A DNA stretch of 64,000 bases, taken from NCBI RefSeq assembly GCF_010537335.1, contig NZ_AP019711.1:248001-312000 (forward strand), written 5' to 3'. Below are positions 1 to 64,000 of the stretch, piece after piece. The notes under the pieces were generated by a model. That model was given only the letters and a program-made list of their open reading frames with translations. It did no database searches and was not told the origin of the DNA. The stretch comes from Amedibacterium intestinale. Lineage in GTDB: Bacteria; Bacillota_I; Bacilli_A; Erysipelotrichales; Erysipelotrichaceae. The translations under genes and the position numbers were made by a program. How positions within the stretch are numbered: the stretch's first letter is position 1; each line of letters begins with the position of its first letter.

Positions 1-368
1 TGGCTACCATTGGTTCTGGGCTGGCACATATTTTTGCGCCGTTAGGTTTTGATGACTGGAGAGCATCGACTGCCTTGGTAACGGGTATTACTGCCAAAGA
101 AAGTGTTGTATCAACGTTATCGGTATTAACCAATACAACAAGTGATGCAGGATTAAGTGCTGCGCTTCAACAAATATTTACCCCTGTATCTGCTTTTGCA
201 TTTTTGTGTTTTACGGTTTTGTACATGCCATGTGTGGCAGCATTTGCAGCTACCAGAAGAGAACTTGGTTCTTTGAAACAGGCAATCTTTACAGCATGTT
301 ATCAAACTGGAATCGCTTATATTACGGCATTTGTGATTTATCAGCTGGGAACACTTCTTTTGGGATGA
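1..368 (+). CDS. feoB: Ferrous iron transport protein B, C-terminal fragment (cut by window edge)
   Basis: This is the last ~120 codons of FeoB, the GTPase-coupled membrane permease that imports Fe2+. The reading frame is open from base 3, so the methionine at 75 is internal and the gene begins before the window. Visible FeoB hallmarks are the segment FAPLGFDDW followed by TGITAKESVVSTL, which matches the second Gate-type membrane core (family: FAPLGF.W...ITGLVAKE), then two hydrophobic helices with a conserved Cys (YMPCVAAFA) and a short C-terminus. The small Cys-rich gene 45 bases downstream is the usual Firmicute partner, supporting the call. GTPase and N-terminal parts are not visible. 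Confidence 0.92.
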   Translation, partial: ATIGSGLAHIFAPLGFDDWRASTALVTGITAKESVVSTLSVLTNTTSDAGLSAALQQIFTPVSAFAFLCFTVLYMPCVAAFAATRRELGSLKQAIFTACYQTGIAYITAFVIYQLGTLLLG

Positions 369-412
369 CAAAAGGATAAAACTTTCATATACTATAGTTA
401 GGAAGTGATAAA

Positions 413-592
413 ATGAATCCTGCAGATATTATCGTCAGTATCGTAATTATCATCGCATTGGTGATTGCGTTTAAGGCAACACGATCTAAGAAAAGTAATT
501 GTTCAGGATGCAGTTCTAATAGCTGCAGTTCTTGCGGCAGCTATTCTGATTTATATAAAGAATATAAAAAAGATCATCCAGATAAAAAGTAA
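413..592 (+). CDS. FeoB-associated Cys-rich membrane protein
   Basis: A 59-residue protein with one N-terminal membrane helix (about residues 5-20), a basic stretch, and a cluster of four cysteines at 30, 33, 38 and 41 (C-x2-C-x4-C-x2-C), then a charged tail. This is the layout of the FeoB-associated Cys-rich membrane proteins (PF12669-type) that follow feoB in many Firmicutes; a role in handling Fe2+ at the transporter is assumed in the family but not proved. It starts at ATG 413 behind GGAAGTG and lies 45 bases after feoB, so the two are probably cotranscribed. Too short for automatic ORF lists; the placement and cysteine pattern make it secure. Confidence 0.85.
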   Translation: MNPADIIVSIVIIIALVIAFKATRSKKSNCSGCSSNSCSSCGSYSDLYKEYKKDHPDKK

Positions 593-603
593 TTCTTATC
601 TGG
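578..603 (+). terminator. Hairpin overlapping end of the feo unit
   Basis: CCAGATAA (578-585) pairs perfectly with TTATCTGG (596-603) across a 10-base loop that contains the preceding stop codon. A T-rich but interrupted stretch follows, so it may be a modest Rho-independent terminator. Confidence 0.5.
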
Positions 604-688
604 ATTTTCTGCTTTTTGTGTGATTGTTAGAAAGTATACATATGTGTTATACTATTAGTATAGAAATTGTTGAAAATGAGGTGATGAA

Positions 689-1147
689 ATGCATTCCATA
701 TATCCGCTTGTCGTATCTTTGCTGGCAAATGTAATAGCACAGGTTTTAAAGCCGATTGTTTTGTATATGCGAACACAGAAATTTGATGTGCATCAATGTA
801 TAGCAAGCGGCGGTTTTCCCAGCTCTCATAGTTCAACAGTAACAGCATTAAGTATTTCGATTGGCTTAAGTGAAGGATTTGATTCTGCTTTGTTTGCGAT
901 TACCTGCGTGTTTAGTTTTATTGTTGTATATGATGCAGCCAATGTGCGCTATTATGCTGGAAAAAATATTCAGCTTACAAAGCAGCTGATTAGTGATTTG
1001 GAAGAAATGAAAGGCTTAAAATTTTCAGATCCTATTTATCAGGAAAGATTGAAAAGTGTACTTGGACATAAATATGTAGAAGTTATTGGCGGTATAGTTT
1101 TAGGGGCTATTTTGCCATTGCTTCTATATCCGTTATTTTACAGTTAG
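689..1147 (+). CDS. Divergent PAP2 family membrane protein (DUF212, YuiD-like)
   Basis: 152 residues with four hydrophobic stretches. The family signature is present: ASGGFPSSHSSTVTAL near residues 40-55, resembling the phosphate-binding SxxxH loop of PAP2 phosphatases, and VYDAANVRYYAGK around 90-102. Members are annotated as divergent PAP2 or acid-phosphatase/haloperoxidase-related proteins; the biochemical role is not established. A likely promoter with an extended -10 (TG-T-TATACT, 645-653) lies just upstream, and the start at 689 follows GAGGTGATGAA. nifU-like follows after 10 bases, so the two probably share a transcript. Confidence 0.85.
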   Translation: MHSIYPLVVSLLANVIAQVLKPIVLYMRTQKFDVHQCIASGGFPSSHSSTVTALSISIGLSEGFDSALFAITCVFSFIVVYDAANVRYYAGKNIQLTKQLISDLEEMKGLKFSDPIYQERLKSVLGHKYVEVIGGIVLGAILPLLLYPLFYS

Positions 1148-1157
1148 TGAGGTTTAT

Positions 1158-1391
1158 ATGATGACAAAAGAAGAAGAAATTAAAAAAGTAATTGAAAAGA
1201 TTCGCCCTTATATCCAAAGAGATGGTGGAGATGTGGAATTTGTGTCTTTTAAAGATGGAATCGTAGAAGTACGTATGCTTGGCGCATGTGTTGGCTGTAT
1301 GTCTATTGGAGATACTTTAAAAGATGGTATTGAAGCGATTTTGATGGATGAAGTAGAGGGTATTGTTGAAGTTGTACTTGCACAGGATTGA
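1158..1391 (+). CDS. NifU-like Fe-S scaffold protein (NifU C-terminal domain only)
   Basis: A 77-residue stand-alone NifU C-terminal domain. After an acidic helix comes IRPYIQRDGGDVEFV and then the cluster-binding motif GACVGCMS (Cys-x2-Cys), exactly as in NfuA/NifU C-domains. Such proteins carry or transfer [4Fe-4S] clusters in the cytosol. Two tandem ATGs are possible (1158 or 1161) with TGAGGTTTAT ahead. It ends the small plus-strand unit and is directly followed by a strong terminator shared with the convergent LUD gene. Confidence 0.92.
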   Translation: MMTKEEEIKKVIEKIRPYIQRDGGDVEFVSFKDGIVEVRMLGACVGCMSIGDTLKDGIEAILMDEVEGIVEVVLAQD

Positions 1392-1412
1392 AAAAGGGCG
1401 ATTGCCCTTTTT
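1391..1412. terminator. Bidirectional terminator between nifU-like and LUD genes
   Basis: AAAAAGGGC / GCCCTTTTT (1391-1399 with 1404-1412) with a GATT tetraloop and T tracts on both sides. It serves the two convergent genes that end here. Confidence 0.85.
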
Positions 1413-2050
1413 TAATACCCTAAGTTTTCTTTTACTAAAATTACACGAAGACGATCTTCTTTATCGTAATTTATTTTTACATAACTGGAACATATACGAT
1501 CTTCACTATAACACTGTGTACAGCTGCCTGTAAAACGACATGGTGTTTTTTTATTTAAACGCATACAGTTTGCAGGAGCAGCAATCGTACGTATCCGCTG
1601 TATAGCACTTTGTTCATCTTCTACGATTTTATTATATCCGGCAACAATAATGACTTGTTTAGGTCCAAAGATCATCGCACTCACACGATTTCCATGACCA
1701 TCAACATTGATAAGTTCTCCTTTCATGGTAATCGCATTGGCACTGCATAGAAACGTATCTGCATAAAAAGCTTTTCGTGCCTCTTCATCACTTTCCTGTT
1801 TGCTCATTGCAGGATCGCTGTGAGAGTGGAAGGTTATGTTACGGTGATGTAAAGTTTCAATAATGCCACATTCCTGAAGACTCATAGAACCACCATCACA
1901 AACAAGGCTATGATCTTCAATTAAACTGTTTACCAGCTGATTGGCTTCTTCTTTGTTTTCTGTAATATATGTTTTGATATGCTGCTTTTCTAATGCTTCT
2001 TTGCATTTGTTTACACGTAAATTAATAAATTCTTGTTTTGGTTCTAACAT
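1412..2050 (-). CDS. LUD-domain protein (LutC/YkgG-like)
   Basis: 212 residues of the LUD (lactate utilisation, formerly DUF162) fold. Recognisable are the N-terminal helix region, VCDGGSMSLQECGI, DPAMSKQESDEEARKAF, and the core ANAITMKGELINVDGHGNRVSAM. The tail has a Cys-rich segment (CRFTGSCTQCYSEDRICSSY) that could bind a metal or iron-sulfur cluster. Stand-alone members without LutA/LutB are common in Firmicutes and their substrate is unknown; no lutAB is seen here. It overlaps the upstream gamma-carbonic anhydrase gene by 7 bases, indicating translational coupling. Confidence 0.8.
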   Translation of the reverse strand: MLEPKQEFINLRVNKCKEALEKQHIKTYITENKEEANQLVNSLIEDHSLVCDGGSMSLQECGIIETLHHRNITFHSHSDPAMSKQESDEEARKAFYADTFLCSANAITMKGELINVDGHGNRVSAMIFGPKQVIIVAGYNKIVEDEQSAIQRIRTIAAPANCMRLNKKTPCRFTGSCTQCYSEDRICSSYVKINYDKEDRLRVILVKENLGY

Positions 2051-2565
2051 TGTGTATCCTCCATTTCTTTGTATTCCTGTCCTAACTCTTTATAGTGTTT
2101 CGCATTGTGTAAAATGCTTTCTATCTGTTCTTGAGTGATTTCTTTTTTTATTTTTGCAGGACATCCCATAACAACACTGTTTTCAGGAATTATCATATTT
2201 TCAGGGACAAGCGCACCAGCCGCAATGATACTGTGTTTTCCAATATGTGCCCCATTTAAAATAATAGCTCCCATACCAATCAATACTTCATCTTCTATAT
2301 GTGCCCCATGTACGATGGCCTGATGACCAATCGTTACACGATTTCCAATGTACAACGTATGATGTAAATCAGTATGTAAGGTACAGTTGTCTTGGATGTT
2401 TGTATCCTTTCCTATGTAAATTTCATCACTATCGCCGCGAATGACGCTGTGATACCATACACTGCTTCCTTCCTGTATCGTTGTCTTTCCAATAACGACA
2501 GCATTTTCTGCAACAAAGCAGGAATCATGAATAGTAGGATATGTTTCTTTATACTTTTTTATCAT
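2044..2565 (-). CDS. Gamma-carbonic anhydrase family protein (YrdA/PaaY-like)
   Basis: 173 residues built of hexapeptide repeats typical of a left-handed beta-helix, with a C-terminal alpha-helical tail. The three histidines expected to bind metal are visible at H64 (NCTLHTD), H81 and H86 (IGHQAIVHGA). Family members are trimeric; some hydrate CO2, many have unknown activity, so the enzymatic call is cautious. The start follows AAGGAGATGTCATT on the minus strand. First gene of a two-gene unit with the LUD protein. Confidence 0.88.
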   Translation of the reverse strand: MIKKYKETYPTIHDSCFVAENAVVIGKTTIQEGSSVWYHSVIRGDSDEIYIGKDTNIQDNCTLHTDLHHTLYIGNRVTIGHQAIVHGAHIEDEVLIGMGAIILNGAHIGKHSIIAAGALVPENMIIPENSVVMGCPAKIKKEITQEQIESILHNAKHYKELGQEYKEMEDTQC

Positions 2566-2703
2566 AATGACATCTCCTTTTCTAATTCTATTATAAATTG
2601 AAAATGGAAATAGAGATATATCTTTTTTGATAATTTGTCCTATGGTCTTTTTCTAATAAGGGATATCGTGGTATAATAAATAAGAATGAAGCGAGGTGGT
2701 CAT

Positions 2704-3057
2704 ATGCGCTACATGGTAGGAGAAATAGTGGAAGGTGTTATTACGGGTATCAAACCTTATGGGGCTTTTGTTTATTTGGACAGTCAACATAACGGATTGA
2801 TTCATATTTCAGAAATTAGTGAGCGCTTTGTACGTGATGTACATACCTATGTAAAAATTAATCAGCGTGTTAGGGTTAAGATTCTGGATGTGGATGAAGA
2901 CAATACACACTTTCGTTTATCTTTAAAAGCTGTAGCAAAAAAGAAACCGCGTTCGTTTGGAAAAAGCCGCATCATTCAAGAACTTCCGGAAATGAAAATA
3001 GGATTTTCATCTTTGGCAGAAAAGCTACCGGAGTGGATCAATGAAGCTGTTTCATAA
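2704..3057 (+). CDS. S1-domain RNA-binding protein (YugI/CvfD, general stress protein 13 type)
   Basis: 117 residues: one S1 RNA-binding domain (about 1-75, with VGEIVEGVITGIKPYGAFVYL and GLIHISEIS) followed by a basic linker and short tail. Firmicute relatives (YugI, CvfD) bind the ribosome or RNA and act as post-transcriptional regulators. An in-frame ATG at 2686 exists, but GAGGTGG at 2692-2698 places the ribosome site before ATG 2704, which also fits family length. A promoter with extended -10 (TGGTATAAT, 2669-2677) precedes it. pgi follows after 18 bases, the same neighbourhood as in Bacillus. Confidence 0.9.
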   Translation: MRYMVGEIVEGVITGIKPYGAFVYLDSQHNGLIHISEISERFVRDVHTYVKINQRVRVKILDVDEDNTHFRLSLKAVAKKKPRSFGKSRIIQELPEMKIGFSSLAEKLPEWINEAVS

Positions 3058-3075
3058 AGTAAGGAGATTAAAATT

Positions 3076-4350
3076 ATGATGAAATTAGACACAAAACATG
3101 CGTTTTTGAAAGAGGACATCTTATCTTATCAGGATAAAGTAAATGCTCATCATGAAGCATTGATGAACAAAACAGGAAAAGGAAATGATTTTGTTGGATG
3201 GGTAGAATGGCCAAACAATTATGATAAAGAAGAATTTGAAAAAATTAAAACAGTAGCTGCAGAAATTCGAAACAAATGTGAAGTATGTGTTGTATGTGGA
3301 ATCGGTGGTTCTTATTTAGGAGCACGTGCTGCGATTGAAATGATCAATGGGCTTTACAGTAAAGATAAAGTAGAAATGATCTTTTTAGGAAATACATTCT
3401 CATCTTCTTATATTGCACAGGTATTGGATTATATCAAAGATAAAGAAGTGTGTGTTAACGTTATTTCTAAATCAGGAACAACAACAGAAACTTCTTTGGC
3501 ATTTCGTTTCTTGAAACAGTTTATGGAAGAAAAATATGGAAAAGAAGAAGCTTGTAAACGTATTGTCGCAACAACAGATAAAGCAAGAGGAACTTTAAAA
3601 GCGATTGCGGATAAAGAAGGGTATGAAACATTTGTCATCCCTGATGATATTGGAGGACGCTTCTCTGTGATTACTCCAGTTGGTTTATTCCCAATTGCCG
3701 TAGCTGGAATTGATATTGATGCGATCATGAATGGATTGAAAAAAGCATATGATGATATGGCAGATCCAGATTTAACAAAAAATGATGCCTATGCATATGC
3801 CGTATGTCGTAGAATTTTAGAAAATCAAGGTAAAAATGTGGAAATGCTTGTAAGCTATGAAACACAGATGACCATGGTTGCGGAATGGTGGAAACAATTG
3901 TTTGGAGAAAGTGAAGGAAAAGAAGAAAAAGGAAATCTTCCTACAAGTGCAAATTTCTCAACAGATTTACACTCTTTGGGGCAGTTTATTCAGGAAGGTA
4001 AGAAAGTTTTATATGAAACTTTATTGTTAGTAGATAAACCTATGAAAGATTTAACTTTCCCAAGTGATCCTGAAAATGCAGATGGCATGAATTATTTAGC
4101 TGGAAAATCTGTTGACTGGGTAAATAAAATGGCTTGTCAGGGAACATTGGAAGCACACGAAGTAACTGGTGGAGTTCCAAATTTAATTCTTACAATGGAC
4201 GATATGAGTGCAGAAAGCTTTGGATATATGTGCTATTTCTTCTTCAGAGCTTGTGCAATGACTTGTTATTTGTTAGATATTAATCCATTTAACCAGCCAG
4301 GTGTAGAAGTTTATAAGAAAAATATGTTCCGTTTATTAGGGAAAAACTAA
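3076..4350 (+). CDS. pgi: Glucose-6-phosphate isomerase
   Basis: 424 residues, the short Firmicute form of Pgi, interconverting glucose-6-phosphate and fructose-6-phosphate in glycolysis. The sugar-phosphate binding SIS fold is clear: GIGGSYLGARA near residue 75, VISKSGTTTETSLAF near 135, and VGGRFSVIT-like DIGGRFSVITPVGLFP near 195. The late conserved segment NFSTDLHSLGQFIQEG contains the catalytic-region His. Start at tandem ATGs behind AAGGAG. Cotranscribed with the S1-domain gene and closed by a strong hairpin at 4371-4395. Confidence 0.97.
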   Translation: MMKLDTKHAFLKEDILSYQDKVNAHHEALMNKTGKGNDFVGWVEWPNNYDKEEFEKIKTVAAEIRNKCEVCVVCGIGGSYLGARAAIEMINGLYSKDKVEMIFLGNTFSSSYIAQVLDYIKDKEVCVNVISKSGTTTETSLAFRFLKQFMEEKYGKEEACKRIVATTDKARGTLKAIADKEGYETFVIPDDIGGRFSVITPVGLFPIAVAGIDIDAIMNGLKKAYDDMADPDLTKNDAYAYAVCRRILENQGKNVEMLVSYETQMTMVAEWWKQLFGESEGKEEKGNLPTSANFSTDLHSLGQFIQEGKKVLYETLLLVDKPMKDLTFPSDPENADGMNYLAGKSVDWVNKMACQGTLEAHEVTGGVPNLILTMDDMSAESFGYMCYFFFRACAMTCYLLDINPFNQPGVEVYKKNMFRLLGKN

Positions 4351-4370
4351 GAAGTATATATATAACATAA

Positions 4371-4395
4371 AAGGTGCCTGAAAAGGCACTTTTTC
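4371..4395 (+). terminator. pgi terminator
   Basis: GTGCC (4374-4378) pairs with GGCAC (4385-4389), extended by A/T pairs, followed by TTTTT. The core GTGCCTGAAAAGGCACTTTT reappears behind the next gene at 5076-5095. Confidence 0.85.
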
Positions 4396-4440
4396 TGTAT
4401 AGATGTAATTCAGAATAAATTTTGGTATTTTATAAGAAAA

Positions 4441-4476
4441 GACGCTGATTTTCAAGCGTCTAGTTTATTGTTTTTT
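4441..4476. terminator. Second hairpin downstream of pgi
   Basis: GACGCT (4441-4446) and AGCGTC (4455-4460) pair perfectly around an 8-base loop; a T-rich run follows (4463-4480). It could be a back-up terminator. It lies in the 416-base gene-poor gap between pgi and the next plus-strand gene. Confidence 0.45.
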
Positions 4477-4478
4477 GT

Positions 4479-4738
4479 TTATTGGTGATAAATATAACCT
4501 AAGAATTTAGTGTTGCATTTCCTGAAATGTTGGTCGAATTCTCTTATCTTACACTTTGATGACAGTTTTAATTTAAATTGTCTATCTTTTATCAATAAAT
4601 CTAATTCTATATCTAGATCAAAGGTTCCTTAATTTTCACTGCTCTACATATTAATCCATTTCTAGGGAAGAAAATAGCTTTCTTTTTATCTCTAAATGGT
4701 AGTTTTGTTGTTAAGCTTAGAAATAAAAATACCCTCAT
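4479..4738 (-). pseudogene. Possible frameshifted remnant of an unrecognised gene
   Basis: Reading the minus strand from ATG at 4738 gives about 39 codons of plausible protein (MRVFLFLSLTTKLPFR...) that hit a stop near 4617. Shifting frame at that point, the next ~46 codons (DLDIELDLLIKDRQ...) run open to a TAA at 4479. The joined length is 260 bases, not a multiple of three, consistent with one indel. No ribosome site is obvious and no family is recognised. It may be a decayed small gene; chance open frames in AT-rich DNA cannot be excluded. Confidence 0.25.
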
Positions 4739-4811
4739 TATCTTAAAGATATTGAATCCTCATAAAGAGAATGATATATTGAAGAAAAGAAAGAATAGGA
4801 GGTACAGAAAA

Positions 4812-5054
4812 ATGATTACAATATTTAATAGAAAAGAACTGATTTCTACGTATTCTATGGAACAACAGGCACAGATTCGAAGTCTGTTGGCAGCAAATAA
4901 TATTCCTTATTATATAAAAACAGATACTGGTACAAATACCGTATTTGGTTCAGGACATGGAAATCCAACTGTCAGTTGTCAGTATCGAATATATGTACAT
5001 AAAGATGATTATGATAGATCAGTAGGAATAATTAATTTACTAGGGGAAAACTAA
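4812..5054 (+). CDS. Small DUF2007-like protein
   Basis: 80 residues. A consensus ribosome site AGGAGGT (4797-4803) fixes the start at ATG 4812 although the frame is open further upstream. The protein begins with MITIFNRKELISTYSMEQQA, then a short helix (RSLLAANNIPYYIK) and a C-terminal YRIYVHKDDYDRSVGII; this beta-alpha-beta pattern resembles DUF2007 putative signal-transducing proteins, which are uncharacterised. Single gene with its own perfect terminator. Its last residues and downstream hairpin resemble the end of pgi, see findings. Confidence 0.7.
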   Translation: MITIFNRKELISTYSMEQQAQIRSLLAANNIPYYIKTDTGTNTVFGSGHGNPTVSCQYRIYVHKDDYDRSVGIINLLGEN

Positions 5055-5070
5055 CTGCATGAATATAGCG

Positions 5071-5098
5071 GAAAAGTGCCTGAAAAGGCACTTTTCTT
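5071..5098 (+). terminator. Terminator after the DUF2007-like gene
   Basis: GAAAAGTGCC (5071-5080) pairs perfectly over 10 bases with GGCACTTTTC (5087-5096) around a six-base loop; T-rich sequence follows. Confidence 0.85.
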
Positions 5099-5154
5099 GT
5101 TTCTATAAAATTAGGATGCTATTTGTTTTACAAGATGATGAATGTCACAAAGAA

Positions 5155-6375
5155 TCAATCAAAAGGGTACCACATCAATTGAACATTGCCTTTTTTAAAG
5201 ATTTCTCCTTTTGGAATATCTTTTTCATCTTTTAAGAATTTAGACCATACCATCTGCTTATCAGCTTGTACTATCTCACTGCCTTCATAATCATAAAGAA
5301 GGTTGTTTTTTGTATCAAAGATATAATACATCGTATGCAATCTACTATCTGGAGAATCCCAATTAATCCATGTAATATATCTCTTGGAAACTGTTAAACC
5401 ATCAGTTGAATTCATTGCGAAATATGGATCTATCTCATCTTTATCTGGGTAGTATTCAAAACAATATGTTTTACTATCTTCTCTGGTTACAAAGACATAC
5501 AGCTTTTCCCCATCTGACTTTAATTCAGATATATATCCTTCTTTTAGATTCCCTTTAATTAAGATTTCTTTTTCTTTGCTGTCTGTATCAAATTGAACTA
5601 GTTCTGTAGTTAATTCTTCATTATCTATTTGCAGATAATATAGTTTATCATTCAAGAAACAAGGAAAACTAACGGATTCTTTATCTTCAAAGATATTCAG
5701 TTTTTTAGACTTGAAATCATATATATAACCATTGTAAGTGAATCCTTGTTCATCATTAGTCTTATCACATAGGAATAAGTATGCTTTATCATTGTCGATA
5801 ACTGCTTCATCAAAAACTAAAGTACTTAATTCCTTGCTTTCTTTGATTAAAGTTGATTCTTTGTATTTAAAATCATATACATAATATTTGAAATTGTTTC
5901 CATTTACTATTTCACGAAAAATTAAATAGTCATCCGATACAGCTAATATTCCAATTGTATCCGTTTCAGACTGTTCTTTCATAGTGTATAATACTTCTTC
6001 TTTTTTATTCTTTATATCATAAGACTTAATGATTCTTTTTTCAGTTCCTATGAGTACATTATTATTAGTCAATTTTAAAGGAACCATCATACAGTCGATA
6101 GGTATAGAATTTTTTAATAAATCATTCTTATCCGCTTTTTTAAGTTCCTCAACTTTTGGCATAGAATAATCAAAATCTTTCGTATTTAGAATTATTTTAT
6201 TATCTGAAAAACTACATGCTGTAAGTAAAAACACGCAGACACAAGTTAGAAAAAGACGTCTGCAACGTATGAAAGCATATTTCATCAAATTCTCATTCTT
6301 TACATGCCTTTGAAAAGGTAAAAACGAGATAAAAGTAAGAATAGAAAGAAGCAGTGTCGATATTTTTTTAAACAT
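5155..6375 (-). CDS. Putative secreted lipoprotein, beta-propeller-like
   Basis: 406 residues of unknown function. AAGGAG eight bases upstream supports the start at 6375, giving a first hydrophobic segment (residues 7-21). A second one begins at Met31 and ends in the lipobox LTAC (Cys54), so the mature protein is probably a lipoprotein from Cys54 whichever start is used. The body has repeated blade-like units ending in short tyrosine/aspartate motifs (YDIKNKKEEVLY, VYDFKYKESTLI, IYDFKSKKLNIF), suggesting a beta-propeller on the outer face of the membrane. It faces divergently away from the small membrane gene at 6524, with a 38-base dyad between them. Confidence 0.65.
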   Translation of the reverse strand: MFKKISTLLLSILTFISFLPFQRHVKNENLMKYAFIRCRRLFLTCVCVFLLTACSFSDNKIILNTKDFDYSMPKVEELKKADKNDLLKNSIPIDCMMVPLKLTNNNVLIGTEKRIIKSYDIKNKKEEVLYTMKEQSETDTIGILAVSDDYLIFREIVNGNNFKYYVYDFKYKESTLIKESKELSTLVFDEAVIDNDKAYLFLCDKTNDEQGFTYNGYIYDFKSKKLNIFEDKESVSFPCFLNDKLYYLQIDNEELTTELVQFDTDSKEKEILIKGNLKEGYISELKSDGEKLYVFVTREDSKTYCFEYYPDKDEIDPYFAMNSTDGLTVSKRYITWINWDSPDSRLHTMYYIFDTKNNLLYDYEGSEIVQADKQMVWSKFLKDEKDIPKGEIFKKGNVQLMWYPFD

Positions 6376-6428
6376 AATGATTTCTCCTTTATCTAATGAT
6401 TATTACACATCTCTTTTCTAAATAAATA

Positions 6429-6466
6429 ATAGCATCTATTGTTATTTATTACAATACTTGCTATTT
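6429..6466. promoter_or_regulatory. 38-base symmetrical dyad in divergent promoter region
   Basis: Nested inverted repeats with exact symmetry: AATAGCA (6429-6435) with TGCTATT (6460-6466) and, inside them, TATTGT (6438-6443) with ACAATA (6452-6457). It lies between divergent genes, and the inner half-sites resemble the TAC/GTA-rich operators of BlaI/MecI repressors, one of which is encoded at 7354. Confidence 0.5.
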
Positions 6467-6523
6467 TTTATTTTTGTCTTATAATAAAGTTAGAAGTTAA
6501 ATAAAAAAATGGAGGTGTATACT

Positions 6524-6742
6524 ATGGAAAGAAAAATTCTGTTTATCGTAATATGGTTCATTATTGCAGTATGTTTATTTCTAGGAGGTGGTTTATTTGA
6601 AACTTTGGTTGGTTCATTAAATGATTACACTGGACAAGCAGATAGATGGATCTATGGTGCAATCACTTTAAATACACTTGTTACTGCTTTCTTTGGTTTT
6701 CTCATTTGGAAAGAATTAGCAAAGCTAAATAAACAAAGATAG
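6524..6742 (+). CDS. Small two-helix membrane protein
   Basis: 72 residues, unrecognised. GGAGGTG (6511-6517) selects ATG 6524 over the in-frame ATG at 6509. Two hydrophobic segments (about residues 4-24 and 43-60) are separated by a short polar loop containing NDYTGQADRW, and the tail is basic. It is the first plus-strand gene of the island leading to the BlaI/BlaR1-like pair and shares the divergent dyad region with the lipoprotein gene. No enzymatic motif is visible. Confidence 0.6.
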   Translation: MERKILFIVIWFIIAVCLFLGGGLFETLVGSLNDYTGQADRWIYGAITLNTLVTAFFGFLIWKELAKLNKQR

Positions 6743-6827
6743 CCTTACTTCAATCTAACAATCTGTATTATTAATTTTAGAAAGTGTGGCTTTTTATTGA
6801 ATATATGGAATTCTATGATAAAATAAT

Positions 6828-7256
6828 GTGCTTTATTGGCTTTATAAAAATGCAGGGCTTTATGCCATACCTTATAGAGAAAGTGGGTTCAGAGATGTAA
6901 TTATGGATAAAATTGATTTAACATATGAATCAGATTTTGACGAAAATGATTCAAACTATTTTTCAATGAGTGTAGGTAAAAGAGAAATTCACTACGCCAC
7001 AATATGCGATGTAAATAAAAATCATCACGTCTTTGAGTTTTATGTAGACTATGATTATATAAAAAAAATCTTTTCCTATGAAATATGGGAATATGAATTA
7101 GATAAAAAGAAAACTTATTATAAAACAATTTTCGTAAGTTTATCTGAGTTCAAAGATAATTATGCGTATAACGATGATTCAACGCATGATGGAATTATAT
7201 TAAATTTTTTACAAGAAGAAATAAAGACAAAATTTTGCAACTGGATGTATAAATAG
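6828..7256 (+). CDS. Hypothetical protein, start uncertain
   Basis: Up to 142 residues, unrecognised. The frame opens just after a stop at 6819; the only start near it is GTG 6828 with no clear ribosome site, and ATG 6903 (MDKIDLTYESDF) is the alternative. The sequence is acidic and rich in Tyr, Asp and Lys without membrane segments or known motifs. The weak start and missing ribosome site leave open that this is the 3' part of a truncated gene. It sits between the small membrane gene and the BlaI-like regulator. Confidence 0.45.
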   Translation: MLYWLYKNAGLYAIPYRESGFRDVIMDKIDLTYESDFDENDSNYFSMSVGKREIHYATICDVNKNHHVFEFYVDYDYIKKIFSYEIWEYELDKKKTYYKTIFVSLSEFKDNYAYNDDSTHDGIILNFLQEEIKTKFCNWMYK

Positions 7257-7285
7257 CAGTTTTAATTATTACTGGATTGTTAAAA

Positions 7286-7336
7286 ATAGCAATTAAAATA
7301 AAGCTATAGATTTTTTGGAAAATACGCAATAACTGT
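7286..7336 (+). promoter_or_regulatory. Operator-like half sites upstream of the BlaI-like gene
   Basis: ATAGC (7286-7290) and GCTAT (7303-7307) form a dyad that repeats the outer arms of the 6429-6466 palindrome; TGTTACAAA follows near 7334-7342. A shared regulator, probably the BlaI-like protein itself, is inferred. Confidence 0.35.
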
Positions 7337-7353
7337 TACAAAATGGATAGGTA

Positions 7354-7731
7354 GTGATTATATTGAACAGAAAACAATTGACGAAAAGAGAGCAGCTGGT
7401 TATGGAGATATTATGGAACAGTGAAGTTGATTTATCTGCGAATGATATATGCATACTAGCTGGTAATGTAAGTATTTATACGATTCAGCAGGTTTTACAA
7501 AGACTTTTGAAAATGAATTATGTTGAAGTAAGTGGAATAGGATACAATAAAACTTCAATTACTCGAAAATATAAACCTGCATTTTCACAAGCTGATTATA
7601 TTACAAAAAATATAAATGATCAGACCAGCTATCAGTTAGCATCAAATTATATAAGGTTTAGTGAAGACATATCATCTTTAGATGAACTGGAAGAATTAAT
7701 AAAAGAAAAAAAGAAAGAACTAAAAGGATAA
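7354..7731 (+). CDS. BlaI/MecI/CopY-family transcriptional repressor
   Basis: 125 residues with the winged-helix fold of the penicillinase repressor family: LTKREQLVMEILWNSE at the N-terminus, a recognition helix in VSIYTIQQVLQRLLKMNYVE, and a C-terminal dimer helix. Relatives are cleaved or released after activation of a BlaR1-type membrane peptidase, which is encoded 4 bases downstream. GTG 7354 is the listed start; TTG 7363 is better spaced from AGGTAGTGA and may be the true one. Target genes are probably in this island, judging by the repeated dyads. Confidence 0.8.
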   Translation: MIILNRKQLTKREQLVMEILWNSEVDLSANDICILAGNVSIYTIQQVLQRLLKMNYVEVSGIGYNKTSITRKYKPAFSQADYITKNINDQTSYQLASNYIRFSEDISSLDELEELIKEKKKELKG

Positions 7732-7735
7732 AAAT

Positions 7736-8830
7736 ATGATTACAGCATCATCACTGTTTATTACTTTAGTTATTTCTTCTGTTTTAATTTTATTATTTTA
7801 TCTGATACTAACACGAAAGATGGGGTCTAAACTTTTTCGAATTGATTTTTTATCAGTCTTAGTATTTTTTATCCTGTTAAGAATATTTATTCCTATAGAA
7901 ATTCCTTTTACAATAACAGTTCCTTTTCCTGTTGTAATGAATCCAATATGGGAATTACTAAATTATGAGATTATTTATCATATTAAGATCATGGATTTAT
8001 TGATTATTGGCTGGTTATTAGGAGTGTTTATAGGTATCGTAATTTATGTTGGAAGGCTGAAAAAATTTAGATATCTGCACAATCTTATTTTGGAAAAATG
8101 TGAACAAAAAAAGATTTCGGACTTTTTAGATAGATATGATGGCAACGATTTTGCTGTTTACATTTCGCCCTACATATCTTCTCCAATGGTATTAGGCTTT
8201 AAAGAATCAATCTTACTACCGGATATTCCATTTTCAAAAAAGGAATTACGCAATATATTACTGCATGAAGCATATCATATTAAATCACACGATATTTATA
8301 TAAAACAGGTTATTAAATTACTAACAATTATATACTGGTGGTTTCCTCCCATATATTTGTTACAGAATGAAATTGATTTGTTTTTGGAATTAAGAGCTGA
8401 TTCAAAAGTTATAACATCTATCAGTCATTATGAGAGTTTGAGCTATGCTGAAACCTTGATATCAGTTCAGAGGAAAATTTCTAATGAATTAACTTCTTTA
8501 AAACTATTTTCAACTTGTCTGTTGAAAGAAAATAAGAAAACATTATCCTATAGAATTCATTATCTTTTAGAAGGAAACTTTCAAAAGAAAACGAGTAAGC
8601 TAGTTTTATTGATATTGCTGTTTGTACCAATACTTTCAAATTCAATTATTTTAGAGCCATATTATTCAAATTCACCTGTCATAAAGGGAACTATAGATGA
8701 AAGCGAATTTCAATATATCATTCATCATAAAGATGGAAGTTATTCTTTAGTAGTTGCTGGGCAAAAGGCTAAGATTGACAATATTTATGATTCAGCGCTT
8801 AGAGGGTTAAAGATTGTAGAAGAAGAGTAA
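7736..8830 (+). CDS. BlaR1/MecR1-like M56 membrane metallopeptidase, no penicillin-sensor domain
   Basis: 364 residues. Membrane helices at the N-terminus (about 5-25, 38-55, 86-105) are followed by a cytosolic zinc peptidase with H177-E178-x2-H181 (LLHEAYH) and the third ligand region ELRAD (E218). A last helix near 285-302 leads to an outside tail of only about 60 residues. Classical BlaR1 has a ~250-residue penicillin-binding sensor there, so this protein must sense something else or act with a partner. It follows the BlaI-like gene by 4 bases, an operon typical of this signalling pair. Confidence 0.82.
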   Translation: MITASSLFITLVISSVLILLFYLILTRKMGSKLFRIDFLSVLVFFILLRIFIPIEIPFTITVPFPVVMNPIWELLNYEIIYHIKIMDLLIIGWLLGVFIGIVIYVGRLKKFRYLHNLILEKCEQKKISDFLDRYDGNDFAVYISPYISSPMVLGFKESILLPDIPFSKKELRNILLHEAYHIKSHDIYIKQVIKLLTIIYWWFPPIYLLQNEIDLFLELRADSKVITSISHYESLSYAETLISVQRKISNELTSLKLFSTCLLKENKKTLSYRIHYLLEGNFQKKTSKLVLLILLFVPILSNSIILEPYYSNSPVIKGTIDESEFQYIIHHKDGSYSLVVAGQKAKIDNIYDSALRGLKIVEEE

Positions 8831-9029
8831 AGAAAAAAATTATGATAGAAATCATCGCAACTTGTTCTTTGTACTTATACTTGATTTTAATAGAGAGAGT
8901 ATAAAAATAAACATGATTTAAACAGAGCTGAAGAGGTCAAATCCCAGAAACAGGGAGGTAAGATACAAACTTTATTTAATTATTTTACTGCTTTTATAAT
9001 AAAGCTGTTAGCTTTTTAAAAGAATGTTT
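8831..9029. other. Intergenic stretch between the BlaR1-like gene and small minus-strand ORFs
   Basis: AT-rich sequence with no convincing gene. A 20-codon ORF at 8842 (MIEIIATCSL...) and the purine-rich GGGAGGTAAG at 8955 without a start codon were seen but cannot be supported. A short hairpin AAAGCT-GTT-AGCTTT (9001-9015) with Ts on the plus side could end transcription from either direction. Confidence 0.4.
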
Positions 9030-9134
9030 TTATTGCTTCATGTTTGTTTCGCTTTTTCGCTCTTTTCTTTTGCTGATTATCTCTTTTCCATAAACAAGAA
9101 ATGTTATTATCAAAATAAAACTAACAACAAACAT
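9030..9134 (-). CDS. Possible 34-residue single-helix membrane peptide
   Basis: Minus-strand ORF beginning MFVVSFILIITFLVYGKEII and ending in a very basic tail (SKRKERKSETNMKQ). One membrane helix plus positive tail is a sensible small protein. It lies 27 bases after, and in the same frame as, the stop of the small gene at 9162-9341, so it could instead be a detached C-terminal extension of that gene. No clear ribosome site is seen. Confidence 0.3.
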   Translation of the reverse strand: MFVVSFILIITFLVYGKEIISKRKERKSETNMKQ

Positions 9135-9161
9135 TTTGATTGATATAGACCGGTCGAGATT

Positions 9162-9341
9162 CTAATTGAAGATTGCGATATGCGTAATAATTAAAAACAA
9201 GGCAACATAAAAAAGAGTTATTAATAAAAATATTATGGTATAAATAATTCTTTTTTTCTTTGAAATCTTTATACTTTGTGATTTATCAATCACAGCATCT
9301 AAGAACACTTCTCCTATATAGGCTATTACAGAATCTAACAT
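9162..9341 (-). CDS. Small membrane protein, 59 residues
   Basis: Unrecognised. AGGAAG lies four bases before ATG 9341 on the minus strand. The protein has a polar N-terminal half (MLDSVIAYIGEVFLDAVIDK), a basic KISKKKR segment and one long membrane helix (about 32-56). It starts 14 bases after the stop of the gene at 9356-9595, so both are probably made from one transcript. No homologous family is recognised. Confidence 0.5.
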   Translation of the reverse strand: MLDSVIAYIGEVFLDAVIDKSQSIKISKKKRIIYTIIFLLITLFYVALFLIITHIAIFN

Positions 9342-9355
9342 TATACTTCCTGATA

Positions 9356-9595
9356 TTATAAGCTGTTGTTTTTCATCATGTGTCTATAAAACAATCCACC
9401 AGATAGTGTAAAAATAGCTCCTATACCAATAAGAGTTGCCCGAAAAACAAAGGAATTAAAAAAGACATCTGGTAATTTCATATTAAATATCGTATTAAGT
9501 ATGCTGGAAAGTATACTTGTAATATCACTACTAGCTATAGTCATTATGATAATTCCTGTTCCTATCAAAATAAAACACATCTTTTTTTTATTCAT
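9356..9595 (-). CDS. Small two-helix membrane protein
   Basis: 79 residues: a basic start (MNKKK), a first helix (about 6-22), a polar middle part rich in Ser/Ile and a second helix (about 53-70) before RHMMKNN. The ribosome site AAGGAG precedes ATG 9595 on the minus strand. Unrecognised. First gene of a minus-strand pair or trio of small membrane proteins located beside the BlaI/BlaR1-like genes; the dyad at 9704-9727 lies in its promoter region. Confidence 0.55.
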   Translation of the reverse strand: MNKKKMCFILIGTGIIIMTIASSDITSILSSILNTIFNMKLPDVFFNSFVFRATLIGIGAIFTLSGGLFYRHMMKNNSL

Positions 9596-9703
9596 AATGG
9601 ATTCTCCTTTTGTTTACTAGCTGATATTATAAAGAAATCATATAAAGAGTTTATGAAGAATATACAAATGAGTATAAAATAATCGTTTATCTTTTGTATA
9701 AAA

Positions 9704-9727
9704 GTAACAATAGATTCTATTTGTTAC
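9704..9727. promoter_or_regulatory. Operator-like dyad GTAACAA...TTGTTAC
   Basis: GTAACAA (9704-9710) and TTGTTAC (9721-9727) are perfect inverted repeats, nearly continuous through TAGATTCTAT. A further GTAACAA is at 9779-9785. It stands between the divergent small membrane gene (9595, minus) and the aldo/keto reductase (9831, plus). Confidence 0.45.
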
Positions 9728-9798
9728 AAAGTATGTTTCATATTATTTTTAATGGAAGAATTTGTTATAATGTAAGAGGTAACAAAAAATATTAATAG

Positions 9799-9817
9799 TG
9801 TATCATCACATGATACA
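9799..9817 (+). promoter_or_regulatory. Perfect 8-base inverted repeat in aldo/keto reductase leader
   Basis: TGTATCAT-CAC-ATGATACA sits downstream of the -10 TATAAT (9766-9771) and directly against the ribosome site AAGGAGG. The position suits a repressor operator; a leader hairpin that hides the ribosome site is the alternative. Confidence 0.5.
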
Positions 9818-9830
9818 AGGAGGAAACAAA

Positions 9831-10748
9831 ATGTTATACAAACAAATTGAAGGTACTGATTTAACGGTTTCAAGAATTGCGCTTGGATGCATGAGAATTG
9901 CCGATATGCAGGTAGATGCGTTAGAAACATTAGTGGATAAAGCACTTTCCCTTGGAATTAACTTTTTTGATCATGCAGATATTTATGGCGGTGGAAAAAG
10001 TGAAGAACTTTTTGGAGAAGTTTTAAAGAAACGTCCAGAATTAAGAGAGAAGATGATCATTCAAACAAAATGTGGTATTTGTAAAGGATATTATGACTTT
10101 AGTAAAGAACATATTTTAGAAAGTGTAGAAAACAGCTTAGAGCGTTTGCAATGTGGTTATATTGATGTATTGTTGTTGCATCGTCCAGATGCTTTGATGG
10201 ATCCAAAAGAAGTGGCAGAGGCATTTCATGAATTGCAGGCTTCTGGTAAAGTGCGCTATTTTGGCGTATCGAATATGAATGCTTATCAAATCGAAAGACT
10301 GCAGAAATATTTTAAAGGAAAATTGTTGTTTAATCAGCTGCAGTTTAATGTTGTACATTCTGGTATGATCGATAGTGGTTTCCATGTAAATATGAAGGAT
10401 CAGGAAGCTATTGATCGTGATGGCATGCTTTTAGATTATTGTCAGCTTCATGATATTACGATTCAGCCATGGTCTATTGTACAGGCATCATGGGAAGAAG
10501 GATGTTTCCTAGATCATCCAAATTATGTATCTTTAAATCAGAAGTTAGAAGAGCTTTCAAAAACATACGGTATCAGTAAAGCAGCTGTTTCTGTTGCCTG
10601 GATCTTGCGTCATCCTGCACAAATGCAGCCCATTGCAGGTACGACTTCCATCAAACACTTAGAGGATTTATGTACTGCCTGTGATGTTGAAATGCGTCGT
10701 GAAGACTGGTATGCATTGTATTTAAGCACTGAAAAGGTTTTGCCATAA
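9831..10748 (+). CDS. Aldo/keto reductase (YdhF-like)
   Basis: 305 residues of a TIM-barrel NADPH-dependent oxidoreductase. The catalytic tetrad is visible: D50 and Y52 (HADIYGGG), K80 (IIQTKCG) and H117 (LLLHRPD). Later segments GVSNMNAYQIERL, NQLQFNV and ILRHPAQMQPIAGTTS fit the cofactor and barrel-end motifs of the YdhF subgroup, whose natural substrate is unknown. AAGGAGG (9817-9823) fixes ATG 9831; the frame is open further upstream. Single gene with its own terminator and a strong palindrome in the leader that suggests specific repression. Confidence 0.9.
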   Translation: MLYKQIEGTDLTVSRIALGCMRIADMQVDALETLVDKALSLGINFFDHADIYGGGKSEELFGEVLKKRPELREKMIIQTKCGICKGYYDFSKEHILESVENSLERLQCGYIDVLLLHRPDALMDPKEVAEAFHELQASGKVRYFGVSNMNAYQIERLQKYFKGKLLFNQLQFNVVHSGMIDSGFHVNMKDQEAIDRDGMLLDYCQLHDITIQPWSIVQASWEEGCFLDHPNYVSLNQKLEELSKTYGISKAAVSVAWILRHPAQMQPIAGTTSIKHLEDLCTACDVEMRREDWYALYLSTEKVLP

Positions 10749-10771
10749 TAAAGTAGAATGAAAAGATTAAG

Positions 10772-10812
10772 ATCCCCTTTGTTTGATATGGTTTACAAAG
10801 GGGATTTCTATT
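10772..10812 (+). terminator. Terminator after the aldo/keto reductase
   Basis: ATCCCCTTTG (10772-10781) pairs with CAAAGGGGAT (10796-10805), 10 perfect pairs, followed by TTTCTATTTG. Confidence 0.85.
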
Positions 10813-10835
10813 TGCATGTTGTATAGAAGAAGATG

Positions 10836-10841
10836 TATAAT
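10836..10841 (+). promoter_or_regulatory. Probable -10 of the siroheme operon
   Basis: TATAAT at 10836-10841, preceded 18 bases earlier by a weak -35 (TTGCAT, 10812-10817), 33 bases before the hemA start. No riboswitch-like fold is recognised in this short leader. Confidence 0.5.
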
Positions 10842-10874
10842 GCTTAAGGTAAGTTTAGAAAGCGGGGCTATGTT

Positions 10875-12113
10875 ATGAAGTTTGCAGTTGTAGGGACGAA
10901 CTTTCAATATGTACCTATAGCACAAAGAGAACTGGTATCTTTTTCTGATACAAAAAAATTAGAAATATATGCTTGTATGGAGAATATAGGAATCTTATAT
11001 GGTGCGATTGTATCAACCTGCAATCGAAGTGAGATTTATTTTTTGTATGAGAAAGAAGAACAGCTTTGTAAGATGAAGGAGCTTTATTTAGATTTTTTTC
11101 ATATGAAAGATAAGAATCTTAAAATCTTTCATAAACAGGAAACAGAGGCCCTTACGTATATGTTTGAGGTATGTGCAGGATTACAGTCTTTAGTAGTTGG
11201 AGAAGATCAAATATTAGGACAAATGGCAGAAAGTATTCAATTTGCTAAGGAACAGGGAAAATGCAATAAGGTGTTGCATAAGTTATTTCAAGAAGGAATT
11301 CGCTGTGCAAAAGCAATACATAGAGATTTTAAAATTAGTGAGCATCCATTAAGTATTGCCTATATTGGAATTTTACAGTTAATGGCACATGGTGGTATTG
11401 AAGGAAAAAAAGTCATGGTAATCGGTGCAGGAAATATGGCATCCTTAGCTATGCAGTATGTATTTGAACATCATCCTCTTAAAGTATATAACGTGAATCG
11501 TTCTATAAAAAATGCGATGCGTTTACAAGAGAAATTTAAAGATATTCAAATTATTTCCTTTGATAAACGATATGAAATACTTGAGGAATGTGATGTTTTA
11601 ATATGTGCAACTTCATGTCCGCATGTACTTATTTGCAAAGAAAAACTGAAAACAAGAAGAAAGCCACTTCTTTGTCTTGATTTGGCATCTCCAAGAGATA
11701 TCGATGAACAGTTAAAATATCATCCAGACATTACATTATTTGACATTGATTCTTTACAGGAAATTGCATGCGCAAATGTTAAAAAAAGAGAAGAGCTGGC
11801 AGAGGCATCAAGACATCACATCATACAAAGTGTACAGGACTGTGAAAAATGGATGGCATCTGTTCCTATGGATAAAACGATTGCAGGTTTACAGGAACGA
11901 TGCGATGAAGTTATACAAAGTACCTATGATTTACTGGAAAGAAAACTGGAACTAACAAAAAGAGAAAAATATATTTTATATAAGACATTGCATGCTTCTA
12001 TGTATCGATTAATGAAAGAGCCGATTCGAACATTAAAGCAGATAGAAGTGGATAAACAGGAACAATATAAAGAAATGGTAGAAAAACTGTTTGAGATGGA
12101 GGATGCAGGATGA
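10875..12113 (+). CDS. hemA: Glutamyl-tRNA reductase
   Basis: 412 residues. It reduces glutamyl-tRNA to glutamate-1-semialdehyde, the entry step of tetrapyrrole synthesis. The catalytic Cys is C49 in STCNRSEIY; GLQSLVVGEDQILGQ and the NADPH-binding GKKVMVIGAGNMASLAM follow, then the C-terminal dimerisation helices. First gene of a five-gene operon; it overlaps the next gene by the four bases ATGA. Gene order and content point to siroheme (not heme) as the end product, because no hemE or later heme genes accompany it. Confidence 0.96.
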   Translation: MKFAVVGTNFQYVPIAQRELVSFSDTKKLEIYACMENIGILYGAIVSTCNRSEIYFLYEKEEQLCKMKELYLDFFHMKDKNLKIFHKQETEALTYMFEVCAGLQSLVVGEDQILGQMAESIQFAKEQGKCNKVLHKLFQEGIRCAKAIHRDFKISEHPLSIAYIGILQLMAHGGIEGKKVMVIGAGNMASLAMQYVFEHHPLKVYNVNRSIKNAMRLQEKFKDIQIISFDKRYEILEECDVLICATSCPHVLICKEKLKTRRKPLLCLDLASPRDIDEQLKYHPDITLFDIDSLQEIACANVKKREELAEASRHHIIQSVQDCEKWMASVPMDKTIAGLQERCDEVIQSTYDLLERKLELTKREKYILYKTLHASMYRLMKEPIRTLKQIEVDKQEQYKEMVEKLFEMEDAG

Positions 12114-14461
12114 AATATGTGATAGGTACAAGAGGATCAAAACTGGCTCTTGCACAGACGAACTGGGTAAAACAAAAATTGGAAAAAGCATATCCTTTGG
12201 ATACTTTTGAAATTGCGGTTATTAAAACAAAAGGAGATCGTATACAAGATATCGCTTTAGATAAGATGAAGGATAAGGGCTTGTTTGTAAAAGAGATTGA
12301 ACAGCAGCTTTTGGATAAACGTATTGATTTTGCGATACATAGCTTAAAAGATATGCCCAGTGAAATTCCTGAGGGGCTTTGTTTTTGTCATGCGTGGGAA
12401 TGTGAAGATGCAAGAGATGCACTGATTTTAAGAGAAGCGACTTCTTTTGAAAAGTTAAAAAAGAATGCATGTATAGGAACGGGAAGCAAGCGAAGAGCTT
12501 TTCAGTTACAAAAGCTTCGTCCAGATATCCAGTGTGTGGGAATTCGTGGAAATGTGGATACAAGACTACAGAAAATGGAAATAGAACAGCTGGATGGGAT
12601 TATCATGGCAGCTGCTGGATTCTCACGTTTAGGATTACAGGATCGTATTTCTTATATCTTTTCACCAGAAGAAATGGTGCCAGCATGTGGACAGGGAATT
12701 TTAGCAATTGAATGTCGAAAAAAGGATTCTGCACTTATTTCAAAAATCAATGCGTTAAGTGATAAAAAGGCAATGCTTCGATGGGAAATGGAAAGAGGTT
12801 TTTTAAAGGCCATGGAAGGAAGCTGTCATGTACCGATTGGTGCTTATCTTGAAGATAAAAACGATCATATTTCTTTTCATTGCGTATATGGCAATGAGGA
12901 TGGAACCAATCTTAAGCAACTGCATTTAGAAGGCTCTCATCAAGAAAAACAGGGATTGTTAAAACAGGCTGTACATAATATGAAAGAACATGGAAAGGTG
13001 TACCTGGTTGGAGGGGGACCAGGAAGAAGTGATCTTTTGACGTTAAAGGGAAAAGCATTGCTGGAAAAAGCAGATTGTATCCTTTATGATCGCTTATTGG
13101 AAAATGATATGCTTTTGTTTGCGAAAGAGGATTGTGAGCTTATCTATGTTGGAAAACAAGCTGGAAATCATGCGATGAAACAAGAGGAAATCAATGAACT
13201 TTTGGTGAAAAAAGCGCATCAGTATGCCTGTGTCGTACGGTTAAAAGGAGGAGATCCTTATGTATTTGGAAGAGGTGGGGAAGAAGCTCTTTATCTTAAA
13301 AAACAGGGGATAGCATTTGAAGTAGTTCCTGGTGTATCCTCTGCTCTTGCCGGTCTTGCTTATGCAGGAATTCCGATTACGCACAGAGGAGTTGCCGGTG
13401 GTTTTCATGTGGTAAGTGCACACGATAAAAAAGATGCATTGGCAGATATCGATTTTTTATCGATTGCCAAAAGTAAGGATACCTGTGTATTTATGATGGG
13501 GTTAAGTAAACTAAATGAAATTGTAGATCGTCTGCTTGCTTGTGGGAAAGATGCTTTTACACCAATTGCGGTTATTTCCCATGCGACATGGACATCACAG
13601 AAAACAGTATATGGAACATTAAAAGATATTAAAGAAAAACTGATCATGACTCCTTTGGACTCTCCTGCTTTGATTGTGGTGGGAAATGTTGTTTCGTTAC
13701 ATGAAGAATTATCCTTTGTAGAGAAACAAATGCTTTATGGATGTCGCATTTTATATCCAAGACCACATACAACATCCTCTATGACATATAAACTAAAAGA
13801 AAAAGGAGCAGCTGTAACAGAATTATCAACAGGACAAATTCATTACTTTACGAAACGTTTGTCTGCACTGGATTATAAAAACTATAATGTTTTGGTTTGT
13901 ACAAGTAAACATAGTGCATGGGCACTGTTTCAAAGCTTGAAAGAAAACAAGCAGGATATACGTGCTTTAGGAAATATGAAAATTTACTGTGTGGGAAGTG
14001 CTACTGCGAAAATATTTGAGGAGCATTTGATACAGGTGGAAGTACCAGAAGTATTTTGTGCTGATGCACTTTCGCTGTTTTTGAAACAAAAGCTTAAGAA
14101 AGAAGATTCCGTTTTATTTTTAAGTGGAAATATGTATAGTGAACATTTATATAGTGTATTGCTTCAAGGCAGTGCTTTGCATCATGTTATCGTATATGAA
14201 AATGAAGTATGCAGTGTAGATGAAGATATCTGTATAAAGGACTATGATATGCTGGTGTTTACTTGTTCTTCTGCGGTAAAGGCATGTGCTAAATTATTAA
14301 AACAGGAAGAAGTGCCTGTGATTATCTCGATTGGAGAAGCAACTACAAAAACTTTGAAAGAGGCAGGGATAACAAATATTTATACAGCACCTTACTCTAC
14401 TTTTGATGGCTGTATAGAAAAAATTGAAGAAGTATGGAGGAAACAAAAAGATGTTTTATAG
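12110..14461 (+). CDS. Trifunctional fusion: HMB synthase - uroporphyrinogen III methyltransferase - uroporphyrinogen III synthase
   Basis: 783 residues with three enzymes in line. Residues 1-~290 are porphobilinogen deaminase (HemC): HSLKDMPSE with D81, KRRAFQL, and the dipyrromethane-bearing C239 in EGSCHVPIGAY. Residues ~296-535 are SUMT (CobA): VYLVGGGPGRSDLLTLKG, VVRLKGGDPYVFGRGGEE, VVPGVSSALAG and PITHRG. Residues ~543-783 are HemD: RILYPRPHTTSS at the start and FTCSSAVKA later. The protein thus turns porphobilinogen into precorrin-2. CobA-HemD fusions are known in clostridia; the added HemC domain makes the whole middle pathway one polypeptide. Overlaps hemA by 4 and hemB by 11 bases. 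Confidence 0.95.
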   Translation: MKYVIGTRGSKLALAQTNWVKQKLEKAYPLDTFEIAVIKTKGDRIQDIALDKMKDKGLFVKEIEQQLLDKRIDFAIHSLKDMPSEIPEGLCFCHAWECEDARDALILREATSFEKLKKNACIGTGSKRRAFQLQKLRPDIQCVGIRGNVDTRLQKMEIEQLDGIIMAAAGFSRLGLQDRISYIFSPEEMVPACGQGILAIECRKKDSALISKINALSDKKAMLRWEMERGFLKAMEGSCHVPIGAYLEDKNDHISFHCVYGNEDGTNLKQLHLEGSHQEKQGLLKQAVHNMKEHGKVYLVGGGPGRSDLLTLKGKALLEKADCILYDRLLENDMLLFAKEDCELIYVGKQAGNHAMKQEEINELLVKKAHQYACVVRLKGGDPYVFGRGGEEALYLKKQGIAFEVVPGVSSALAGLAYAGIPITHRGVAGGFHVVSAHDKKDALADIDFLSIAKSKDTCVFMMGLSKLNEIVDRLLACGKDAFTPIAVISHATWTSQKTVYGTLKDIKEKLIMTPLDSPALIVVGNVVSLHEELSFVEKQMLYGCRILYPRPHTTSSMTYKLKEKGAAVTELSTGQIHYFTKRLSALDYKNYNVLVCTSKHSAWALFQSLKENKQDIRALGNMKIYCVGSATAKIFEEHLIQVEVPEVFCADALSLFLKQKLKKEDSVLFLSGNMYSEHLYSVLLQGSALHHVIVYENEVCSVDEDICIKDYDMLVFTCSSAVKACAKLLKQEEVPVIISIGEATTKTLKEAGITNIYTAPYSTFDGCIEKIEEVWRKQKDVL

Positions 14462-15410
14462 AGGAAGAAGACTTAGAAAAAATCATGTGATTCGCGGCTT
14501 AATGAGAGAACATGCACTTTCTGCCCAAGATCTTATTTATCCATTGTTTCTAATGGAAGGACTTTCTGGTAAACAGGAAGTTTCCAGTATGCCTGGTGTA
14601 TATCAATATGGTTTAGATGCTTTAGAGGAAGTTGTAAAGGAATTAAAGGAAGCAGGAATCCGTGCTGTTATTTTATTTGGAATTCCACAGCATAAAGATT
14701 GTATGGGAACAAGTGCTTATCATGAACATGGCATTGTTCAGGAAGGAATCAAAAAACTAAAAGAACTAGATGAAGAATTATATCTTATTGGCGATGTATG
14801 CATGTGTGAATATACGGATCATGGACATTGCGGTATTTTAAATGAACAAGGTGTTGTACAAAATGATGTCACTTTAGAATACTTAAATAAAATAGCATTA
14901 TCCTATGCAGAGGCAGGTATTGATATGATTGCCCCAAGTGATATGATGGATGGACATATCGCTTCTTTAAGAAATGCATTAGATGAGCATGGGTATTATG
15001 ACTTGCCAATCATGGGATATTCTGCAAAATATGCATCCAATTATTATGGACCATTTCGTGAGGCTGCACATAGTGCGCCAGGATTTGGAGATCGTAAATC
15101 TTATCAAATGGACTATGGAAATGGGAAAGAAGCCTTAAGAGAAATAGAAGCAGATATTCAAGAAGGAGCAGATATTATCATGATAAAGCCAGCTCTTGCT
15201 TATATGGATGTCATTAAGGAAGCAAGTCAGCGTTTTGATTATCCTATCTGTGCTTACAATGTCAGTGGAGAATATAGTATGTTAAAACTTGCGGTAAAAA
15301 ATGGTTTAATGAAAGAAGAAGTTATTTATGAAACACTGTTATCTTTAAAAAGAGCCGGTGCTGATTTGATCATTACGTATTTTGCATTGGAAATTGCGAA
15401 GAAATTATAA
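14451..15410 (+). CDS. hemB: Delta-aminolevulinic acid dehydratase (porphobilinogen synthase)
   Basis: 319 residues. Condenses two ALA molecules to porphobilinogen. The zinc-type Cys cluster DVCMCEYTDHGHCG (three cysteines) is complete, and the Schiff-base lysines are in YSAKYASNYYGPFREAA and MIKPALAYMD. GGAGG ten bases ahead supports ATG 14451 (MFYRGRRLRKN), which lies inside the last codons of the fusion gene; an upstream in-frame ATG at 14424 is less likely. hemL follows after 13 bases. Confidence 0.96.
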   Translation: MFYRGRRLRKNHVIRGLMREHALSAQDLIYPLFLMEGLSGKQEVSSMPGVYQYGLDALEEVVKELKEAGIRAVILFGIPQHKDCMGTSAYHEHGIVQEGIKKLKELDEELYLIGDVCMCEYTDHGHCGILNEQGVVQNDVTLEYLNKIALSYAEAGIDMIAPSDMMDGHIASLRNALDEHGYYDLPIMGYSAKYASNYYGPFREAAHSAPGFGDRKSYQMDYGNGKEALREIEADIQEGADIIMIKPALAYMDVIKEASQRFDYPICAYNVSGEYSMLKLAVKNGLMKEEVIYETLLSLKRAGADLIITYFALEIAKKL

Positions 15411-15423
15411 ATGGAGGTGACTT

Positions 15424-16716
15424 ATGAATACAAAGCGTTCAGAAGAAATGTTCGATAAAGCTTGCAGGTTGATTCCTGGAGGTGTCAATTCCCCTGTTCG
15501 ATCTTTTGGAAATGTAGGAAGAAAACCAATTTTTATCGAAAAAGGAATAGGGTCTCATATCTTTGATGTGGATGGAAATGAATACATTGATTATATCAGT
15601 TCCTGGGGACCACTTATTTTAGGACATCAAAATCCTCTTGCTAAAAAAGCTTTGTTAGAGGCAATGGATAAAGGGTTTAGTTTTGGCTTGCCTACCCCAG
15701 TGGAAAGTGAAGTAGCACAGCTTATGCTGGAAGCTTATCCATGTATGGAAAGCGTACGTATGGTGAATTCTGGAACAGAAGCAACGATGAGTGCGCTTCG
15801 TGTTGCCAGAGGCTATACGGGAAGAAATAAAATCATAAAATTTGAAGGATGTTATCATGGGCATAATGATGCATTGCTGGTAAAATCTGGTTCAGGAGCC
15901 TTAACATTTGGAATGCCGACAAGTCCTGGCATACCAAAGGATATTACCAAAAATACCTTGGTATGTACATACAATGATATAACTTCTGTAAAAGCCTGTG
16001 TGGAAGCGAATAAGGGAGAGGTTGCGGCGATTATATTAGAGCCGATTGCGGCAAACATGGGGCTTGTACTTGCAGATAAAGATTTTTTATGCAGTTTACG
16101 CAAGATTTGTGACGAAGAAGGAATTGTTCTTATTTTTGATGAGGTCATTAGCGGTTTTCGAATTGGATTTGGTGGTGCATCTTCTTATTATGGAGTGTCC
16201 TGTGATATGGCATGCTTTGGAAAAATCATTGGCGGTGGACTTCCAGTAGGTGCTTATGGTGGTAAAAAAGAAATAATGGATTGTGTAACACCGAGTGGAA
16301 ATGTATATCAGGCAGGAACATTAAGTGGAAATCCGTTAGCTATGCATGTAGGATTGGCACAGCTAACATATTTAAAACAACATCCAGAAGTATATGTAGA
16401 ACTGGAAAAGAAAATAAAAAAACTTGCGCAGGGCTTTGATGCGATTCTTCGCAAATACAAGGTAGATGCCCAGGTGGTACAGATGGGATCTTTAATGACA
16501 ATCTTTTTTACAAATCAAAAAATTAGAAATTATCAAGATGTATGTACATGCGATACAGAAGCATTTTCAAAGGTATTTATAAAAATGCTGGATAAGGGAA
16601 TCATGATGAGTCCTTCACAGTTTGAGGTATTGTTTTTAAATACTTGTCACAGTGATGAAGATATTGAAAAAACCATCCAGGCTTTTCAGGAAAGTATCCA
16701 GGAGCTGTATGCATGA
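15424..16716 (+). CDS. hemL: Glutamate-1-semialdehyde 2,1-aminomutase
   Basis: 430 residues, PLP-dependent class III aminotransferase fold. It converts glutamate-1-semialdehyde to ALA. Key motifs: RLIPGGVNSPVRSF at the N-terminus, NSGTEATMSALRVARG, FEGCYHGHNDALL, FDEVISGFRIGFGG and the PLP lysine in FGKIIGGGLPVGAYGG. Preceded by GGAGGTGACTT; overlaps the next gene by ATGA. Fourth gene of the operon. Confidence 0.96.
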   Translation: MNTKRSEEMFDKACRLIPGGVNSPVRSFGNVGRKPIFIEKGIGSHIFDVDGNEYIDYISSWGPLILGHQNPLAKKALLEAMDKGFSFGLPTPVESEVAQLMLEAYPCMESVRMVNSGTEATMSALRVARGYTGRNKIIKFEGCYHGHNDALLVKSGSGALTFGMPTSPGIPKDITKNTLVCTYNDITSVKACVEANKGEVAAIILEPIAANMGLVLADKDFLCSLRKICDEEGIVLIFDEVISGFRIGFGGASSYYGVSCDMACFGKIIGGGLPVGAYGGKKEIMDCVTPSGNVYQAGTLSGNPLAMHVGLAQLTYLKQHPEVYVELEKKIKKLAQGFDAILRKYKVDAQVVQMGSLMTIFFTNQKIRNYQDVCTCDTEAFSKVFIKMLDKGIMMSPSQFEVLFLNTCHSDEDIEKTIQAFQESIQELYA

Positions 16717-17924
16717 GTGTATGTGTAAATCTTCATCTTCGAAATAAAAAAGTTGTACTTGTAGGTGGAGGAAACGTTGCTTATCGAAAATGTAAACAGT
16801 TTTTAGAGAGTGGTGCAAATGTATATGTAGTAGCTTTCACTATTTGTGAGGAAATTAAAAAAAGCAAAGCAATCTGTTTCGAAGAAGAATTATCCCTTAC
16901 TTTTTTAAACGATGCCTTTCTTGTATATGCAGCTACAAATGATGAAACATACAATCATGAAATCGTTATGTATTGTAAAAAGAACGGGATTTTATGTGGA
17001 AGTGCTGTAAGGGATGAAAATGTCAGTGTTTCTTCCATGATGCAAAGTGTACAGGAAAATTTTACGCTAGCACTAGATACCCATGGTTTAGCACCGGCAC
17101 TTGGAAAAAAGATAGTACAGGAAGCAGTAGATGATATAAAAAATAAATATATTAAAATATTCACGCTGTTATCAATTATTTCTAATGGTGTAAACGAAGA
17201 AACATATAAAGCATTGCGACCTGTTATTAGTTTCTATCCGGAAAGTAAACTTGTAAGCATTGCGCATATGCTGGAAAAAAAGAAAGTTCGTATAGAAATC
17301 CTGCATGGCAGCAAAGATTCTGTGTTGCTGGAAAAAGAACTTCCCCGCTTTATCCAGCACATTCAAACAGAAGATGATCACATAGAGGCTTGTTTCTCCT
17401 CTTTGCCTATCTATGAAAAATGTAAAGAAGAATACCCGCATCTTTTTTCACTGGATGAAATTTTATTTCTTGCGAAACATTTAAAAGAAATACAATTTTG
17501 TTTTGACTTATTGTTTGTCAATAAAGGAACATGGTATCAAAATGTATATCATCAATGCCGTGTTTATGGAGAGATTCTTCCTTTTTGGATTTCTGCTTCG
17601 AAATGGAAAATATGGATACAGGAACTGGTAAAGAAACATTCTACAAAGCTGTGTATCTTTGTTATGCATGAAAAAAATCCTGAATTTCAATCACTTTGTA
17701 GACAATATGGTGCAGAAGCTGTATGGATGAAAGAGACAATGTACAGTTTTACAAAAAAAGAATTATGTGTGATTCCTTTATTTATTGGAAGAGGTTATCA
17801 TTTTAAAAAAGATATCGTGCAAGGGAAAGACTCTTTTGTTAAACGACTTCTTGAACAAGGATATACGGTAGAAATGGAACCCTTCTCCTTGTTAGATAGA
17901 CAAGTAAATGATGAAGTAAAATAA
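16713..17924 (+). CDS. Bifunctional precorrin-2 dehydrogenase / sirohydrochlorin chelatase (Met8-CbiX fusion)
   Basis: 403 residues. The first ~190 are a Met8/SirC-type precorrin-2 dehydrogenase: VVLVGGGNVAYRKCKQFL (NAD binding), VYAATND, and LDTHGLAPALGKKI, the counterpart of the conserved GKSPALAK segment. From ~195 the sequence resembles the two halves of a CbiX/SirB chelatase: IEILHGSKDS (first catalytic His type HGS) and later VIPLFIGRGYHFKKDI. It would oxidise precorrin-2 and insert Fe2+ to make siroheme (Co2+ is possible). The chelatase half is diverged, so that part of the call is less sure. Last gene of the operon, ended by a strong terminator. Confidence 0.82.
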   Translation: MSVCVNLHLRNKKVVLVGGGNVAYRKCKQFLESGANVYVVAFTICEEIKKSKAICFEEELSLTFLNDAFLVYAATNDETYNHEIVMYCKKNGILCGSAVRDENVSVSSMMQSVQENFTLALDTHGLAPALGKKIVQEAVDDIKNKYIKIFTLLSIISNGVNEETYKALRPVISFYPESKLVSIAHMLEKKKVRIEILHGSKDSVLLEKELPRFIQHIQTEDDHIEACFSSLPIYEKCKEEYPHLFSLDEILFLAKHLKEIQFCFDLLFVNKGTWYQNVYHQCRVYGEILPFWISASKWKIWIQELVKKHSTKLCIFVMHEKNPEFQSLCRQYGAEAVWMKETMYSFTKKELCVIPLFIGRGYHFKKDIVQGKDSFVKRLLEQGYTVEMEPFSLLDRQVNDEVK

Positions 17925-17941
17925 AAGAATATAAACACAAT

Positions 17942-17990
17942 AAGACCAAAGAGAAAGCAAAACGACTTTTTCATTGGTCTTTTTCTTTTA
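17942..17990 (+). terminator. Terminator of the siroheme operon
   Basis: AAGACCAA (17942-17949) pairs with TTGGTCTT (17974-17981); TTTCTTTTAC follows. Confidence 0.85.
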
Positions 17991-18091
17991 CTAAAGCCTT
18001 TTTAAAAGAAAAAATTATACTGTATAATATTTGTGGAAAATTAAAGATAAATGCAAGTTTAGATTAGAGATAAAAAGGTAGAGGAGCGAGC

Positions 18092-18592
18092 ATGATTAGA
18101 GAATTTAAAGAACAAGATTTAGAAAAAGTAGCGAATATATGGCTTATTTCCAATATAGATGCACACTTTTTTATTCCAAAGGATTATTGGAAAGGTCATT
18201 TTGATGAGGTAAAAGAAATGTTTTTACAGGCAGAAATTTATGTTTATGAGAAAGATTGTGAAGTACAGGGATTTATAGGTTTAAATAAAGAATATATCGA
18301 AGGTATTTTTGTTTCAAAGGAGGTGCAGTCAAAAGGAATTGGAAAAGATTTACTGAACTTTGTAAAAGAGCGAAATGAGTTTTTATATTTAAGTGTATAT
18401 CAGAGAAATGAAAGAGCCATTCATTTTTATCAAAGGGAAGGTTTTCAGATTAAATGTGCGAATATAGATGAGCAGACAGGGGAAAAAGAATATGAGATGA
18501 TATGGTATAAAAACAAAGGAAACAAGAATAATGAGATGGTGAGAAAGGATCATTATGAATATGATAGAATGTGGTGTCGTACAGCTAGATGA
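18092..18592 (+). CDS. GNAT-family N-acetyltransferase
   Basis: 166 residues. The GNAT core is visible: IREFKEQDLEKVANIW at the start, the acetyl-CoA loop VSKEVQSKGIGKDLL (Q-x2-G-x-G form) and NERAIHFYQREGFQ near the end of the domain. The substrate is unknown. The last ~25 residues (KNKGNKNNEMVRKDHY...) are unusual and overlap the start of a second GNAT gene by 38 bases, so translation is probably coupled. Start at ATG 18092 behind AGAGGAGCGAGC. Confidence 0.85.
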   Translation: MIREFKEQDLEKVANIWLISNIDAHFFIPKDYWKGHFDEVKEMFLQAEIYVYEKDCEVQGFIGLNKEYIEGIFVSKEVQSKGIGKDLLNFVKERNEFLYLSVYQRNERAIHFYQREGFQIKCANIDEQTGEKEYEMIWYKNKGNKNNEMVRKDHYEYDRMWCRTAR

Positions 18593-19031
18593 AAAAGCAG
18601 TAAATGATTTTTTAAGTTTACGAATACAGTTATTTGAAGAATTAGATGAACTTCATGAGGATAACAATATTTTTGAACTAAAAGCAGCAACCAAGCAATA
18701 CTATTTGGCACATATAAATAAAGATTTGCTAAGCTGGGGAATATACCAAAATGAAAAACTTGTTGCGCTAGGTTCTTTATGTCTTTTTACACGTATTCCA
18801 CACAGTGAGAATTTGAGTGGATTAGAAGGTTATGTATTAAACATATATACTTATAAATTATATAGAAATCATGGTTTTGCGAATCAAATCTTAGATATTA
18901 TGATTGCATATTGTAAAGTACATGGTATAAAAAGGCTGTGGCTTCATAATAGTGAAGAGGGAAAGCGTCTTTATGAGCAAAAGGGGTTTAAGAAAAAAGA
19001 AAATGAAATGGAGTTGTTTTTGTCCTTTTAA
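18555..19031 (+). CDS. Second GNAT-family N-acetyltransferase
   Basis: 158 residues. GNAT features: VALGSLCLF strand, NIYTYKLYRNHGFANQIL as the acetyl-CoA loop (R-x2-G-x-A form), and LWLHNSEEGKRLYEQKGFKKK. It starts inside the preceding GNAT gene with GAGAAAGGATCATT as ribosome site. The two paralogous-looking enzymes are not close in sequence; a shared modification pathway can only be guessed. Confidence 0.85.
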   Translation: MNMIECGVVQLDEKAVNDFLSLRIQLFEELDELHEDNNIFELKAATKQYYLAHINKDLLSWGIYQNEKLVALGSLCLFTRIPHSENLSGLEGYVLNIYTYKLYRNHGFANQILDIMIAYCKVHGIKRLWLHNSEEGKRLYEQKGFKKKENEMELFLSF

Positions 19032-19123
19032 AATAACTATCTTATAGAAGAACTGAAGAATATACATAACTTGTGAAATTTATAAGTTTTATAGAAATAC
19101 TAGGAAAATAAATAATTATCTGT

Positions 19124-19158
19124 TATAATGTGTTCATAGCAAATGTAAACGATTACAT
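19124..19158 (+). promoter_or_regulatory. ppdK promoter -10 with cre (CcpA) site
   Basis: TATAAT (19124-19129) is followed by ATGTAAACGATTACAT (19143-19158), a full match to the cre consensus WTGNAANCGNWNNCAW. Its position just after the start of transcription predicts repression by CcpA when preferred sugar is present. Confidence 0.75.
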
Positions 19159-19179
19159 AATTCACAAGGAGGTATTCAA

Positions 19180-21810
19180 ATGACGAAGAAATATGTCTAT
19201 TTGTTTTCAGAAGGAAATGAAAATATGCGTGAATTGCTTGGGGGTAAAGGGGCAAATTTGGCTGAAATGATGAATTTAGGAATGCCTGTGCCTTATGGCT
19301 TTACGGTTACTACCGAAGCATGTAACCAGTATTATGCGGATAAGGAAACAATTAATGAATCTATCCGTAAAGAAATTTTTGATTATTTAATGAAATTGGA
19401 GGAACTGGCTGGGAAACAGTTTGGTGACCCTAGAAATCCTTTGTTGGTATCTGTAAGATCTGGAGCACGTGCGTCTATGCCTGGAATGATGGATACCATT
19501 TTAAATTTAGGTATGAATGATGAAGTAGTGGAAGGAATCGCAAAGCTTACAGATAATCCACGTTTTGCTTATGATTCTTATCGACGCTTTATTCAAATGT
19601 TTGCGGATGTTGTTATGGGGTTAAACAAAGCAAAATTCGAAGAAATCATTGATGAAATGAAAGCAGCAAAAGGAGTGAAAGAAGATACACAGCTTGATGC
19701 GGATGATATGAAACTCATGGTAAAACGATTTAAAAAGTTTTATGAAGAATCTTTGGAAGAAGAATTCCCATCCGATCCTAAAGAACAGTTATATCGTGCT
19801 GTAGAAGCAGTATTCCGTTCATGGAACAATCAGCGTGCTATTTTCTATCGAAAGATGAATGATATTCCATCCAGCTGGGGAACAGCAGTAAATGTACAGA
19901 TGATGGTATTTGGAAATATGGGAAATGATTGTGGAACAGGGGTTGCCTTTACACGAAATCCAAGTACAGGAGAAAATAAGCTGTATGGAGAATTTTTGAT
20001 GAATGCACAGGGAGAAGATGTAGTCGCTGGTATTCGTACACCGCAAACCATTGATCAGCTAAAAGAAGTATCTCCACAGGCATATCAGAAATTTAGTGAA
20101 ATTAGTAAAGCTTTGGAAGCACATTATAAAAATATGCAGGATATGGAATTTACGATTGAAAAAGGAAAATTGTATATGCTGCAGACAAGAAATGGAAAAC
20201 GTACAGCAGCGGCAGCATTAAAGATTGCCTGCGATATGGTAGATGAAGGTATGGTCACAAAAGAAGAAGCGTTGATGATGGTAGAACCGAAACAGCTAGA
20301 TGCTTTGCTTCATCCACAGTTTGATGCAGAAGCATTAAAAGGTGCAAAACCAATCGCAAATGCATTACCGGCATCTCCTGGTGCAGCTTGTGGACAGATT
20401 GTATTTACTGCAGAACAGGCAATTGCGGAAGCAGCCTTAGGACATAAGGTAGTATTGGTACGTTTGGAAACTTCTCCAGAAGATATTGAAGGTATGCATG
20501 TATCCGAAGGAATTTTGACCGTACGTGGAGGAATGACTTCTCATGCAGCTGTAGTTGCGCGTGGAATGGGTGCATGCTGTGTATCTGGATGTGGAGATAT
20601 TCACATCAATGAAGAAGAGGAATATTTTGAAGTTGGTGGAAAACAATATCATAAAGGGGATTATATTTCACTGGATGGCTCTAGCGGTAATGTATATGGA
20701 GAACCAATTAAAACGGTTCCTGCAGAAATTTCTGGTGATTTTGAACGTTTTATGACATGGGCAGATGAAACACGAAGATTAAAAGTACGTACAAATGCAG
20801 ATACACCAAAAGATGCAGCACAGGCAGTAAAATTTGGTGCTGAGGGTATTGGGCTTGTTCGTACAGAACATATGTTCTTTGAAGGAGATCGTATTAAAGC
20901 CGTACGTGAAATGATTGTATCAAAAACAGAAATACAAAGAAGAAAGGCACTAGCAAAACTTCTTCCTATGCAAAGAGGAGATTTTGAAGGCATTTATGAG
21001 GCAATGCAAGGTATGCCGGTAACGATTCGTTATTTAGATCCACCTTTACATGAATTCTTGCCAACAAGTTCTTATGACATTGCACAGCTTGCGAAAGATA
21101 TGAAAATTGATTTAGAAAGCTTACGCAGTGTAATTATGAGCCTTCATGAATTTAATCCTATGATGGGACATCGTGGATGTCGTTTGGCTATTTCTTATCC
21201 AGAAATTGCGGAAATGCAGACAACTGCAGTCATCGAAGCAGCGATTAATGTAAATCGAAGACATCCGGATTGGAAGATTGAACCGGAAATTATGATTCCT
21301 CTTGTTGGTGATAAGAATGAATTAAAATATGTAAAGGATGTTGTTGTACGCACAGCTGATGAAATATTAGAAAGAGAACATGTGGAAATGAAATACCATG
21401 TGGGAACGATGATCGAAATTCCACGTGCTGCTTTGTTGGCAGATGAAATTGCGGAAGAAGCGGAATTCTTTAGCTTTGGTACAAATGATTTAACTCAGAT
21501 GACCTTTGGTTTCTCTCGTGATGATGCAGGTGGTTTTTTGGCAGATTATTATGAAAAGAAAATCTTTGAACAAGATCCATTTGCCAGAGTTGATCAAAAA
21601 GGTGTTGGAAAACTAATTGAGATGGCAGTATCTGGAGGCAGACAAACGCGCCCAGATATCAAACTTGGAATTTGTGGAGAGCATGGTGGAGATCCAAGCA
21701 GTATTGAATTCTGTCATCGCATGGGATTAACGTATGTATCTTGCAGTCCATATCGTGTACCGATTGCAAGACTTGCGGCTGCACAGGCATCTATTAAATA
21801 TGGAAAATAG
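19180..21810 (+). CDS. ppdK: Pyruvate, phosphate dikinase
   Basis: 876 residues, full length for the family. It interconverts pyruvate + ATP + Pi and PEP + AMP + PPi. The order of domains is standard: ATP-grasp nucleotide-binding part (GGKGANLAEM, SVRSGARASMPGMMDT), swivelling phosphohistidine domain (GGMTSHAAVVARGMG with the catalytic His) and PEP/pyruvate TIM barrel (GIGLVRTEHMFF, MGHRGCRL, and CGEHGGDPSSIEFC near the end). AAGGAGGT precedes ATG 19180. The cre site in its leader fits a gluconeogenic or PPi-linked glycolytic role. An IS begins 7 bases after its stop. Confidence 0.97.
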   Translation: MTKKYVYLFSEGNENMRELLGGKGANLAEMMNLGMPVPYGFTVTTEACNQYYADKETINESIRKEIFDYLMKLEELAGKQFGDPRNPLLVSVRSGARASMPGMMDTILNLGMNDEVVEGIAKLTDNPRFAYDSYRRFIQMFADVVMGLNKAKFEEIIDEMKAAKGVKEDTQLDADDMKLMVKRFKKFYEESLEEEFPSDPKEQLYRAVEAVFRSWNNQRAIFYRKMNDIPSSWGTAVNVQMMVFGNMGNDCGTGVAFTRNPSTGENKLYGEFLMNAQGEDVVAGIRTPQTIDQLKEVSPQAYQKFSEISKALEAHYKNMQDMEFTIEKGKLYMLQTRNGKRTAAAALKIACDMVDEGMVTKEEALMMVEPKQLDALLHPQFDAEALKGAKPIANALPASPGAACGQIVFTAEQAIAEAALGHKVVLVRLETSPEDIEGMHVSEGILTVRGGMTSHAAVVARGMGACCVSGCGDIHINEEEEYFEVGGKQYHKGDYISLDGSSGNVYGEPIKTVPAEISGDFERFMTWADETRRLKVRTNADTPKDAAQAVKFGAEGIGLVRTEHMFFEGDRIKAVREMIVSKTEIQRRKALAKLLPMQRGDFEGIYEAMQGMPVTIRYLDPPLHEFLPTSSYDIAQLAKDMKIDLESLRSVIMSLHEFNPMMGHRGCRLAISYPEIAEMQTTAVIEAAINVNRRHPDWKIEPEIMIPLVGDKNELKYVKDVVVRTADEILEREHVEMKYHVGTMIEIPRAALLADEIAEEAEFFSFGTNDLTQMTFGFSRDDAGGFLADYYEKKIFEQDPFARVDQKGVGKLIEMAVSGGRQTRPDIKLGICGEHGGDPSSIEFCHRMGLTYVSCSPYRVPIARLAAAQASIKYGK

Positions 21811-21853
21811 AAAGTTTAAAGGGGCTGTGACAGATAAATCAAAGCTCTAAGGT

Positions 21854-21897
21854 AAAAAAATACACCCAATCCTATAAGGAAAAAGGTGTATTTTTTT
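21854..21897 (+). terminator. Terminator hairpin inside the IS left end
   Basis: AAAAAAATACACC (21854-21866) and GGTGTATTTTTTT (21885-21897) pair perfectly over 13 bases. It would stop read-through from ppdK before the transposase, insulating the element; it also serves as the only visible ppdK terminator. Confidence 0.85.
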
Positions 21898-21911
21898 GGT
21901 ATAATTTATGT

Positions 21912-23486
21912 ATGACAATTACTCAAATTAACCAACCAAATTATACAGCATATCAGCCATATATGCTACTGGATTTTGAATTTTCTTTTCAAAACGATGT
22001 CCTTAAGGATGATTTGAGTATCACGATCCTGGAAGTCTTGAGGAGGATTGATCTGAGTAAGTTCATAGATTTCCATCATCTTGATTCTCGTTCTTATGAT
22101 CCTGTCATGATGCTGACCGTCATTCTTATGGCCTTCGCTGAAGACGGCTACGCTTCTTTACGCAAGCTGGAAAAACTTTGCCGCTATGATGTCCGTTATC
22201 GCAGTATCACAAACGGCTTCATTCCCAGCTACAAGAGCTTTGAACGCTTCATCAATAACACACTGAAAGAATCGATAGAAACCATTGCGAAAGAAATCTA
22301 TCTGTATGTACAAGATGAAAAGGCATTGGAAGAACAGATTCTTTATATTGACGGGACGAAATTTGAGGCCAATGCCAATAAGATGACTTTCTGCTGGAGA
22401 GGCTGGAGCAAGCGTTATCTTCCAAGACACTGGCAGAAATGCATGGAACTGTTGAGACAGGTAAACCGATACTTTAAGAAACATGAAATCGATATACATT
22501 ATTCGATTCTGAAATATCCAAATATCGAATATATGATAAAAATAGATGAAGCACTTGAAAACTGGCTGAAGGAAAAAGAACATATCCGAAAAGGCAGAGG
22601 AAAACACGAGATCGCAAAATTGTGCGATGAACTGAAGAAAAGTGCAGTCAAGATGTGGCAGTATGCCATACAGGAAGATATACTTGGAGAAAGAAACAGT
22701 TTCTCCAAGACGGATCCGGATGCCACATTCATGCATATGAAATATGATTATTATAATCATACGAATGTGTTCAAGCCTGGATATAATGTACAGATAGGAG
22801 TAAACAATGGGTACATCGCTTATCAGTATATCAGCAGTGATGCCAACGACATGAGAACCCTGCAGCCATTTACAGAAGGATACAAAGAACTGTATGGGCA
22901 GTATCCAAAGATGGAAGTAACGGATGCAGGATATGGGAGCTATGAAAACTACAGCTACTGTAAAAGCAAGGGGATCAAAGGCATATTGAAATATAGCGGA
23001 TATGAAAAGAAGAAAGAAAAAGTAACTGACAAGAACCGTTATCAGCTGCGGCATATGGAACGCATGGAGGATGGAACACCAGTTTGTCCTGCAGGACATG
23101 TGTTTGAAAAAGAGCGAATCGGAGTAAATCTCCAGGGACAGTATCCAAAAATGACAGTGTATTATAGAAATAAAAACTGTTGTGGGTGTGCACAAAGAAA
23201 TAAATGCACGACTTCAAAAAATGGAAGAAGTGCAAGGATCGTACCGGCATTAGAGAAGATGCATACAGAAATAGATGAATATCTAAAGAGCGAAGAAGGA
23301 AAGATGTTGATGAGGAAACGCAGCGCACAGGCAGAGGGGGCATTTGCGGATATCAAGCAGGACTTTGAATATGTGCGACTTCATCGACGAGGGGAAAGCG
23401 GAGTAAAAGTAGAATTGATTCTGGTATGTATAGGATATAACCTAAGAAAGTACCATAATCGAAAAAAGGTGAAAAATATGAATTAG
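21912..23486 (+). CDS. IS1182-family transposase
   Basis: 524 residues, apparently intact. N-terminal DUF772-type helical domain (LSKFIDFHHLDSRSYDP) precedes the DDE core: ILYIDGTKFEANANK (first Asp), VTDAGYGSYENY (second Asp) and RSAQAEGAFADIKQDF (Glu). Between the last two lies a Cys-rich insert (CPAGHVF ... CCGCAQRNKC), typical of the family. A TATAAT at 21900-21905 lies only six bases before the ATG, and no ribosome site is seen, so the mRNA may be leaderless. Confidence 0.93.
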   Translation: MTITQINQPNYTAYQPYMLLDFEFSFQNDVLKDDLSITILEVLRRIDLSKFIDFHHLDSRSYDPVMMLTVILMAFAEDGYASLRKLEKLCRYDVRYRSITNGFIPSYKSFERFINNTLKESIETIAKEIYLYVQDEKALEEQILYIDGTKFEANANKMTFCWRGWSKRYLPRHWQKCMELLRQVNRYFKKHEIDIHYSILKYPNIEYMIKIDEALENWLKEKEHIRKGRGKHEIAKLCDELKKSAVKMWQYAIQEDILGERNSFSKTDPDATFMHMKYDYYNHTNVFKPGYNVQIGVNNGYIAYQYISSDANDMRTLQPFTEGYKELYGQYPKMEVTDAGYGSYENYSYCKSKGIKGILKYSGYEKKKEKVTDKNRYQLRHMERMEDGTPVCPAGHVFEKERIGVNLQGQYPKMTVYYRNKNCCGCAQRNKCTTSKNGRSARIVPALEKMHTEIDEYLKSEEGKMLMRKRSAQAEGAFADIKQDFEYVRLHRRGESGVKVELILVCIGYNLRKYHNRKKVKNMN

Positions 23487-23672
23487 TTTTCCACAATGAG
23501 CAGGGGGAAGATTGAAAAGCAAAGGTAGAAAATAGCTATTTTAAGGATAGTTGTTTTTAAAATACCCAAAAGCAGGAAGAATTATTAAAAAAAGCTGTGA
23601 TTTTCGGAGAAACTATAATTTCTCTTACTCGTCACAGCCCCTTTTGTCAATGTAGGAAGAAGGTGATAGAAA

Positions 23673-24701
23673 ATGAAAATATGTATAAGCTATTCATCAA
23701 TTTCCTGTATCTTACAATTATTAAGAAAGAAAAAAGATGGAAATTTAAAAATGAGAGATATTGAAAATGTATTGAGACATCCTGACTATCGTTTTGAATT
23801 TAGACGATATGGTCAAAGAGTTTCAGAATCGGCATTTATAATTTATTTTATGAATTTTGAAACTTTACAAGAAGAGGAAATAGAAAATTTTGATTTGCGT
23901 AATCACCATTCTTTTTGGTTAGACATATTTATGCATATAGACAATTATGAAAAACAAATTCAATCTTTCTTTGATAAACTTTCAAAAGAGGATATAGATA
24001 AAGCAATCTTGTTAGTTAAACAAAGCTTTCCAAGTTCATTTTCTCTTGTTGATAGTAAGCTTCTTTTCACCTGCGGAATTGGACAGTCTTTTGGTTATCC
24101 ATATAGAAACTGTATTCATTTTGATATTTTACAGCTTATAAAAAATAAAGAATATCCTCATTTTTCATATTTACTGGCACATGAGCTCCATCATCTTGTA
24201 TTTAAGAAAAATATAAGAAAAGAAGACAAACATCTAGAGGGTTATTTTGTACAATCGTTTGCCAGTGAAGGACTTGCGATAAAATTTACGAATAATGTGC
24301 AGGGTTTCCTTTCTAAAAAACGATTCTTAGATAGGAAAGAGAATGTTGGTTTAGATGAATTTTCTATTCAATATCTTAATAAAGAATTTGATAATACATG
24401 GAGAGAATTTAAAAGCGATATATATAAAATAAGACATGGAAAAATAAATACTTTACAAGAAGTAAATAAGCGAATTAGTTCTTATTGGCTGAATTGCTTT
24501 ATTGAAGGGCAAGAGTATTTGGAGATACCTAAATTAAAACAATCACGTTATTATACATTTGGTAATGAAATATGGGGAACTATTTATGATGTGTATGGTA
24601 TGGAAACACTTTACTATGTGGTGAATCATCCAGAAGAATGTATTGCTTATTTTAACAATGCTTTAAATTTTATACATAAGGAAGAATATGCTATTAGGTG
24701 A
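23673..24701 (+). CDS. Putative zinc-dependent peptidase of unknown family
   Basis: 342 residues, no signal peptide or membrane helix. The central motif H170-E171-x2-H174 (LAHELHHLVF) followed after ~25 residues by FASEGLAI (E199) is the gluzincin-type arrangement seen in DUF2268-like and related putative peptidases. Other conserved-looking parts are LLFTCGIGQSFGYPYRN and GNEIWGTIYDVYG near the C-terminus. It stands alone directly after the IS, behind AAGAAGGTGATAG; substrate and role are unknown. Confidence 0.65.
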   Translation: MKICISYSSISCILQLLRKKKDGNLKMRDIENVLRHPDYRFEFRRYGQRVSESAFIIYFMNFETLQEEEIENFDLRNHHSFWLDIFMHIDNYEKQIQSFFDKLSKEDIDKAILLVKQSFPSSFSLVDSKLLFTCGIGQSFGYPYRNCIHFDILQLIKNKEYPHFSYLLAHELHHLVFKKNIRKEDKHLEGYFVQSFASEGLAIKFTNNVQGFLSKKRFLDRKENVGLDEFSIQYLNKEFDNTWREFKSDIYKIRHGKINTLQEVNKRISSYWLNCFIEGQEYLEIPKLKQSRYYTFGNEIWGTIYDVYGMETLYYVVNHPEECIAYFNNALNFIHKEEYAIR

Positions 24702-24706
24702 AAATT

Positions 24707-24738
24707 AAAATGCTATGTTTTTTTGACACAGCATTTTT
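24707..24738. terminator. Bidirectional terminator between peptidase and ABC permease
   Basis: AAAATGCT (24707-24714) pairs with AGCATTTT (24730-24737), extended by TGT/ACA; T runs on both strands. Shared by the two convergent genes. Confidence 0.75.
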
Positions 24739-24742
24739 TCTA

Positions 24743-26323
24743 TTATCTTCTAAGTTTAAATGTTTTATAAGCCATTCGATAAACAAGAGTCATGGAAACA
24801 ATTGTATATAAAATACAGAAGATTATCATGATTGTTCCAAAAATAAATGTATCCATTTTTAAATATATAAAGCCGAAACAGATTAGATATGTTAATGACA
24901 TAACGATACTGTATAAACTGCTTTTGGTTTCTGTAGCTTCATTATATGGCTGAAGCAGGTAGTAACAAGTTAAAAAATGAATAGAGAAAAATGTACTGGT
25001 TGCGATGATACAAATGAAAATAATGAGGTATGTCAATGGATTGGAAGTTCCTCCACTTATATAAAGTAAGATTGGTAATCCAATCGCAATGATAGAAGCA
25101 GGCAGCAGATTAATACGAATGACATCAAATAAACGTAAGCGAAACAGGGATAAAATAACATCGGGTCTTCGATAAAAAGAATATGTCAACATACTGTGAT
25201 CACAGTTTCGAAACATTGCCTGTACAACAGATTTGCCTGAATGACAGGAATAAATAATGAAAACAAAATAGGGAAGAAATACCAGAAGTAAATGATTGAT
25301 TGGTTCTTTTGCTTGCGGTATTGTGATCAATGCAGCACATGCGATAACAAAAATCACAAACGTAATGACAGCTGTTTTCTTTGCGCTGTACCATAATAGT
25401 TTTTGATGACGTTTGATAAATAAATCATGGAAGTAGGCATATCCTTTTTTATCACTGGTAATACCCGTATCATTGCTGATGTTTTTTCGATACGTATCAT
25501 TTGTAATATTTTGCATAGAAACATTGATTGCAGAAGTGCTTTGTGAAAGAAGCTGCTGATACATAGCGCGATACAAAGGAAATTTTCGCATATATGCATA
25601 GGCAAAAATACCAAGAATCATCATAAAAGTTCCTAATAGATAACTAAGGAATAAAGGAAGATATTGTTTTATAAAGATACCTGCATAGGCGAGTAAATAA
25701 GTAGCTGCAATTGTAAACCATACATATTTTACAGGATTGCTTTCATTGCGCAGGATATGTTTGGTTTCATATTGTCGCAAGGACCATGCACCAAAGACAG
25801 TTTTCCATGCGATAATCATAACAGGAATCCAGATGATGAAAATATAAGGCAAATGAAAAATAATACAAAGAGGAATTAGACAAAGAGCCATACCAGCAAA
25901 TATCTTTGCCATTTCGTATACATAATTGACAAGGGTAAAATTTCTAGCATTCATACGCATTTGAATAATGGCATAGTATTTGTCTTTACTTGGAGAAAAT
26001 ATCGTGTTGTTAGAGAGGCTTCCTGCGATTGTTAAAAATAATAGAATATGCAGAAAAGCCTGTGGAATAAGATTTGCTGGTGTGTTTGTTAACAAAATGG
26101 GTAATAAAATCATAACAAACAGATACAGTCCTTTAAATAAAGGGATGGATATGATTTCCATGAGTATCGCAAGAAGCAAAGCAAATCGCTTTAATGTTTT
26201 ACTGGCATATAAAGATGCAGGAAGCAGTTTTTTGATAAATGGAAGCTGCTTTAAAGAGTAAAGTATGGTATTTACACGATAAGAAATCTTTAAACGAAAA
26301 GAAATATAAAATATCTTAAACAT
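24743..26323 (-). CDS. ABC-2-like transporter permease
   Basis: 526 residues with about ten to twelve hydrophobic segments and few polar loops; begins MFKIFYISFRLKISYRVNTIL. No sequence family is recognised with certainty, but the position behind an ABC ATPase with an 8-base overlap and the two-fold pattern of helix groups fit large exporter permeases such as EcsB-like or bacteriocin/lantibiotic-type exporters. Substrate unknown. Residues 110-125 (SKDKYYAIIQMRMNAR) resemble a conserved cytosolic helix of this group, likely to contact the ATPase. Confidence 0.7.
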   Translation of the reverse strand: MFKIFYISFRLKISYRVNTILYSLKQLPFIKKLLPASLYASKTLKRFALLLAILMEIISIPLFKGLYLFVMILLPILLTNTPANLIPQAFLHILLFLTIAGSLSNNTIFSPSKDKYYAIIQMRMNARNFTLVNYVYEMAKIFAGMALCLIPLCIIFHLPYIFIIWIPVMIIAWKTVFGAWSLRQYETKHILRNESNPVKYVWFTIAATYLLAYAGIFIKQYLPLFLSYLLGTFMMILGIFAYAYMRKFPLYRAMYQQLLSQSTSAINVSMQNITNDTYRKNISNDTGITSDKKGYAYFHDLFIKRHQKLLWYSAKKTAVITFVIFVIACAALITIPQAKEPINHLLLVFLPYFVFIIYSCHSGKSVVQAMFRNCDHSMLTYSFYRRPDVILSLFRLRLFDVIRINLLPASIIAIGLPILLYISGGTSNPLTYLIIFICIIATSTFFSIHFLTCYYLLQPYNEATETKSSLYSIVMSLTYLICFGFIYLKMDTFIFGTIMIIFCILYTIVSMTLVYRMAYKTFKLRR

Positions 26324-27020
26324 GTTCTTCTTCCCTTAATGCTTCTAAAATCTTTTCTTTAAACGCATCTTCTTCCAAGGCATCCTGTTTTATTTCCTGT
26401 AAGACTCCATGGTTTAAAATAACGATTTCATCACATAAATCTAATGCCAGCTCCATAATATGTGTAGATAAGATCAGAATGTGGTCTTTTTTTAGTTCCT
26501 TTAAAATGTTTTTCATTTCTTCTGCGACAACAACATCTAAACTGGTTAAAGGTTCATCTAATAATAAAACTTTTGGTTTTGCGATGATGTTGATTAGCAT
26601 CTGCATTTTGTTTTTCATTCCATGTGAAAAATCTTTTAATAAACGATCGCGGTCTTCCGCTTCTATATTCATATAATCAAAGTATTCATCAATCGTTTTT
26701 AAATTTTCTATTTGATGTTCATTGATTTCAATAAAAAATTTAAGAAATTCTCTGGCGGTTAAAAATTCAGGTACGGCAGGTGTTGATAACACATATCCAA
26801 TATCTTCCATCTGCAGTGGATGCTCTTCCTCTTCCATCAGAGTAAAGGTTCCTTTGTCAATTGTAATATCTTGATTTAAACAGTTAAATAAAGTAGTTTT
26901 ACCTGCTCCATTTCTTCCCAAAAGTCCATAGATTTTTCCTTTGGAAAAGGTATAGCTTATATCTTTTAAGACTTCTTTGTTTTCAAAACTTTTCTGTAGA
27001 TGATTGATGATAAGTTCCAT
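26316..27020 (-). CDS. ABC transporter ATP-binding protein
   Basis: 234 residues from MELIINHLQKSF. All nucleotide-binding motifs are present: Walker A GLLGRNGAGKTT, Q-loop region IGYVLSTPAVPEFL, a slightly altered signature KDFSHGMKNKMQ (FSHGM in place of LSGGQ), Walker B VLLLDEPLTSLD and the switch His in LSTHIMELA. GGAGGAAATTTAT on the minus strand supports ATG 27020; an upstream ATG at 27065 lacks a ribosome site. Forms an exporter with the overlapping permease gene. Confidence 0.93.
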   Translation of the reverse strand: MELIINHLQKSFENKEVLKDISYTFSKGKIYGLLGRNGAGKTTLFNCLNQDITIDKGTFTLMEEEEHPLQMEDIGYVLSTPAVPEFLTAREFLKFFIEINEHQIENLKTIDEYFDYMNIEAEDRDRLLKDFSHGMKNKMQMLINIIAKPKVLLLDEPLTSLDVVVAEEMKNILKELKKDHILILSTHIMELALDLCDEIVILNHGVLQEIKQDALEEDAFKEKILEALREEEHV

Positions 27021-27147
27021 TATAAATTTCCTCCTTTGCAAGTATTTTAATGTTGTTTTTATCATAGCATATTTTGTTTTTGATATATATGAAAACTTTA
27101 TAAAGGTTGTGATATGTTTATACGTTTGTTTCCAAGTTTTTAAAAAA

Positions 27148-27174
27148 TTGGCACTTAGCTGTTGACAGTGCTAA
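27148..27174 (+). promoter_or_regulatory. CIRCE-like element 1, overlapping the htpG -35
   Basis: TTGGCACTT (27148-27156), nine bases, CAGTGCTAA (27166-27174). It follows the HrcA operator pattern TTAGCACTC-N9-GAGTGCTAA and overlaps TTGACA (27162-27167). Confidence 0.65.
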
Positions 27175-27190
27175 AAGATTGTACTATACT
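27162..27190 (+). promoter_or_regulatory. htpG promoter, vegetative sigma type
   Basis: TTGACA (27162-27167), 17-base spacer, TATACT (27185-27190). Flanked and overlapped by the two CIRCE-like elements. Confidence 0.85.
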
Positions 27191-27191
27191 G

Positions 27192-27218
27192 TTAGCAGAC
27201 TTAGATATAGAGTGCTAA
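27192..27218 (+). promoter_or_regulatory. CIRCE element 2, downstream of the htpG -10
   Basis: TTAGCAGAC (27192-27200), nine bases, GAGTGCTAA (27210-27218). The right arm is a perfect CIRCE half, the left arm has two mismatches. It ends two bases before the ribosome site GGAGGT. Confidence 0.8.
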
Positions 27219-27232
27219 CAGGAGGTAGGATG

Positions 27233-29164
27233 ATGGCTAGTAAAAAACAATTTAAAGCAGAATCAAAAAGATTATTAGATTTGATGATTAATTCTATTTA
27301 TACACATAAAGAAATCTTTTTAAGAGAATTAATTTCCAATGCAAGTGATGCAATCGATAAGTTGTATTACAAAGCTCTTAGTGAAAATTTAAGTGATGTA
27401 AATCGCGAGGATTTCAAAGTATATTTAGAAGTGAATAAAGATGCAAGAACACTAACAATTCGTGATAATGGTCTTGGTATGAATAAAGAAGAACTGGAAG
27501 AAAATCTTGGTACGATTGCGAAAAGTGGTTCTTTAGCATTTAAAAAAGAATTAGAAGAAAAGGAAAAGAAAGAAGAAGCAGATGATATCATTGGACAGTT
27601 TGGTGTTGGATTCTATTCTGCTTTCATGGTAGCGAAAAAAGTTGAAGTTGTTTCTAAGAAGTATGGAGAAGAAACAGCATATATTTGGACAAGTGATGCC
27701 ATTGATGGTTATACAATTGAAGAAACAAGCAAGGATTCATGTGGTACAGAAATTACCTTATATCTAAAGGATAACGGGGATGAAGAAAACTATGATGAAT
27801 ATTTGCAGCAGTATGAAATTGAACGTTTAGTTCACAAATATTCTGATTATATTCGCTATCCAATTCAGATGATGGTGGAAGAACAGCGTCGTATTGAAAA
27901 TGAAGATGCAAAAGAAGATGAAGAACCAAAATATGAAACGGTGAAAGAATTAAAGACCTTGAATTCTATGGTTCCATTATGGAAACGCAGCAAATCTGAA
28001 ATTACAAAAGAAGAATATAATGAATTTTATAAGAATAAATTCAATGATTATACAGATCCACAAAAGGTCATTCACACAAGTGTAGAAGGAGCTGTTTCTT
28101 TTACAACACTTCTCTATATTCCATCAAAAACGCCATTTAATTATTATTCTCAGGATTATAAGAAAGGTTTACAGCTGTATAGTCGTGGAGTCTTCATTAT
28201 GGATAATGCGGAAGAACTTCTTCCTGAACATTTCCGTTTTGTAAAAGGACTTGTAGATTCACAAGATTTATCCTTAAATATTTCTCGTGAAATGCTGCAG
28301 CATGATCGTCAGCTAAAAGTTATCGCAAACCGTATTGAAAAGAAAATTAAATCCGAATTGTTGTTGATGTTGAAAAACGATCGTGAAGAATATGAAAAAT
28401 TCTGGAACAATTTTGGAGTACAAATCAAATTTGGTGTATATAATGAATTTGGTGCCCATAAAGAACTTCTTCAAGATTTATTGTTGTTCTACTCCAGCAA
28501 AGAAAGAAAACTGGTTACTCTTGATGAATATGTAAATCGAATGGAAGAAGGTCAAAAAGATATTTACTTTGTCAGTGGAGATAAAGTAGAGATGATGGAT
28601 GAACTTCCAATCGTTAAAAAAGTAAAAGACAAAGGTTATGAAATTTTATATTTAACAGATAATGTGGATGAATTTGTATTACAGACACTAATGAACTATA
28701 AAGAGAAAAACTTTAAAAATATTTCTCAAGGGGATTTAGATTTAGATAGTGAAGAAGAAAAGAAAGAAAAAGAAAAGAAAGCAGAAGAAAATAAAGATCT
28801 GTTAAAAGATTTGAAAGAGGCTTTAGGAGAACAGGTAAAAGAAGTAAAAATCAGTTCTCGTCTGGTAGATGATCCTGTATGTTTATCAAGTGATGAAGGA
28901 ATGTCTTTTGAAATGGAGAAAGTATTAAGCGCAATGCCAGAAGGAAATCCTTATGGTATGAAAGCGACTCGTATTTTGGAAATCAATCCAAATCATCCAA
29001 TTTTTGAAGCTTTACAAAATGTCTATGAAAATGATAAAGATGGAATTAAAGAATATGCGGAATTACTATATAATCAGGCATTGCTGATTGAAGGTTTCCC
29101 AATTGAAAATCCGGTAGAATTTTCAAGAAAGATCTGTGATTTCATGGTAAAAGCAGCAAAATAA
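27233..29164 (+). CDS. htpG: Chaperone protein HtpG (Hsp90)
   Basis: 643 residues, full-length bacterial Hsp90. The ATP-binding N-domain shows ELISNASDAIDKL, DNGLGM and GQFGVGFYSAFM; the middle domain shows SRGVFIMDNAEELLPE and SLNISREMLQ; the C-terminal dimer domain closes the protein. The frame is open further upstream, but GGAGGT (27221-27226) and family alignment favour MASKKQFKAES at 27233 (27230 is the alternative). The two CIRCE-like operators predict control by HrcA, which is not how htpG is controlled in Bacillus subtilis. Confidence 0.96.
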   Translation: MASKKQFKAESKRLLDLMINSIYTHKEIFLRELISNASDAIDKLYYKALSENLSDVNREDFKVYLEVNKDARTLTIRDNGLGMNKEELEENLGTIAKSGSLAFKKELEEKEKKEEADDIIGQFGVGFYSAFMVAKKVEVVSKKYGEETAYIWTSDAIDGYTIEETSKDSCGTEITLYLKDNGDEENYDEYLQQYEIERLVHKYSDYIRYPIQMMVEEQRRIENEDAKEDEEPKYETVKELKTLNSMVPLWKRSKSEITKEEYNEFYKNKFNDYTDPQKVIHTSVEGAVSFTTLLYIPSKTPFNYYSQDYKKGLQLYSRGVFIMDNAEELLPEHFRFVKGLVDSQDLSLNISREMLQHDRQLKVIANRIEKKIKSELLLMLKNDREEYEKFWNNFGVQIKFGVYNEFGAHKELLQDLLLFYSSKERKLVTLDEYVNRMEEGQKDIYFVSGDKVEMMDELPIVKKVKDKGYEILYLTDNVDEFVLQTLMNYKEKNFKNISQGDLDLDSEEEKKEKEKKAEENKDLLKDLKEALGEQVKEVKISSRLVDDPVCLSSDEGMSFEMEKVLSAMPEGNPYGMKATRILEINPNHPIFEALQNVYENDKDGIKEYAELLYNQALLIEGFPIENPVEFSRKICDFMVKAAK

Positions 29165-29172
29165 AAAATATG

Positions 29173-29209
29173 ACCTTGTTTGTAGAGAAATCTATGAACA
29201 AGGTTTTTT
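29173..29209 (+). terminator. htpG terminator
   Basis: ACCTTGTT (29173-29180) pairs with AACAAGGT (29197-29204), then TTTTT. Confidence 0.85.
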
Positions 29210-29245
29210 CATTTGTTATAATAAGTTTGAAAGAAGGGATTGTTT

Positions 29246-29752
29246 ATGAAAATCATTTTCTTAGATGTTGATGGTGTGCTGTATCCTTATCATGATAGAA
29301 AATTGCTTACAAAGAAACCTGAAAAAATTAAAAAGAAGCTTATCAGAAAAGATCGTATCTTTAAACAGGCAAATGCATTAGAATTACAGCTTGTATATGA
29401 AGGGTGGAATAAGCAGGCAGTTTCTTATGTAAAACGTTTAGTTGAAGAAACAGACGCAAAAATTGTAATCTCTTCATCATGGAAGTATTTACGTAGTTTA
29501 GAGGATATGAAACTCTTGTTTAAGATTTATGATTTAGATTCTTATGTAATTGGTTTAACGAAGGATACAGCTGATTTTTTAAAAGAAACACAAATAGAAG
29601 ATTACTTGCAGCACCATAAAGAAATAGAGAAATATGTGGTTATAGATGATCTAGATTTAAGGGAAACCTTTCCTGAACATTGTGTTGTATGTCCAGATGT
29701 ATTTACATTGGACTGTTATGAAGAAGCAGTAAAGATTCTAGGTAAAAAATAG
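29246..29752 (+). CDS. HAD-fold phosphatase-like protein (HAD_SAK_2 type)
   Basis: 168 residues. The first HAD motif FLDVDGVLYP, the second IVISSSWKYL and the third VVIDDLDL are visible; the SSSW motif is typical of the HAD domains seen in the Swiss-army-knife RNA repair group (PF18143). Such stand-alone proteins are uncharacterised. ATG 29246 follows GAAGGGATTGTT; a TTG six bases upstream is not preferred. Confidence 0.75.
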   Translation: MKIIFLDVDGVLYPYHDRKLLTKKPEKIKKKLIRKDRIFKQANALELQLVYEGWNKQAVSYVKRLVEETDAKIVISSSWKYLRSLEDMKLLFKIYDLDSYVIGLTKDTADFLKETQIEDYLQHHKEIEKYVVIDDLDLRETFPEHCVVCPDVFTLDCYEEAVKILGKK

Positions 29753-29800
29753 GAAGTAATGTTTATTTTTATAGTATAATGGGAAGCGGTGATGTAGAGA

Positions 29801-30400
29801 ATGATACGTAATGTAATTTTTGATATAGGAAATGTACTGGTTAGCTTTCATCCTGTAGAGTATTTTTATCCTGTATTTAAAGAAAAGACAGAAACACTTT
29901 GTACATATGTATTTGGTAGTAAAGAGTGGGCGTTATATGATCAGGGAATTCTTACAAAAGAAGAAGTAGAGAAGAATTTATTAGATACTTATCCTAAAGA
30001 TAAGGATGCGATTTTATATATTCTTACGCATTGGAAAGAGTTTATGAAACCTATTATGCCAATGAAAAAATTGATAGAAGAACTGAAGGAAAAAGGGTAT
30101 AAAATATTTCTTTTATCAAATATAAGTGAAGATAGTTATCTGTATTTAAAAAAGGAATACCCTTACTTTTTTGATGTGAATGGTGGAATGTATTCTTATC
30201 GAATAAAGAGGAATAAACCGGATAAAAAAATTTATGAAGAATTGTTAAGTGCATATGGTATTAATGCAAGTGAAAGTTTATTTTTAGATGATCGAAAAGA
30301 GAATGTTGATGCGGCGAAAGCTTTAGGCTTTCATGGTATGATAATAGAAGATGTAGATGTTACATGCGACAGGATAAGAAAACGATTGAAAGAGGAGTAA
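29801..30400 (+). CDS. HAD-IA family hydrolase (YihX-like)
   Basis: 199 residues. HAD motif I is FDIGNVLVSF, where the usual second Asp is replaced by Asn-Val context typical of the YihX/epoxide-hydrolase N-domain subgroup; motif II is FLLSNIS, motif III lysine in RIKRNKPDKKIYEEL, and motif IV FLDDRKENVDAA. The cap is the helical C1 type. YihX relatives dephosphorylate sugar phosphates such as glucose-1-phosphate; the substrate here is unknown. The rlmD-like gene begins two bases after the stop. Confidence 0.85.
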   Translation: MIRNVIFDIGNVLVSFHPVEYFYPVFKEKTETLCTYVFGSKEWALYDQGILTKEEVEKNLLDTYPKDKDAILYILTHWKEFMKPIMPMKKLIEELKEKGYKIFLLSNISEDSYLYLKKEYPYFFDVNGGMYSYRIKRNKPDKKIYEELLSAYGINASESLFLDDRKENVDAAKALGFHGMIIEDVDVTCDRIRKRLKEE

Positions 30401-30402
30401 GA

Positions 30403-31764
30403 ATGGTAAAAATCAAACAGATTATAGAAGGAAAGATTGCATCCTTAGATGAAGTTGGAAATGGGATTTTATACAGTGGAAAAGATCGTATATTTGTACG
30501 TCATGTAATTTTAAATGAAGTAGTACGTGTACGTGTCGTGAAAAAACTGCAGAAAGGATATGCAGGAGAATTGTTAGAAATCATAAAACCATCAGAAAAT
30601 AGAGGAAAAGTAAACTGTGGTATTTATGATCGATGTGGAAGTTGTCAGCTTTTACATATGAAAGAGCAGGCACAGCATACATATAAGCTGGAATATCTTC
30701 AAAATTTATGTAAACAGGCAAAAGAACTATCTTTAAAATGTGAGGGTTTATTGTCTATGGAAGATCCATATCATTATCGAAATAAGATGATCATTGGATT
30801 TCAAAGAGATAAAAGAAAAAAGATTCGTGCTGGATTTTATGAAGAATTTTCGCATACGATCATTCCTTATCAAAATTGTTTGCTGCACCCAAAAGAATGT
30901 GATGAAATTGTACAAACGATTGTGAAATTGATGGAACAGATGCGAATTGAACCTTATGATGAAGATAGCAGAAGAGGTTTATTGCGTCATGTTATTTTGC
31001 GTTATGGTGAAGTAAGTAAGCAAATTATGGTAGTTCTTGTTGTTAATAGCGTACAATTTCCTGCAAGACGTAACTTTGTAAATGCTTTAGTAAAAGCACA
31101 TCCACAAATCACAACTATTGTTCAAAATATCAATACTAGAAAAACAAGTATTGTACTGGGAAATGAGGAACGTGTATTATATGGAAAAGGTTATATCGAA
31201 GATACATTATGTGGATTGACCTTCCGTATTTCGGCGAAGTCTTTTTATCAAATTAATCATGCACAGACAGAAGTGTTGTATAAAAAGGCAATTGAAAAAT
31301 TACAGTTAAAAGGGAATGAAAAAATTCTAGATGCGTATTGTGGGATTGGTACGATTGGTATGTATGCGGCTGGTTTTGTAAAAGAAGTAATGGGGGTAGA
31401 AATCAATAAAGATTCGATTAAGGATGCAAAAGATAATGCGTATCGAAATCATGTTAAGAATATCCGTTTTATTTGTGATGATGCAGGTAGCTTTATGCAG
31501 AAAATGGCACAGCAGAAGGAAAAGCTGGATGTTGTTATTATGGACCCACCTAGAAGTGGAAGTGATGAGTGTTTTATTCGAAGCGCTGTAGGCGTAAAAC
31601 CTAAAAAAATCTTGTATATATCCTGTAATCCACAGACGCAGATTCGAGATTTAAAGCTGTTTAAAAAACTGGGATATGAAGGGAAAGAGGTTTTAGGTGT
31701 GGATTTATTTCCCCATACTTTTCATGTTGAGAGCGTAGTATTGTTGACCAAAATACGTAATTGA
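30403..31764 (+). CDS. rlmD: 23S rRNA (uracil-C5)-methyltransferase, RlmD/RlmCD type
   Basis: 453 residues from MVKIKQIIEGKI (GAGGAG site ahead; the upstream in-frame ATG at 30364 lies inside the HAD gene). N-terminal TRAM RNA-binding domain (~1-60), a [4Fe-4S] Cys set beginning CGIYDRCGSCQL, and the SAM-dependent methyltransferase domain with DAYCGIGTIGMYAA, VMDPPRSG and catalytic Cys in YISCNPQTQIRDL. It methylates U747/U1939-type uridines in 23S rRNA; which of them cannot be told from sequence, so the symbol is approximate. Confidence 0.9.
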   Translation: MVKIKQIIEGKIASLDEVGNGILYSGKDRIFVRHVILNEVVRVRVVKKLQKGYAGELLEIIKPSENRGKVNCGIYDRCGSCQLLHMKEQAQHTYKLEYLQNLCKQAKELSLKCEGLLSMEDPYHYRNKMIIGFQRDKRKKIRAGFYEEFSHTIIPYQNCLLHPKECDEIVQTIVKLMEQMRIEPYDEDSRRGLLRHVILRYGEVSKQIMVVLVVNSVQFPARRNFVNALVKAHPQITTIVQNINTRKTSIVLGNEERVLYGKGYIEDTLCGLTFRISAKSFYQINHAQTEVLYKKAIEKLQLKGNEKILDAYCGIGTIGMYAAGFVKEVMGVEINKDSIKDAKDNAYRNHVKNIRFICDDAGSFMQKMAQQKEKLDVVIMDPPRSGSDECFIRSAVGVKPKKILYISCNPQTQIRDLKLFKKLGYEGKEVLGVDLFPHTFHVESVVLLTKIRN

Positions 31765-31864
31765 AATTGTGGAAGTGACAGCGGAAACTATCTAGAAGTC
31801 TTTAGGTGGTTACGAAAAAAATATAAATGTCGTTTTTTAAGCTTAAATTACATTTTTTAATCAA

Positions 31865-31895
31865 AAAAGTGGATTGATGAAGTCCACTTTTATAA
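31865..31895 (+). terminator. Terminator after rlmD
   Basis: AAAAGTGGA (31865-31873) pairs with TCCACTTTT (31883-31891) around nine bases, followed by ATAATATTT. The preceding 100 bases hold no recognisable gene. Confidence 0.75.
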
Positions 31896-31986
31896 TATTT
31901 ATTAAGGATTTTTGCTAGTGAAATATCTAGAATTATTTTTCATTAATGAAAATAATCATAAATGAGAAAATTCGAGATAGTAAGTG

Positions 31987-32682
31987 CTATTCTAAAATTC
32001 TACCATCCATTGATATTGTAACAACTTGCCAAGGTATGAATTTTCCGCTTGCCTGTAACGCTTTTTTTACTGCCATTTCTAATCCACCGCAACAAGGAAC
32101 TTCCATTCGTACTATGGTTACTTTCTTAATATCATTGTTTTGAATGATTTGTGTCAGTTTTTCACTGTAGTCAATATTATCCAGCTTTGGACAGCCAATG
32201 ATTGTAATATTTCCTCGCATAAATTTCTCGTGCATTCTGGCATATGCATATGCACTGCAATCTGCCGCAACCAATAAATTTGCACCATCAAAATATGGGG
32301 CGCTAACTGGTACCAATTTAATCTGACAAGGCCATTGTCCAAGCTGTGATACCGCTTCTTCGCATATTGGAGAAATAGTATTCTGTAAATGTTCTATACG
32401 ATATGCTTGGCTTCCAGGACAGCCTGTTTGTGTGTTTAATGAGTTGTTTTTTCTGTTTTCCAAAACAGCTTTTTCATCATATGCAGCAGCTTCTCGTTCC
32501 ACAAAGGAAATTGCCTCCGTAGGACATGTTGGCAAGCAGTCTCCCAAGCCATCACAATAATCATCTCTTAAAAGTTTCGCTTTTCCATTTACCATACCGA
32601 TTGCCCCTTCATGACACGCTTCAGCGCATGCACCGCAGCCATTACATTTTTCTTCATCTATTTGTATAATTTTTCGAATCAT
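31987..32682 (-). CDS. 4Fe-4S ferredoxin-type iron-sulfur protein
   Basis: 231 residues from MIRKIIQIDEEK (AAAGGATGGATTTAGA ahead; the listed upstream start at 32733 lacks a site). A full ferredoxin motif CNGCGACAEAC is followed by a partial second one (YCDGLGDCLPTCP, one Cys short). The C-terminal ~150 residues carry further conserved cysteines (TGCPGSQ, AADCSAYAYA, IGCPKLDN, VPCCGGLE). This architecture is common next to Crp/Fnr genes in anaerobes and often near hybrid cluster proteins; the reaction is unknown, probably electron transfer or cluster-based sensing. Divergent from the Crp/Fnr gene. Confidence 0.82.
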   Translation of the reverse strand: MIRKIIQIDEEKCNGCGACAEACHEGAIGMVNGKAKLLRDDYCDGLGDCLPTCPTEAISFVEREAAAYDEKAVLENRKNNSLNTQTGCPGSQAYRIEHLQNTISPICEEAVSQLGQWPCQIKLVPVSAPYFDGANLLVAADCSAYAYARMHEKFMRGNITIIGCPKLDNIDYSEKLTQIIQNNDIKKVTIVRMEVPCCGGLEMAVKKALQASGKFIPWQVVTISMDGRILE

Positions 32683-32724
32683 TCTAAATCCATCCTTTCT
32701 CTTGTGTTTGTAGATTAAGCATAC

Positions 32725-32760
32725 TATAATCAAAAATGAAATTCTGTTGTTTTAACAACA
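32725..32760 (+). promoter_or_regulatory. Crp/Fnr gene promoter with inverted repeat
   Basis: TATAAT (32725-32730) is followed by TGTTGTT-TT-AACAACA (32745-32760), a perfect 7-base inverted repeat placed between the transcription start and the ribosome site, suiting autoregulation or control of the divergent ferredoxin gene. Confidence 0.5.
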
Positions 32761-32774
32761 AAAGGAGAAAAAAT

Positions 32775-33422
32775 ATGAATTTGTCTAATACACAGTTGTT
32801 TCAAGGTTTACAAGAACAGGAAATAACACTGCTTTTGGATTGTCTTAATGCGGTAAAACGAAGTTATAAAAAAGGAGAAACAATTCTTTCTGAAGGCAAT
32901 ATTACAGAGAACATAGGTATTGTACTATCTGGCATGGTAATCATATCTTGTAATGATATTTGGGGAAATAACAGCGTCTTAGGAAATGTTTCTACTGGTT
33001 CTGTATTCGCTGAAGCATATGCTTGTATTCCAGGACAAGCGATGCTAGTTACAGTGTCTGCAATAGAAGATACGGAGATACTTTTTTTAAATGTAGGAAG
33101 AGTCTTTACTATCTGTTCCAACACCTGTTTTTTCCATACAAAACTTATCAAAAATTTATTAGGCATATTTGCACACAAAAACATTCAGCTTTCGCAAAGG
33201 ATTCAACATACCAGTTCAAAATCTATCCGAGATAGATTAATGTCTTATTTTTCACAGTGTGCTAAATATTATGGAAACAATTCTTTTCTTATTCCATATA
33301 ATCGACAGCAGTTAGCGGATTATTTGAATGTTGATCGTAGTTCTATGTGTAATGAACTTTCTAAAATGCAGAAAGATGGTTTAATTGATTATAAGAAAAA
33401 TCATTTTATACTTAAAACTTAG
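32775..33422 (+). CDS. Crp/Fnr-family transcriptional regulator
   Basis: 215 residues from MNLSNTQLFQGL; AAAGGAG sets this start. Cyclic-nucleotide-binding-like beta roll (~10-120, with KKGETILSEGNITENIGIVLSG) and a C-terminal winged helix (YNRQQLADYLNVDRSSMCNELSKMQ). Cysteines are scattered (C24, C58, C81, C110, C115 region) but there is no clear N-terminal Fnr cluster. It probably senses nitrosative, redox or metabolite signals for the divergent ferredoxin-like gene. Confidence 0.88.
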   Translation: MNLSNTQLFQGLQEQEITLLLDCLNAVKRSYKKGETILSEGNITENIGIVLSGMVIISCNDIWGNNSVLGNVSTGSVFAEAYACIPGQAMLVTVSAIEDTEILFLNVGRVFTICSNTCFFHTKLIKNLLGIFAHKNIQLSQRIQHTSSKSIRDRLMSYFSQCAKYYGNNSFLIPYNRQQLADYLNVDRSSMCNELSKMQKDGLIDYKKNHFILKT

Positions 33423-33438
33423 TAATTGTTTAAAAATT

Positions 33439-33567
33439 AAAGAACAATTTTAATGAAATTAAATAAAAAGAAAGCAGTACCTATTTTTGATACTGCTTTG
33501 TGATTAGTTGAGATTCTATGATCGTGTAATCTCTATGTTATCATAAAGTTTTGTAAAATTGTTCTTT
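33439..33567. repeat. 129-base segment bounded by 14-base perfect inverted repeats
   Basis: AAAGAACAATTTTA (33439-33452) and TAAAATTGTTCTTT (33554-33567) enclose a second hairpin AAAGCAGTA / TACTGCTTT (33471-33479 with 33491-33499). It lies between convergent genes. It may be a terminator pair or a small MITE-like element. Confidence 0.55.
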
Positions 33568-33588
33568 TTGTTTTTATATGATTCTGAA

Positions 33589-34386
33589 TTATCGTTTATC
33601 CTTCATAGCTATCATATCACCGAAAACAGGTGTTGGCATTCCAAATCCACCAGAGACATCCATGATTTGTCCTGTAGTAAATGCAGATTCATCACTGGCA
33701 AAATATAAGACAGCTTTGGCAATTTCTTCTGGAGTTCCCATTCTTTTAATTGGTGTATGTTTTAGGAAAAATTCCTGAAAATCATCGCTAAGGTTTTGCA
33801 TAACTGCATCGGTTGCGGTCATTCCTGGAAGAACAGCATTACAGCGAATGTTATCTCTGGCAGTCTGAACTGCAATTAGCTTTGTAAGGTAGTTAATGGA
33901 TGCTTTGCTTGTACCATAGGAGATTTGAGATATATCAGGTCGAATACCTCCAATAGAAGAAATATTGATGATGCTTCCACCACCATTTTTTGCCATGTGT
34001 GGAATTACAGCTTGTGAGGCAATAAATACACTTCCAATATTTTGGTCTAATGTTTGAATGAAGTCTTCATACGTAGTAAGTTTGATATCCAGATCTTTTC
34101 TTGGATCTGAACCTCCATAGTTATTGACAAGAATATCAATTCTTCCTTCTTTCTGTGCTACTTCTTCAATCATAGTTTTATAAGTTTCCTGCTTCGTAGC
34201 ATCATTATATACACAATATACCTGTCCACCTTCAGCATTTAGGCGTTCTGCCATTTCCTGTGCTTTTTCCAGATTGCGTACAGCCATATACACCTTTGCA
34301 CCTTCTTTTGTGAATGTCTCAACGATTGCAGCACCGATACCACGTGTGGATGCGGTAACAACAGCAACTTTATTTTGTAGTCTCAT
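33589..34386 (-). CDS. SDR oxidoreductase, resembling 7-alpha-hydroxysteroid dehydrogenase
   Basis: 265 residues, classical short-chain dehydrogenase. Cofactor loop TASTRGIG (11-18), NNYGG (89-92, in place of NNAG), catalytic Ser143/144, Tyr157 and Lys161 (YGTSK). The unusual NNYGG, SSIGGIRPDISQISYGTSKASIN segment, CNAVLPGM and a C-terminal FGMPTPVFGD tail closely recall the clostridial 7-alpha-HSDH of bile acid metabolism as I remember it. Substrate specificity cannot be proved from sequence. Single gene with AGGAGG ahead of the ATG on the minus strand. Confidence 0.85.
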   Translation of the reverse strand: MRLQNKVAVVTASTRGIGAAIVETFTKEGAKVYMAVRNLEKAQEMAERLNAEGGQVYCVYNDATKQETYKTMIEEVAQKEGRIDILVNNYGGSDPRKDLDIKLTTYEDFIQTLDQNIGSVFIASQAVIPHMAKNGGGSIINISSIGGIRPDISQISYGTSKASINYLTKLIAVQTARDNIRCNAVLPGMTATDAVMQNLSDDFQEFFLKHTPIKRMGTPEEIAKAVLYFASDESAFTTGQIMDVSGGFGMPTPVFGDMIAMKDKR

Positions 34387-34691
34387 AGAAAAACCTCCTT
34401 AATATACTATGTGATATGCTTATAGAATACGTATATTTTTTATTATGTGCAATCTATAATAAAAAATAAATTGGATTAAGTGATATCATCCAATGTATCC
34501 ATTATAAAGGTTGTTGGAAAGTATGACAAGTATTGTACTACAATATAGCTAAATGGGTAAAAAGAAGCTAGTATTTCACAATTATATCATTGATTTAAGG
34601 GGATTTAAAAAGTAATCTATAAAGATTTATATAATTTGGTGGATATCTAATGTTATATGTGTTATGGTATATGTGAAAAGAGGGATGCTAT
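34387..34691. other. Divergent intergenic region between SDR and XRE genes
   Basis: No gene seen. Contains ATTGGAT (34470-34476) and ATCCAAT (34488-34494) as an inverted repeat overlapping the palindrome TGATATCA, and a probable -10 TATAAT-like sequence near 34456 on the minus side. Suits an operator for one of the flanking genes. Confidence 0.4.
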
Positions 34692-34934
34692 ATGGAAAAT
34701 ACCATGACAGACAAGTATCGCCGAGCTATCATTCAAAGAATTAAAGATTTAAGAAAAGAAAGAGGTATTACACAAATTCAGATGGCCGATAAAATCGGAG
34801 TTAAGCAATCCCATATTTCCAGAATGGAGAGTGGAAATCATCGTATCTCCATTGACTTTCTAATCGTTGTTATTACAGAAGGTTTAGAAATGAGTTTACA
34901 TGAGTTCTTTAAAGAGGAACTGCATGTTAATTAA
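34692..34934 (+). CDS. Helix-turn-helix XRE-family regulator
   Basis: 80 residues, a single lambda-repressor-like HTH domain: RIKDLRKERGITQIQMADKIGVKQSHISRMESGNHRIS contains the two recognition helices. There is no effector domain. Start at ATG 34692 behind AAAGAGGGATGC. Followed by a strong hairpin; its target is unknown but may include the inverted repeat in its own upstream region. Confidence 0.88.
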   Translation: MENTMTDKYRRAIIQRIKDLRKERGITQIQMADKIGVKQSHISRMESGNHRISIDFLIVVITEGLEMSLHEFFKEELHVN

Positions 34935-34954
34935 CAATCTGAATACAAAAGTCT

Positions 34955-34986
34955 GAAAAGCAGCATACGAGGTTATGCTGCTTTTC
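34955..34986 (+). terminator. Strong hairpin after the XRE gene
   Basis: GAAAAGCAGCATA (34955-34967) pairs over 13 bases with TATGCTGCTTTTC (34974-34986). The T run is inside the stem arm; only mixed sequence follows. Confidence 0.65.
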
Positions 34987-35032
34987 GCATGTATTAGGAA
35001 AAGCGTTCATATACTTGTGATGAGGTGTATGT

Positions 35033-36952
35033 ATGATTCGCTGGAAAGTAAAGAAAAGAATACAAGTTATTTTTTTATGCTGCGTGATGTTATTTGCCTG
35101 TATTTTAGGAAAACTAGGATATGAACAGCTTTTTCATCATGGAGAAATCATGGAAAAAGCGAAAGAGTCGTGGGAAAGAGATTTTACTGTGGCAGGACTT
35201 CGTGGAAGTATTTTAGATTCAAAAGGGGAGAAGCTGGCTTATGATGTACCAAGTACTTCTGTTATGGTGGTGCCTGCACAAATTAAAGATGCAGATACTA
35301 CTGCAAAACAGCTGGCAGATATACTGGAAGCAGATGAAAAGAAAATAAAGTCAACCTTAACTAAGAAAGCAAGTACACAAAAAATTCAGCCAGAAGGGCG
35401 GCTTATTGATGACAAAAAAGCAAAGAAAATAGAAGAACTGGGCTTAGATGGGGTCTATTTAGTACAGGATTCTTTACGTTATTATCCAAATAATAATTAT
35501 TTGGCACAGGTTTTAGGATTTACGGGTATTGATAATCAAGGGTTAGCAGGATTGGAACTGCAGTATGATAATATTTTGCGTGCACAAAATGGAGCATTAA
35601 AGATTCCTTTAGATGCGAAAGGACATAATGTAAAGATGTATAAGGAACGATACGAAGCTCCAGGTAGAGGGATGGATGTACAATTGACCATTGATTCTAC
35701 GATACAGGGAATTGTGGAAAGAGAAGTAGATAATTTAGTAAAAAAATATCATCCCAAATCGGCTTTAGCACTGGCAATGAATCCAAAAACTGGAGAGATT
35801 CTCGCAATGGTTTCAAAACCTGATTTTGATCCTAATCATTATGAAGATTATGATTGTGATGTATATAATCGAAATCTTCCTATTTGGATGAGTTATGAAC
35901 CAGGATCTACATTTAAATCGGTTATTTTCGCAAGTGCTTTAGATTTAAACCTATTTGATATGTTTAAGGATACGTATGATGACAAGGGGTATGAAATGGT
36001 AAATGGAGCACGCATTAAATCGTGGAAAGCCGGAGGACATGGACATCAGACATTTTTACAGGTATTGGAAAATTCCAGCAATCCAGGCTTTGTAGAAATA
36101 TCAAGAAGATTGGGATTGGACAAAGAAGTAGAGTATGTTAAAAAATTTGGATTTGGAGAGAAAACAGGCATAGATTTGCCAGGAGAATCCAGTGGAATTA
36201 TGTTTGATAAAAAAAAGATGAGTGAATTAGAACAGGCAACCGTTGCTTTTGGACAAGGAATCAGTGTAACTCCTATTCAGTTAGTAACAGCATTTAGTGC
36301 GATTATCAATGGAGGAACTTTGTATCAGCCCTATATTACGAAAAGTGTTTTAGATCCTATTACGCACGATCCACTTGTAGAATTTAAGCCTACTCCAAAA
36401 AGACAGGTAATTAAAGAAGAAACAAGTAAACAAATGCGTTATGCTTTGGAAAGTGTCGTTGCAAATGGAGGTGGAAAACCGGCTTATATGGAAGGTTATA
36501 AAATAGGGGGAAAAACAGGAACTGCACAAAAAGCAGAAAATGGAGTATATTCCACTTCTGATTATATATTGTCATTTTTATCTGCAGCACCAATGGATGA
36601 TCCACAGATTGTTTTATATATCGCAGCAGATAGTCCTCAAAATGATGTTTTGTATGGAGGAACGGTCATTGCCCCTATTGCGAAATCTTGTTATGAAGAT
36701 ATTTTACCTTATCTTGGCGTTGAAAAGACAAAGAATCAAATTCCTAAAAAACTTGTTTGGCCGGAAACAGAAAATATAAAAGTGGAAAACTTTGTAGGGA
36801 AAAAGAAAAAAGAAGTGCAGCAGGAAGGAGTTACGTTTACCTTTATTGGCGAGGGAGATTATGTAATAGAACAAATGCCAGAGGAAGGAACGATGTTTTC
36901 TTCTGAAGGAGGGGAGGTATGGATTTATCTTGGAGACGATAAAGTTAAGTGA
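35033..36952 (+). CDS. Class B penicillin-binding protein (FtsI/SpoVD type) with one PASTA domain
   Basis: 639 residues: N-terminal membrane anchor (~10-28), dimerisation/pedestal domain, then transpeptidase with S292-x2-K295 (GSTFK), S348-S349-N350 and K494-T-G-T (GGKTGT). A C-terminal PASTA-like domain (~582-637, VENFVGKKKKEV...) follows. It crosslinks peptidoglycan at the septum; Firmicute relatives are PBP2B and sporulation SpoVD, and the sequence cannot separate them. First gene of the wall cluster; murE starts inside its last codons. Confidence 0.9.
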   Translation: MIRWKVKKRIQVIFLCCVMLFACILGKLGYEQLFHHGEIMEKAKESWERDFTVAGLRGSILDSKGEKLAYDVPSTSVMVVPAQIKDADTTAKQLADILEADEKKIKSTLTKKASTQKIQPEGRLIDDKKAKKIEELGLDGVYLVQDSLRYYPNNNYLAQVLGFTGIDNQGLAGLELQYDNILRAQNGALKIPLDAKGHNVKMYKERYEAPGRGMDVQLTIDSTIQGIVEREVDNLVKKYHPKSALALAMNPKTGEILAMVSKPDFDPNHYEDYDCDVYNRNLPIWMSYEPGSTFKSVIFASALDLNLFDMFKDTYDDKGYEMVNGARIKSWKAGGHGHQTFLQVLENSSNPGFVEISRRLGLDKEVEYVKKFGFGEKTGIDLPGESSGIMFDKKKMSELEQATVAFGQGISVTPIQLVTAFSAIINGGTLYQPYITKSVLDPITHDPLVEFKPTPKRQVIKEETSKQMRYALESVVANGGGKPAYMEGYKIGGKTGTAQKAENGVYSTSDYILSFLSAAPMDDPQIVLYIAADSPQNDVLYGGTVIAPIAKSCYEDILPYLGVEKTKNQIPKKLVWPETENIKVENFVGKKKKEVQQEGVTFTFIGEGDYVIEQMPEEGTMFSSEGGEVWIYLGDDKVK

Positions 36953-38348
36953 TGTTTTAGCCTTGCTTCATAAAGAATGTGGCAAAGATTGTATACTTCA
37001 AGGAATTAGCGACGATAGTCGAAGAGTAGAGAAAAACTGGTTGTTTATAAGTCACAAAGATACGTATCTTCATCAAATGATGCATATCCAAGAAGCCTTA
37101 TCAAAAGGTGCTGTTGTTTTTTGCGAGTATGCATTGGAATTTGAAAATGTTTATGTCATTTCTAATATTGAACAGGTACAAAAAGAAATATTAAAGTTTT
37201 ATTATGGAGATCTTTGTGAAAATATAAAAGTAATTGGTATTAGTGGAACTAATGGGAAAACAACAACGGCCTGTTTTCTTACACAAATATTAAAAAAAGA
37301 AGGATATAAGGTATTGCGTATTGGAACGCATCTTGTAGATATGAATGGGGATAAACAAGAAATAAGAAATACGACTCCTGATATGTATATACTAGCAGAA
37401 TTGTTTCATGAAGCATTACAAAAACAAATTACACATGTAGTTATGGAAGTGAGCTCTCATGCCATTGATCAAAAACGTATAGGTCTTTTGCGGTTTGATT
37501 TGATACTTTATACGAATATTTCCAGTGACCATTTAGATTATCATTTTACACAGGTGCATTATCGTTATACGAAATTTAAACTGCATCAGTATTTAAAAAA
37601 AGGTGGAAAAATTATCATCAACGATGATGGAGTTTATACAGATGAGTTACTGCATGTGAATCATAAAAACTGTATTATAGTTGGAAATCAATCTTGTCAT
37701 GTGGTAATTGATCATCAAAAACATTCTAAAGAAGGTGTTTCTATGCAGGTGCAGGGAATTCCTTTTACAACTTCTCTTTTGGGGAAATGGAATGTATATA
37801 ATGTAGCTTTATGTATTACATCATGTCGAATTTTAGGTATTTCCTATGAAAAACTGCAGGAAGATGTAAAGGAATTAAATAGTGAAAAGGGAAGAATGGA
37901 GGTAATTTGTCAAGAACCATGTACAGCGATTATTGATTATGCGCATACAGCTAGTTCTTTAAAAGAAGTTTTATCCTATTGTAAAGGAATATGTTCAGGG
38001 AAATTATATTGCATTATAGGATGTGGAGGAAATCGTGATAAGAAGAAAAGAAGCCATATGGCACAAATAGCTATGATATATAGCAATATAGCTTTTTTTA
38101 CTGCAGATAATCCAAGAAATGAAAAAGTTAGTTCTATTTTGCTGGATATGCTGGAGGCTGGAGGAGAGAATTACATGGTTTTTGAAAATCGCAAGTATGC
38201 GATCAAACATTGTTTCAATATTGCTCAAAAAAATGATATAATAGTAATCGCTGGAAAAGGAGCAGAGTCTACACAGGAAATAGATGGTGTATTTTATCCC
38301 TATAATGATGAAGACTTTGTGAAAGAACTTTTTCATAAGGAGGAATGA
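36930..38348 (+). CDS. murE: UDP-N-acetylmuramoyl-tripeptide synthetase
   Basis: 472 residues. Mur ligase with ATP loop GISGTNGKTTTACF (~104-117), the KVLRIGTH region, the MEVSSHAIDQKR segment and D393-N-P-R396. In characterised MurE enzymes DNPR goes with meso-diaminopimelate, while L-lysine enzymes differ there, so a DAP-type stem peptide is suggested. The start is probably TTG 36930, 11 bases after GGGGAGGT, overlapping the PBP gene by 23 bases; no ATG is available nearby. Ends in an ATGA overlap with mraY. Confidence 0.93.
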   Translation: METIKLSDVLALLHKECGKDCILQGISDDSRRVEKNWLFISHKDTYLHQMMHIQEALSKGAVVFCEYALEFENVYVISNIEQVQKEILKFYYGDLCENIKVIGISGTNGKTTTACFLTQILKKEGYKVLRIGTHLVDMNGDKQEIRNTTPDMYILAELFHEALQKQITHVVMEVSSHAIDQKRIGLLRFDLILYTNISSDHLDYHFTQVHYRYTKFKLHQYLKKGGKIIINDDGVYTDELLHVNHKNCIIVGNQSCHVVIDHQKHSKEGVSMQVQGIPFTTSLLGKWNVYNVALCITSCRILGISYEKLQEDVKELNSEKGRMEVICQEPCTAIIDYAHTASSLKEVLSYCKGICSGKLYCIIGCGGNRDKKKRSHMAQIAMIYSNIAFFTADNPRNEKVSSILLDMLEAGGENYMVFENRKYAIKHCFNIAQKNDIIVIAGKGAESTQEIDGVFYPYNDEDFVKELFHKEE

Positions 38349-39313
38349 AATTGGAAATAAAATATTTGCTTGCATTCGGAGCTGCACTGGTTTTGACATT
38401 GGTCGTAATGCCAGTTCTGATTCCGTTTCTACATAAAATTAAATTTGGACAAAGCATTCGAAAAGAAGGACCGAAAAGTCATATGGCAAAAACAGGAACA
38501 CCAACTATGGGCGGGATTGTATTTGTACTTGTCCCAATACTGGTTATGCTGATATTAGATTATAAAGCTTTTGCTACACCGGAAATGCTGATTGTAGTGT
38601 TTGCTTATTTGGGATATGCTTTCATTGGCTTTTTAGATGATTTCTTAATTGTAGTGAAAAAGAATAATGATGGATTAAAACCATCTGTAAAATTCCTTTT
38701 ACAATCTGTTTTAGCAGTTGTTTTCTATATTTGCTACACATATGTAGCAGATACAAGTATTGAAATACCTGTATTGCATCTTAGTTTAAATATAGGGATT
38801 TTATATTTCTTTTTGGTATTTATTATGTTTACAGCAGAAAGCAATGCGGTGAATTTGACAGATGGATTAGATGGATTGTGTGCAGGAACATCTTTAATAG
38901 CAATTGCGCCATTCATTATTTTTTCTTTGTTGAAAGGACAACATGATCTGGCAATGTTTTTATTGGCTGTAAGCGGGGCATTGCTTGGCTATCTTCGTTT
39001 TAATTTGCACCCTGCAAAAATCTTTATGGGAGATACAGGATCTTTGGCAATTGGAGGTTTGCTTGCGGCAACTGCCATGGTTTTAAAACAGGAACTTTTG
39101 TTAATTATAATTGGCGGTGTATTTTTAATGGAAGTCTTGTCTGTTATCATTCAAGTTACAAGTTTTAAATTAACAGGAAAAAGAGTTTTTAGAATGTCTC
39201 CTTTGCATCATCATTTTGAATTAGGCGGAATGAAAGAAACGCAGGTTGTGTTAATGTTTTGGTGTATCGCTCTTGTGTTTGCAGCTCTTGGTTTATGGTT
39301 GGGAGTGATATAA
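38345..39313 (+). CDS. mraY: Phospho-N-acetylmuramoyl-pentapeptide transferase
   Basis: 322 residues, about ten membrane helices. Transfers phospho-MurNAc-pentapeptide to undecaprenyl phosphate to make lipid I. Signature stretches: KTGTPTMGGIVF, GFLDDFLIV (DDxxK/V region), NLTDGLDGLCAGTS, MGDTGSLAIGG and SPLHHHFELGG near the C-terminus. Overlaps murE by 4 bases; murD follows after one base. Confidence 0.97.
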   Translation: MKLEIKYLLAFGAALVLTLVVMPVLIPFLHKIKFGQSIRKEGPKSHMAKTGTPTMGGIVFVLVPILVMLILDYKAFATPEMLIVVFAYLGYAFIGFLDDFLIVVKKNNDGLKPSVKFLLQSVLAVVFYICYTYVADTSIEIPVLHLSLNIGILYFFLVFIMFTAESNAVNLTDGLDGLCAGTSLIAIAPFIIFSLLKGQHDLAMFLLAVSGALLGYLRFNLHPAKIFMGDTGSLAIGGLLAATAMVLKQELLLIIIGGVFLMEVLSVIIQVTSFKLTGKRVFRMSPLHHHFELGGMKETQVVLMFWCIALVFAALGLWLGVI

Positions 39314-39314
39314 A

Positions 39315-40637
39315 ATGAAAGAAAAAGTATTGGTAATTGGTGCAGCTAGAAGTGGAGTTGCAGTTTCTAAACTGCTGTCTTTGCATGATTATGAAGTGAC
39401 AATTACAGATATGGCAGAAATTAAAGATAAGGAAGAATTAATTGCTTCTGGAATGCATGTGTTTGAATGTGGACATCCAGATCATTTACGTAATAAAGAA
39501 TGGGCATTTGTGGTAAAAAATCCAGGAATAAAGTATACGGTTCCTTTTGTGAAATACTTTGTAGATGAAAATATTCCAATTTTTACAGAAGTGGAAATTG
39601 GTTATCGTTTTGCGAAAAAATTTCATTATGGAGCAGTGACTGGTACCAATGGAAAGACGACAATAACTACATTGCTTTATGAGATGTTAAAATCAAATGG
39701 AAAAGCTATCGTTGCCGGAAATATTGGTTTTCCATTAAGCGAGTTAGCATTGCAGCATGAACAGGAAGAAAAAGATGTGGCATTAGAACTGAGCAATTTT
39801 CAGCTTTTAGGTATTGATACATTTGCACCTGAAGTAAGTGTTGTATGTAATCTTGCTCCAGATCATTTGGATTATATGCCATCACTTGATTCCTATTATG
39901 TATCGAAAATGCGTATTTATGAGAACTGTAAAGAAAATGACTGGTTTTTACGTAATGTTGATGATGAAACTGTTATGCAATATGCAAAAAATATTCCATG
40001 TCGCTGTATAGATTACTCATTCACTCGACAAGATGTAGATTTATATCGTAAAGATAAAGCTGTCTGGTTATGGGATATTCCTCTTTTTAATGAAAGTGAT
40101 GTAAAAATTGTGGGGGATTATAATTTGATGAATGCAATGGTTGCGGGATGTATGGCTTATAAATTAGGTGTATCACCGGAAAATATTGCACATACCCTTC
40201 AAAACTTCCATGGGGTAGAACATCGTTTAGAATATGTTGGAGAAAAAGATGGAGTACGTTTTTATAATGATTCCAAGGCAACCAATACACATGCTGTACA
40301 GGCGGCGTTAAATTCATTTGAAAAAAATATTATTTTGCTTGCAGGAGGACATGATAAAGGAATTCCATTTGATGAATTATCTGTTTTTGACAAGAAGATA
40401 AAATGTTGTATTTCTTTTGGAGAAACAAAAGAGAAATTTAAAGATATTTTTACAAACACGATTACAACAGAAACTATGAAAGAGGCTTTAAAAGAAGCAA
40501 TTCAAATTGCACAGTCTGGTGATGTTGTGTTGTTATCTCCGGCTTGTAGTAGTTTTGACCAGTATAAAAACTATGAAGTTAGGGGAGAGACTTTTAAAGA
40601 ATTTGTAAAGGAATATTTTAGAGAAGGAGAGTTGTAA
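39315..40637 (+). CDS. murD: UDP-N-acetylmuramoylalanine--D-glutamate ligase
   Basis: 440 residues. N-terminal Rossmann-like UDP-binding part (VLVIGAARSGVAVSKLL), ATP loop AVTGTNGKTTITTL, ELSNFQLLGI, and the C-terminal domain with RLEYVGEKDGVRFYNDSKATNTHA and LLAGGHDKG. Adds D-Glu to UDP-MurNAc-L-Ala in the cytosol. Its stop overlaps the uppP start by one base (TAATG). Confidence 0.96.
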   Translation: MKEKVLVIGAARSGVAVSKLLSLHDYEVTITDMAEIKDKEELIASGMHVFECGHPDHLRNKEWAFVVKNPGIKYTVPFVKYFVDENIPIFTEVEIGYRFAKKFHYGAVTGTNGKTTITTLLYEMLKSNGKAIVAGNIGFPLSELALQHEQEEKDVALELSNFQLLGIDTFAPEVSVVCNLAPDHLDYMPSLDSYYVSKMRIYENCKENDWFLRNVDDETVMQYAKNIPCRCIDYSFTRQDVDLYRKDKAVWLWDIPLFNESDVKIVGDYNLMNAMVAGCMAYKLGVSPENIAHTLQNFHGVEHRLEYVGEKDGVRFYNDSKATNTHAVQAALNSFEKNIILLAGGHDKGIPFDELSVFDKKIKCCISFGETKEKFKDIFTNTITTETMKEALKEAIQIAQSGDVVLLSPACSSFDQYKNYEVRGETFKEFVKEYFREGEL

Positions 40638-41476
40638 TGTATATTTTTGAAGTATTAAAAACAATTATTTATGGTATTGTTGAAGGAATTACGGAATGGC
40701 TTCCTATCAGTAGTACCGGGCATATGATTTTAATTGAAGAAATACCGTTTTTGAAATTACAGGTATCTGAAGAGTTTTGGAATGTTTTCTTGGTTGTTAT
40801 TCAGTTAGGGGCAATCTTAGCAGTTGTTTTGTTATATTGGAATAAGATTTTTCCATTTAATTTGAAAAATAAAAATCGTCCATTTATTCGTTATGATATT
40901 ATGAATCTTTGGTTTAAAATATTAGTAGCCTGTATTCCGGCAGCTATTGTTGGTATCTTGTTAGATGATTGGTTAGAAGCACATTTATATAATGGCTTTG
41001 TTGTAGCAGTCATGCTTGTACTTGTCGGTATTGCTTTTATTATTATTGAGAATGGTAACAAAAATAGACGTGCAAGAGTTACAAGTTTAGAGGATCTGTC
41101 TTATAAAGATGCGATGATTGTTGGTATTTTTCAGTTAATTGCGGCAATTTTCCCGGGAACTAGTAGAAGTGGAGCTACGATTGTTGGAGGATTGATGATT
41201 GGAATTAGTCGTACTGTTGCGGCAGAATTTACTTTCTTCCTTGCTATTCCTGTAATGTTTGGAGCTAGTTTATTAAAATTAGTAAAAGCTGGTTTAGTAT
41301 TTTCTTTAGGTGAATGGGGACTTCTACTAATTGGAATGATTACTGCCTTCATTGTGTCTATTATAGTTATTCGATTCTTGATGACATATATTAAGAAACA
41401 TGACTTTAAGGTGTTTGGATGGTATCGAATTGTACTTGGTATTTTGGTCTTAGGATATTTCATGTTTTTGAAATAA
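40637..41476 (+). CDS. uppP: Undecaprenyl-diphosphatase (BacA/UppP)
   Basis: 279 residues, ~8 membrane helices. Two family signatures are present: GIVEGITEWLPISSTGHM near the start and FPGTSRSGATIVGGLM about residue 175, which form the active site. It recycles undecaprenyl pyrophosphate to the monophosphate lipid carrier; homologues give bacitracin resistance. Its place at the end of the mur block, where ftsW or murG often stand, is uncommon and links carrier recycling to precursor synthesis. Confidence 0.96.
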   Translation: MYIFEVLKTIIYGIVEGITEWLPISSTGHMILIEEIPFLKLQVSEEFWNVFLVVIQLGAILAVVLLYWNKIFPFNLKNKNRPFIRYDIMNLWFKILVACIPAAIVGILLDDWLEAHLYNGFVVAVMLVLVGIAFIIIENGNKNRRARVTSLEDLSYKDAMIVGIFQLIAAIFPGTSRSGATIVGGLMIGISRTVAAEFTFFLAIPVMFGASLLKLVKAGLVFSLGEWGLLLIGMITAFIVSIIVIRFLMTYIKKHDFKVFGWYRIVLGILVLGYFMFLK

Positions 41477-41524
41477 AAATATGAGTCTGATAATCTATAC
41501 TGTTAGATAAAAAGGTGATATACA

Positions 41525-41556
41525 AAAATGGGTAGTTTATGATATCTACTCATTTT
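41525..41556 (+). terminator. Terminator hairpin after uppP
   Basis: AAAATGGGTAG (41525-41535) with CTACTCATTTT (41546-41556), one G-T pair; T-rich sequence follows. Confidence 0.65.
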
Positions 41557-41572
41557 ATCTTTTAGATAAAAT

Positions 41573-41624
41573 AAAAAGCCAATGACATCATTTGATTTAA
41601 TAACGAAAGTGTCAATGGCTTTTT
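41573..41624. terminator. Bidirectional terminator between uppP and trpS
   Basis: AAAAAGCCAATGACA (41573-41587) pairs with TGTCAATGGCTTTTT (41610-41624) with a single mismatch; T tracts on both strands. Confidence 0.85.
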
Positions 41625-41641
41625 TATATGTTTAATATGAT

Positions 41642-42628
41642 TTAGAAGACTTCAAAACCAATTTTTCTTTTTACTTTAGAAAGTTTTTTTCTAGCAATGA
41701 AAGATGCTTTTTCATTTCCTTCCTTAATTACCTGCTCTGCCATACCACTGGCAATGATTTCATTATAGCGCTTCTGTAAATCAGCTAAAAAGTCAAATAC
41801 CTGCTGTCCAACTTCTTTTTTGAATTCTCCATATCCTTTTCCTTCATATCTATTTACAATACTTTCAATGGATTCTCCATTTAAGGAAGAAAGAATTGTT
41901 AATAGATTGCTGATACCTGGCTGATTTTCCGGATCATATTGGATGATACCTAAGGAATCAGTTACGGCAGACATAACTTTCTTGCGAGCTAGACTTGGTT
42001 CATCTAGTAAATCAATTGTACCTTTTGGATTTTCTTCTGATTTAGACATTTTCTTAGTTGGATTTTGCAAAGAATAAATCTTAGCCCCAACTTTGGCAAC
42101 TACTGGTTCTGGAATGACAAAGGTTTCGCCATAACGGTTATTAAATCTTTCAGCTAAATTTCTTGTTAATTCTACATGCTGTTTTTGATCTATTCCAACA
42201 GGTACATAATCTGCATCATATAAAAGGATGTCTGCGGCCATTAAAGATGGATAAGTAAACAGTCCAGCTGTTATCCCAGTTTCACCTTTTGCAGTTTTAT
42301 CTTTATATTGTGTCATTCTTTGCAGTTCACCCATATAAGAATTACAAGTTAAAATCCAGCCAAGTTCAGCATGTTCATGTACATCGCTTTGTAAAAAGAT
42401 AGTAACTTTTTTAGGATCAAGACCGCAAGCTAAATACAAAGCAATTAAATCCTTTGTATTTTTTTTCAACTCTGCTTTATCTTGTGCTACAGTAATAGCG
42501 TGTAGGTTCGCAATAAATACATATAATTCATACTCATCTTGATACTCTACGAATTTACGGATTGCACCTATATAGTTTCCAAGTGTCAAACGTCCGCTTG
42601 GCTTAATTCCACTCAACATTTTTTTCAT
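41642..42628 (-). CDS. trpS: Tryptophan--tRNA ligase
   Basis: 328 residues, class I synthetase. SGIKPSGRLTLGNYIGAI contains the HIGH-type TLGN motif and KKMSKSEENPKG the KMSKS loop. Charges tRNA-Trp in the cytosol. GGGAGGG lies ahead of ATG 42628 on the minus strand. A T-box leader directly upstream predicts induction by uncharged tRNA-Trp. Confidence 0.97.
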   Translation of the reverse strand: MKKMLSGIKPSGRLTLGNYIGAIRKFVEYQDEYELYVFIANLHAITVAQDKAELKKNTKDLIALYLACGLDPKKVTIFLQSDVHEHAELGWILTCNSYMGELQRMTQYKDKTAKGETGITAGLFTYPSLMAADILLYDADYVPVGIDQKQHVELTRNLAERFNNRYGETFVIPEPVVAKVGAKIYSLQNPTKKMSKSEENPKGTIDLLDEPSLARKKVMSAVTDSLGIIQYDPENQPGISNLLTILSSLNGESIESIVNRYEGKGYGEFKKEVGQQVFDFLADLQKRYNEIIASGMAEQVIKEGNEKASFIARKKLSKVKRKIGFEVF

Positions 42629-42639
42629 TTATGACCCTC

Positions 42640-42840
42640 CCTAAAAATAAAAAAAGCACCATTATAAGGACGCTTTTATGCGTGGTACCACCTTAATTGC
42701 TTATTCAAGCCACTCATCGATAACGGCGACGACCGGTTCTATAGATAGAACATGCTCTAAAGGCCCAATTCAAATAACAGTTCCTATTGATTCTCACCAG
42801 CCATCAACTCTCTTTAAAGAAAATCTGTTTTTCTACTAAT
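42640..42840 (-). promoter_or_regulatory. T-box riboswitch of trpS
   Basis: On the minus strand the leader contains AGAGAG and GGCTGGTGAGAATC (stem I), the universal T-box AAGGTGGTACCACG (42681-42694) and a terminator hairpin with a long T run (42640-42680). A TGG triplet in GAATTGGGCC (42765-42767) stands where the specifier codon is expected and matches tRNA-Trp. The gene downstream is trpS, in full agreement. Confidence 0.95.
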
Positions 42841-42998
42841 CCTTTTTCATCGCATAACAAATTGTACTTTAATCATACTATTAGTAATTATAAAACACAA
42901 GGGGAAAATAAATTAATTAAAGGTGGTTTACAAAATAAATGTATTCGCTATAATATATTTATCATAAAAAAGATGAATGAAAAGGAGGCGAAGAATGT

Positions 42999-43442
42999 AT
43001 GATTATTCTTTATACTTCTCCAGGTTGTGCAAGTTGTAGAAAAGCTAAACAATGGTTAAAAGATAATGATATGAAATTCGTAGAAAAAAATATATTTACT
43101 ACTCTTCTTAAAGAGGAAGAAATTAAATATTTACTTCAAAGAAGCGAAAATGGAACGGAAGATATTATTTCAACTAGGAGTAAAGCTTTTCAAAATCTTA
43201 ATAGAGATTTAGAAGACATTTCTGTGAAAGAATTAATTGAAATCATTCGAGAAAATCCATCTATATTGAAAAGGCCAATAATGATTAATGAAAGCAGTTT
43301 TGTTGTAGGATATGATGATGATGAAATTACAGCATTAGTTCCTGCGAAATTACGTCTTGCTGCACAACGTGCCTGTAATCCGACTTGTCCGAATTTTTCG
43401 ATTTGCGGATATCTTCGAGAAGAAGCTTGTAGTGCTGAGTAA
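42999..43442 (+). CDS. Spx/ArsC-family redox regulator with Cys-rich C-terminal tail
   Basis: 147 residues. Thioredoxin-like ArsC/Spx fold with redox pair C10-x2-C13 (SPGCASCRKA), LLKEEEIKYLL and PIMINESSFVVGYDDDEI. Spx proteins bind the RNA polymerase alpha C-terminal domain and switch thiol-stress genes. Bacillus Spx ends near residue 131; here an extra tail carries C126, C130, C136 and C144 (CNPTCPNFSICGYL), unusual and possibly metal- or cluster-binding. AAGGAGG precedes; ATG 42999 is chosen over 42995, which is out of frame. Confidence 0.88.
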   Translation: MIILYTSPGCASCRKAKQWLKDNDMKFVEKNIFTTLLKEEEIKYLLQRSENGTEDIISTRSKAFQNLNRDLEDISVKELIEIIRENPSILKRPIMINESSFVVGYDDDEITALVPAKLRLAAQRACNPTCPNFSICGYLREEACSAE

Positions 43443-43446
43443 AAAG

Positions 43447-43482
43447 AAAATCCTGTAAATGAAATTAATACAGGATTTTTTT
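43447..43482 (+). terminator. Terminator after the spx-like gene
   Basis: AAAATCCTGTA (43447-43457) pairs with TACAGGATTTT (43468-43478) and is followed by further Ts. The next ~215 bases up to the rrn promoter hold no gene. Confidence 0.85.
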
Positions 43483-43697
43483 ATTTAATAGGACAAAAGT
43501 AATAATGGAAGATTAACGTAATAAAGAATAGTAATGGTAAAAGAAATGTGATTTTACGATTAGAGAAGAATTTTTTACTGGATATATAGTAAATATCAAA
43601 TATTATATTATTACAAGAATTATACACTGATAAAAGTAACAAATATAAAGCATATTAAAAAACTCGAAAAAAAAGTAAAAAAAAGAGTAAAAAAATG

Positions 43698-43726
43698 TTG
43701 ACAGAGGGAAGAGCGGGTGGTAATAT
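43698..43726 (+). promoter_or_regulatory. rrnP: rRNA operon promoter
   Basis: TTGACA (43698-43703), 17-base spacer, TAATAT (43721-43726), preceded by long A tracts that resemble an UP element. Leader hairpin CCAAGC/GCTTGG (43736-43753) and boxA-like TCTTTGAAAACT (43759-43770) follow; a second boxA-like copy lies at 45467-45478 in the 16S-23S spacer. Confidence 0.85.
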
Positions 43727-43855
43727 ATACGAGCACCAAGCGAGAGAGCTTGGCTCGGTCTTTGAAAACTAAACAGGAAACGTCAATTTCAAACAATGAA
43801 AAAGATAACAAAACAAAAGAAAAAACGTTAGCAGAAAACGTTTTGAGCTAAAATC

Positions 43856-45396
<1,541 letters not shown>

Positions 45397-45577
45397 TAAG
45401 GAGAAAGAGTGTAGAGAAAGATATTTCCTGTTTGGTTTTGGAAGGCTGAGAAGCATTCCGAATCGATCTTTGAAAACTGAATAACAGAAGACATAACAGA
45501 AGGTCTATAACGAAAAGTTGTAAGAAATTCACGAGTTGAAGTTAAACAAACAGAAAACTCAAAGCTAAGCTAATGGT
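45397..45577 (+). other. 16S-23S spacer without tRNA
   Basis: About 180 bases. No tRNA cloverleaf is visible. Contains a boxA-like antitermination sequence (TCTTTGAAAACT, 45467-45478). Confidence 0.75.
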
Positions 45578-48472
<2,895 letters not shown>

Positions 48473-48494
48473 AATGTTGACTGTTGTTCAGTTT

Positions 48495-48512
48495 TGAAGG
48501 TTCGAACCTTCA
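48495..48512. repeat. 18-base perfect palindrome in 23S-5S spacer
   Basis: TGAAGGTTC followed directly by GAACCTTCA. Probably a processing hairpin that separates 23S and 5S precursors. Confidence 0.5.
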
Positions 48513-48515
48513 GGG

Positions 48516-48630
48516 ATCTGGTGATGATGGCGAAGTGGACACACCTGTTCTCATCCCGAACACAGAAGTTAAGCACTTCAGCGGCGACAATATCCAGACG
48601 TGCTCTGGTGAAGATAGCACGTCGCCAGTT
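48516..48630 (+). rRNA. rrf: 5S ribosomal RNA
   Basis: About 115 bases: CTGGTG at the 5' end pairs with CGCCAG at the 3' end, and the inner landmark CCCGAACACAGAAGTTAAG is typical of 5S. Ends estimated. Confidence 0.93.
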
Positions 48631-48637
48631 CCTTTTT

Positions 48638-48658
48638 GAGCCTTGAGGCTCTTTTTTT
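48638..48658 (+). terminator. rRNA operon terminator
   Basis: GAGCC-TTGA-GGCTC (48638-48651) followed by seven Ts. Confidence 0.85.
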
Positions 48659-48727
48659 GTTTATCCTTTTACCTTTTCTCTACTTCTATGTTATAATGTA
48701 GCGGCCTATATGAAAGGAGGCACTTTA

Positions 48728-49573
48728 ATGAGAGAAATATTGCTTGATGCTTTTTTTGATACTATAACAATGTTACCTTTTTTATATTTAACATATTTGT
48801 TAATGGAGTATATCGAGCATAAAAGTACAAGTCATATGAAATACTTATTGGTTAAAGCTAGAAGTTTTGGACCTATTATTGGGGCTATTTTAGGAATTAT
48901 ACCACAATGCGGTTTTTCAGTAATTGCAAGTGGTTTATATGTTAATAAGACGATTACATTAGGTACTTTAATTTCGGTTTTTGTCGCAACTAGTGATGAA
49001 GCGATTCCAATTTTATTATCACAGCCTAATCAAGGTAAAACGCTATTTTCAATAGTTGTAATAAAGTTGATTATCGCTGCTTTATCTGGTTTTTTACTTG
49101 ATATGATTTTAAAGAAAATGCATAATGAGAATTCATCTCCTTTGCATAATATACATGAACATTGTGAAGAAGAAAGTAAGACTCATTCTTCTATATTTTC
49201 TCTTGCTTTTATTCATGCATTTAAAGTTTTTTGTTTTATCTTTATTGTGAATTTGATTTTAACATTACTTATTTCTTATACTGGTGAATCTACGATATCA
49301 AAATTCTTGGCTTCTGGATCTTTCTTACAACCGTTACTAGCTGCTTTTGTTGGTTTTATACCTAACTGTGTAGCTAGTGTAATTCTTTCTCAGTTGTATG
49401 TTGATGGCATCATTACTTTTGGTTCATTGACTGCTGGATTAATTACAGGAGCTGGTTTGGGTTTACTAACTTTAGTTCGAATGTACGATAATAGGAAAGA
49501 TTTAGTAAGAATTTTTGTTATATTATTTATCATAGGTGTTATTAGCGGAATGACACTTGATATTGTTCTTTAA
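48728..49573 (+). CDS. Putative metal transporter, PF11449 (ArsP_2) type
   Basis: 281 residues from MREILLDAFFDTI; AAAGGAGG (48713-48720) sets ATG 48728. Two homologous groups of membrane helices flank a central His/Glu-rich loop (HNIHEHCEEESKTH). Each half carries a similar motif: IIGAILGIIPQCGFSVIAS and LLAAFVGFIPNCVASVILS, with a conserved Pro-x-Cys. This matches the putative arsenic efflux / manganese transporter family. Substrate is unproved. Confidence 0.78.
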   Translation: MREILLDAFFDTITMLPFLYLTYLLMEYIEHKSTSHMKYLLVKARSFGPIIGAILGIIPQCGFSVIASGLYVNKTITLGTLISVFVATSDEAIPILLSQPNQGKTLFSIVVIKLIIAALSGFLLDMILKKMHNENSSPLHNIHEHCEEESKTHSSIFSLAFIHAFKVFCFIFIVNLILTLLISYTGESTISKFLASGSFLQPLLAAFVGFIPNCVASVILSQLYVDGIITFGSLTAGLITGAGLGLLTLVRMYDNRKDLVRIFVILFIIGVISGMTLDIVL

Positions 49574-49593
49574 TTTGAAAGCAGGTGCTTGTT

Positions 49594-50178
49594 ATGTGTG
49601 GAAGGTTTTATTTTCAATTTAAACAAGATAGTGTTTCTTTATATTTACAAGATCTTGTACAAAAGAATCATTTAGTAGAATTTGCATCAGATGAGATTTT
49701 TCCTTCTCAGGAAGTGTTAGTTTTGCTTCAAAATAAAGATAGTTATGACATTGATGTAATGAAATGGGGATTTGATGGTTATAAGGGATCCATTATTAAT
49801 GCAAGAAGTGAAACTTTGCATATGAAGCAAATGTTTTGTAATATACAGGGGAATCGTTGTTTAGTTCCTTGTAATGGATTTTATGAATGGAGTACAAATG
49901 GACATTTAAAACAGAAAAAGTTTATATGTAAAAAAAAACAGTCAGTGATTTATATGGCCGCTATTTACAATGAGAGAAAAGAGTTTGTTATTTTAACGCA
50001 GGAAAGTAAGGGTGTTTTGAGAAGAATTCATCATCGAATGCCTATATTAGTTTTAGATGATGAAAAAGATGCTTATTTTAATGGTCAACTGGATTTTGAA
50101 AATCAGGAAGATAATTTATGTATAGAAAGTGAAGAGGTTAAAGCACCATGTTTCGATCAAGTAAAATTCGAATTTTAA
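49594..50178 (+). CDS. SOS response-associated peptidase (YedK/HMCES)
   Basis: 194 residues. ATG 49594 gives MCGRF, placing the catalytic Cys at position 2 after Met removal; the frame upstream to 49585 is not used. The family residues are visible: Asn in IINARSETL, Glu in FYEWSTNG and the HHRMPIL His. The protein crosslinks to abasic sites in single-stranded DNA and protects them. Overlaps the next gene by 31 bases. Confidence 0.92.
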   Translation: MCGRFYFQFKQDSVSLYLQDLVQKNHLVEFASDEIFPSQEVLVLLQNKDSYDIDVMKWGFDGYKGSIINARSETLHMKQMFCNIQGNRCLVPCNGFYEWSTNGHLKQKKFICKKKQSVIYMAAIYNERKEFVILTQESKGVLRRIHHRMPILVLDDEKDAYFNGQLDFENQEDNLCIESEEVKAPCFDQVKFEF

Positions 50179-50885
50179 CTTCTTTCCTGGTTTTAATTCT
50201 TTTGTGGCAGTTAGCTGCTTTTACTATAGATAATGACTGGCTGCTTCCTTATCCAATACAAGTCTTTCATCGAATGATTGATTTTCTATTTTACCCCTCT
50301 TTCTATCAGGCTATAGGGGCTTCATTAAGGCGTATTTTGATTGGTCTAGGCTTTGCGTTTGTTTTAGCTTTTTTATGCGCTTATGCAAGCTTTAAAAGTA
50401 AATTATTTGAGGATATATTTACTCCAGTTTTAGTTCTTTCAAGGAGCATACCTAATATTTCTTATATATTAATTGTTTTGGTTTGGTTTAATTCGGAAAT
50501 GAGTTCTGCTATCATTTGTTTTTTAATCTTATTTCCTACTATTTATAGCAGTCTGTATAACGGATGGAAAGATATAGATGATGAATTACTAAGTGTTATG
50601 CGTTTATATCAGACTTCATTTATTTACCGAGTTCGAAAAGTGTATTTTCCATTATTGAAAAGTTCAATTTACGCAAGTATTGCAAATGGGTTATCCCTTG
50701 CTTGTAAAGTAGGTATTATGGCAGAAATATTCTCTCAGGTACAAATAGGTATAGGAAGACAAATGAATCTATGTCGTTTAAATTTTGATATGATCGGTCT
50801 ATTTGCATGGACTGGATGGATTGTTATATTGCTTGTTTTTTTAGAGAATATTATAAGAAAGATATTAAGAAAAGAATTAGATTAA
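50148..50885 (+). CDS. ABC transporter permease (SsuC/TauC-like)
   Basis: 245 residues, about six membrane helices, with the binding-protein-dependent permease region ASIANGLSLACKVGIMAEIF near residues 185-205. The family imports sulfonates, nitrate, taurine or thiamin precursors. No ATPase or binding protein lies alongside, so the gene is an orphan here and may use partners encoded elsewhere. Overlap with the yedK-like gene suggests coupling without functional relation. Confidence 0.82.
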   Translation: MFRSSKIRILTSFLVLILLWQLAAFTIDNDWLLPYPIQVFHRMIDFLFYPSFYQAIGASLRRILIGLGFAFVLAFLCAYASFKSKLFEDIFTPVLVLSRSIPNISYILIVLVWFNSEMSSAIICFLILFPTIYSSLYNGWKDIDDELLSVMRLYQTSFIYRVRKVYFPLLKSSIYASIANGLSLACKVGIMAEIFSQVQIGIGRQMNLCRLNFDMIGLFAWTGWIVILLVFLENIIRKILRKELD

Positions 50886-50888
50886 AGA

Positions 50889-50923
50889 AAAGCAGCACTT
50901 AAAGATATGTAAAGTGCTGCTTT
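50889..50923 (+). terminator. Hairpin after the ABC permease
   Basis: AAAGCAGCACTT (50889-50900) pairs with AAGTGCTGCTTT (50912-50923) perfectly over 12 bases. Short T run only. Confidence 0.65.
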
Positions 50924-50975
50924 AAAACTAAATTTGATAATTTTAGTAAAGTGCAAATAGAAACAATAATTTTCT

Positions 50976-51596
50976 TTAATTCTTTTTTAAAAGTGGAGCT
51001 ATTTTTTTATAAGAAAATAAAACTATTGTACTAACAAGGATTCCCTTTATTAAATTAAAAGGAATTACGCATAAAAGAATAACCATTGATAAACTATTTA
51101 TTGATGGGAAAATCACTTGTCCCATAGAAATGATCTTATCTAATGTTATTGCCGGACTTAGAAAGAATGCATAAGCGGGAATCAATACAAAATAATTGAT
51201 AAGAGCTGCAACCAGTGTCATACTTAGAACACCAATGAGAAGACCAAGTAAAGCCATTTTTCTAGTTTTATGTTTCTGATATAAAATTGTGGCAGGTAGT
51301 ACAAGTGAACATCCTATAAGAAAATTAGCAAGTTCACCTATTCCCATTGTTATAGTTCCATTTAATAATAAATTTAACAATATCTTTAAACCTTCAATAC
51401 AAACAGCAGCACCAGGGCCTAAAGCAAATCCTCCAATCAAAACAACAACTTCACTGAAATCTAATTCATAAAATGGGGGTGCGATAGGAATTGGAAATTC
51501 AAAAAGCATTAAAATACAGGATAGTGCACCTAATATGCTGATTTTCGCAATAAATGAAATGCTTGATTTTCTTTTTGTTGAAAACGTTGCTGACAT
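50976..51596 (-). CDS. ribU: Riboflavin ECF transporter substrate-binding subunit
   Basis: 206 residues, about six membrane helices of the ECF S-component fold. ELDFSEVVVLIGGFALGPGAAV and GELANFLIGCSLVLPAT are characteristic of RibU. It binds riboflavin at the membrane and works with the shared EcfAA'T module encoded elsewhere. GGGAGGATTTTTT precedes the ATG on the minus strand. The FMN riboswitch upstream confirms the substrate. Confidence 0.95.
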   Translation of the reverse strand: MSATFSTKRKSSISFIAKISILGALSCILMLFEFPIPIAPPFYELDFSEVVVLIGGFALGPGAAVCIEGLKILLNLLLNGTITMGIGELANFLIGCSLVLPATILYQKHKTRKMALLGLLIGVLSMTLVAALINYFVLIPAYAFFLSPAITLDKIISMGQVIFPSINSLSMVILLCVIPFNLIKGILVSTIVLFSYKKIAPLLKKN

Positions 51597-51636
51597 AAAA
51601 AATCCTCCCTTTGTATAAGCCAGTCCTTTTATATAA

Positions 51637-51664
51637 AATAAAAAAGGTTTCCAACAAAACCTTT
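51637..51664 (-). terminator. Expression-platform terminator of the FMN riboswitch
   Basis: On the minus strand AAAGGTTT and AAACCTTT (51643-51650 with 51657-51664) form a hairpin followed by TTTATTTTATAT, between the aptamer and ribU. Confidence 0.85.
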
Positions 51665-51690
51665 AGGGAATAATAGAAAAGAGTAGACAT

Positions 51691-51797
51691 ACTTCTTTCA
51701 TCCAGACTATACTGTCGCCACCGGAATTTCACTCGGTTCATGCCTTTAGGCTCGCGGGGTTTACCGCCGGTTGGGAATTACACCCTACCCTGAAGTT
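51691..51797 (-). promoter_or_regulatory. FMN riboswitch (RFN element)
   Basis: Minus-strand consensus blocks in order: CTTCAGGGTAGGGTG, AATTCCCAACCGGCGGTA, CCCGCGAGCC, GAAATTCCGGTGGCGACAGT and GTCTGGATGAAAGAAG. FMN binding should favour the terminator just downstream and shut off ribU. Confidence 0.97.
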
Positions 51798-51945
51798 TTT
51801 GTCAATCATATACTAACAATTATTTCTCACTTTGTCAAATCATATAATACTTTAAAACTATGTGAAAATATAGAATAAATTTCAAACTATAGCATCTGTA
51901 CATATAAAGTGATATAATTCACTACATAGTGAAAGGAGTCTTATT

Positions 51946-52338
51946 ATGAAGTGGTTACAGAATTTTATGAGAGGTCGTTATGGAGTAGATCAATTTGGAA
52001 ATTTTTTATTAGGATTGTATCTTGCAATAGCGGTATTATCAGTTCTGTTAAGGTATAATATACTGTTTTTATTGTCTTTATTCGTATTAATTTACTGCTG
52101 GTTTCGTATTCTTAGCCGAAATACTTATAAACGTTCATCAGAAAATACACGCTATTTACAAAAAACATATAAATTACGTATGTGGATTTCGAATAAGAAG
52201 AAAAAATTTAAAGATAGAAAGGTATATCGTTATTTTACATGTCCTAATTGTAAACAAACATTACGAGTTCCTAAAGGAAAAGGTGCAATCACTATAACAT
52301 GTCCAAAATGTAAAACAAAATTTGATAAAAGAACATAA
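51946..52338 (+). CDS. Membrane protein with C-terminal zinc ribbon
   Basis: 130 residues. Two adjacent membrane helices (~20-36 and 40-57) are followed by a strongly basic linker and a zinc ribbon: CPNCKQTL then CPKCKTKF. The polar N-terminus (RGRYGVDQFGNFLL) is typical of uncharacterised Firmicute proteins with this build. GAAAGGAGTC precedes the ATG. Function unknown. Confidence 0.75.
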   Translation: MKWLQNFMRGRYGVDQFGNFLLGLYLAIAVLSVLLRYNILFLLSLFVLIYCWFRILSRNTYKRSSENTRYLQKTYKLRMWISNKKKKFKDRKVYRYFTCPNCKQTLRVPKGKGAITITCPKCKTKFDKRT

Positions 52339-52365
52339 GAAATATAAACTTATATATACAGCAAG

Positions 52366-52402
52366 CCTCTAAAGTTAAGCGAATGCTTTTGGAGGTTTTT
52401 TT
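52366..52402 (+). terminator. Terminator after the zinc-ribbon gene
   Basis: CCTCTAAAG pairs with CTTTTGGAGG (with a wobble/bulge), followed by about nine Ts. Confidence 0.75.
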
Positions 52403-52452
52403 TTATAGATAATGAGAAATAAACATATATTTTACTGTATTTGTAAAAATAG

Positions 52453-52506
52453 ATGAAAAAAAAGGACTGTATCTGCACCATAGTTATTACAGATATAATC
52501 CTTTTA
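52453..52506 (-). terminator. typA terminator
   Basis: On the minus strand AAAAGGA...TATCTG pairs with CAGATA...TCCTTTT, followed by a T run (complement of the A tract near 52456-52463). Confidence 0.65.
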
Positions 52507-52550
52507 TTTCTTTATCTTGTTACAGCATGAATTTAAAAGCTATCTAAGGT

Positions 52551-54380
52551 CTATTCTGCTGCAATTTTTTCACGATAGTATTGTCTACGTTCATGAGGTT
52601 TCAATCCTTTTTTACGCAAACGAATACAATCAGGTGTGATTTCAACTAGTTCATCATCATTGATCCATTCAAGTGCTTCTTCCAATGTCATTTCTTTTGG
52701 TGGTGTTAAACGCATAGCTTCATCATTTCCACTTGAACGAATTGCAGTTAGTTTCTTGTTCTTTAAAGGATTGACATCCATATCTACATTTCTTGCAGAT
52801 TCTCCAACGATCATTCCTTCATAAACTTCTGTTTGAGGAGTAATGAATAAGGTACCTCTTTCCTGAAGATTCCATAATGCATATGTCATAGCACTACCAG
52901 TTTCAGTAGAAATCATAGCACCATTTGCACGTTGTGTGATCTCTCCTTTATATGGAGTGTAACCTTTAATTCGTCGAACAAGTGTACCTTCTCCACGCGT
53001 ATCATTAATAAATTCACTGCGATATCCCAATAATCCACGAGTAGGGGCTTCATATGTGATTTTTACATATCCATTTTCTTCCTGCATATCGATCATCGTA
53101 CCTTTTCTTAAGTTTAATTTATTAATAATTGTTCCACTGTATTCTTCTGGTGCGATTGCGACAACTTCTTCAACAGGTTCTACTGTTTTTCCATTTTCAT
53201 CTTTATGCAAGATAACTTCCGGTTTACTTACAGCTACTTCATATCCTTCACGACGCATCTGTTCAAGCAGTACTGAAATATGTAGTTCTCCACGACCACT
53301 TACTTTGAAACAATCTCCACTTTCTGTTGGTTCAACTTTTAACCCTACATTAACTTCCAGTTCTTTTTCCAGACGTTCTTTTAAATTTCTTGAAGTAACA
53401 AACTTACCGCTTTTTCCCGCGAATGGAGACTTATTTACAATAAAGTTCATGCTTAAAGTCGGTTCTTCTACATGAATGCTTTCTAGTGGAAGAATATAAT
53501 CTTTTTCACATAAAGTTTCTCCAATAGAAATATCAGAAATTCCTGCAACGACGACAATATCACCACTATGTGCTTCTTCTACAGAAACACGACTCAATCC
53601 ACGATATACAAAAATCTGACTTGTTGAGTTTACTCTTTGGTTTCCAAAAGAATCACATACAACGATTTGCTGCTGAGGTTTTAAAATACCCTGATAGATT
53701 CGACCGATTCCAAGACGGCCAATATATTCATCGTAACCTAGAGCACTGATTTGCATTTGTAAAGGTTCATCATCCATATCTGGATATGTTTCACAGTGTT
53801 TTAAAATAGTTTTAAATAATGGCTCAATAGAATCACTAGGTGTATCTAAATCATATTGAACGATTCCCTGTTTTGCGATTCCATAAAGAATAGGGAAGTC
53901 TAACTGTTCATCATTTGCGTTAAGATCTAAGAATAGCTCATATACTTCATCTACAACTTCTTGAGGACGTGCATCCTTCTTATCAATCTTGTTGATTAAA
54001 AGAATAGGACGAAGTCCCATTTCTAAAGATTTGCTTAAAACAAAACGTGTCTGAGGCATAGGACCTTCACTAGAGTCAACTAATAAAATAACGGTATCTA
54101 CAGTTTTGATAATTCGTTCCACTTCACTTGAAAAATCTGCGTGTCCTGGAGTATCTACAATATTGATTTTAACTCCATCATGTTTTACGGAACAGTTTTT
54201 GGAATAAATCGTAATACCTCTTTCTCTTTCAAGGTCATTACTATCCATTACACAATCTATAACTTCTTCATTGCTTCTAAAGACATCACTTTGACGAAGA
54301 AATGCATCTACAAGAGTAGATTTTCCTGCATCAACGTGAGCAATAACTGCGATATTAATAATCTTTTCTTTTTCATTCAT
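52551..54380 (-). CDS. typA: Translational GTPase TypA/BipA
   Basis: 609 residues. G domain with AHVDAGKST (G1), DTPGHADFS (G3) and NKIDKKDARP (G4), then EF-Tu-like domain II, an EF-G-like domain (VNKSPFAGKSGKF) and the BipA-specific C-terminus with GARN-like ESARNVDMDVNPLKNK. Ribosome-associated, used in stress and cold. AAAGGTGGAA precedes ATG 54380; the longer reading frame up to 54512 has no ribosome site. Confidence 0.95.
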   Translation of the reverse strand: MNEKEKIINIAVIAHVDAGKSTLVDAFLRQSDVFRSNEEVIDCVMDSNDLERERGITIYSKNCSVKHDGVKINIVDTPGHADFSSEVERIIKTVDTVILLVDSSEGPMPQTRFVLSKSLEMGLRPILLINKIDKKDARPQEVVDEVYELFLDLNANDEQLDFPILYGIAKQGIVQYDLDTPSDSIEPLFKTILKHCETYPDMDDEPLQMQISALGYDEYIGRLGIGRIYQGILKPQQQIVVCDSFGNQRVNSTSQIFVYRGLSRVSVEEAHSGDIVVVAGISDISIGETLCEKDYILPLESIHVEEPTLSMNFIVNKSPFAGKSGKFVTSRNLKERLEKELEVNVGLKVEPTESGDCFKVSGRGELHISVLLEQMRREGYEVAVSKPEVILHKDENGKTVEPVEEVVAIAPEEYSGTIINKLNLRKGTMIDMQEENGYVKITYEAPTRGLLGYRSEFINDTRGEGTLVRRIKGYTPYKGEITQRANGAMISTETGSAMTYALWNLQERGTLFITPQTEVYEGMIVGESARNVDMDVNPLKNKKLTAIRSSGNDEAMRLTPPKEMTLEEALEWINDDELVEITPDCIRLRKKGLKPHERRQYYREKIAAE

Positions 54381-54527
54381 ATTAAATTCCACCTTTTTTA
54401 CCACTTTATATCTTATACCTAAACATAAGGAATTACAAATAAAAATATGAAATTCTACATTGTAAAGGCTTTCTCTATTTCTCTTGTTTTTATTCTTTTT
54501 TACATATAACAAGTACGTATTAAAATG

Positions 54528-54558
54528 AAAAAGCCGGTTAAGGGGAGACCGGCTTTTT
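54528..54558. terminator. Strong hairpin in the typA upstream region
   Basis: AAAAAGCCGGT (54528-54538) pairs perfectly with ACCGGCTTTTT (54548-54558), good as a terminator on either strand. No gene ends here, so on the minus strand it would be an attenuator in the typA leader, or it ends a small unannotated RNA. Confidence 0.65.
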
Positions 54559-54785
54559 CTAAATAATTATGATTATTTAAGGGGATAGAAAATTGTATGA
54601 ATTATCATTAGGGAGAATGATGAGTACATACAAGCAAGGTTACTTCCTTGCTCACTAATAGTATAGGATAAAAGTACGGTATTATAACGGTTTAATTAAG
54701 TGAAAATATGTGATGTTATATATATTTAAATATTGCATGCATTTTGGTATTCTGCTACGATACAATTAATAAAGAAATGGAGTAG
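54559..54785. other. Intergenic region before the HxlR-like gene
   Basis: No sure gene. On the plus strand it holds two related motifs (TTTAAGGGGATAG, ATTAGGGAGAATG) that echo TTAAGGGGAGACC in the preceding hairpin, a second hairpin GCAAGG/CCTTGC (54634-54651), and a 13-codon ORF starting ATGATGAGTACATAC after AGGGAG. May contain a structured RNA or leader peptide. Confidence 0.35.
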
Positions 54786-55157
54786 ATGAAAAATATGAAT
54801 GTTAGAGAATACAGAGACCCTTTAAAATTGGCACAGGATATAAGCTTAAATAGAACAAAAGTTTTATTGTTGTGGGAAATGGAAAAGCGAAAACAAAATG
54901 ATCAGGGATTAAGAAATGCAATTTCTAATGCGGATTGGAAAAAAGAACTGGAGGAACTTATTTCTTTGGGATTAGTTTCACGTATTGTACATGCAAAAAG
55001 AAAGCCAATGGAAATAGAATATGCTTTAACAAATCGTGGTGCAAAGTATTTAAGATGTATGCGTACGATGATGGATGTGGGTATTGAAATTATGATGGAT
55101 TATCAAATGCATGAAGTATTGATACAGGAAGGCTATATCGAAAAAGTTAGTGAATGA
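54786..55157 (+). CDS. HxlR-like winged-helix transcriptional regulator
   Basis: 123 residues. NRTKVLLLWEMEK is followed by WKKELEELISLGLVSRIVHAKRKPMEIEYALTNRGAKYL, the beta-wing and end-of-domain motif of HxlR/MarR-like winged helices (family: LT..G..L). Short C-terminal helix. Start at 54786 with GGAG ahead. Precedes a methyltransferase gene by 36 bases, which it may control. Confidence 0.65.
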   Translation: MKNMNVREYRDPLKLAQDISLNRTKVLLLWEMEKRKQNDQGLRNAISNADWKKELEELISLGLVSRIVHAKRKPMEIEYALTNRGAKYLRCMRTMMDVGIEIMMDYQMHEVLIQEGYIEKVSE

Positions 55158-55193
55158 TAAAATAGGTTTACTGTATTAGGAGTGATAACAAAG

Positions 55194-55910
55194 ATGAAAA
55201 AGAAAATGGGAACAGAAGAAAGTAAAAAAATATGGGAGAAGAATGCAAAATTTTGGGATAATGCAATGGGCAATCAGTCTAATGATTTTCATAGAAAAGT
55301 AGTTCGTCCTAAAGTAACAGAACTTTTATCTCCTAATTCTACAGATTACATCTTAGATGTTGCTTGTGGAAATGGAAATTATTCTTCGTATCTTGCGCAA
55401 ATAGGAGCTGGGATTGTTGCTTTTGATTACAGTGAAAAAATGATAGAACTTGCGAAAAAGAGGCAATCTAAATATTTGAAACAAATCGAATTTTGTGTAG
55501 CAGATGCAGCCAGTAGGGAAAGCATCTTAACATTAAAAAGAAATCGTCTTTTTACAAAAGCGGTTTCCAATATGGCAATTATGGATATTACAGATATTGA
55601 ACCACTTTTTATGGCTGTATATGAATTGCTGGATGAAAATGGTATTTTTGTTTTTGCCACGCAGCATCCTTGCTTTGTTACACTGACTGAAAAGTATATG
55701 ACACCTCACAGTTATTATGGTATTGCGATTGAAGGCCAGCCTAAAAAACAGATTTATTATCATCGATCTATGCAAGATATTTTTAACCTTTGTTTTAGAG
55801 CGGGGTTTGTGATTGACGGATTTTATGAAGAGTGCTTTAAAAACAATAGAGAAATTCCTATGGTAATGATAGTAAGGCTAAAAAAGGTAAAGTGCAGCAG
55901 TTTAAGGTAA
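55194..55910 (+). CDS. Class I SAM-dependent methyltransferase
   Basis: 238 residues from MKKKMGTEESKKIW; AGGAG lies 11 bases ahead, favouring ATG 55194 over GTG 55182. Rossmann fold motifs: I LDVACGNGNYSSYLAQ, II VAFDYSEKMIELAKKR, then NMAIMDITDIEPLF and ENGIFVFATQHPC. Small-molecule type (Methyltransf_11-like); substrate unknown. Confidence 0.85.
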   Translation: MKKKMGTEESKKIWEKNAKFWDNAMGNQSNDFHRKVVRPKVTELLSPNSTDYILDVACGNGNYSSYLAQIGAGIVAFDYSEKMIELAKKRQSKYLKQIEFCVADAASRESILTLKRNRLFTKAVSNMAIMDITDIEPLFMAVYELLDENGIFVFATQHPCFVTLTEKYMTPHSYYGIAIEGQPKKQIYYHRSMQDIFNLCFRAGFVIDGFYEECFKNNREIPMVMIVRLKKVKCSSLR

Positions 55911-55952
55911 AAAAATAAATCATAGTTCATTTTATATCTATATTTTTTAGGT

Positions 55953-55983
55953 GGTTAGTCTATCAAGATTGACCGCTTTTTCT
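55953..55983 (+). terminator. Terminator after the methyltransferase
   Basis: GGTTAGTC (55953-55960) pairs with GATTGACC (55967-55974) with two wobbles, then GCTTTTTCT. Confidence 0.65.
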
Positions 55984-55985
55984 AT

Positions 55986-56024
55986 AAAAAAACAGAAGTA
56001 CATAACGATTTGTTATCACTTCTG
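55986..56024 (-). terminator. Terminator of the minus-strand XRE gene
   Basis: On the minus strand CAGAAGT and GTTAT arms pair with ATAAC and ACTTCTG arms (55993-56024), followed by seven Ts. Confidence 0.7.
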
Positions 56025-56071
56025 CATAAGTTTTCACTATTTAATGTAATGAGGATACTGGATTCTTATAT

Positions 56072-56404
56072 TTATTCCACTATTTTTATGATACATGAAC
56101 TTGCTTTTAAAAACTCTTTTTGTTTCTCTTTGGAAAGTTTTCTAAAATCTTCTAACAGCTTCATTTCCAAATCACTTTGAATCAAGATATCACTATTTCC
56201 CTTTGCGTGGATTTCTAAGATGTCATTAATATCTATTTCAAGAATATTACATAATCTGGATAATGTGTCCAGGTTTGGAAAATTAATGTCATTACAATAA
56301 TTAGAGATGGTGCGCTGATCCAGTTCCATCATATCTGCCAATTCTTTTTGTCGAATATCTTTTTCATGCATCTTAGCTTTTAGGATACCACCAATTTTTA
56401 ACAT
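56072..56404 (-). CDS. XRE-family HTH regulator
   Basis: 110 residues. HTH domain ~7-62 (KAKMHEKDIRQKELADMMELDQRTISNYCND...FPNLDTLSRLCNILEIDINDIL) plus a short C-terminal helix (EDFRKLSKEKQKEFLKA). AGAAAGAGGTGTTAAT precedes its ATG on the minus strand. A palindrome 80 bases upstream may be its operator. Confidence 0.85.
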   Translation of the reverse strand: MLKIGGILKAKMHEKDIRQKELADMMELDQRTISNYCNDINFPNLDTLSRLCNILEIDINDILEIHAKGNSDILIQSDLEMKLLEDFRKLSKEKQKEFLKASSCIIKIVE

Positions 56405-56483
56405 ATTAACACCTCTTTCTATTACATTTATTATAAATAAGTATAAAGGAATTTGAAGAGTCCTTGTTGCTATACCTTTAAAA

Positions 56484-56505
56484 ATGGTAAAATATTATTT
56501 ACCAT
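56484..56505. promoter_or_regulatory. Inverted repeat ATGGTAAA/TTTACCAT
   Basis: Perfect 8-base arms (56484-56491 and 56498-56505) around six bases, in the region between the divergent XRE gene and murF; an overlapping TACC...GGTA dyad precedes it. Probable operator. Confidence 0.45.
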
Positions 56506-56636
56506 AGAAAATAATTGCGGATATTGTTGGATTTTATCAATGAATTGAATTAAAGGGAGATTTTAATTTCTTTTATTTGAAAAGTAGAGAAAGTATGGAA
56601 ATTATAAAATTTTCTACATCAAGTAGATTTGGATAT

Positions 56637-56645
56637 GCTATAATA
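56637..56645 (+). promoter_or_regulatory. Extended -10 promoter of the murF cluster
   Basis: TGCTATAAT (56637-56645) fits the TGnTATAAT extended -10; no good -35 is seen. It stands 63 bases before the murF ATG. Confidence 0.55.
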
Positions 56646-56707
56646 GTCTAGAATTGATTATTTGAGGAAGCTAAAAATTTAGGCTAAGTAAGAAAGGACG
56701 AAGCTTT

Positions 56708-58102
56708 ATGATTATTCGCTCAATAGATGCTATTATTCGCATGCTTGATGCTGATTATATAGAAAATGGAAATATCGAAGAAAAAATTAAAGGAGTATGT
56801 ATCGACTCTCGTAAAGTTGTAGAAGGGAATCTATATATTCCTATTCATGGTATTAACAACAATGGACATCTGTTTGTCCAACAGGCAATAGACAATGGGG
56901 CTAAAGCTGTTTTATGGGAAAGAAAAGAGGAAAATCCACCAGAAGATGTTGTAGTTATTTTAGTGGATGATACAACAAAAGCTCTGCAGGAGCTGGCAAA
57001 AGCTTATCGTAAACAATTACATATGAAGGTTGTTGGGGTTACAGGAAGTAATGGGAAGACAAGTACAAAAGATATTCTTGCTTCTGTTTTGAAAGAACAT
57101 TACATCACACAGAAAACATTAGGAAACTATAATAATGAAATTGGTGTTCCTTTAACTTTGTTAAGTCTTAATGAAGATGTAGAAGTTGCTGTTGTAGAAA
57201 TGGGAATGGAAAATCTTGGAGAATTATCTTTTTTGACTCACTTGGTAGAACCAGATATTGCAATCATATCAAATGTAGGAACAGCACATTTAGAAAATCT
57301 AGGCACAATGGAAAATATCGCAAAAGCAAAAGTTGAAATTGTGGAAGGACTAAATGAGAATGGATCGCTTATTTATAATGGTGATCAGGAGTTATTAAAA
57401 AATGCTGTACGAGAAAAAGAAATTCCTGGTTCTATTTCCATACGTACATTTGGAATGGACAAGCGAAATGATTACATCGTATCTGCAGTACGTCAGAAAA
57501 AAGAGGGAATATACTTTAGCGTTACACCTTCTGAACAATCATCTTATTTTTTAGATATGATTGGGAAACATCAGGCCATGAATGCGACGGCAGCTATGAT
57601 TGCAGCGAAAGCATTGCATGTAAGTGATGAAGAAATTCAAAGAGGTTTTTCAAATATTGAAAAGACAGGCTTAAGAAATGAATTGGTTGACTGTGATCGC
57701 TGCTTGATTTTAAATGATTCTTATAAGTCTAATCCACAAAGTGCAATTGCTGCACTTGAAACTATGGAAGAGTTTGAAGTTCCATATAAGATTGCTGTTT
57801 TAGGAGATATGCTGGAACTTGGAGAAACAAGTGATCAGATTCATTATGATTTAGGAAAAGAAACAGCAAGATTTCATTTACAGGAAATTTTAACAATTGG
57901 GGATATGGCACGATATATTGCCCAGGGAGCTTTTAATCATAATACAGATGATGTGAAAGTTGTGCATTTTGAAAATAAAGAAGAACTTTCAGAATATCTT
58001 TTCCCATACATGCATAAAGACTGTATGCTTTTGGTAAAGGGTTCACGTGGCATGAAGCTAGATGAATTAGTAAATGTATTAATAGAAAAAAATAAGAAAT
58101 AA
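56708..58102 (+). CDS. murF: UDP-N-acetylmuramoyl-tripeptide--D-alanyl-D-X ligase
   Basis: 464 residues. Mur ligase layout: N-terminal substrate domain (GVCIDSRKVVEGNLYIP), ATP loop VVGVTGSNGKTSTKDIL, EMGMENLGELSFLT, and the C-terminal domain with ILNDSYKSNPQSAIAALE and LGDMLELGE. Adds the terminal D-Ala-D-X dipeptide to UDP-MurNAc-tripeptide. AGAAAGGACG lies ahead of the ATG. The ligase that makes the dipeptide starts 15 bases downstream; if that is D-Ala-D-Ser, this MurF must accept it. Confidence 0.96.
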   Translation: MIIRSIDAIIRMLDADYIENGNIEEKIKGVCIDSRKVVEGNLYIPIHGINNNGHLFVQQAIDNGAKAVLWERKEENPPEDVVVILVDDTTKALQELAKAYRKQLHMKVVGVTGSNGKTSTKDILASVLKEHYITQKTLGNYNNEIGVPLTLLSLNEDVEVAVVEMGMENLGELSFLTHLVEPDIAIISNVGTAHLENLGTMENIAKAKVEIVEGLNENGSLIYNGDQELLKNAVREKEIPGSISIRTFGMDKRNDYIVSAVRQKKEGIYFSVTPSEQSSYFLDMIGKHQAMNATAAMIAAKALHVSDEEIQRGFSNIEKTGLRNELVDCDRCLILNDSYKSNPQSAIAALETMEEFEVPYKIAVLGDMLELGETSDQIHYDLGKETARFHLQEILTIGDMARYIAQGAFNHNTDDVKVVHFENKEELSEYLFPYMHKDCMLLVKGSRGMKLDELVNVLIEKNKK

Positions 58103-58117
58103 AGAGGTAGGAATAAA

Positions 58118-59182
58118 ATGGAAAAGTTACGTTTAGCAGTTGTTTTTGGAGGAAAATCAAGTGAATATCCTGTTTCACTTCATTCAGCAGGAAGTTTGAT
58201 TCATTCCTTGCATAAAGAAAAATATGAACTTATTTTGATTGGAATTAGTGAAAATGGGGAATGGTATGCATATGATGGAGATATAGAAAGTATCGAACAT
58301 GATCATTGGCTGCAGGAACAATACTGTACACCATGTGTACTTTCTTGCTCAACACATTTCAAAGGTTTCTTGAAATTAAAAGAGGATGGAAACTATGAGC
58401 AGATTCCTGTTGATTGTATCTTTCCAGTTCTACATGGAAAAAACGGGGAAGATGGTACAATTCAAGGGTTATTTGAATTAAGTGGCATACCATATGTTGG
58501 ATGTGGTCATATGAGTAGTTCCGTATGTATGGATAAAGAAATGACACATATTATTCTTGAACATGCGAAAGTTCCATGTGCTCCATATATGTGCATTTAT
58601 GAAGAAAAAGATATGGACTATAAAAAAATCTTTGAAAGTGCGAAAGAAACACTTGGTCTTCCTATTTTTATTAAACCGGCGAATGCAGGAAGTAGTTTTG
58701 GAATTCATAAAGTGGAAGATTTTTCTGAATTTGAAGAAAGCATGAAAGATGCTTTCTATCATGATGGAAAAGGAAAAGTGATTTTAGAAACAACTATTGA
58801 GGGATTTGAAATCGGTTGCGCTGTTATGGGAAACAAAGAATTGTTTGCCGGCAGCGTTGATGAAATTGAAACAGCAGCTCCATTCTTTGATTATGAGGGA
58901 AAATACCAAATGGTAGATTCTCATATTTATTGTCCTGCACGTATTTCAAAAGAATTGTTTGAAGAGGCAAGAAGTATGGCATTACAGGCATATCGTGCAT
59001 TGAATTGTAAAGGAATGACACGTGTGGATATGTTTGTAACACCACAAAATACAATTGTATTAAATGAAGTAAATACAATTCCAGGCTTTACATCAACTTC
59101 TCGTTATCCTACAATGATGAAAGAGGCTGGTATTGAATTTGGAGATTTACTAGATAAATTAATTGCGTTGGCAATGGAATAA
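58118..59182 (+). CDS. ddl: D-alanine--D-alanine/D-serine ligase, VanC/VanG-like class
   Basis: 354 residues, ATP-grasp ligase. N-terminal VVFGGKSSEYPVSLHSA (E16) and FPVLHGKNGEDGTIQG, ATP-binding IFIKPANAGSSFGI, and LNEVNTIPGFTSTSRYPTMM near the end. Several parts differ from housekeeping Ddl and agree with VanC/VanG D-Ala:D-Ser ligases: SEYPVSL, the omega loop FFDYEGKYQMVDSHIYCPA (~256-274) with Ile270 where Ddl has a Tyr before the PA motif, and SRYPTMM. I therefore infer D-Ser as second substrate, though D-Ala activity is not excluded. RBS AGAGGTAGG; alr follows. Confidence 0.88.
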   Translation: MEKLRLAVVFGGKSSEYPVSLHSAGSLIHSLHKEKYELILIGISENGEWYAYDGDIESIEHDHWLQEQYCTPCVLSCSTHFKGFLKLKEDGNYEQIPVDCIFPVLHGKNGEDGTIQGLFELSGIPYVGCGHMSSSVCMDKEMTHIILEHAKVPCAPYMCIYEEKDMDYKKIFESAKETLGLPIFIKPANAGSSFGIHKVEDFSEFEESMKDAFYHDGKGKVILETTIEGFEIGCAVMGNKELFAGSVDEIETAAPFFDYEGKYQMVDSHIYCPARISKELFEEARSMALQAYRALNCKGMTRVDMFVTPQNTIVLNEVNTIPGFTSTSRYPTMMKEAGIEFGDLLDKLIALAME

Positions 59183-59195
59183 AAGAGGTGAAAAC

Positions 59196-60344
59196 ATGCT
59201 GGAAAGCAAAAGCAGAGCATGGGTAGAAATAGATCTTTCAAAAATTAAGCATAATGTAGAGGAAATACGTAAAATTCTTCCTTCTACGACAAAAATCATG
59301 GCAATTGTAAAAGCTAATGCTTATGGGCATGGGGATGTTGTGTGCTGTAAAGAGTTGGAAAAATGCGGTATTGATTTTTTTGGTGTAAGTAGTATTGATG
59401 AGGCTTTAACACTCAGAGAAAATGGTATTCAGGAAGAAATTTTGATTTTAGGGTATACACCTCCAGAACATTTTCATTATGTGATAGAAAAGAATCTAAT
59501 TCAAACTTTTCTTTCTTTAGATTATGCGAAAAAGGCCGACAAATATTGCGAAGAGCATCATGTCATTATGAGAGGGCATATTAAGGTAGATACAGGTATG
59601 TCAAGACTTGGGATAATTTGTCAGGAACAGGAATACCATATTGAACAGATTGAAGAAATATATCGCATGAAACACATTAAAGCAGAAGGGATTTTCTCGC
59701 ATTTTAGTGTAAGTGATGAATTGGATGCGGACAATAAGAAGTTCACATCGAAACAAATTGAATTATTCGAACGTGTTCTTTCTGATTTGAAAAAAGATGG
59801 AATAGATGCAGGAATTCGTCATTTACAAAACAGTTATGGGATATTAAACTATCCTGAGCTGCAGTATGATTATGTTAGACCTGGACTTTTATATTTAGGA
59901 GCAACTAGCAATGATCAGATTGAAACAGTGACGCATCCTGATTTCAAACCTATTATGGAATTGAAAGCAAATATTTCTTTGGTTAAGACCATTCAGCCAA
60001 ATGTAAGTGTAAGTTATGGGCGTCACTTTATAAGTAAAGATGTACGAAAAATTGCGACAGTTTCTATTGGATATGCAGATGGATATCCAAGAAGTGTTTC
60101 TAATAAAGGAGCAGTCGTTCTTTTACATGGGAAACGTGTGCCAATCATTGGAAATATCTGTATGGATCAGTTAATGATTGATGTTACAGAAATAGAAGAT
60201 GTAAAAGAAGGGGATGTCGTAACATTATTTGGGAAAGATGGGGATGAAGTTTTGCCAATTGATGAATTGACAAGACTAGCTCAAACGATTAATAATGAAA
60301 CATTCTGCTGGATTACGGCAAGAGTTCCTAGAATATATAAATAG
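59196..60344 (+). CDS. alr: Alanine racemase-fold enzyme, possibly serine racemase (VanT-like)
   Basis: 382 residues from MLESKSRAWVEID; AGAGGTG selects ATG 59196. PLP lysine K39 in IVKANAYGHG, second catalytic Tyr in VSYGRHF, GYADGYPR and GNICMDQLMIDVT are all present. At the substrate pocket, where Alr enzymes have TINYE, this protein has TINNE (Asn367, codon 60294-60296); in VanT serine racemases the same Tyr-to-Asn change is linked to serine use. No membrane domain is fused. A terminator overlaps its stop. It may be the cell's alanine racemase, a serine racemase or both. Confidence 0.9.
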   Translation: MLESKSRAWVEIDLSKIKHNVEEIRKILPSTTKIMAIVKANAYGHGDVVCCKELEKCGIDFFGVSSIDEALTLRENGIQEEILILGYTPPEHFHYVIEKNLIQTFLSLDYAKKADKYCEEHHVIMRGHIKVDTGMSRLGIICQEQEYHIEQIEEIYRMKHIKAEGIFSHFSVSDELDADNKKFTSKQIELFERVLSDLKKDGIDAGIRHLQNSYGILNYPELQYDYVRPGLLYLGATSNDQIETVTHPDFKPIMELKANISLVKTIQPNVSVSYGRHFISKDVRKIATVSIGYADGYPRSVSNKGAVVLLHGKRVPIIGNICMDQLMIDVTEIEDVKEGDVVTLFGKDGDEVLPIDELTRLAQTINNETFCWITARVPRIYK

Positions 60345-60364
60345 CCATCTTTATGGCTATTTTT
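60339..60364 (+). terminator. Terminator overlapping the alr stop codon
   Basis: AAATAGCCAT (60339-60348) pairs with ATGGCTATTT (60353-60362) around CTTT, followed by more Ts. It should reduce transcription into the acyltransferase gene, which has little room for its own promoter. Confidence 0.85.
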
Positions 60365-60386
60365 TCAAAACAAGGAGGATTAGAGG

Positions 60387-61424
60387 ATGGAAAGAAAGAA
60401 TTATTATGCATTGGATGTGGCTAAATTTATTAGTGCTTTTTTGGTTATTTGTATACATACAGCGCTACTGGCTACGATATCTCCAGATGCTAATTTTATC
60501 TTAGTACAGATTATCGCAAGACTTGCAGTACCATTGTTTTTCATAATTTCCGGTTTTCTATTTTTTACAAAAATTAATACGAATAGGGAATGGAATGATG
60601 CTGAAAATCGTTATCAGCTAAAGCATTATTTATATCGAATCTTTAAAATTTATATTATATGGACGATTTTATATTTACCTTTCTCATACTTGTTGATAAG
60701 GGGACAAAATGATTTTGGAATGGCATTGGCACAGTACATAAAAGATTTTTTCTTTAATGGAAGTTATTATCATTTGTGGTTTTTACCAGCTTTATTATTT
60801 GGTATGTGTATTGTCTATTTTTTAAGAAGTCATTTTTCAATGCGTATGACAATAGGAATTTCCATGGTGTTATATTTAATTGGCATGGCAGGTAATATTT
60901 ATCCAGACGTATTGGAATCTATACCAGGTATCAGCACTGTATATGATGCCTATACTTCCATATTCTCAACAACCCGTAATGGATTTTTCTTTGCGCCTGT
61001 TTTTCTTTCTTTAGGAGCCTATTATGCACAGCATAGAAGAAAAGTATCTCATAATTCTAAAATGATGCTTTTCGGTTTTATTGTTTCTTTTGTTGGGTTA
61101 TGTATAGAGTGTTTTTATTTACGGAAAGCAGGATTTATGCATGATTTAGCAAGTATGTATTTATTTTTGATTCCTGCTGTTAGTTTCCTATTTGCATTTC
61201 TATTGCAGCTGGAATGGAGGGATAGACCGATTTATAAAATGTTGCGCATATTGTCTTTGCTTATTTATGTATCTCACATTATGTTTGTTGTTGTATTGTT
61301 TGCTTTATTGCCAAATGCAGGGAATTTGCTTATTTATGTATTATCCTGTATATTATCTCTTGTATTTTCTATTTGTGTTTATGGTTTTTCAAAAAAATGG
61401 AGGATATTCAAACATTTGTATTAG
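60387..61424 (+). CDS. Membrane acyltransferase (acyltransferase 3 family)
   Basis: 345 residues with about ten membrane helices. N-terminal YYALDVAKFISAFLVICIHTALL contains the family His (CIHT), followed by ARLAVPLFFIISGFLFF and YYHLWFLPALLFG, the usual acyltransferase-3 pattern. Family members O-acetylate sugars or wall polymers, and a similar domain forms the N-terminal half of VanT serine racemases, proposed to help L-serine uptake. Neighbouring alr makes that comparison relevant. AAGGAGG precedes; the FAD enzyme follows after 15 bases. Confidence 0.85.
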   Translation: MERKNYYALDVAKFISAFLVICIHTALLATISPDANFILVQIIARLAVPLFFIISGFLFFTKINTNREWNDAENRYQLKHYLYRIFKIYIIWTILYLPFSYLLIRGQNDFGMALAQYIKDFFFNGSYYHLWFLPALLFGMCIVYFLRSHFSMRMTIGISMVLYLIGMAGNIYPDVLESIPGISTVYDAYTSIFSTTRNGFFFAPVFLSLGAYYAQHRRKVSHNSKMMLFGFIVSFVGLCIECFYLRKAGFMHDLASMYLFLIPAVSFLFAFLLQLEWRDRPIYKMLRILSLLIYVSHIMFVVVLFALLPNAGNLLIYVLSCILSLVFSICVYGFSKKWRIFKHLY

Positions 61425-61439
61425 AAAGGAATTTTTCAT

Positions 61440-63032
61440 ATGTTACGAATTCAACAACTGCGTTTATCGTTAGATGAACCAAAGGAATGCTTGGAAGAAA
61501 AAATAATAAAAAAGCTGCATATTCATAAAGAAGATCTTTTAGAATGGCATTTACGAAAAGAAAGTATTGATGCCAGAAAACAAAATGATTTTCATTTTAA
61601 TTGCTGTGTAGATTGTAAAGTAAAAAATGAGGATACTCTTTTAAAGAAAAAAATCAAAGATGTTACCAAAGCCCCTGATGAAAGTTATACAATTCCTGTG
61701 TGTGGAATGGTGGGATTATCTACACGACCAGTAGTTGTAGGGTTTGGACCAGCAGGCATGTTTGCATCTTTACTATTAGCACAGGCAGGCTTTCGTCCGA
61801 TTGTGATAGAGCGAGGAGAATGTGTTGAAGAAAGAGTAAAAAGTGTTCAGGAATTTTGGGAAAAAGGAATTTTGAAAGAAAATAGCAACGTGCAGTTTGG
61901 AGAAGGGGGAGCAGGAACTTTCTCTGATGGAAAACTAACAACTCGTGTAAAAGATAAACGAATTTATAAAGTATTAGAAGAATTCGTGCGTTTTGGAGCA
62001 CCTAAGCAGATTTTATATGAAGCACACCCTCATATTGGTACAGATTTATTACGTAATATCGTAAGAAATATACGTAAAGAAATTCAATCTTTAGGTGGAG
62101 AAATTTACTTCCAGTCACAGTTGGAAGATGTAGAAATCCAAAAAGGGAGATTAGAGGCAATCATTGTAAATGGAAAACGAATTCCTTGCGAACAAATGAT
62201 TTTAGCAATCGGTCATAGTGCAAGAGATACCTTGCGCATGCTGATGAAAAGAGGTTTCTATATCGAACCTAAACCATTTGCGATTGGAGCTCGTATTGAA
62301 CATCCGCAATCGATAATTGATAAAGCGCAATATAAATCATTCGCTGGACATCCCCGCTTAAAATCTGCAGAATATCGTTTAACATATCAGGCATCGAATG
62401 GAAGAGGTGTTTATACATTTTGTATGTGTCCAGGTGGATATGTTGTACCATCTGCTTCCATGCAAGGTGGTGTTGTGGTAAATGGAATGAGCGAGCATGC
62501 TCGTGATGGAGAGAATGCGAATAGTGCATTGTTAGTACAGATACGACCAGAGGATTATGGAAATACGCCAGAAAAAGCCATTGCATTTCAGGAAGATTTA
62601 GAAAGAAAAGCATTCTTAAAAGCTGGAAGCAATTATAAAGCACCCGCACAGCTGGTAAAAGACTTTTTAAAACATCGACCATCTACGGTCATGAAAAGTG
62701 TTACTCCTACCTATGCTTTAGGTGTAACTCCATGTGATCTTCATGATATTCTACCTTCCTATGTTTGTGAAGCTATGGAGGAAGGAATTAAAGGATTGGA
62801 TCGTAAATTAAAAGGATTTGCTATGGATGATGCTGTTCTTACAGGAATAGAAACAAGAAGCAGTTCTCCTGTACGTATTACACGTGAAAAAGATTGTCTA
62901 TGTGTAGGGATACAAGGATGCTATCCATGTGGAGAAGGTGCAGGTTATGCAGGAGGTATTGTATCTGCTGCTATTGATGGACTTCGCTGTGCAGAAAAAA
63001 TTATTGAGATCTATCATTTGGAAGAGAGCTAA
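61440..63032 (+). CDS. FAD-dependent oxidoreductase (COG2509 type)
   Basis: 530 residues. A short N-terminal domain (~1-90, KKLHIHKEDLLEWHLRKES...) precedes the dinucleotide-binding motif VVVGFGPAGMFASLLLA with GFRPIVIERG. Further conserved parts: NVQFGEGGAGTFSDGKL, HPHIGTDLL, CMCPGGYVVPSAS and CGEGAGYAGGIVSAAIDG. Widespread, uncharacterised dehydrogenase family. Terminator overlaps the stop. Confidence 0.88.
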   Translation: MLRIQQLRLSLDEPKECLEEKIIKKLHIHKEDLLEWHLRKESIDARKQNDFHFNCCVDCKVKNEDTLLKKKIKDVTKAPDESYTIPVCGMVGLSTRPVVVGFGPAGMFASLLLAQAGFRPIVIERGECVEERVKSVQEFWEKGILKENSNVQFGEGGAGTFSDGKLTTRVKDKRIYKVLEEFVRFGAPKQILYEAHPHIGTDLLRNIVRNIRKEIQSLGGEIYFQSQLEDVEIQKGRLEAIIVNGKRIPCEQMILAIGHSARDTLRMLMKRGFYIEPKPFAIGARIEHPQSIIDKAQYKSFAGHPRLKSAEYRLTYQASNGRGVYTFCMCPGGYVVPSASMQGGVVVNGMSEHARDGENANSALLVQIRPEDYGNTPEKAIAFQEDLERKAFLKAGSNYKAPAQLVKDFLKHRPSTVMKSVTPTYALGVTPCDLHDILPSYVCEAMEEGIKGLDRKLKGFAMDDAVLTGIETRSSSPVRITREKDCLCVGIQGCYPCGEGAGYAGGIVSAAIDGLRCAEKIIEIYHLEES

Positions 63033-63046
63033 AAAGCTCTTTTTTT
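63025..63046 (+). terminator. Terminator after the FAD oxidoreductase
   Basis: AGAGCT (63025-63030) and AGCTCT (63035-63040) with AAAA loop, then six Ts; overlaps the stop codon. Confidence 0.8.
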
Positions 63047-63092
63047 GTATATTTTCTTATCTGGAAGCATACACATACGTTGAGGTGAAGGT

Positions 63093-64000
63093 ATGAGTAG
63101 GCGTTGCAAAGTTTATGTTTATACAGGGGTTTTTATAGTTGCAGTATTACTAATGGCACTTATTATTAAACTGTTTTTCTTTAGTGGATGGTTTACCCCT
63201 TTATTAAGTTTAAAAGGGGAGAAAGTCATGGAAGTACAGGTAAAGAAACCTTTTCAAGATCCAGGTGTAAAGGCAAGATATCATCTAAAAGACTTTCAAA
63301 ATGATGTACGTACTACGAGTAATGTAAATAGGAATCGAATAGGAGAGTATACGATTGTATATGAATGGAAAAATAAAACAGTAGAGCGAATAGTCAAAGT
63401 AGTGGATAAAAAAGCTCCGAAATTAAAATTAAAAGGAGATAATCCATTGCGTATATTTGAAAATGAAACATATCAAGAAGCAGGATATACAGCAATTGAT
63501 GATTATGATGGGGATCTTACAGCTAAGGTACAAATTAAAAATAATGTAAATACAAAAAAACAAGGAAACTATAAGATTATCTATTCTGTAAAGGATAAAA
63601 ATGGCAATCAAAGCAGTGTAGAAAGACAAGTAGAGGTATGTCCTGATCCAACAAATCAAAAGTTGTATTATAATTATGATTCTTATGATAATAAGATGGA
63701 AGAATGGTGGTTTGAAAAAAGTAAAAATCATGAGAGAAATAAAGGAGCATTATCTTCCTCTTTGTTGAGTAAATATAATACCTGTTATTTAGGACCTGAT
63801 GAGAAAGTAATATATTTAACATTTGATGAAGGTGGAAATGATATTACCTATATAAAAGAAATCGCTAATGTATTGAACAAACATAATGTAAAAGCTACAT
63901 TTTTCTTAACGAGAAACTATATAAAAAATGAAGCTGATTTTATACGTGATTTAGTAAAACATGGACATGTTATTGGAAATCATACCTGGCATCATTATGA
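63093..64000 (+). CDS. Membrane-anchored polysaccharide deacetylase (PdaA-like), 3' end outside window
   Basis: The first 302 codons of an unfinished gene; ATG 63093 follows TGAGGTGAAGGT. An N-terminal anchor helix (~11-33) is followed by two short Ig-like units (the second, with YQEAGYTAIDDYDGDLT, is DUF5011-like). From ~225 the NodB deacetylase domain begins: VIYLTFDEGGND (motif 1), KATFFLTRNY and GHVIGNHTWHH (metal His pair). It probably deacetylates peptidoglycan outside the cell. The usual TFDDG is TFDEG here, as in the PdaA subgroup. Confidence 0.85.
   Translation, partial: MSRRCKVYVYTGVFIVAVLLMALIIKLFFFSGWFTPLLSLKGEKVMEVQVKKPFQDPGVKARYHLKDFQNDVRTTSNVNRNRIGEYTIVYEWKNKTVERIVKVVDKKAPKLKLKGDNPLRIFENETYQEAGYTAIDDYDGDLTAKVQIKNNVNTKKQGNYKIIYSVKDKNGNQSSVERQVEVCPDPTNQKLYYNYDSYDNKMEEWWFEKSKNHERNKGALSSSLLSKYNTCYLGPDEKVIYLTFDEGGNDITYIKEIANVLNKHNVKATFFLTRNYIKNEADFIRDLVKHGHVIGNHTWHHY

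Follow-up and report, generated by a model that had tools for sequence, protein, structure and literature searches.

The 64,000-nucleotide stretch of Amedibacterium intestinale DNA analysed here (the window) carries a ligase, a serine-type racemase and a VanT-like membrane protein, a combination that elsewhere forms a vancomycin-resistance cassette and that here lies in an ordinary cell-wall operon. Judged from its sequence features, this locus is likely to be a housekeeping rather than an acquired module, and its products would make peptidoglycan precursors ending in D-Ala-D-Ser. There is strong evidence that the housekeeping position is occupied by a ligase of the D-Ala:D-Ser type: family models, comparisons with solved structures and folds, the phylogeny and the selectivity residues all point to it, and this ligase call has a high probability of being right. 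The features of the locus are as follows, with positions counted from the first letter of the window.

56708-58102, + strand: murF (MurF1 type), the first gene of the operon (TIGR01143, 406.8 bits; PF01225, PF08245 and PF02875)
58118-59182, + strand: VanG-type ligase of 354 amino acids (AA), D-Ala:D-Ser class (NCBIfam VanG, 4fu0, fold, tree and D248/F257/R329)
59196-60344, + strand: VanT-type catalytic subunit of 382 AA, a predicted serine/alanine racemase with an alr-like annotation (vanT-G-Cterm, 4ecl, N367 and tree)
60339-60365, + strand: terminator-like hairpin with a T run between the racemase and membrane genes, read from the sequence (the hairpin scan lists it on the - strand)
60387-61424, + strand: VanT-type membrane subunit (Acyl_transf_3/TmAT) of 345 AA (NCBIfam VanT membrane halves; PF01757; K13-x10-H24)
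61440-63032, + strand: FAD-dependent protein encoded in the same direction as the operon (PF21688)

The operon is thus ordered murF, D-Ala:D-Ser-type ligase, VanT catalytic half and VanT membrane half. The stop codon of murF and the ATG of the ligase gene are separated by 15 nt, and the likely ATG of the racemase at 59196, within an open reading frame spanning 59163-60344, lies 13 nt past the ligase stop. The gene for the FAD-dependent protein belongs to the same gene run, starting 15 nt past the VanT membrane gene, and is followed by a terminator-like hairpin at 63020-63045. The surroundings of the operon comprise genes for an HTH repressor-like protein, a methyltransferase and a MarR-like protein. 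At the locus examined, neither vanXY nor vanX was found between the operon genes, no VanRS regulators are encoded by the genes adjoining the operon, and there are no inverted repeats of the mobile-element type within it. Hairpins similar to that at the end of the racemase gene occur in three other loci (L042, L043 and L044), and a promoter-like TTGACA-18-AATAAT is located in the end of the racemase gene at 60267-60296. In more distant genera, the racemase and VanT membrane genes abut or overlap.

The ligase ORF is intact, lies between murF and the racemase gene exactly where a preliminary description of this DNA had placed it, and contains the domains PF01820 and PF07478. The motifs named there, SEYPVSLHSA, FPVLHGKNGEDGTIQG, FFDYEGKYQ and SRYPTMM, are all found in the protein. 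Among the Van and Ddl models of NCBIfam, VanG gave the best score with 460.6 bits, compared to 383.7 bits for the Ddl model (PRK01966.1-4), 365.2 bits for D-Ala-D-Ser and 320.4 bits for D-Ala-D-Lac ligases. Since this best score is below the curated VanG cut-off of 495 bits, the protein is, by its sequence, to be regarded as a close relative of VanG and not as VanG itself. In a sequence search of the PDB, the best solved structure was VanG (4fu0) with 350 bits, the runner-up reaching 257 bits; the resemblance to VanG is much greater than chance would give. The AlphaFold2 model of the ligase has a pLDDT of 91.5, with weaker values at residues of about 251-270, which form the omega loop, and its best Foldseek match was again 4fu0 (E-value 8e-45, TM 0.90; runner-up E-value 4e-40). 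The ligase tree separates a Van-type set from Ddl (support 99/97) and has the window ligase on the Van side, where the housekeeping set of its family is the sister of the vanG-operon set (86/93). Both the phylogeny and the structure model had been proposed as checks in the preliminary description, and its reading of a D-Ala:D-Ser-type ligase in the ddl position is borne out by the grouping with Van rather than D-Ala:D-Ala ligases, by VanG as the best match in the HMM, PDB and fold comparisons, and by the selectivity residues.

These residues are reportedly D243, F252 and R324 in VanG, as Meziane-Cherif is said to have described in 2012. Positions 243, 252 and 324 of 4fu0 are D, F and R in agreement with this, and D248, F257 and R329 of the window ligase align with them, meaning that all three residues for D-Ser selectivity are present. 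DdlA has G, Y and M at the same positions. The omega-loop Tyr and the Met or Leu of the SxYP motif that characterize Ddl are absent from the window ligase, which has F257 and R329 instead. Ile270, previously taken as the place of a lost Tyr, was rejected as a discriminating residue because VanG has an Ile there as well and the position is invariant across the clade.

The partner racemase follows the same pattern. It scores 448.3 bits with the vanT-G-Cterm model, under its curated cut-off of 460 bits, versus 367.9 bits with the alr equivalog, and among solved structures the VanTG serine racemase 4ecl matches it best (294.7 bits; next 272). N367 aligns with the Asn of 4ecl at a position where alanine racemases have Tyr, and an Asn at this selectivity position (N696 in VanTG) is what we take to be the VanT signature. 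Outside the family, 39 of the 43 paired D/F/R clusters in named loci have an Asn racemase and four have a Gln, which supports the combination of D/F/R and Asn as markers. In the racemase tree, a VanT-type clade is split from Alr with an SH-aLRT of 98, and the family set is placed beside the VanT set. The only full-length alr of the window genome is this racemase gene.

For the membrane protein encoded next, the sole NCBIfam matches are the vanT-CELN membrane half (positions 5-321, E-value 3.8e-57) and the VanT-L membrane subunit (E-value 2.7e-36). Its K/R-x10-H motif is kept as K13-x10-H24, with His24 in 39 of 40 alignment rows; R-x10-H has been called absolutely conserved in the AT3 family (PMC9833829). 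The AT3 domain is not fused to the racemase and is encoded as a separate downstream gene. On the basis of these matches, the racemase and the next gene are considered the two halves of a split VanT-like protein beside the ligase. Consequently, van-type genes do adjoin the ligase, against the preliminary description, whose supposed alr is VanT-like and is followed by a VanT-membrane-like gene. The membrane domain of VanT was treated as a serine transporter in earlier work (PMC6182600) and its role was called unconsidered or unresolved in 2025 (PMC12423673); a housekeeping D-Ser module would offer a natural test of it.

The arrangement extends far beyond the window. A relative of the ligase (E-value up to 1e-30) was detected in 138 of 146 sampled genomes of the same family, from which about 80 VanG-type and 20-odd Ddl2 loci were extracted. 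In the family loci, murF, ligase and racemase generally follow each other in this order, which occurs in dozens of genomes. The VanT membrane gene comes next after the racemase in at least 37 loci including the window, some loci ending at contig edges. This order, in part with the VanT membrane gene, was found in Longicatena caecimuris (82%), Merdibacter massiliensis, Holdemanella biformis, Faecalitalea cylindroides and Absicoccus porci as well as in Catenisphaera, Faecalicoccus, Breznakia and others, and none of these named housekeeping loci contains vanXY or vanRS. No membrane gene was detected in the Traorella and Dielma loci. In Lachnospiraceae, Brevibacillus and Paenibacillus (Paenibacillaceae), the ligase is accompanied by vanXY and vanT and in many cases preceded by vanRS, giving the order vanRS, ligase, vanXY, vanT. 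Several variants were also observed. A single frame of about 785-814 AA encodes a fusion of MurF with the VanG-type ligase in L076, L091, L099, L105 and L113 (genomes G028, G061, G065, G009 and G008), the loci L116 and L118 (G129, G143, G108 and G083) come from complete genomes of compact size that combine a D/F/R ligase with an Asn racemase and a second alr, and Sedimentibacter-type loci (L186, L189, L190 and L246) have murF followed by a D/F/R ligase with no adjacent racemase.

In 35 of the 39 genomes checked, the VanG-type ligase is the only Ddl-family ligase; other PF07478 matches in these 35 stayed below 51 bits and were mostly ORFs of carB or biotin-carboxylase length. In the other four, a second ligase scores 117-126 bits. 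Ddl2 usually lies beside a different MurF, and genomes with Ddl2 alone have this membrane-bearing MurF2 and no match of MurF1 grade. Conversely, genomes with only the VanG-type ligase lack MurF2, and both are present in the window genome and 14 others in the same search. Most lineages therefore have one MurF-ligase module or the other, and the two occur together in the clade of the window. For relatives with only the VanG-type ligase, a D-Ser ending is probably the default.

The window genome consists of one contig of 2,488,096 bases (GC content of the window 34.4%). Its second ligase, Ddl2, is located at C1:2380535-2381764 beside a second MurF-like gene, and the MurF2-Ddl2 pair covers C1:2379012-2381764 (L005:6013-8764, genome G000). 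MurF2 lacks PF01225 and carries a membrane part at its N-terminus. Ddl2 is without the usual omega-loop Tyr and ends in NTIPGSLxxYLW. A VanX or VanXY elsewhere in this genome was ruled out, as PF01427 is absent and the three VanY-family proteins, all encoded away from the operon, have N-terminal membrane segments and look membrane-anchored. For these reasons, D-Ala-D-Ala precursors would not be cleared inside the cell. As the second Ddl has its own MurF, D-Ser need not be the sole precursor end in this organism. The MurF2-Ddl2 module probably adds D-Ala-D-Ala and the precursor pool may be mixed, so that exclusive D-Ser precursors fit the sole-ligase relatives better than the window genome.

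Ligase and racemase residues change together. Of 68 family loci whose ligase has F and R (D/F/R), 63 have an Asn racemase, compared to none of ten without these residues, and so do all 28 pairs of the named housekeeping loci. Genomes with Ddl2 alone have a Tyr at the racemase position in 28 of 29 cases and a Leu in one. The ligase tree contains three independent changes away from F/R, which the racemase follows in nearly all pairings, and where the ligase has turned to Tyr, the racemase is also without Asn (G114, L100-L112 and L117). With relatedness taken into account, this covariation is not significant (p 0.25, three independent changes). A statistical case based on it alone was rejected for this reason, and it is kept as support. 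One sub-clade (L100-L102, L104, L106, L108 and L110-L112) has a ligase with Y/F, Y and L and a racemase with D, S or H, and no VanT membrane gene was detected in its loci; judging by these residues, its enzymes may naturally have gone back to D-Ala-D-Ala or turned to a different specificity. A single genome within the Asn clade, G114 (L083), has Tyr in the ligase as well as in the racemase.

According to the proposed mechanism, the VanT-like racemase would make D-Ser and also D-Ala, the latter because no other alr exists in the window genome. The VanT-like membrane protein would support it by serine supply or in an acyl-transfer role. The VanG-type ligase would then join D-Ala to D-Ser, and a co-transcribed MurF would add the dipeptide to UDP-MurNAc-tripeptide, giving precursors that end in D-Ala-D-Ser. 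What the data show directly is the membership by sequence, fold and phylogeny, the selectivity residues, the layout of the operon, its conservation and the covariation with the racemase residue. The enzyme activities, the expression of the genes, how much of the pool ends in D-Ser and any loss of vancomycin affinity are what we infer, and the family pattern yields a direct prediction on precursor endings.

An alternative is that the ligase is a promiscuous ancestral D-Ala:D-X enzyme that has retained D/F/R and the partner Asn and, with D-Ala exceeding D-Ser in the cell, uses mainly D-Ala, so that racemase and ligase would largely yield D-Ala and D-Ala-D-Ala and D-Ser endings would be minor. 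In favour of this, D-Ala has to come from the one racemase in any case, VanT also racemises alanine (Arias 2000, as cited in PMC6182600), and several relatives are reported to be vancomycin-susceptible (PMC6538751). However, the selectivity residues of both enzymes and the VanT membrane half are conserved jointly over many genera, a change of the ligase to Tyr goes along with the loss of the racemase Asn, and genomes relying on the other ligase keep Tyr racemases. This explanation is therefore considered unlikely, though it is the most serious competitor of a D-Ser module. An ordinary D-Ala:D-Ala ligase that resembles VanG by shared ancestry only is very improbable. It would suit the usual ddl place between murF and an alr-annotated gene and the fact that some Ddl models score above their cut-off (NF002528, 383.7 versus 262), but F257 and R329 stand where Ddl has Tyr and Met/Leu, the partner genes are of VanT type, and tree, HMM and fold favour VanG.

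The least probable explanation, to which we give hardly any credence, is a vanG resistance cluster acquired recently, which would have settled next to murF and no longer has vanXY and vanRS. The kinds of genes are those of vanG clusters, and a few members of the family (L096 and L097) do have true vanG-like clusters, with gaps the size of vanXY. Nevertheless, the ligase and racemase clades are sisters of the vanG-operon clades and not nested inside them, locus and order are constant in many genera, and the preliminary description had seen no mobile DNA nearby. Recent acquisition was hence rejected based on trees and synteny.

Published phenotypes of relatives speak against a simple link between the module and resistance. 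Merdibacter massiliensis, which has both MurF-ligase modules, is reported to be susceptible to vancomycin, though resistant to teicoplanin, in disc tests (PMC6538751). A report on Hoskinsella mucinilytica, a relative outside this survey, also describes vancomycin susceptibility (PMC12827125). Low or no resistance is possible in species with both modules because Ddl2 is present, VanXY is missing and D-Ala-D-Ala targets would remain. Erysipelothrix shows intrinsic vancomycin resistance (MIC 32) with no agreed mechanism (PMC9637936). A 2022 survey of vanHAX in Erysipelotrichia found acquired D-Lac clusters and did not mention vanG or D-Ser (PMC9689679).

A wider reading of the housekeeping D-Ser module is tentative and falls somewhat short of being probable. 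It holds that D-Ser-ended peptidoglycan is the default and obligate form across much of the family, that the module of MurF1, ligase, dual racemase and VanT membrane protein replaces MurF2-Ddl2, that the acquired vanG cassette is a mobilised and regulated relative of it, and that the VanT membrane domain has an original cell-wall role. If D-Ser endings are indeed the default, common gut bacteria would build their wall on a low-affinity vancomycin target, which would bear on intrinsic glycopeptide tolerance, on the origin of vanG-type resistance and on why resistance-gene scanners flag or miss such genomes. No description of the four-gene housekeeping form, or of its spread as sole ligase, was found in the open-licence literature.

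The window ligase shares with the housekeeping Ddl its place in the genome, between murF and alr, and the role of precursor ligase, but differs in clade, selectivity residues and partner racemase. The vanG cluster of Enterococcus faecalis and C. difficile (VanG, VanXY, VanT and VanRS) has the same kinds of ligase and racemase with the same selectivity residues, and both systems include the VanT membrane part. In contrast to that cluster, the window genes are joined to a housekeeping murF operon without VanXY, VanX or neighbouring VanRS, and VanT is split into two genes in reversed order, with the racemase first. The vanL cluster likewise encodes VanT as separate membrane and catalytic proteins (NCBIfam vanT-L-mem and vanT-L-cat), there with the membrane gene before the catalytic one and together with VanXY, yet the window membrane protein matches the vanT-L model more weakly than vanT-CELN (125.6 versus 194.2 bits). 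Another parallel is Clostridium innocuum, by taxonomy a close relative and likened here by description, which is reported to have a gene pair of the same kinds, ligase and racemase, on its chromosome, no acquired cluster and a Ser-ended precursor (David et al. 2004, as cited in PMC8888209). The passages on this pair in PMC8888209 do not describe a murF or VanT membrane context or sole-ligase status. The principle of D-Ser precursors is already known from this species in the same passages, and the comparison drawn in the preliminary description fits, as the intrinsic resistance of C. innocuum (MIC 4-16 mg/L) is attributed there to two chromosomal genes that lead to Ser-ended precursors.

Follow-up and report, generated by a model that had tools for sequence, protein, structure and literature searches.

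A probable VanT-type alanine/serine racemase, with asparagine in place of the pocket tyrosine, in a native VanG-like cassette of Amedibacterium intestinale

The only Alr-type racemase of Amedibacterium intestinale carries asparagine in place of a tyrosine of the alanine racemase pocket, and its gene lies in an operon between a VanG-like ligase gene and a gene matching the membrane half of VanT. Judging from sequence comparisons, we consider it likely that the enzyme is a VanT-type, probably bifunctional alanine/serine racemase that serves a native cassette of the D-Ala-D-Ser type. As the VanT-type pocket change, a D-Ala-D-Ser-type ligase and the membrane gene share one operon, D-Ala and D-Ser are probably both made, yielding precursors that would bind vancomycin poorly. 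The DNA analysed, hereafter the window, is a stretch of 64,000 nucleotides of A. intestinale (assembly GCF_010537335.1, contig NZ_AP019711.1, positions 248,001-312,000, forward strand), and its features are collected in Table 1.

Table 1. Features of the cassette, in window coordinates
Feature	Position	Strand	Remarks
murF, UDP-MurNAc-tripeptide--D-Ala-D-X ligase	56708..58102	+	464 aa; first operon gene; TIGR01143 406.8 bits, cut-off 288.6; adjacent within relatives' cassettes
VanG-like D-Ala--D-Ser-type ligase	58118..59182	+	354 aa; omega-loop Tyr263, Arg329 in SRYP motif
VanT-type alanine/serine racemase (putative)	59196..60344	+	382 aa from ATG; sole Ala_racemase_C protein of the genome
Asn366-Asn367	60291..60296	+	Asn367 codon 60294-60296, in place of alanine racemase pocket Tyr354
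Weak terminator-like hairpin, gap between racemase and membrane genes	60339..60362	+	fold -10.9 kcal/mol, z -1.9; scan listed minus strand only
Acyl_transf_3 membrane protein	60387..61424	+	345 aa; matches N-terminal membrane half of VanT

Results

Bases 60288-60299 of the racemase gene read ATT AAT AAT GAA and encode I365 N366 N367 E368. In a MAFFT alignment with Geobacillus Alr, whose sequence was checked at K39, R136, R219, Y265, C311-D313 and Y354, Asn367 stands in the same column as Tyr354, and in an HMMER alignment it falls opposite the VanTG Asn (PDB 4ecl, ITNE). The two alignments agree and bear out the preliminary description, which had placed an asparagine at the Tyr354 site. K39, Y43, R136, H166, R219, Y265, Y284, C311, M312 and D313 are the same in the racemase as in Alr. 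It resembles the Geobacillus stearothermophilus alanine racemase in fold and in nearly all the pocket residues checked, whereas that enzyme has Tyr354 where the window racemase has Asn. According to PMC3485190, the two inner tyrosines set alanine specificity, the residue at the Tyr354 site influences substrate specificity, and in E. gallinarum VanT this residue is Asn.

The assignment to the VanT type, also made beforehand, is upheld by profiles and by the tree. The racemase scores 448.3 bits with the NCBIfam model vanT-G-Cterm and 367.9 bits with Alr TIGR00492, and an ordinary Alr shows the opposite order. It lies narrowly below the curated vanT-G-Cterm cut-off of 460 bits (its cassette relatives score 409-444 bits) and above the Alr cut-off of 168 bits, yet is without Tyr at the 354 site. 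In a quick maximum-likelihood tree, from which the column of the Tyr354 site was left out, ligase-linked racemases other than the Gln-bearing Paenibacillus ones form one clade (SH-aLRT 95) that includes E. gallinarum VanT-C (L242) and the VanT of the E. faecium vanN cluster (L243), with the cassette racemases as a subclade (SH-aLRT 99). The predicted structure (pLDDT 94.9) has VanTG 4ecl as its best fold match, with a TM score of 0.94 and an rmsd of 1.2-1.5, and its rmsd to Alr structures is about 1.9 or more among the matches listed; as VanT relatives were in the predictor's alignment, this match is supportive rather than independent. The PLSDB/RGI label 'vanT gene in vanG cluster' was not used as evidence, since it falls on the ordinary Alr of many species, where it could mislead resistance surveys.

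Racemases were collected from 294 genomes of the order and from named genomes, and a racemase was called ligase-adjacent when its own strand carried a D-Ala-D-X ligase no more than 2.6 kb away. At the Tyr354 site the ligase-adjacent racemases have Asn (72), Asp (2), Gln (2) and Ser, Ile, Pro, Leu or Tyr (one each), whereas the others have Tyr in 61 of 71, with His (5), Gln (2), Asn (2) and Thr (1) making up the remainder; for both of these Asn-bearing racemases the contig is cut close to the gene. In the close cassette clade 45 of the 46 racemases have Asn, as do 27 of the 35 other ligase-adjacent racemases, the remaining eight of which are also non-Tyr. The 61-member Tyr and 27-member Asn comparison groups were chosen by residue 354 itself and are uniform there by construction; only the cassette clade and the division by ligase adjacency are informative. 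Since the tree suggests about one origin of Asn, the counts reflect conservation and not dozens of independent events, and the Asn looks like one old event since retained. For the same reason a two-by-two association of adjacent ligases with residues other than Tyr, which had looked like strong statistics, is taken as conservation, there being only three independent pairs on the tree. The exception in the cassette clade is G252 (L132, 6712-7887, minus strand), which has Tyr (TAT) together with the ligase Arg. As that genome is without another PF00842 racemase, Asn is not indispensable to the cassette.

The ligase encoded upstream had been described as D-Ser-like, and its best profile and its Van-type Arg329 support a VanG-like enzyme. 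Its best model is NCBIfam D_ala_D_ser_VanG (460.6 bits, short of the cut-off of 495), against 383.7 bits for the best Ddl model, and its best PDB match is VanG 4fu0. Arg329 is found as in VanC and VanN, where the housekeeping Ddl of E. gallinarum has Leu, and is conserved across the cassettes. As VanA also carries Arg at the SRYP site, this residue tells Van-type from Ddl-type ligases and not D-Ser from D-Lac; the omega-loop Tyr263 presumably argues against the VanA type. In VanC2 the SRYP-motif Arg matters for D-Ser. Racemase Asn and ligase Arg occur together in 71 pairs. At L155, L156 and L159 (G104, G109 and G002), which have the order murF-ligase-racemase and no membrane gene, the ligase has Leu (SLYP or SLFP) and the racemase Asp or Ser, and in Paenibacillus L093 and L095, whose racemases fall outside the VanT clade, the ligase has Met in place of Arg and the racemase Gln in place of Asn. 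This hints, if weakly, that the two sites change together; the ligase tree resembles the racemase tree in outline.

The four genes of the operon, murF, ligase, racemase and Acyl_transf_3, all lie on the plus strand (56708-61424). The racemase is not fused to an N-terminal membrane domain, and the preliminary description had predicted that D-Ser is made in the cytosol without a membrane-fused racemase. That no membrane component takes part is not supported, as the gene at 60387-61424, which that description missed, encodes the VanT-type membrane half on its own, in a protein matching NCBIfam vanT-CELN over positions 5-321 with 194 bits, vanT-L-mem with 125.6 bits and PF01757 with 105.4 bits. 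Because this gene lies directly downstream and matches the VanT membrane half, the arrangement reads as a split VanT with its gene order reversed. The protein keeps His24 of TMH1 of the acyltransferase-3 (AT3) motif and, in degenerate form, Arg84 of RXXR; no solved structure was matched by its sequence. A Lys for Arg in R-X10-H was considered as a sign of a non-acyltransferase and dropped, as a control AT3 protein of the same genome (L221) also has Lys. Neither VanXY, VanX nor VanRS was found among the neighbouring ORFs of the operon that were searched.

The cassette is found again across the family. The AT3 gene accompanies racemase and ligase in 38 of 46 cassettes of relatives, and none was seen in the other eight, in some owing to a contig end. 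One PF00842 racemase is present in 43 of the 50 genomes searched, and in 26 of the 50 no ligase besides the racemase-adjacent one is found at E up to 1e-25. This count omits G043 because of its broken cassette contig, and 20 of the 26 genomes are at least 90% complete. The cassette is also carried by a named Merdibacter (L038).

The genome of the window is a single contig of 2.49 Mb, 97.7% complete, in which a search for a second alr found no PF00842 protein besides the racemase. Class IV aminotransferases (PF01063), present in 13 of 14 control genomes, are absent from it. With a sole Alr-type racemase and no such aminotransferase, the enzyme probably makes D-Ala besides D-Ser, and as far as PF00842 and PF01063 go both D-amino acids would probably come from it. 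The genome has no PF01427 protein and has three VanY-family proteins, all away from the cassette. Near 2.38 Mb the genome encodes a second, Ddl-type ligase, and adjoining it a Mur-ligase-like protein of 518 aa with a hydrophobic N-terminus (L241, 1779-5264, in G000), preceded by an alpha/beta-hydrolase-like ORF.

Discussion

We propose that the racemase is a cytosolic PLP-dependent enzyme of the VanT branch in which Asn367, standing for Tyr354, would make room for L-serine while the alanine reaction is kept. As the sole enzyme of the Alr type it would produce D-Ala from L-Ala as well as D-Ser from L-Ser, the VanG-like ligase would join the two products to D-Ala-D-Ser, and the linked MurF would add this dipeptide to the wall precursor. 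The Acyl_transf_3 protein would be the membrane half of VanT as a subunit of its own, whose most likely task would be to deliver L-serine to the racemase; serine transport has been proposed for the AT3 half of VanT (PMC9558356). Against the proposal count the narrowly missed vanT-G-Cterm and VanG cut-offs, the Tyr of G252, the reported vancomycin susceptibility of a Merdibacter strain and the second Ddl-type ligase.

In an alternative reading the enzyme would be an alanine racemase of VanT descent that supplies mainly D-Ala, its Asn being a lineage marker and the ligase making D-Ala-D-Ala. In its favour, D-Ala must come from the sole Alr-type racemase, the Alr model is passed with 368 bits, the same cassette has Tyr in G252, and the Merdibacter strain is reported to be susceptible (PMC6538751). 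We nevertheless regard this reading as improbable, as the ligase has Arg329 like VanC and VanN and not the Leu of the E. gallinarum Ddl, Asn and Arg are kept together in their 71 pairs, and a VanT membrane half is kept beside the racemase in most cassettes. A still more remote reading, to which we give very little weight, is a racemase of broad specificity whose second substrate in the cell is another small amino acid, either used by the ligase or released. Non-Tyr residues at the site do occur in lysine and broad-specificity racemases, and related cassettes have Asp, Ser, Pro, Ile, Leu or Gln there; yet those characterised enzymes with Asn that are most closely related to it are serine racemases of the VanT type, and the Lyr and Bar racemases have Thr and Ala (PMC3485190).

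The fourth gene may be judged separately, since a wall or glycan acyltransferase with no racemase partner would be compatible with a bifunctional racemase. The retained His24 and the degenerate RXXR Arg84, the unknown role of the domain in VanT (PMC9558356) and the eight cassettes without such a gene downstream, some of them at a contig end, speak for an acyltransferase. As the VanT membrane halves match better than general AT3 (194 versus 105 bits) and the gene comes after that of the racemase in 38 of the 46 cassettes, we think this rather unlikely, though less so than either alternative for the racemase.

The closest known case is that of Clostridium innocuum. Its resistance to vancomycin is intrinsic and presumably due to two genes on the chromosome that lead to a serine-ended precursor (PMC8888209, citing David et al. 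2004). Racemase and ligase are each most similar to the type of the VanTG/VanG operon, with which the window shares the Asn; VanTG, however, is one fused membrane-racemase protein, whereas the halves are separate and in reversed order in the window, and unlike the VanG operon the window cassette has murF and is without VanXY or VanRS beside it. Separate membrane and racemase halves are likewise found in the split VanTm/VanTr of VanL, and the vanT-L-mem and vanT-L-cat models match the window proteins, but these stay far below the cut-offs of both models. The membrane gene comes first in the VanL operon, the reverse of the order seen here. E. gallinarum VanT-C resembles the window racemase in clade, in the Asn and in the ligase Arg, but is fused and accompanied by VanXY and VanRS, whereas the window racemase is separate and without these beside it. 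Merdibacter massiliensis is reported to be vancomycin-susceptible and teicoplanin-resistant (PMC6538751), and as its genus holds the cassette, vancomycin resistance is not to be assumed.

The point of interest lies in a D-Ala-D-Ser chemistry that would be family-wide and possibly obligate. We tentatively suggest, as a possibility somewhat short of an even chance, that in a broad part of the family the cassette is the sole pentapeptide route, with D-Ala-D-Ser as an obligatory constitutive terminus, a bifunctional racemase, and an ancestry shared with mobile vanG/vanC-type pairs. If so, the D-Ala-D-Ser terminus would be standing wall chemistry and not an inducible resistance trait. In gut bacteria of the family, a single racemase with a one-residue change of its pocket is predicted to supply both D-Ala and D-Ser, and genomes with the VanG-like ligase alone to build D-Ser-ended walls all the time. 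This would bear on intrinsic glycopeptide susceptibility, on the source of the enterococcal D-Ser resistance genes and on the function of the VanT membrane half, since that half has a gene of its own here.

Variation in gene structure was also seen among the relatives. At L136, L139 and L143 murF and the ligase form one open frame (785, 808 and 774 aa), as if fused, and in G241 (L143) a stop interrupts the ligase match.
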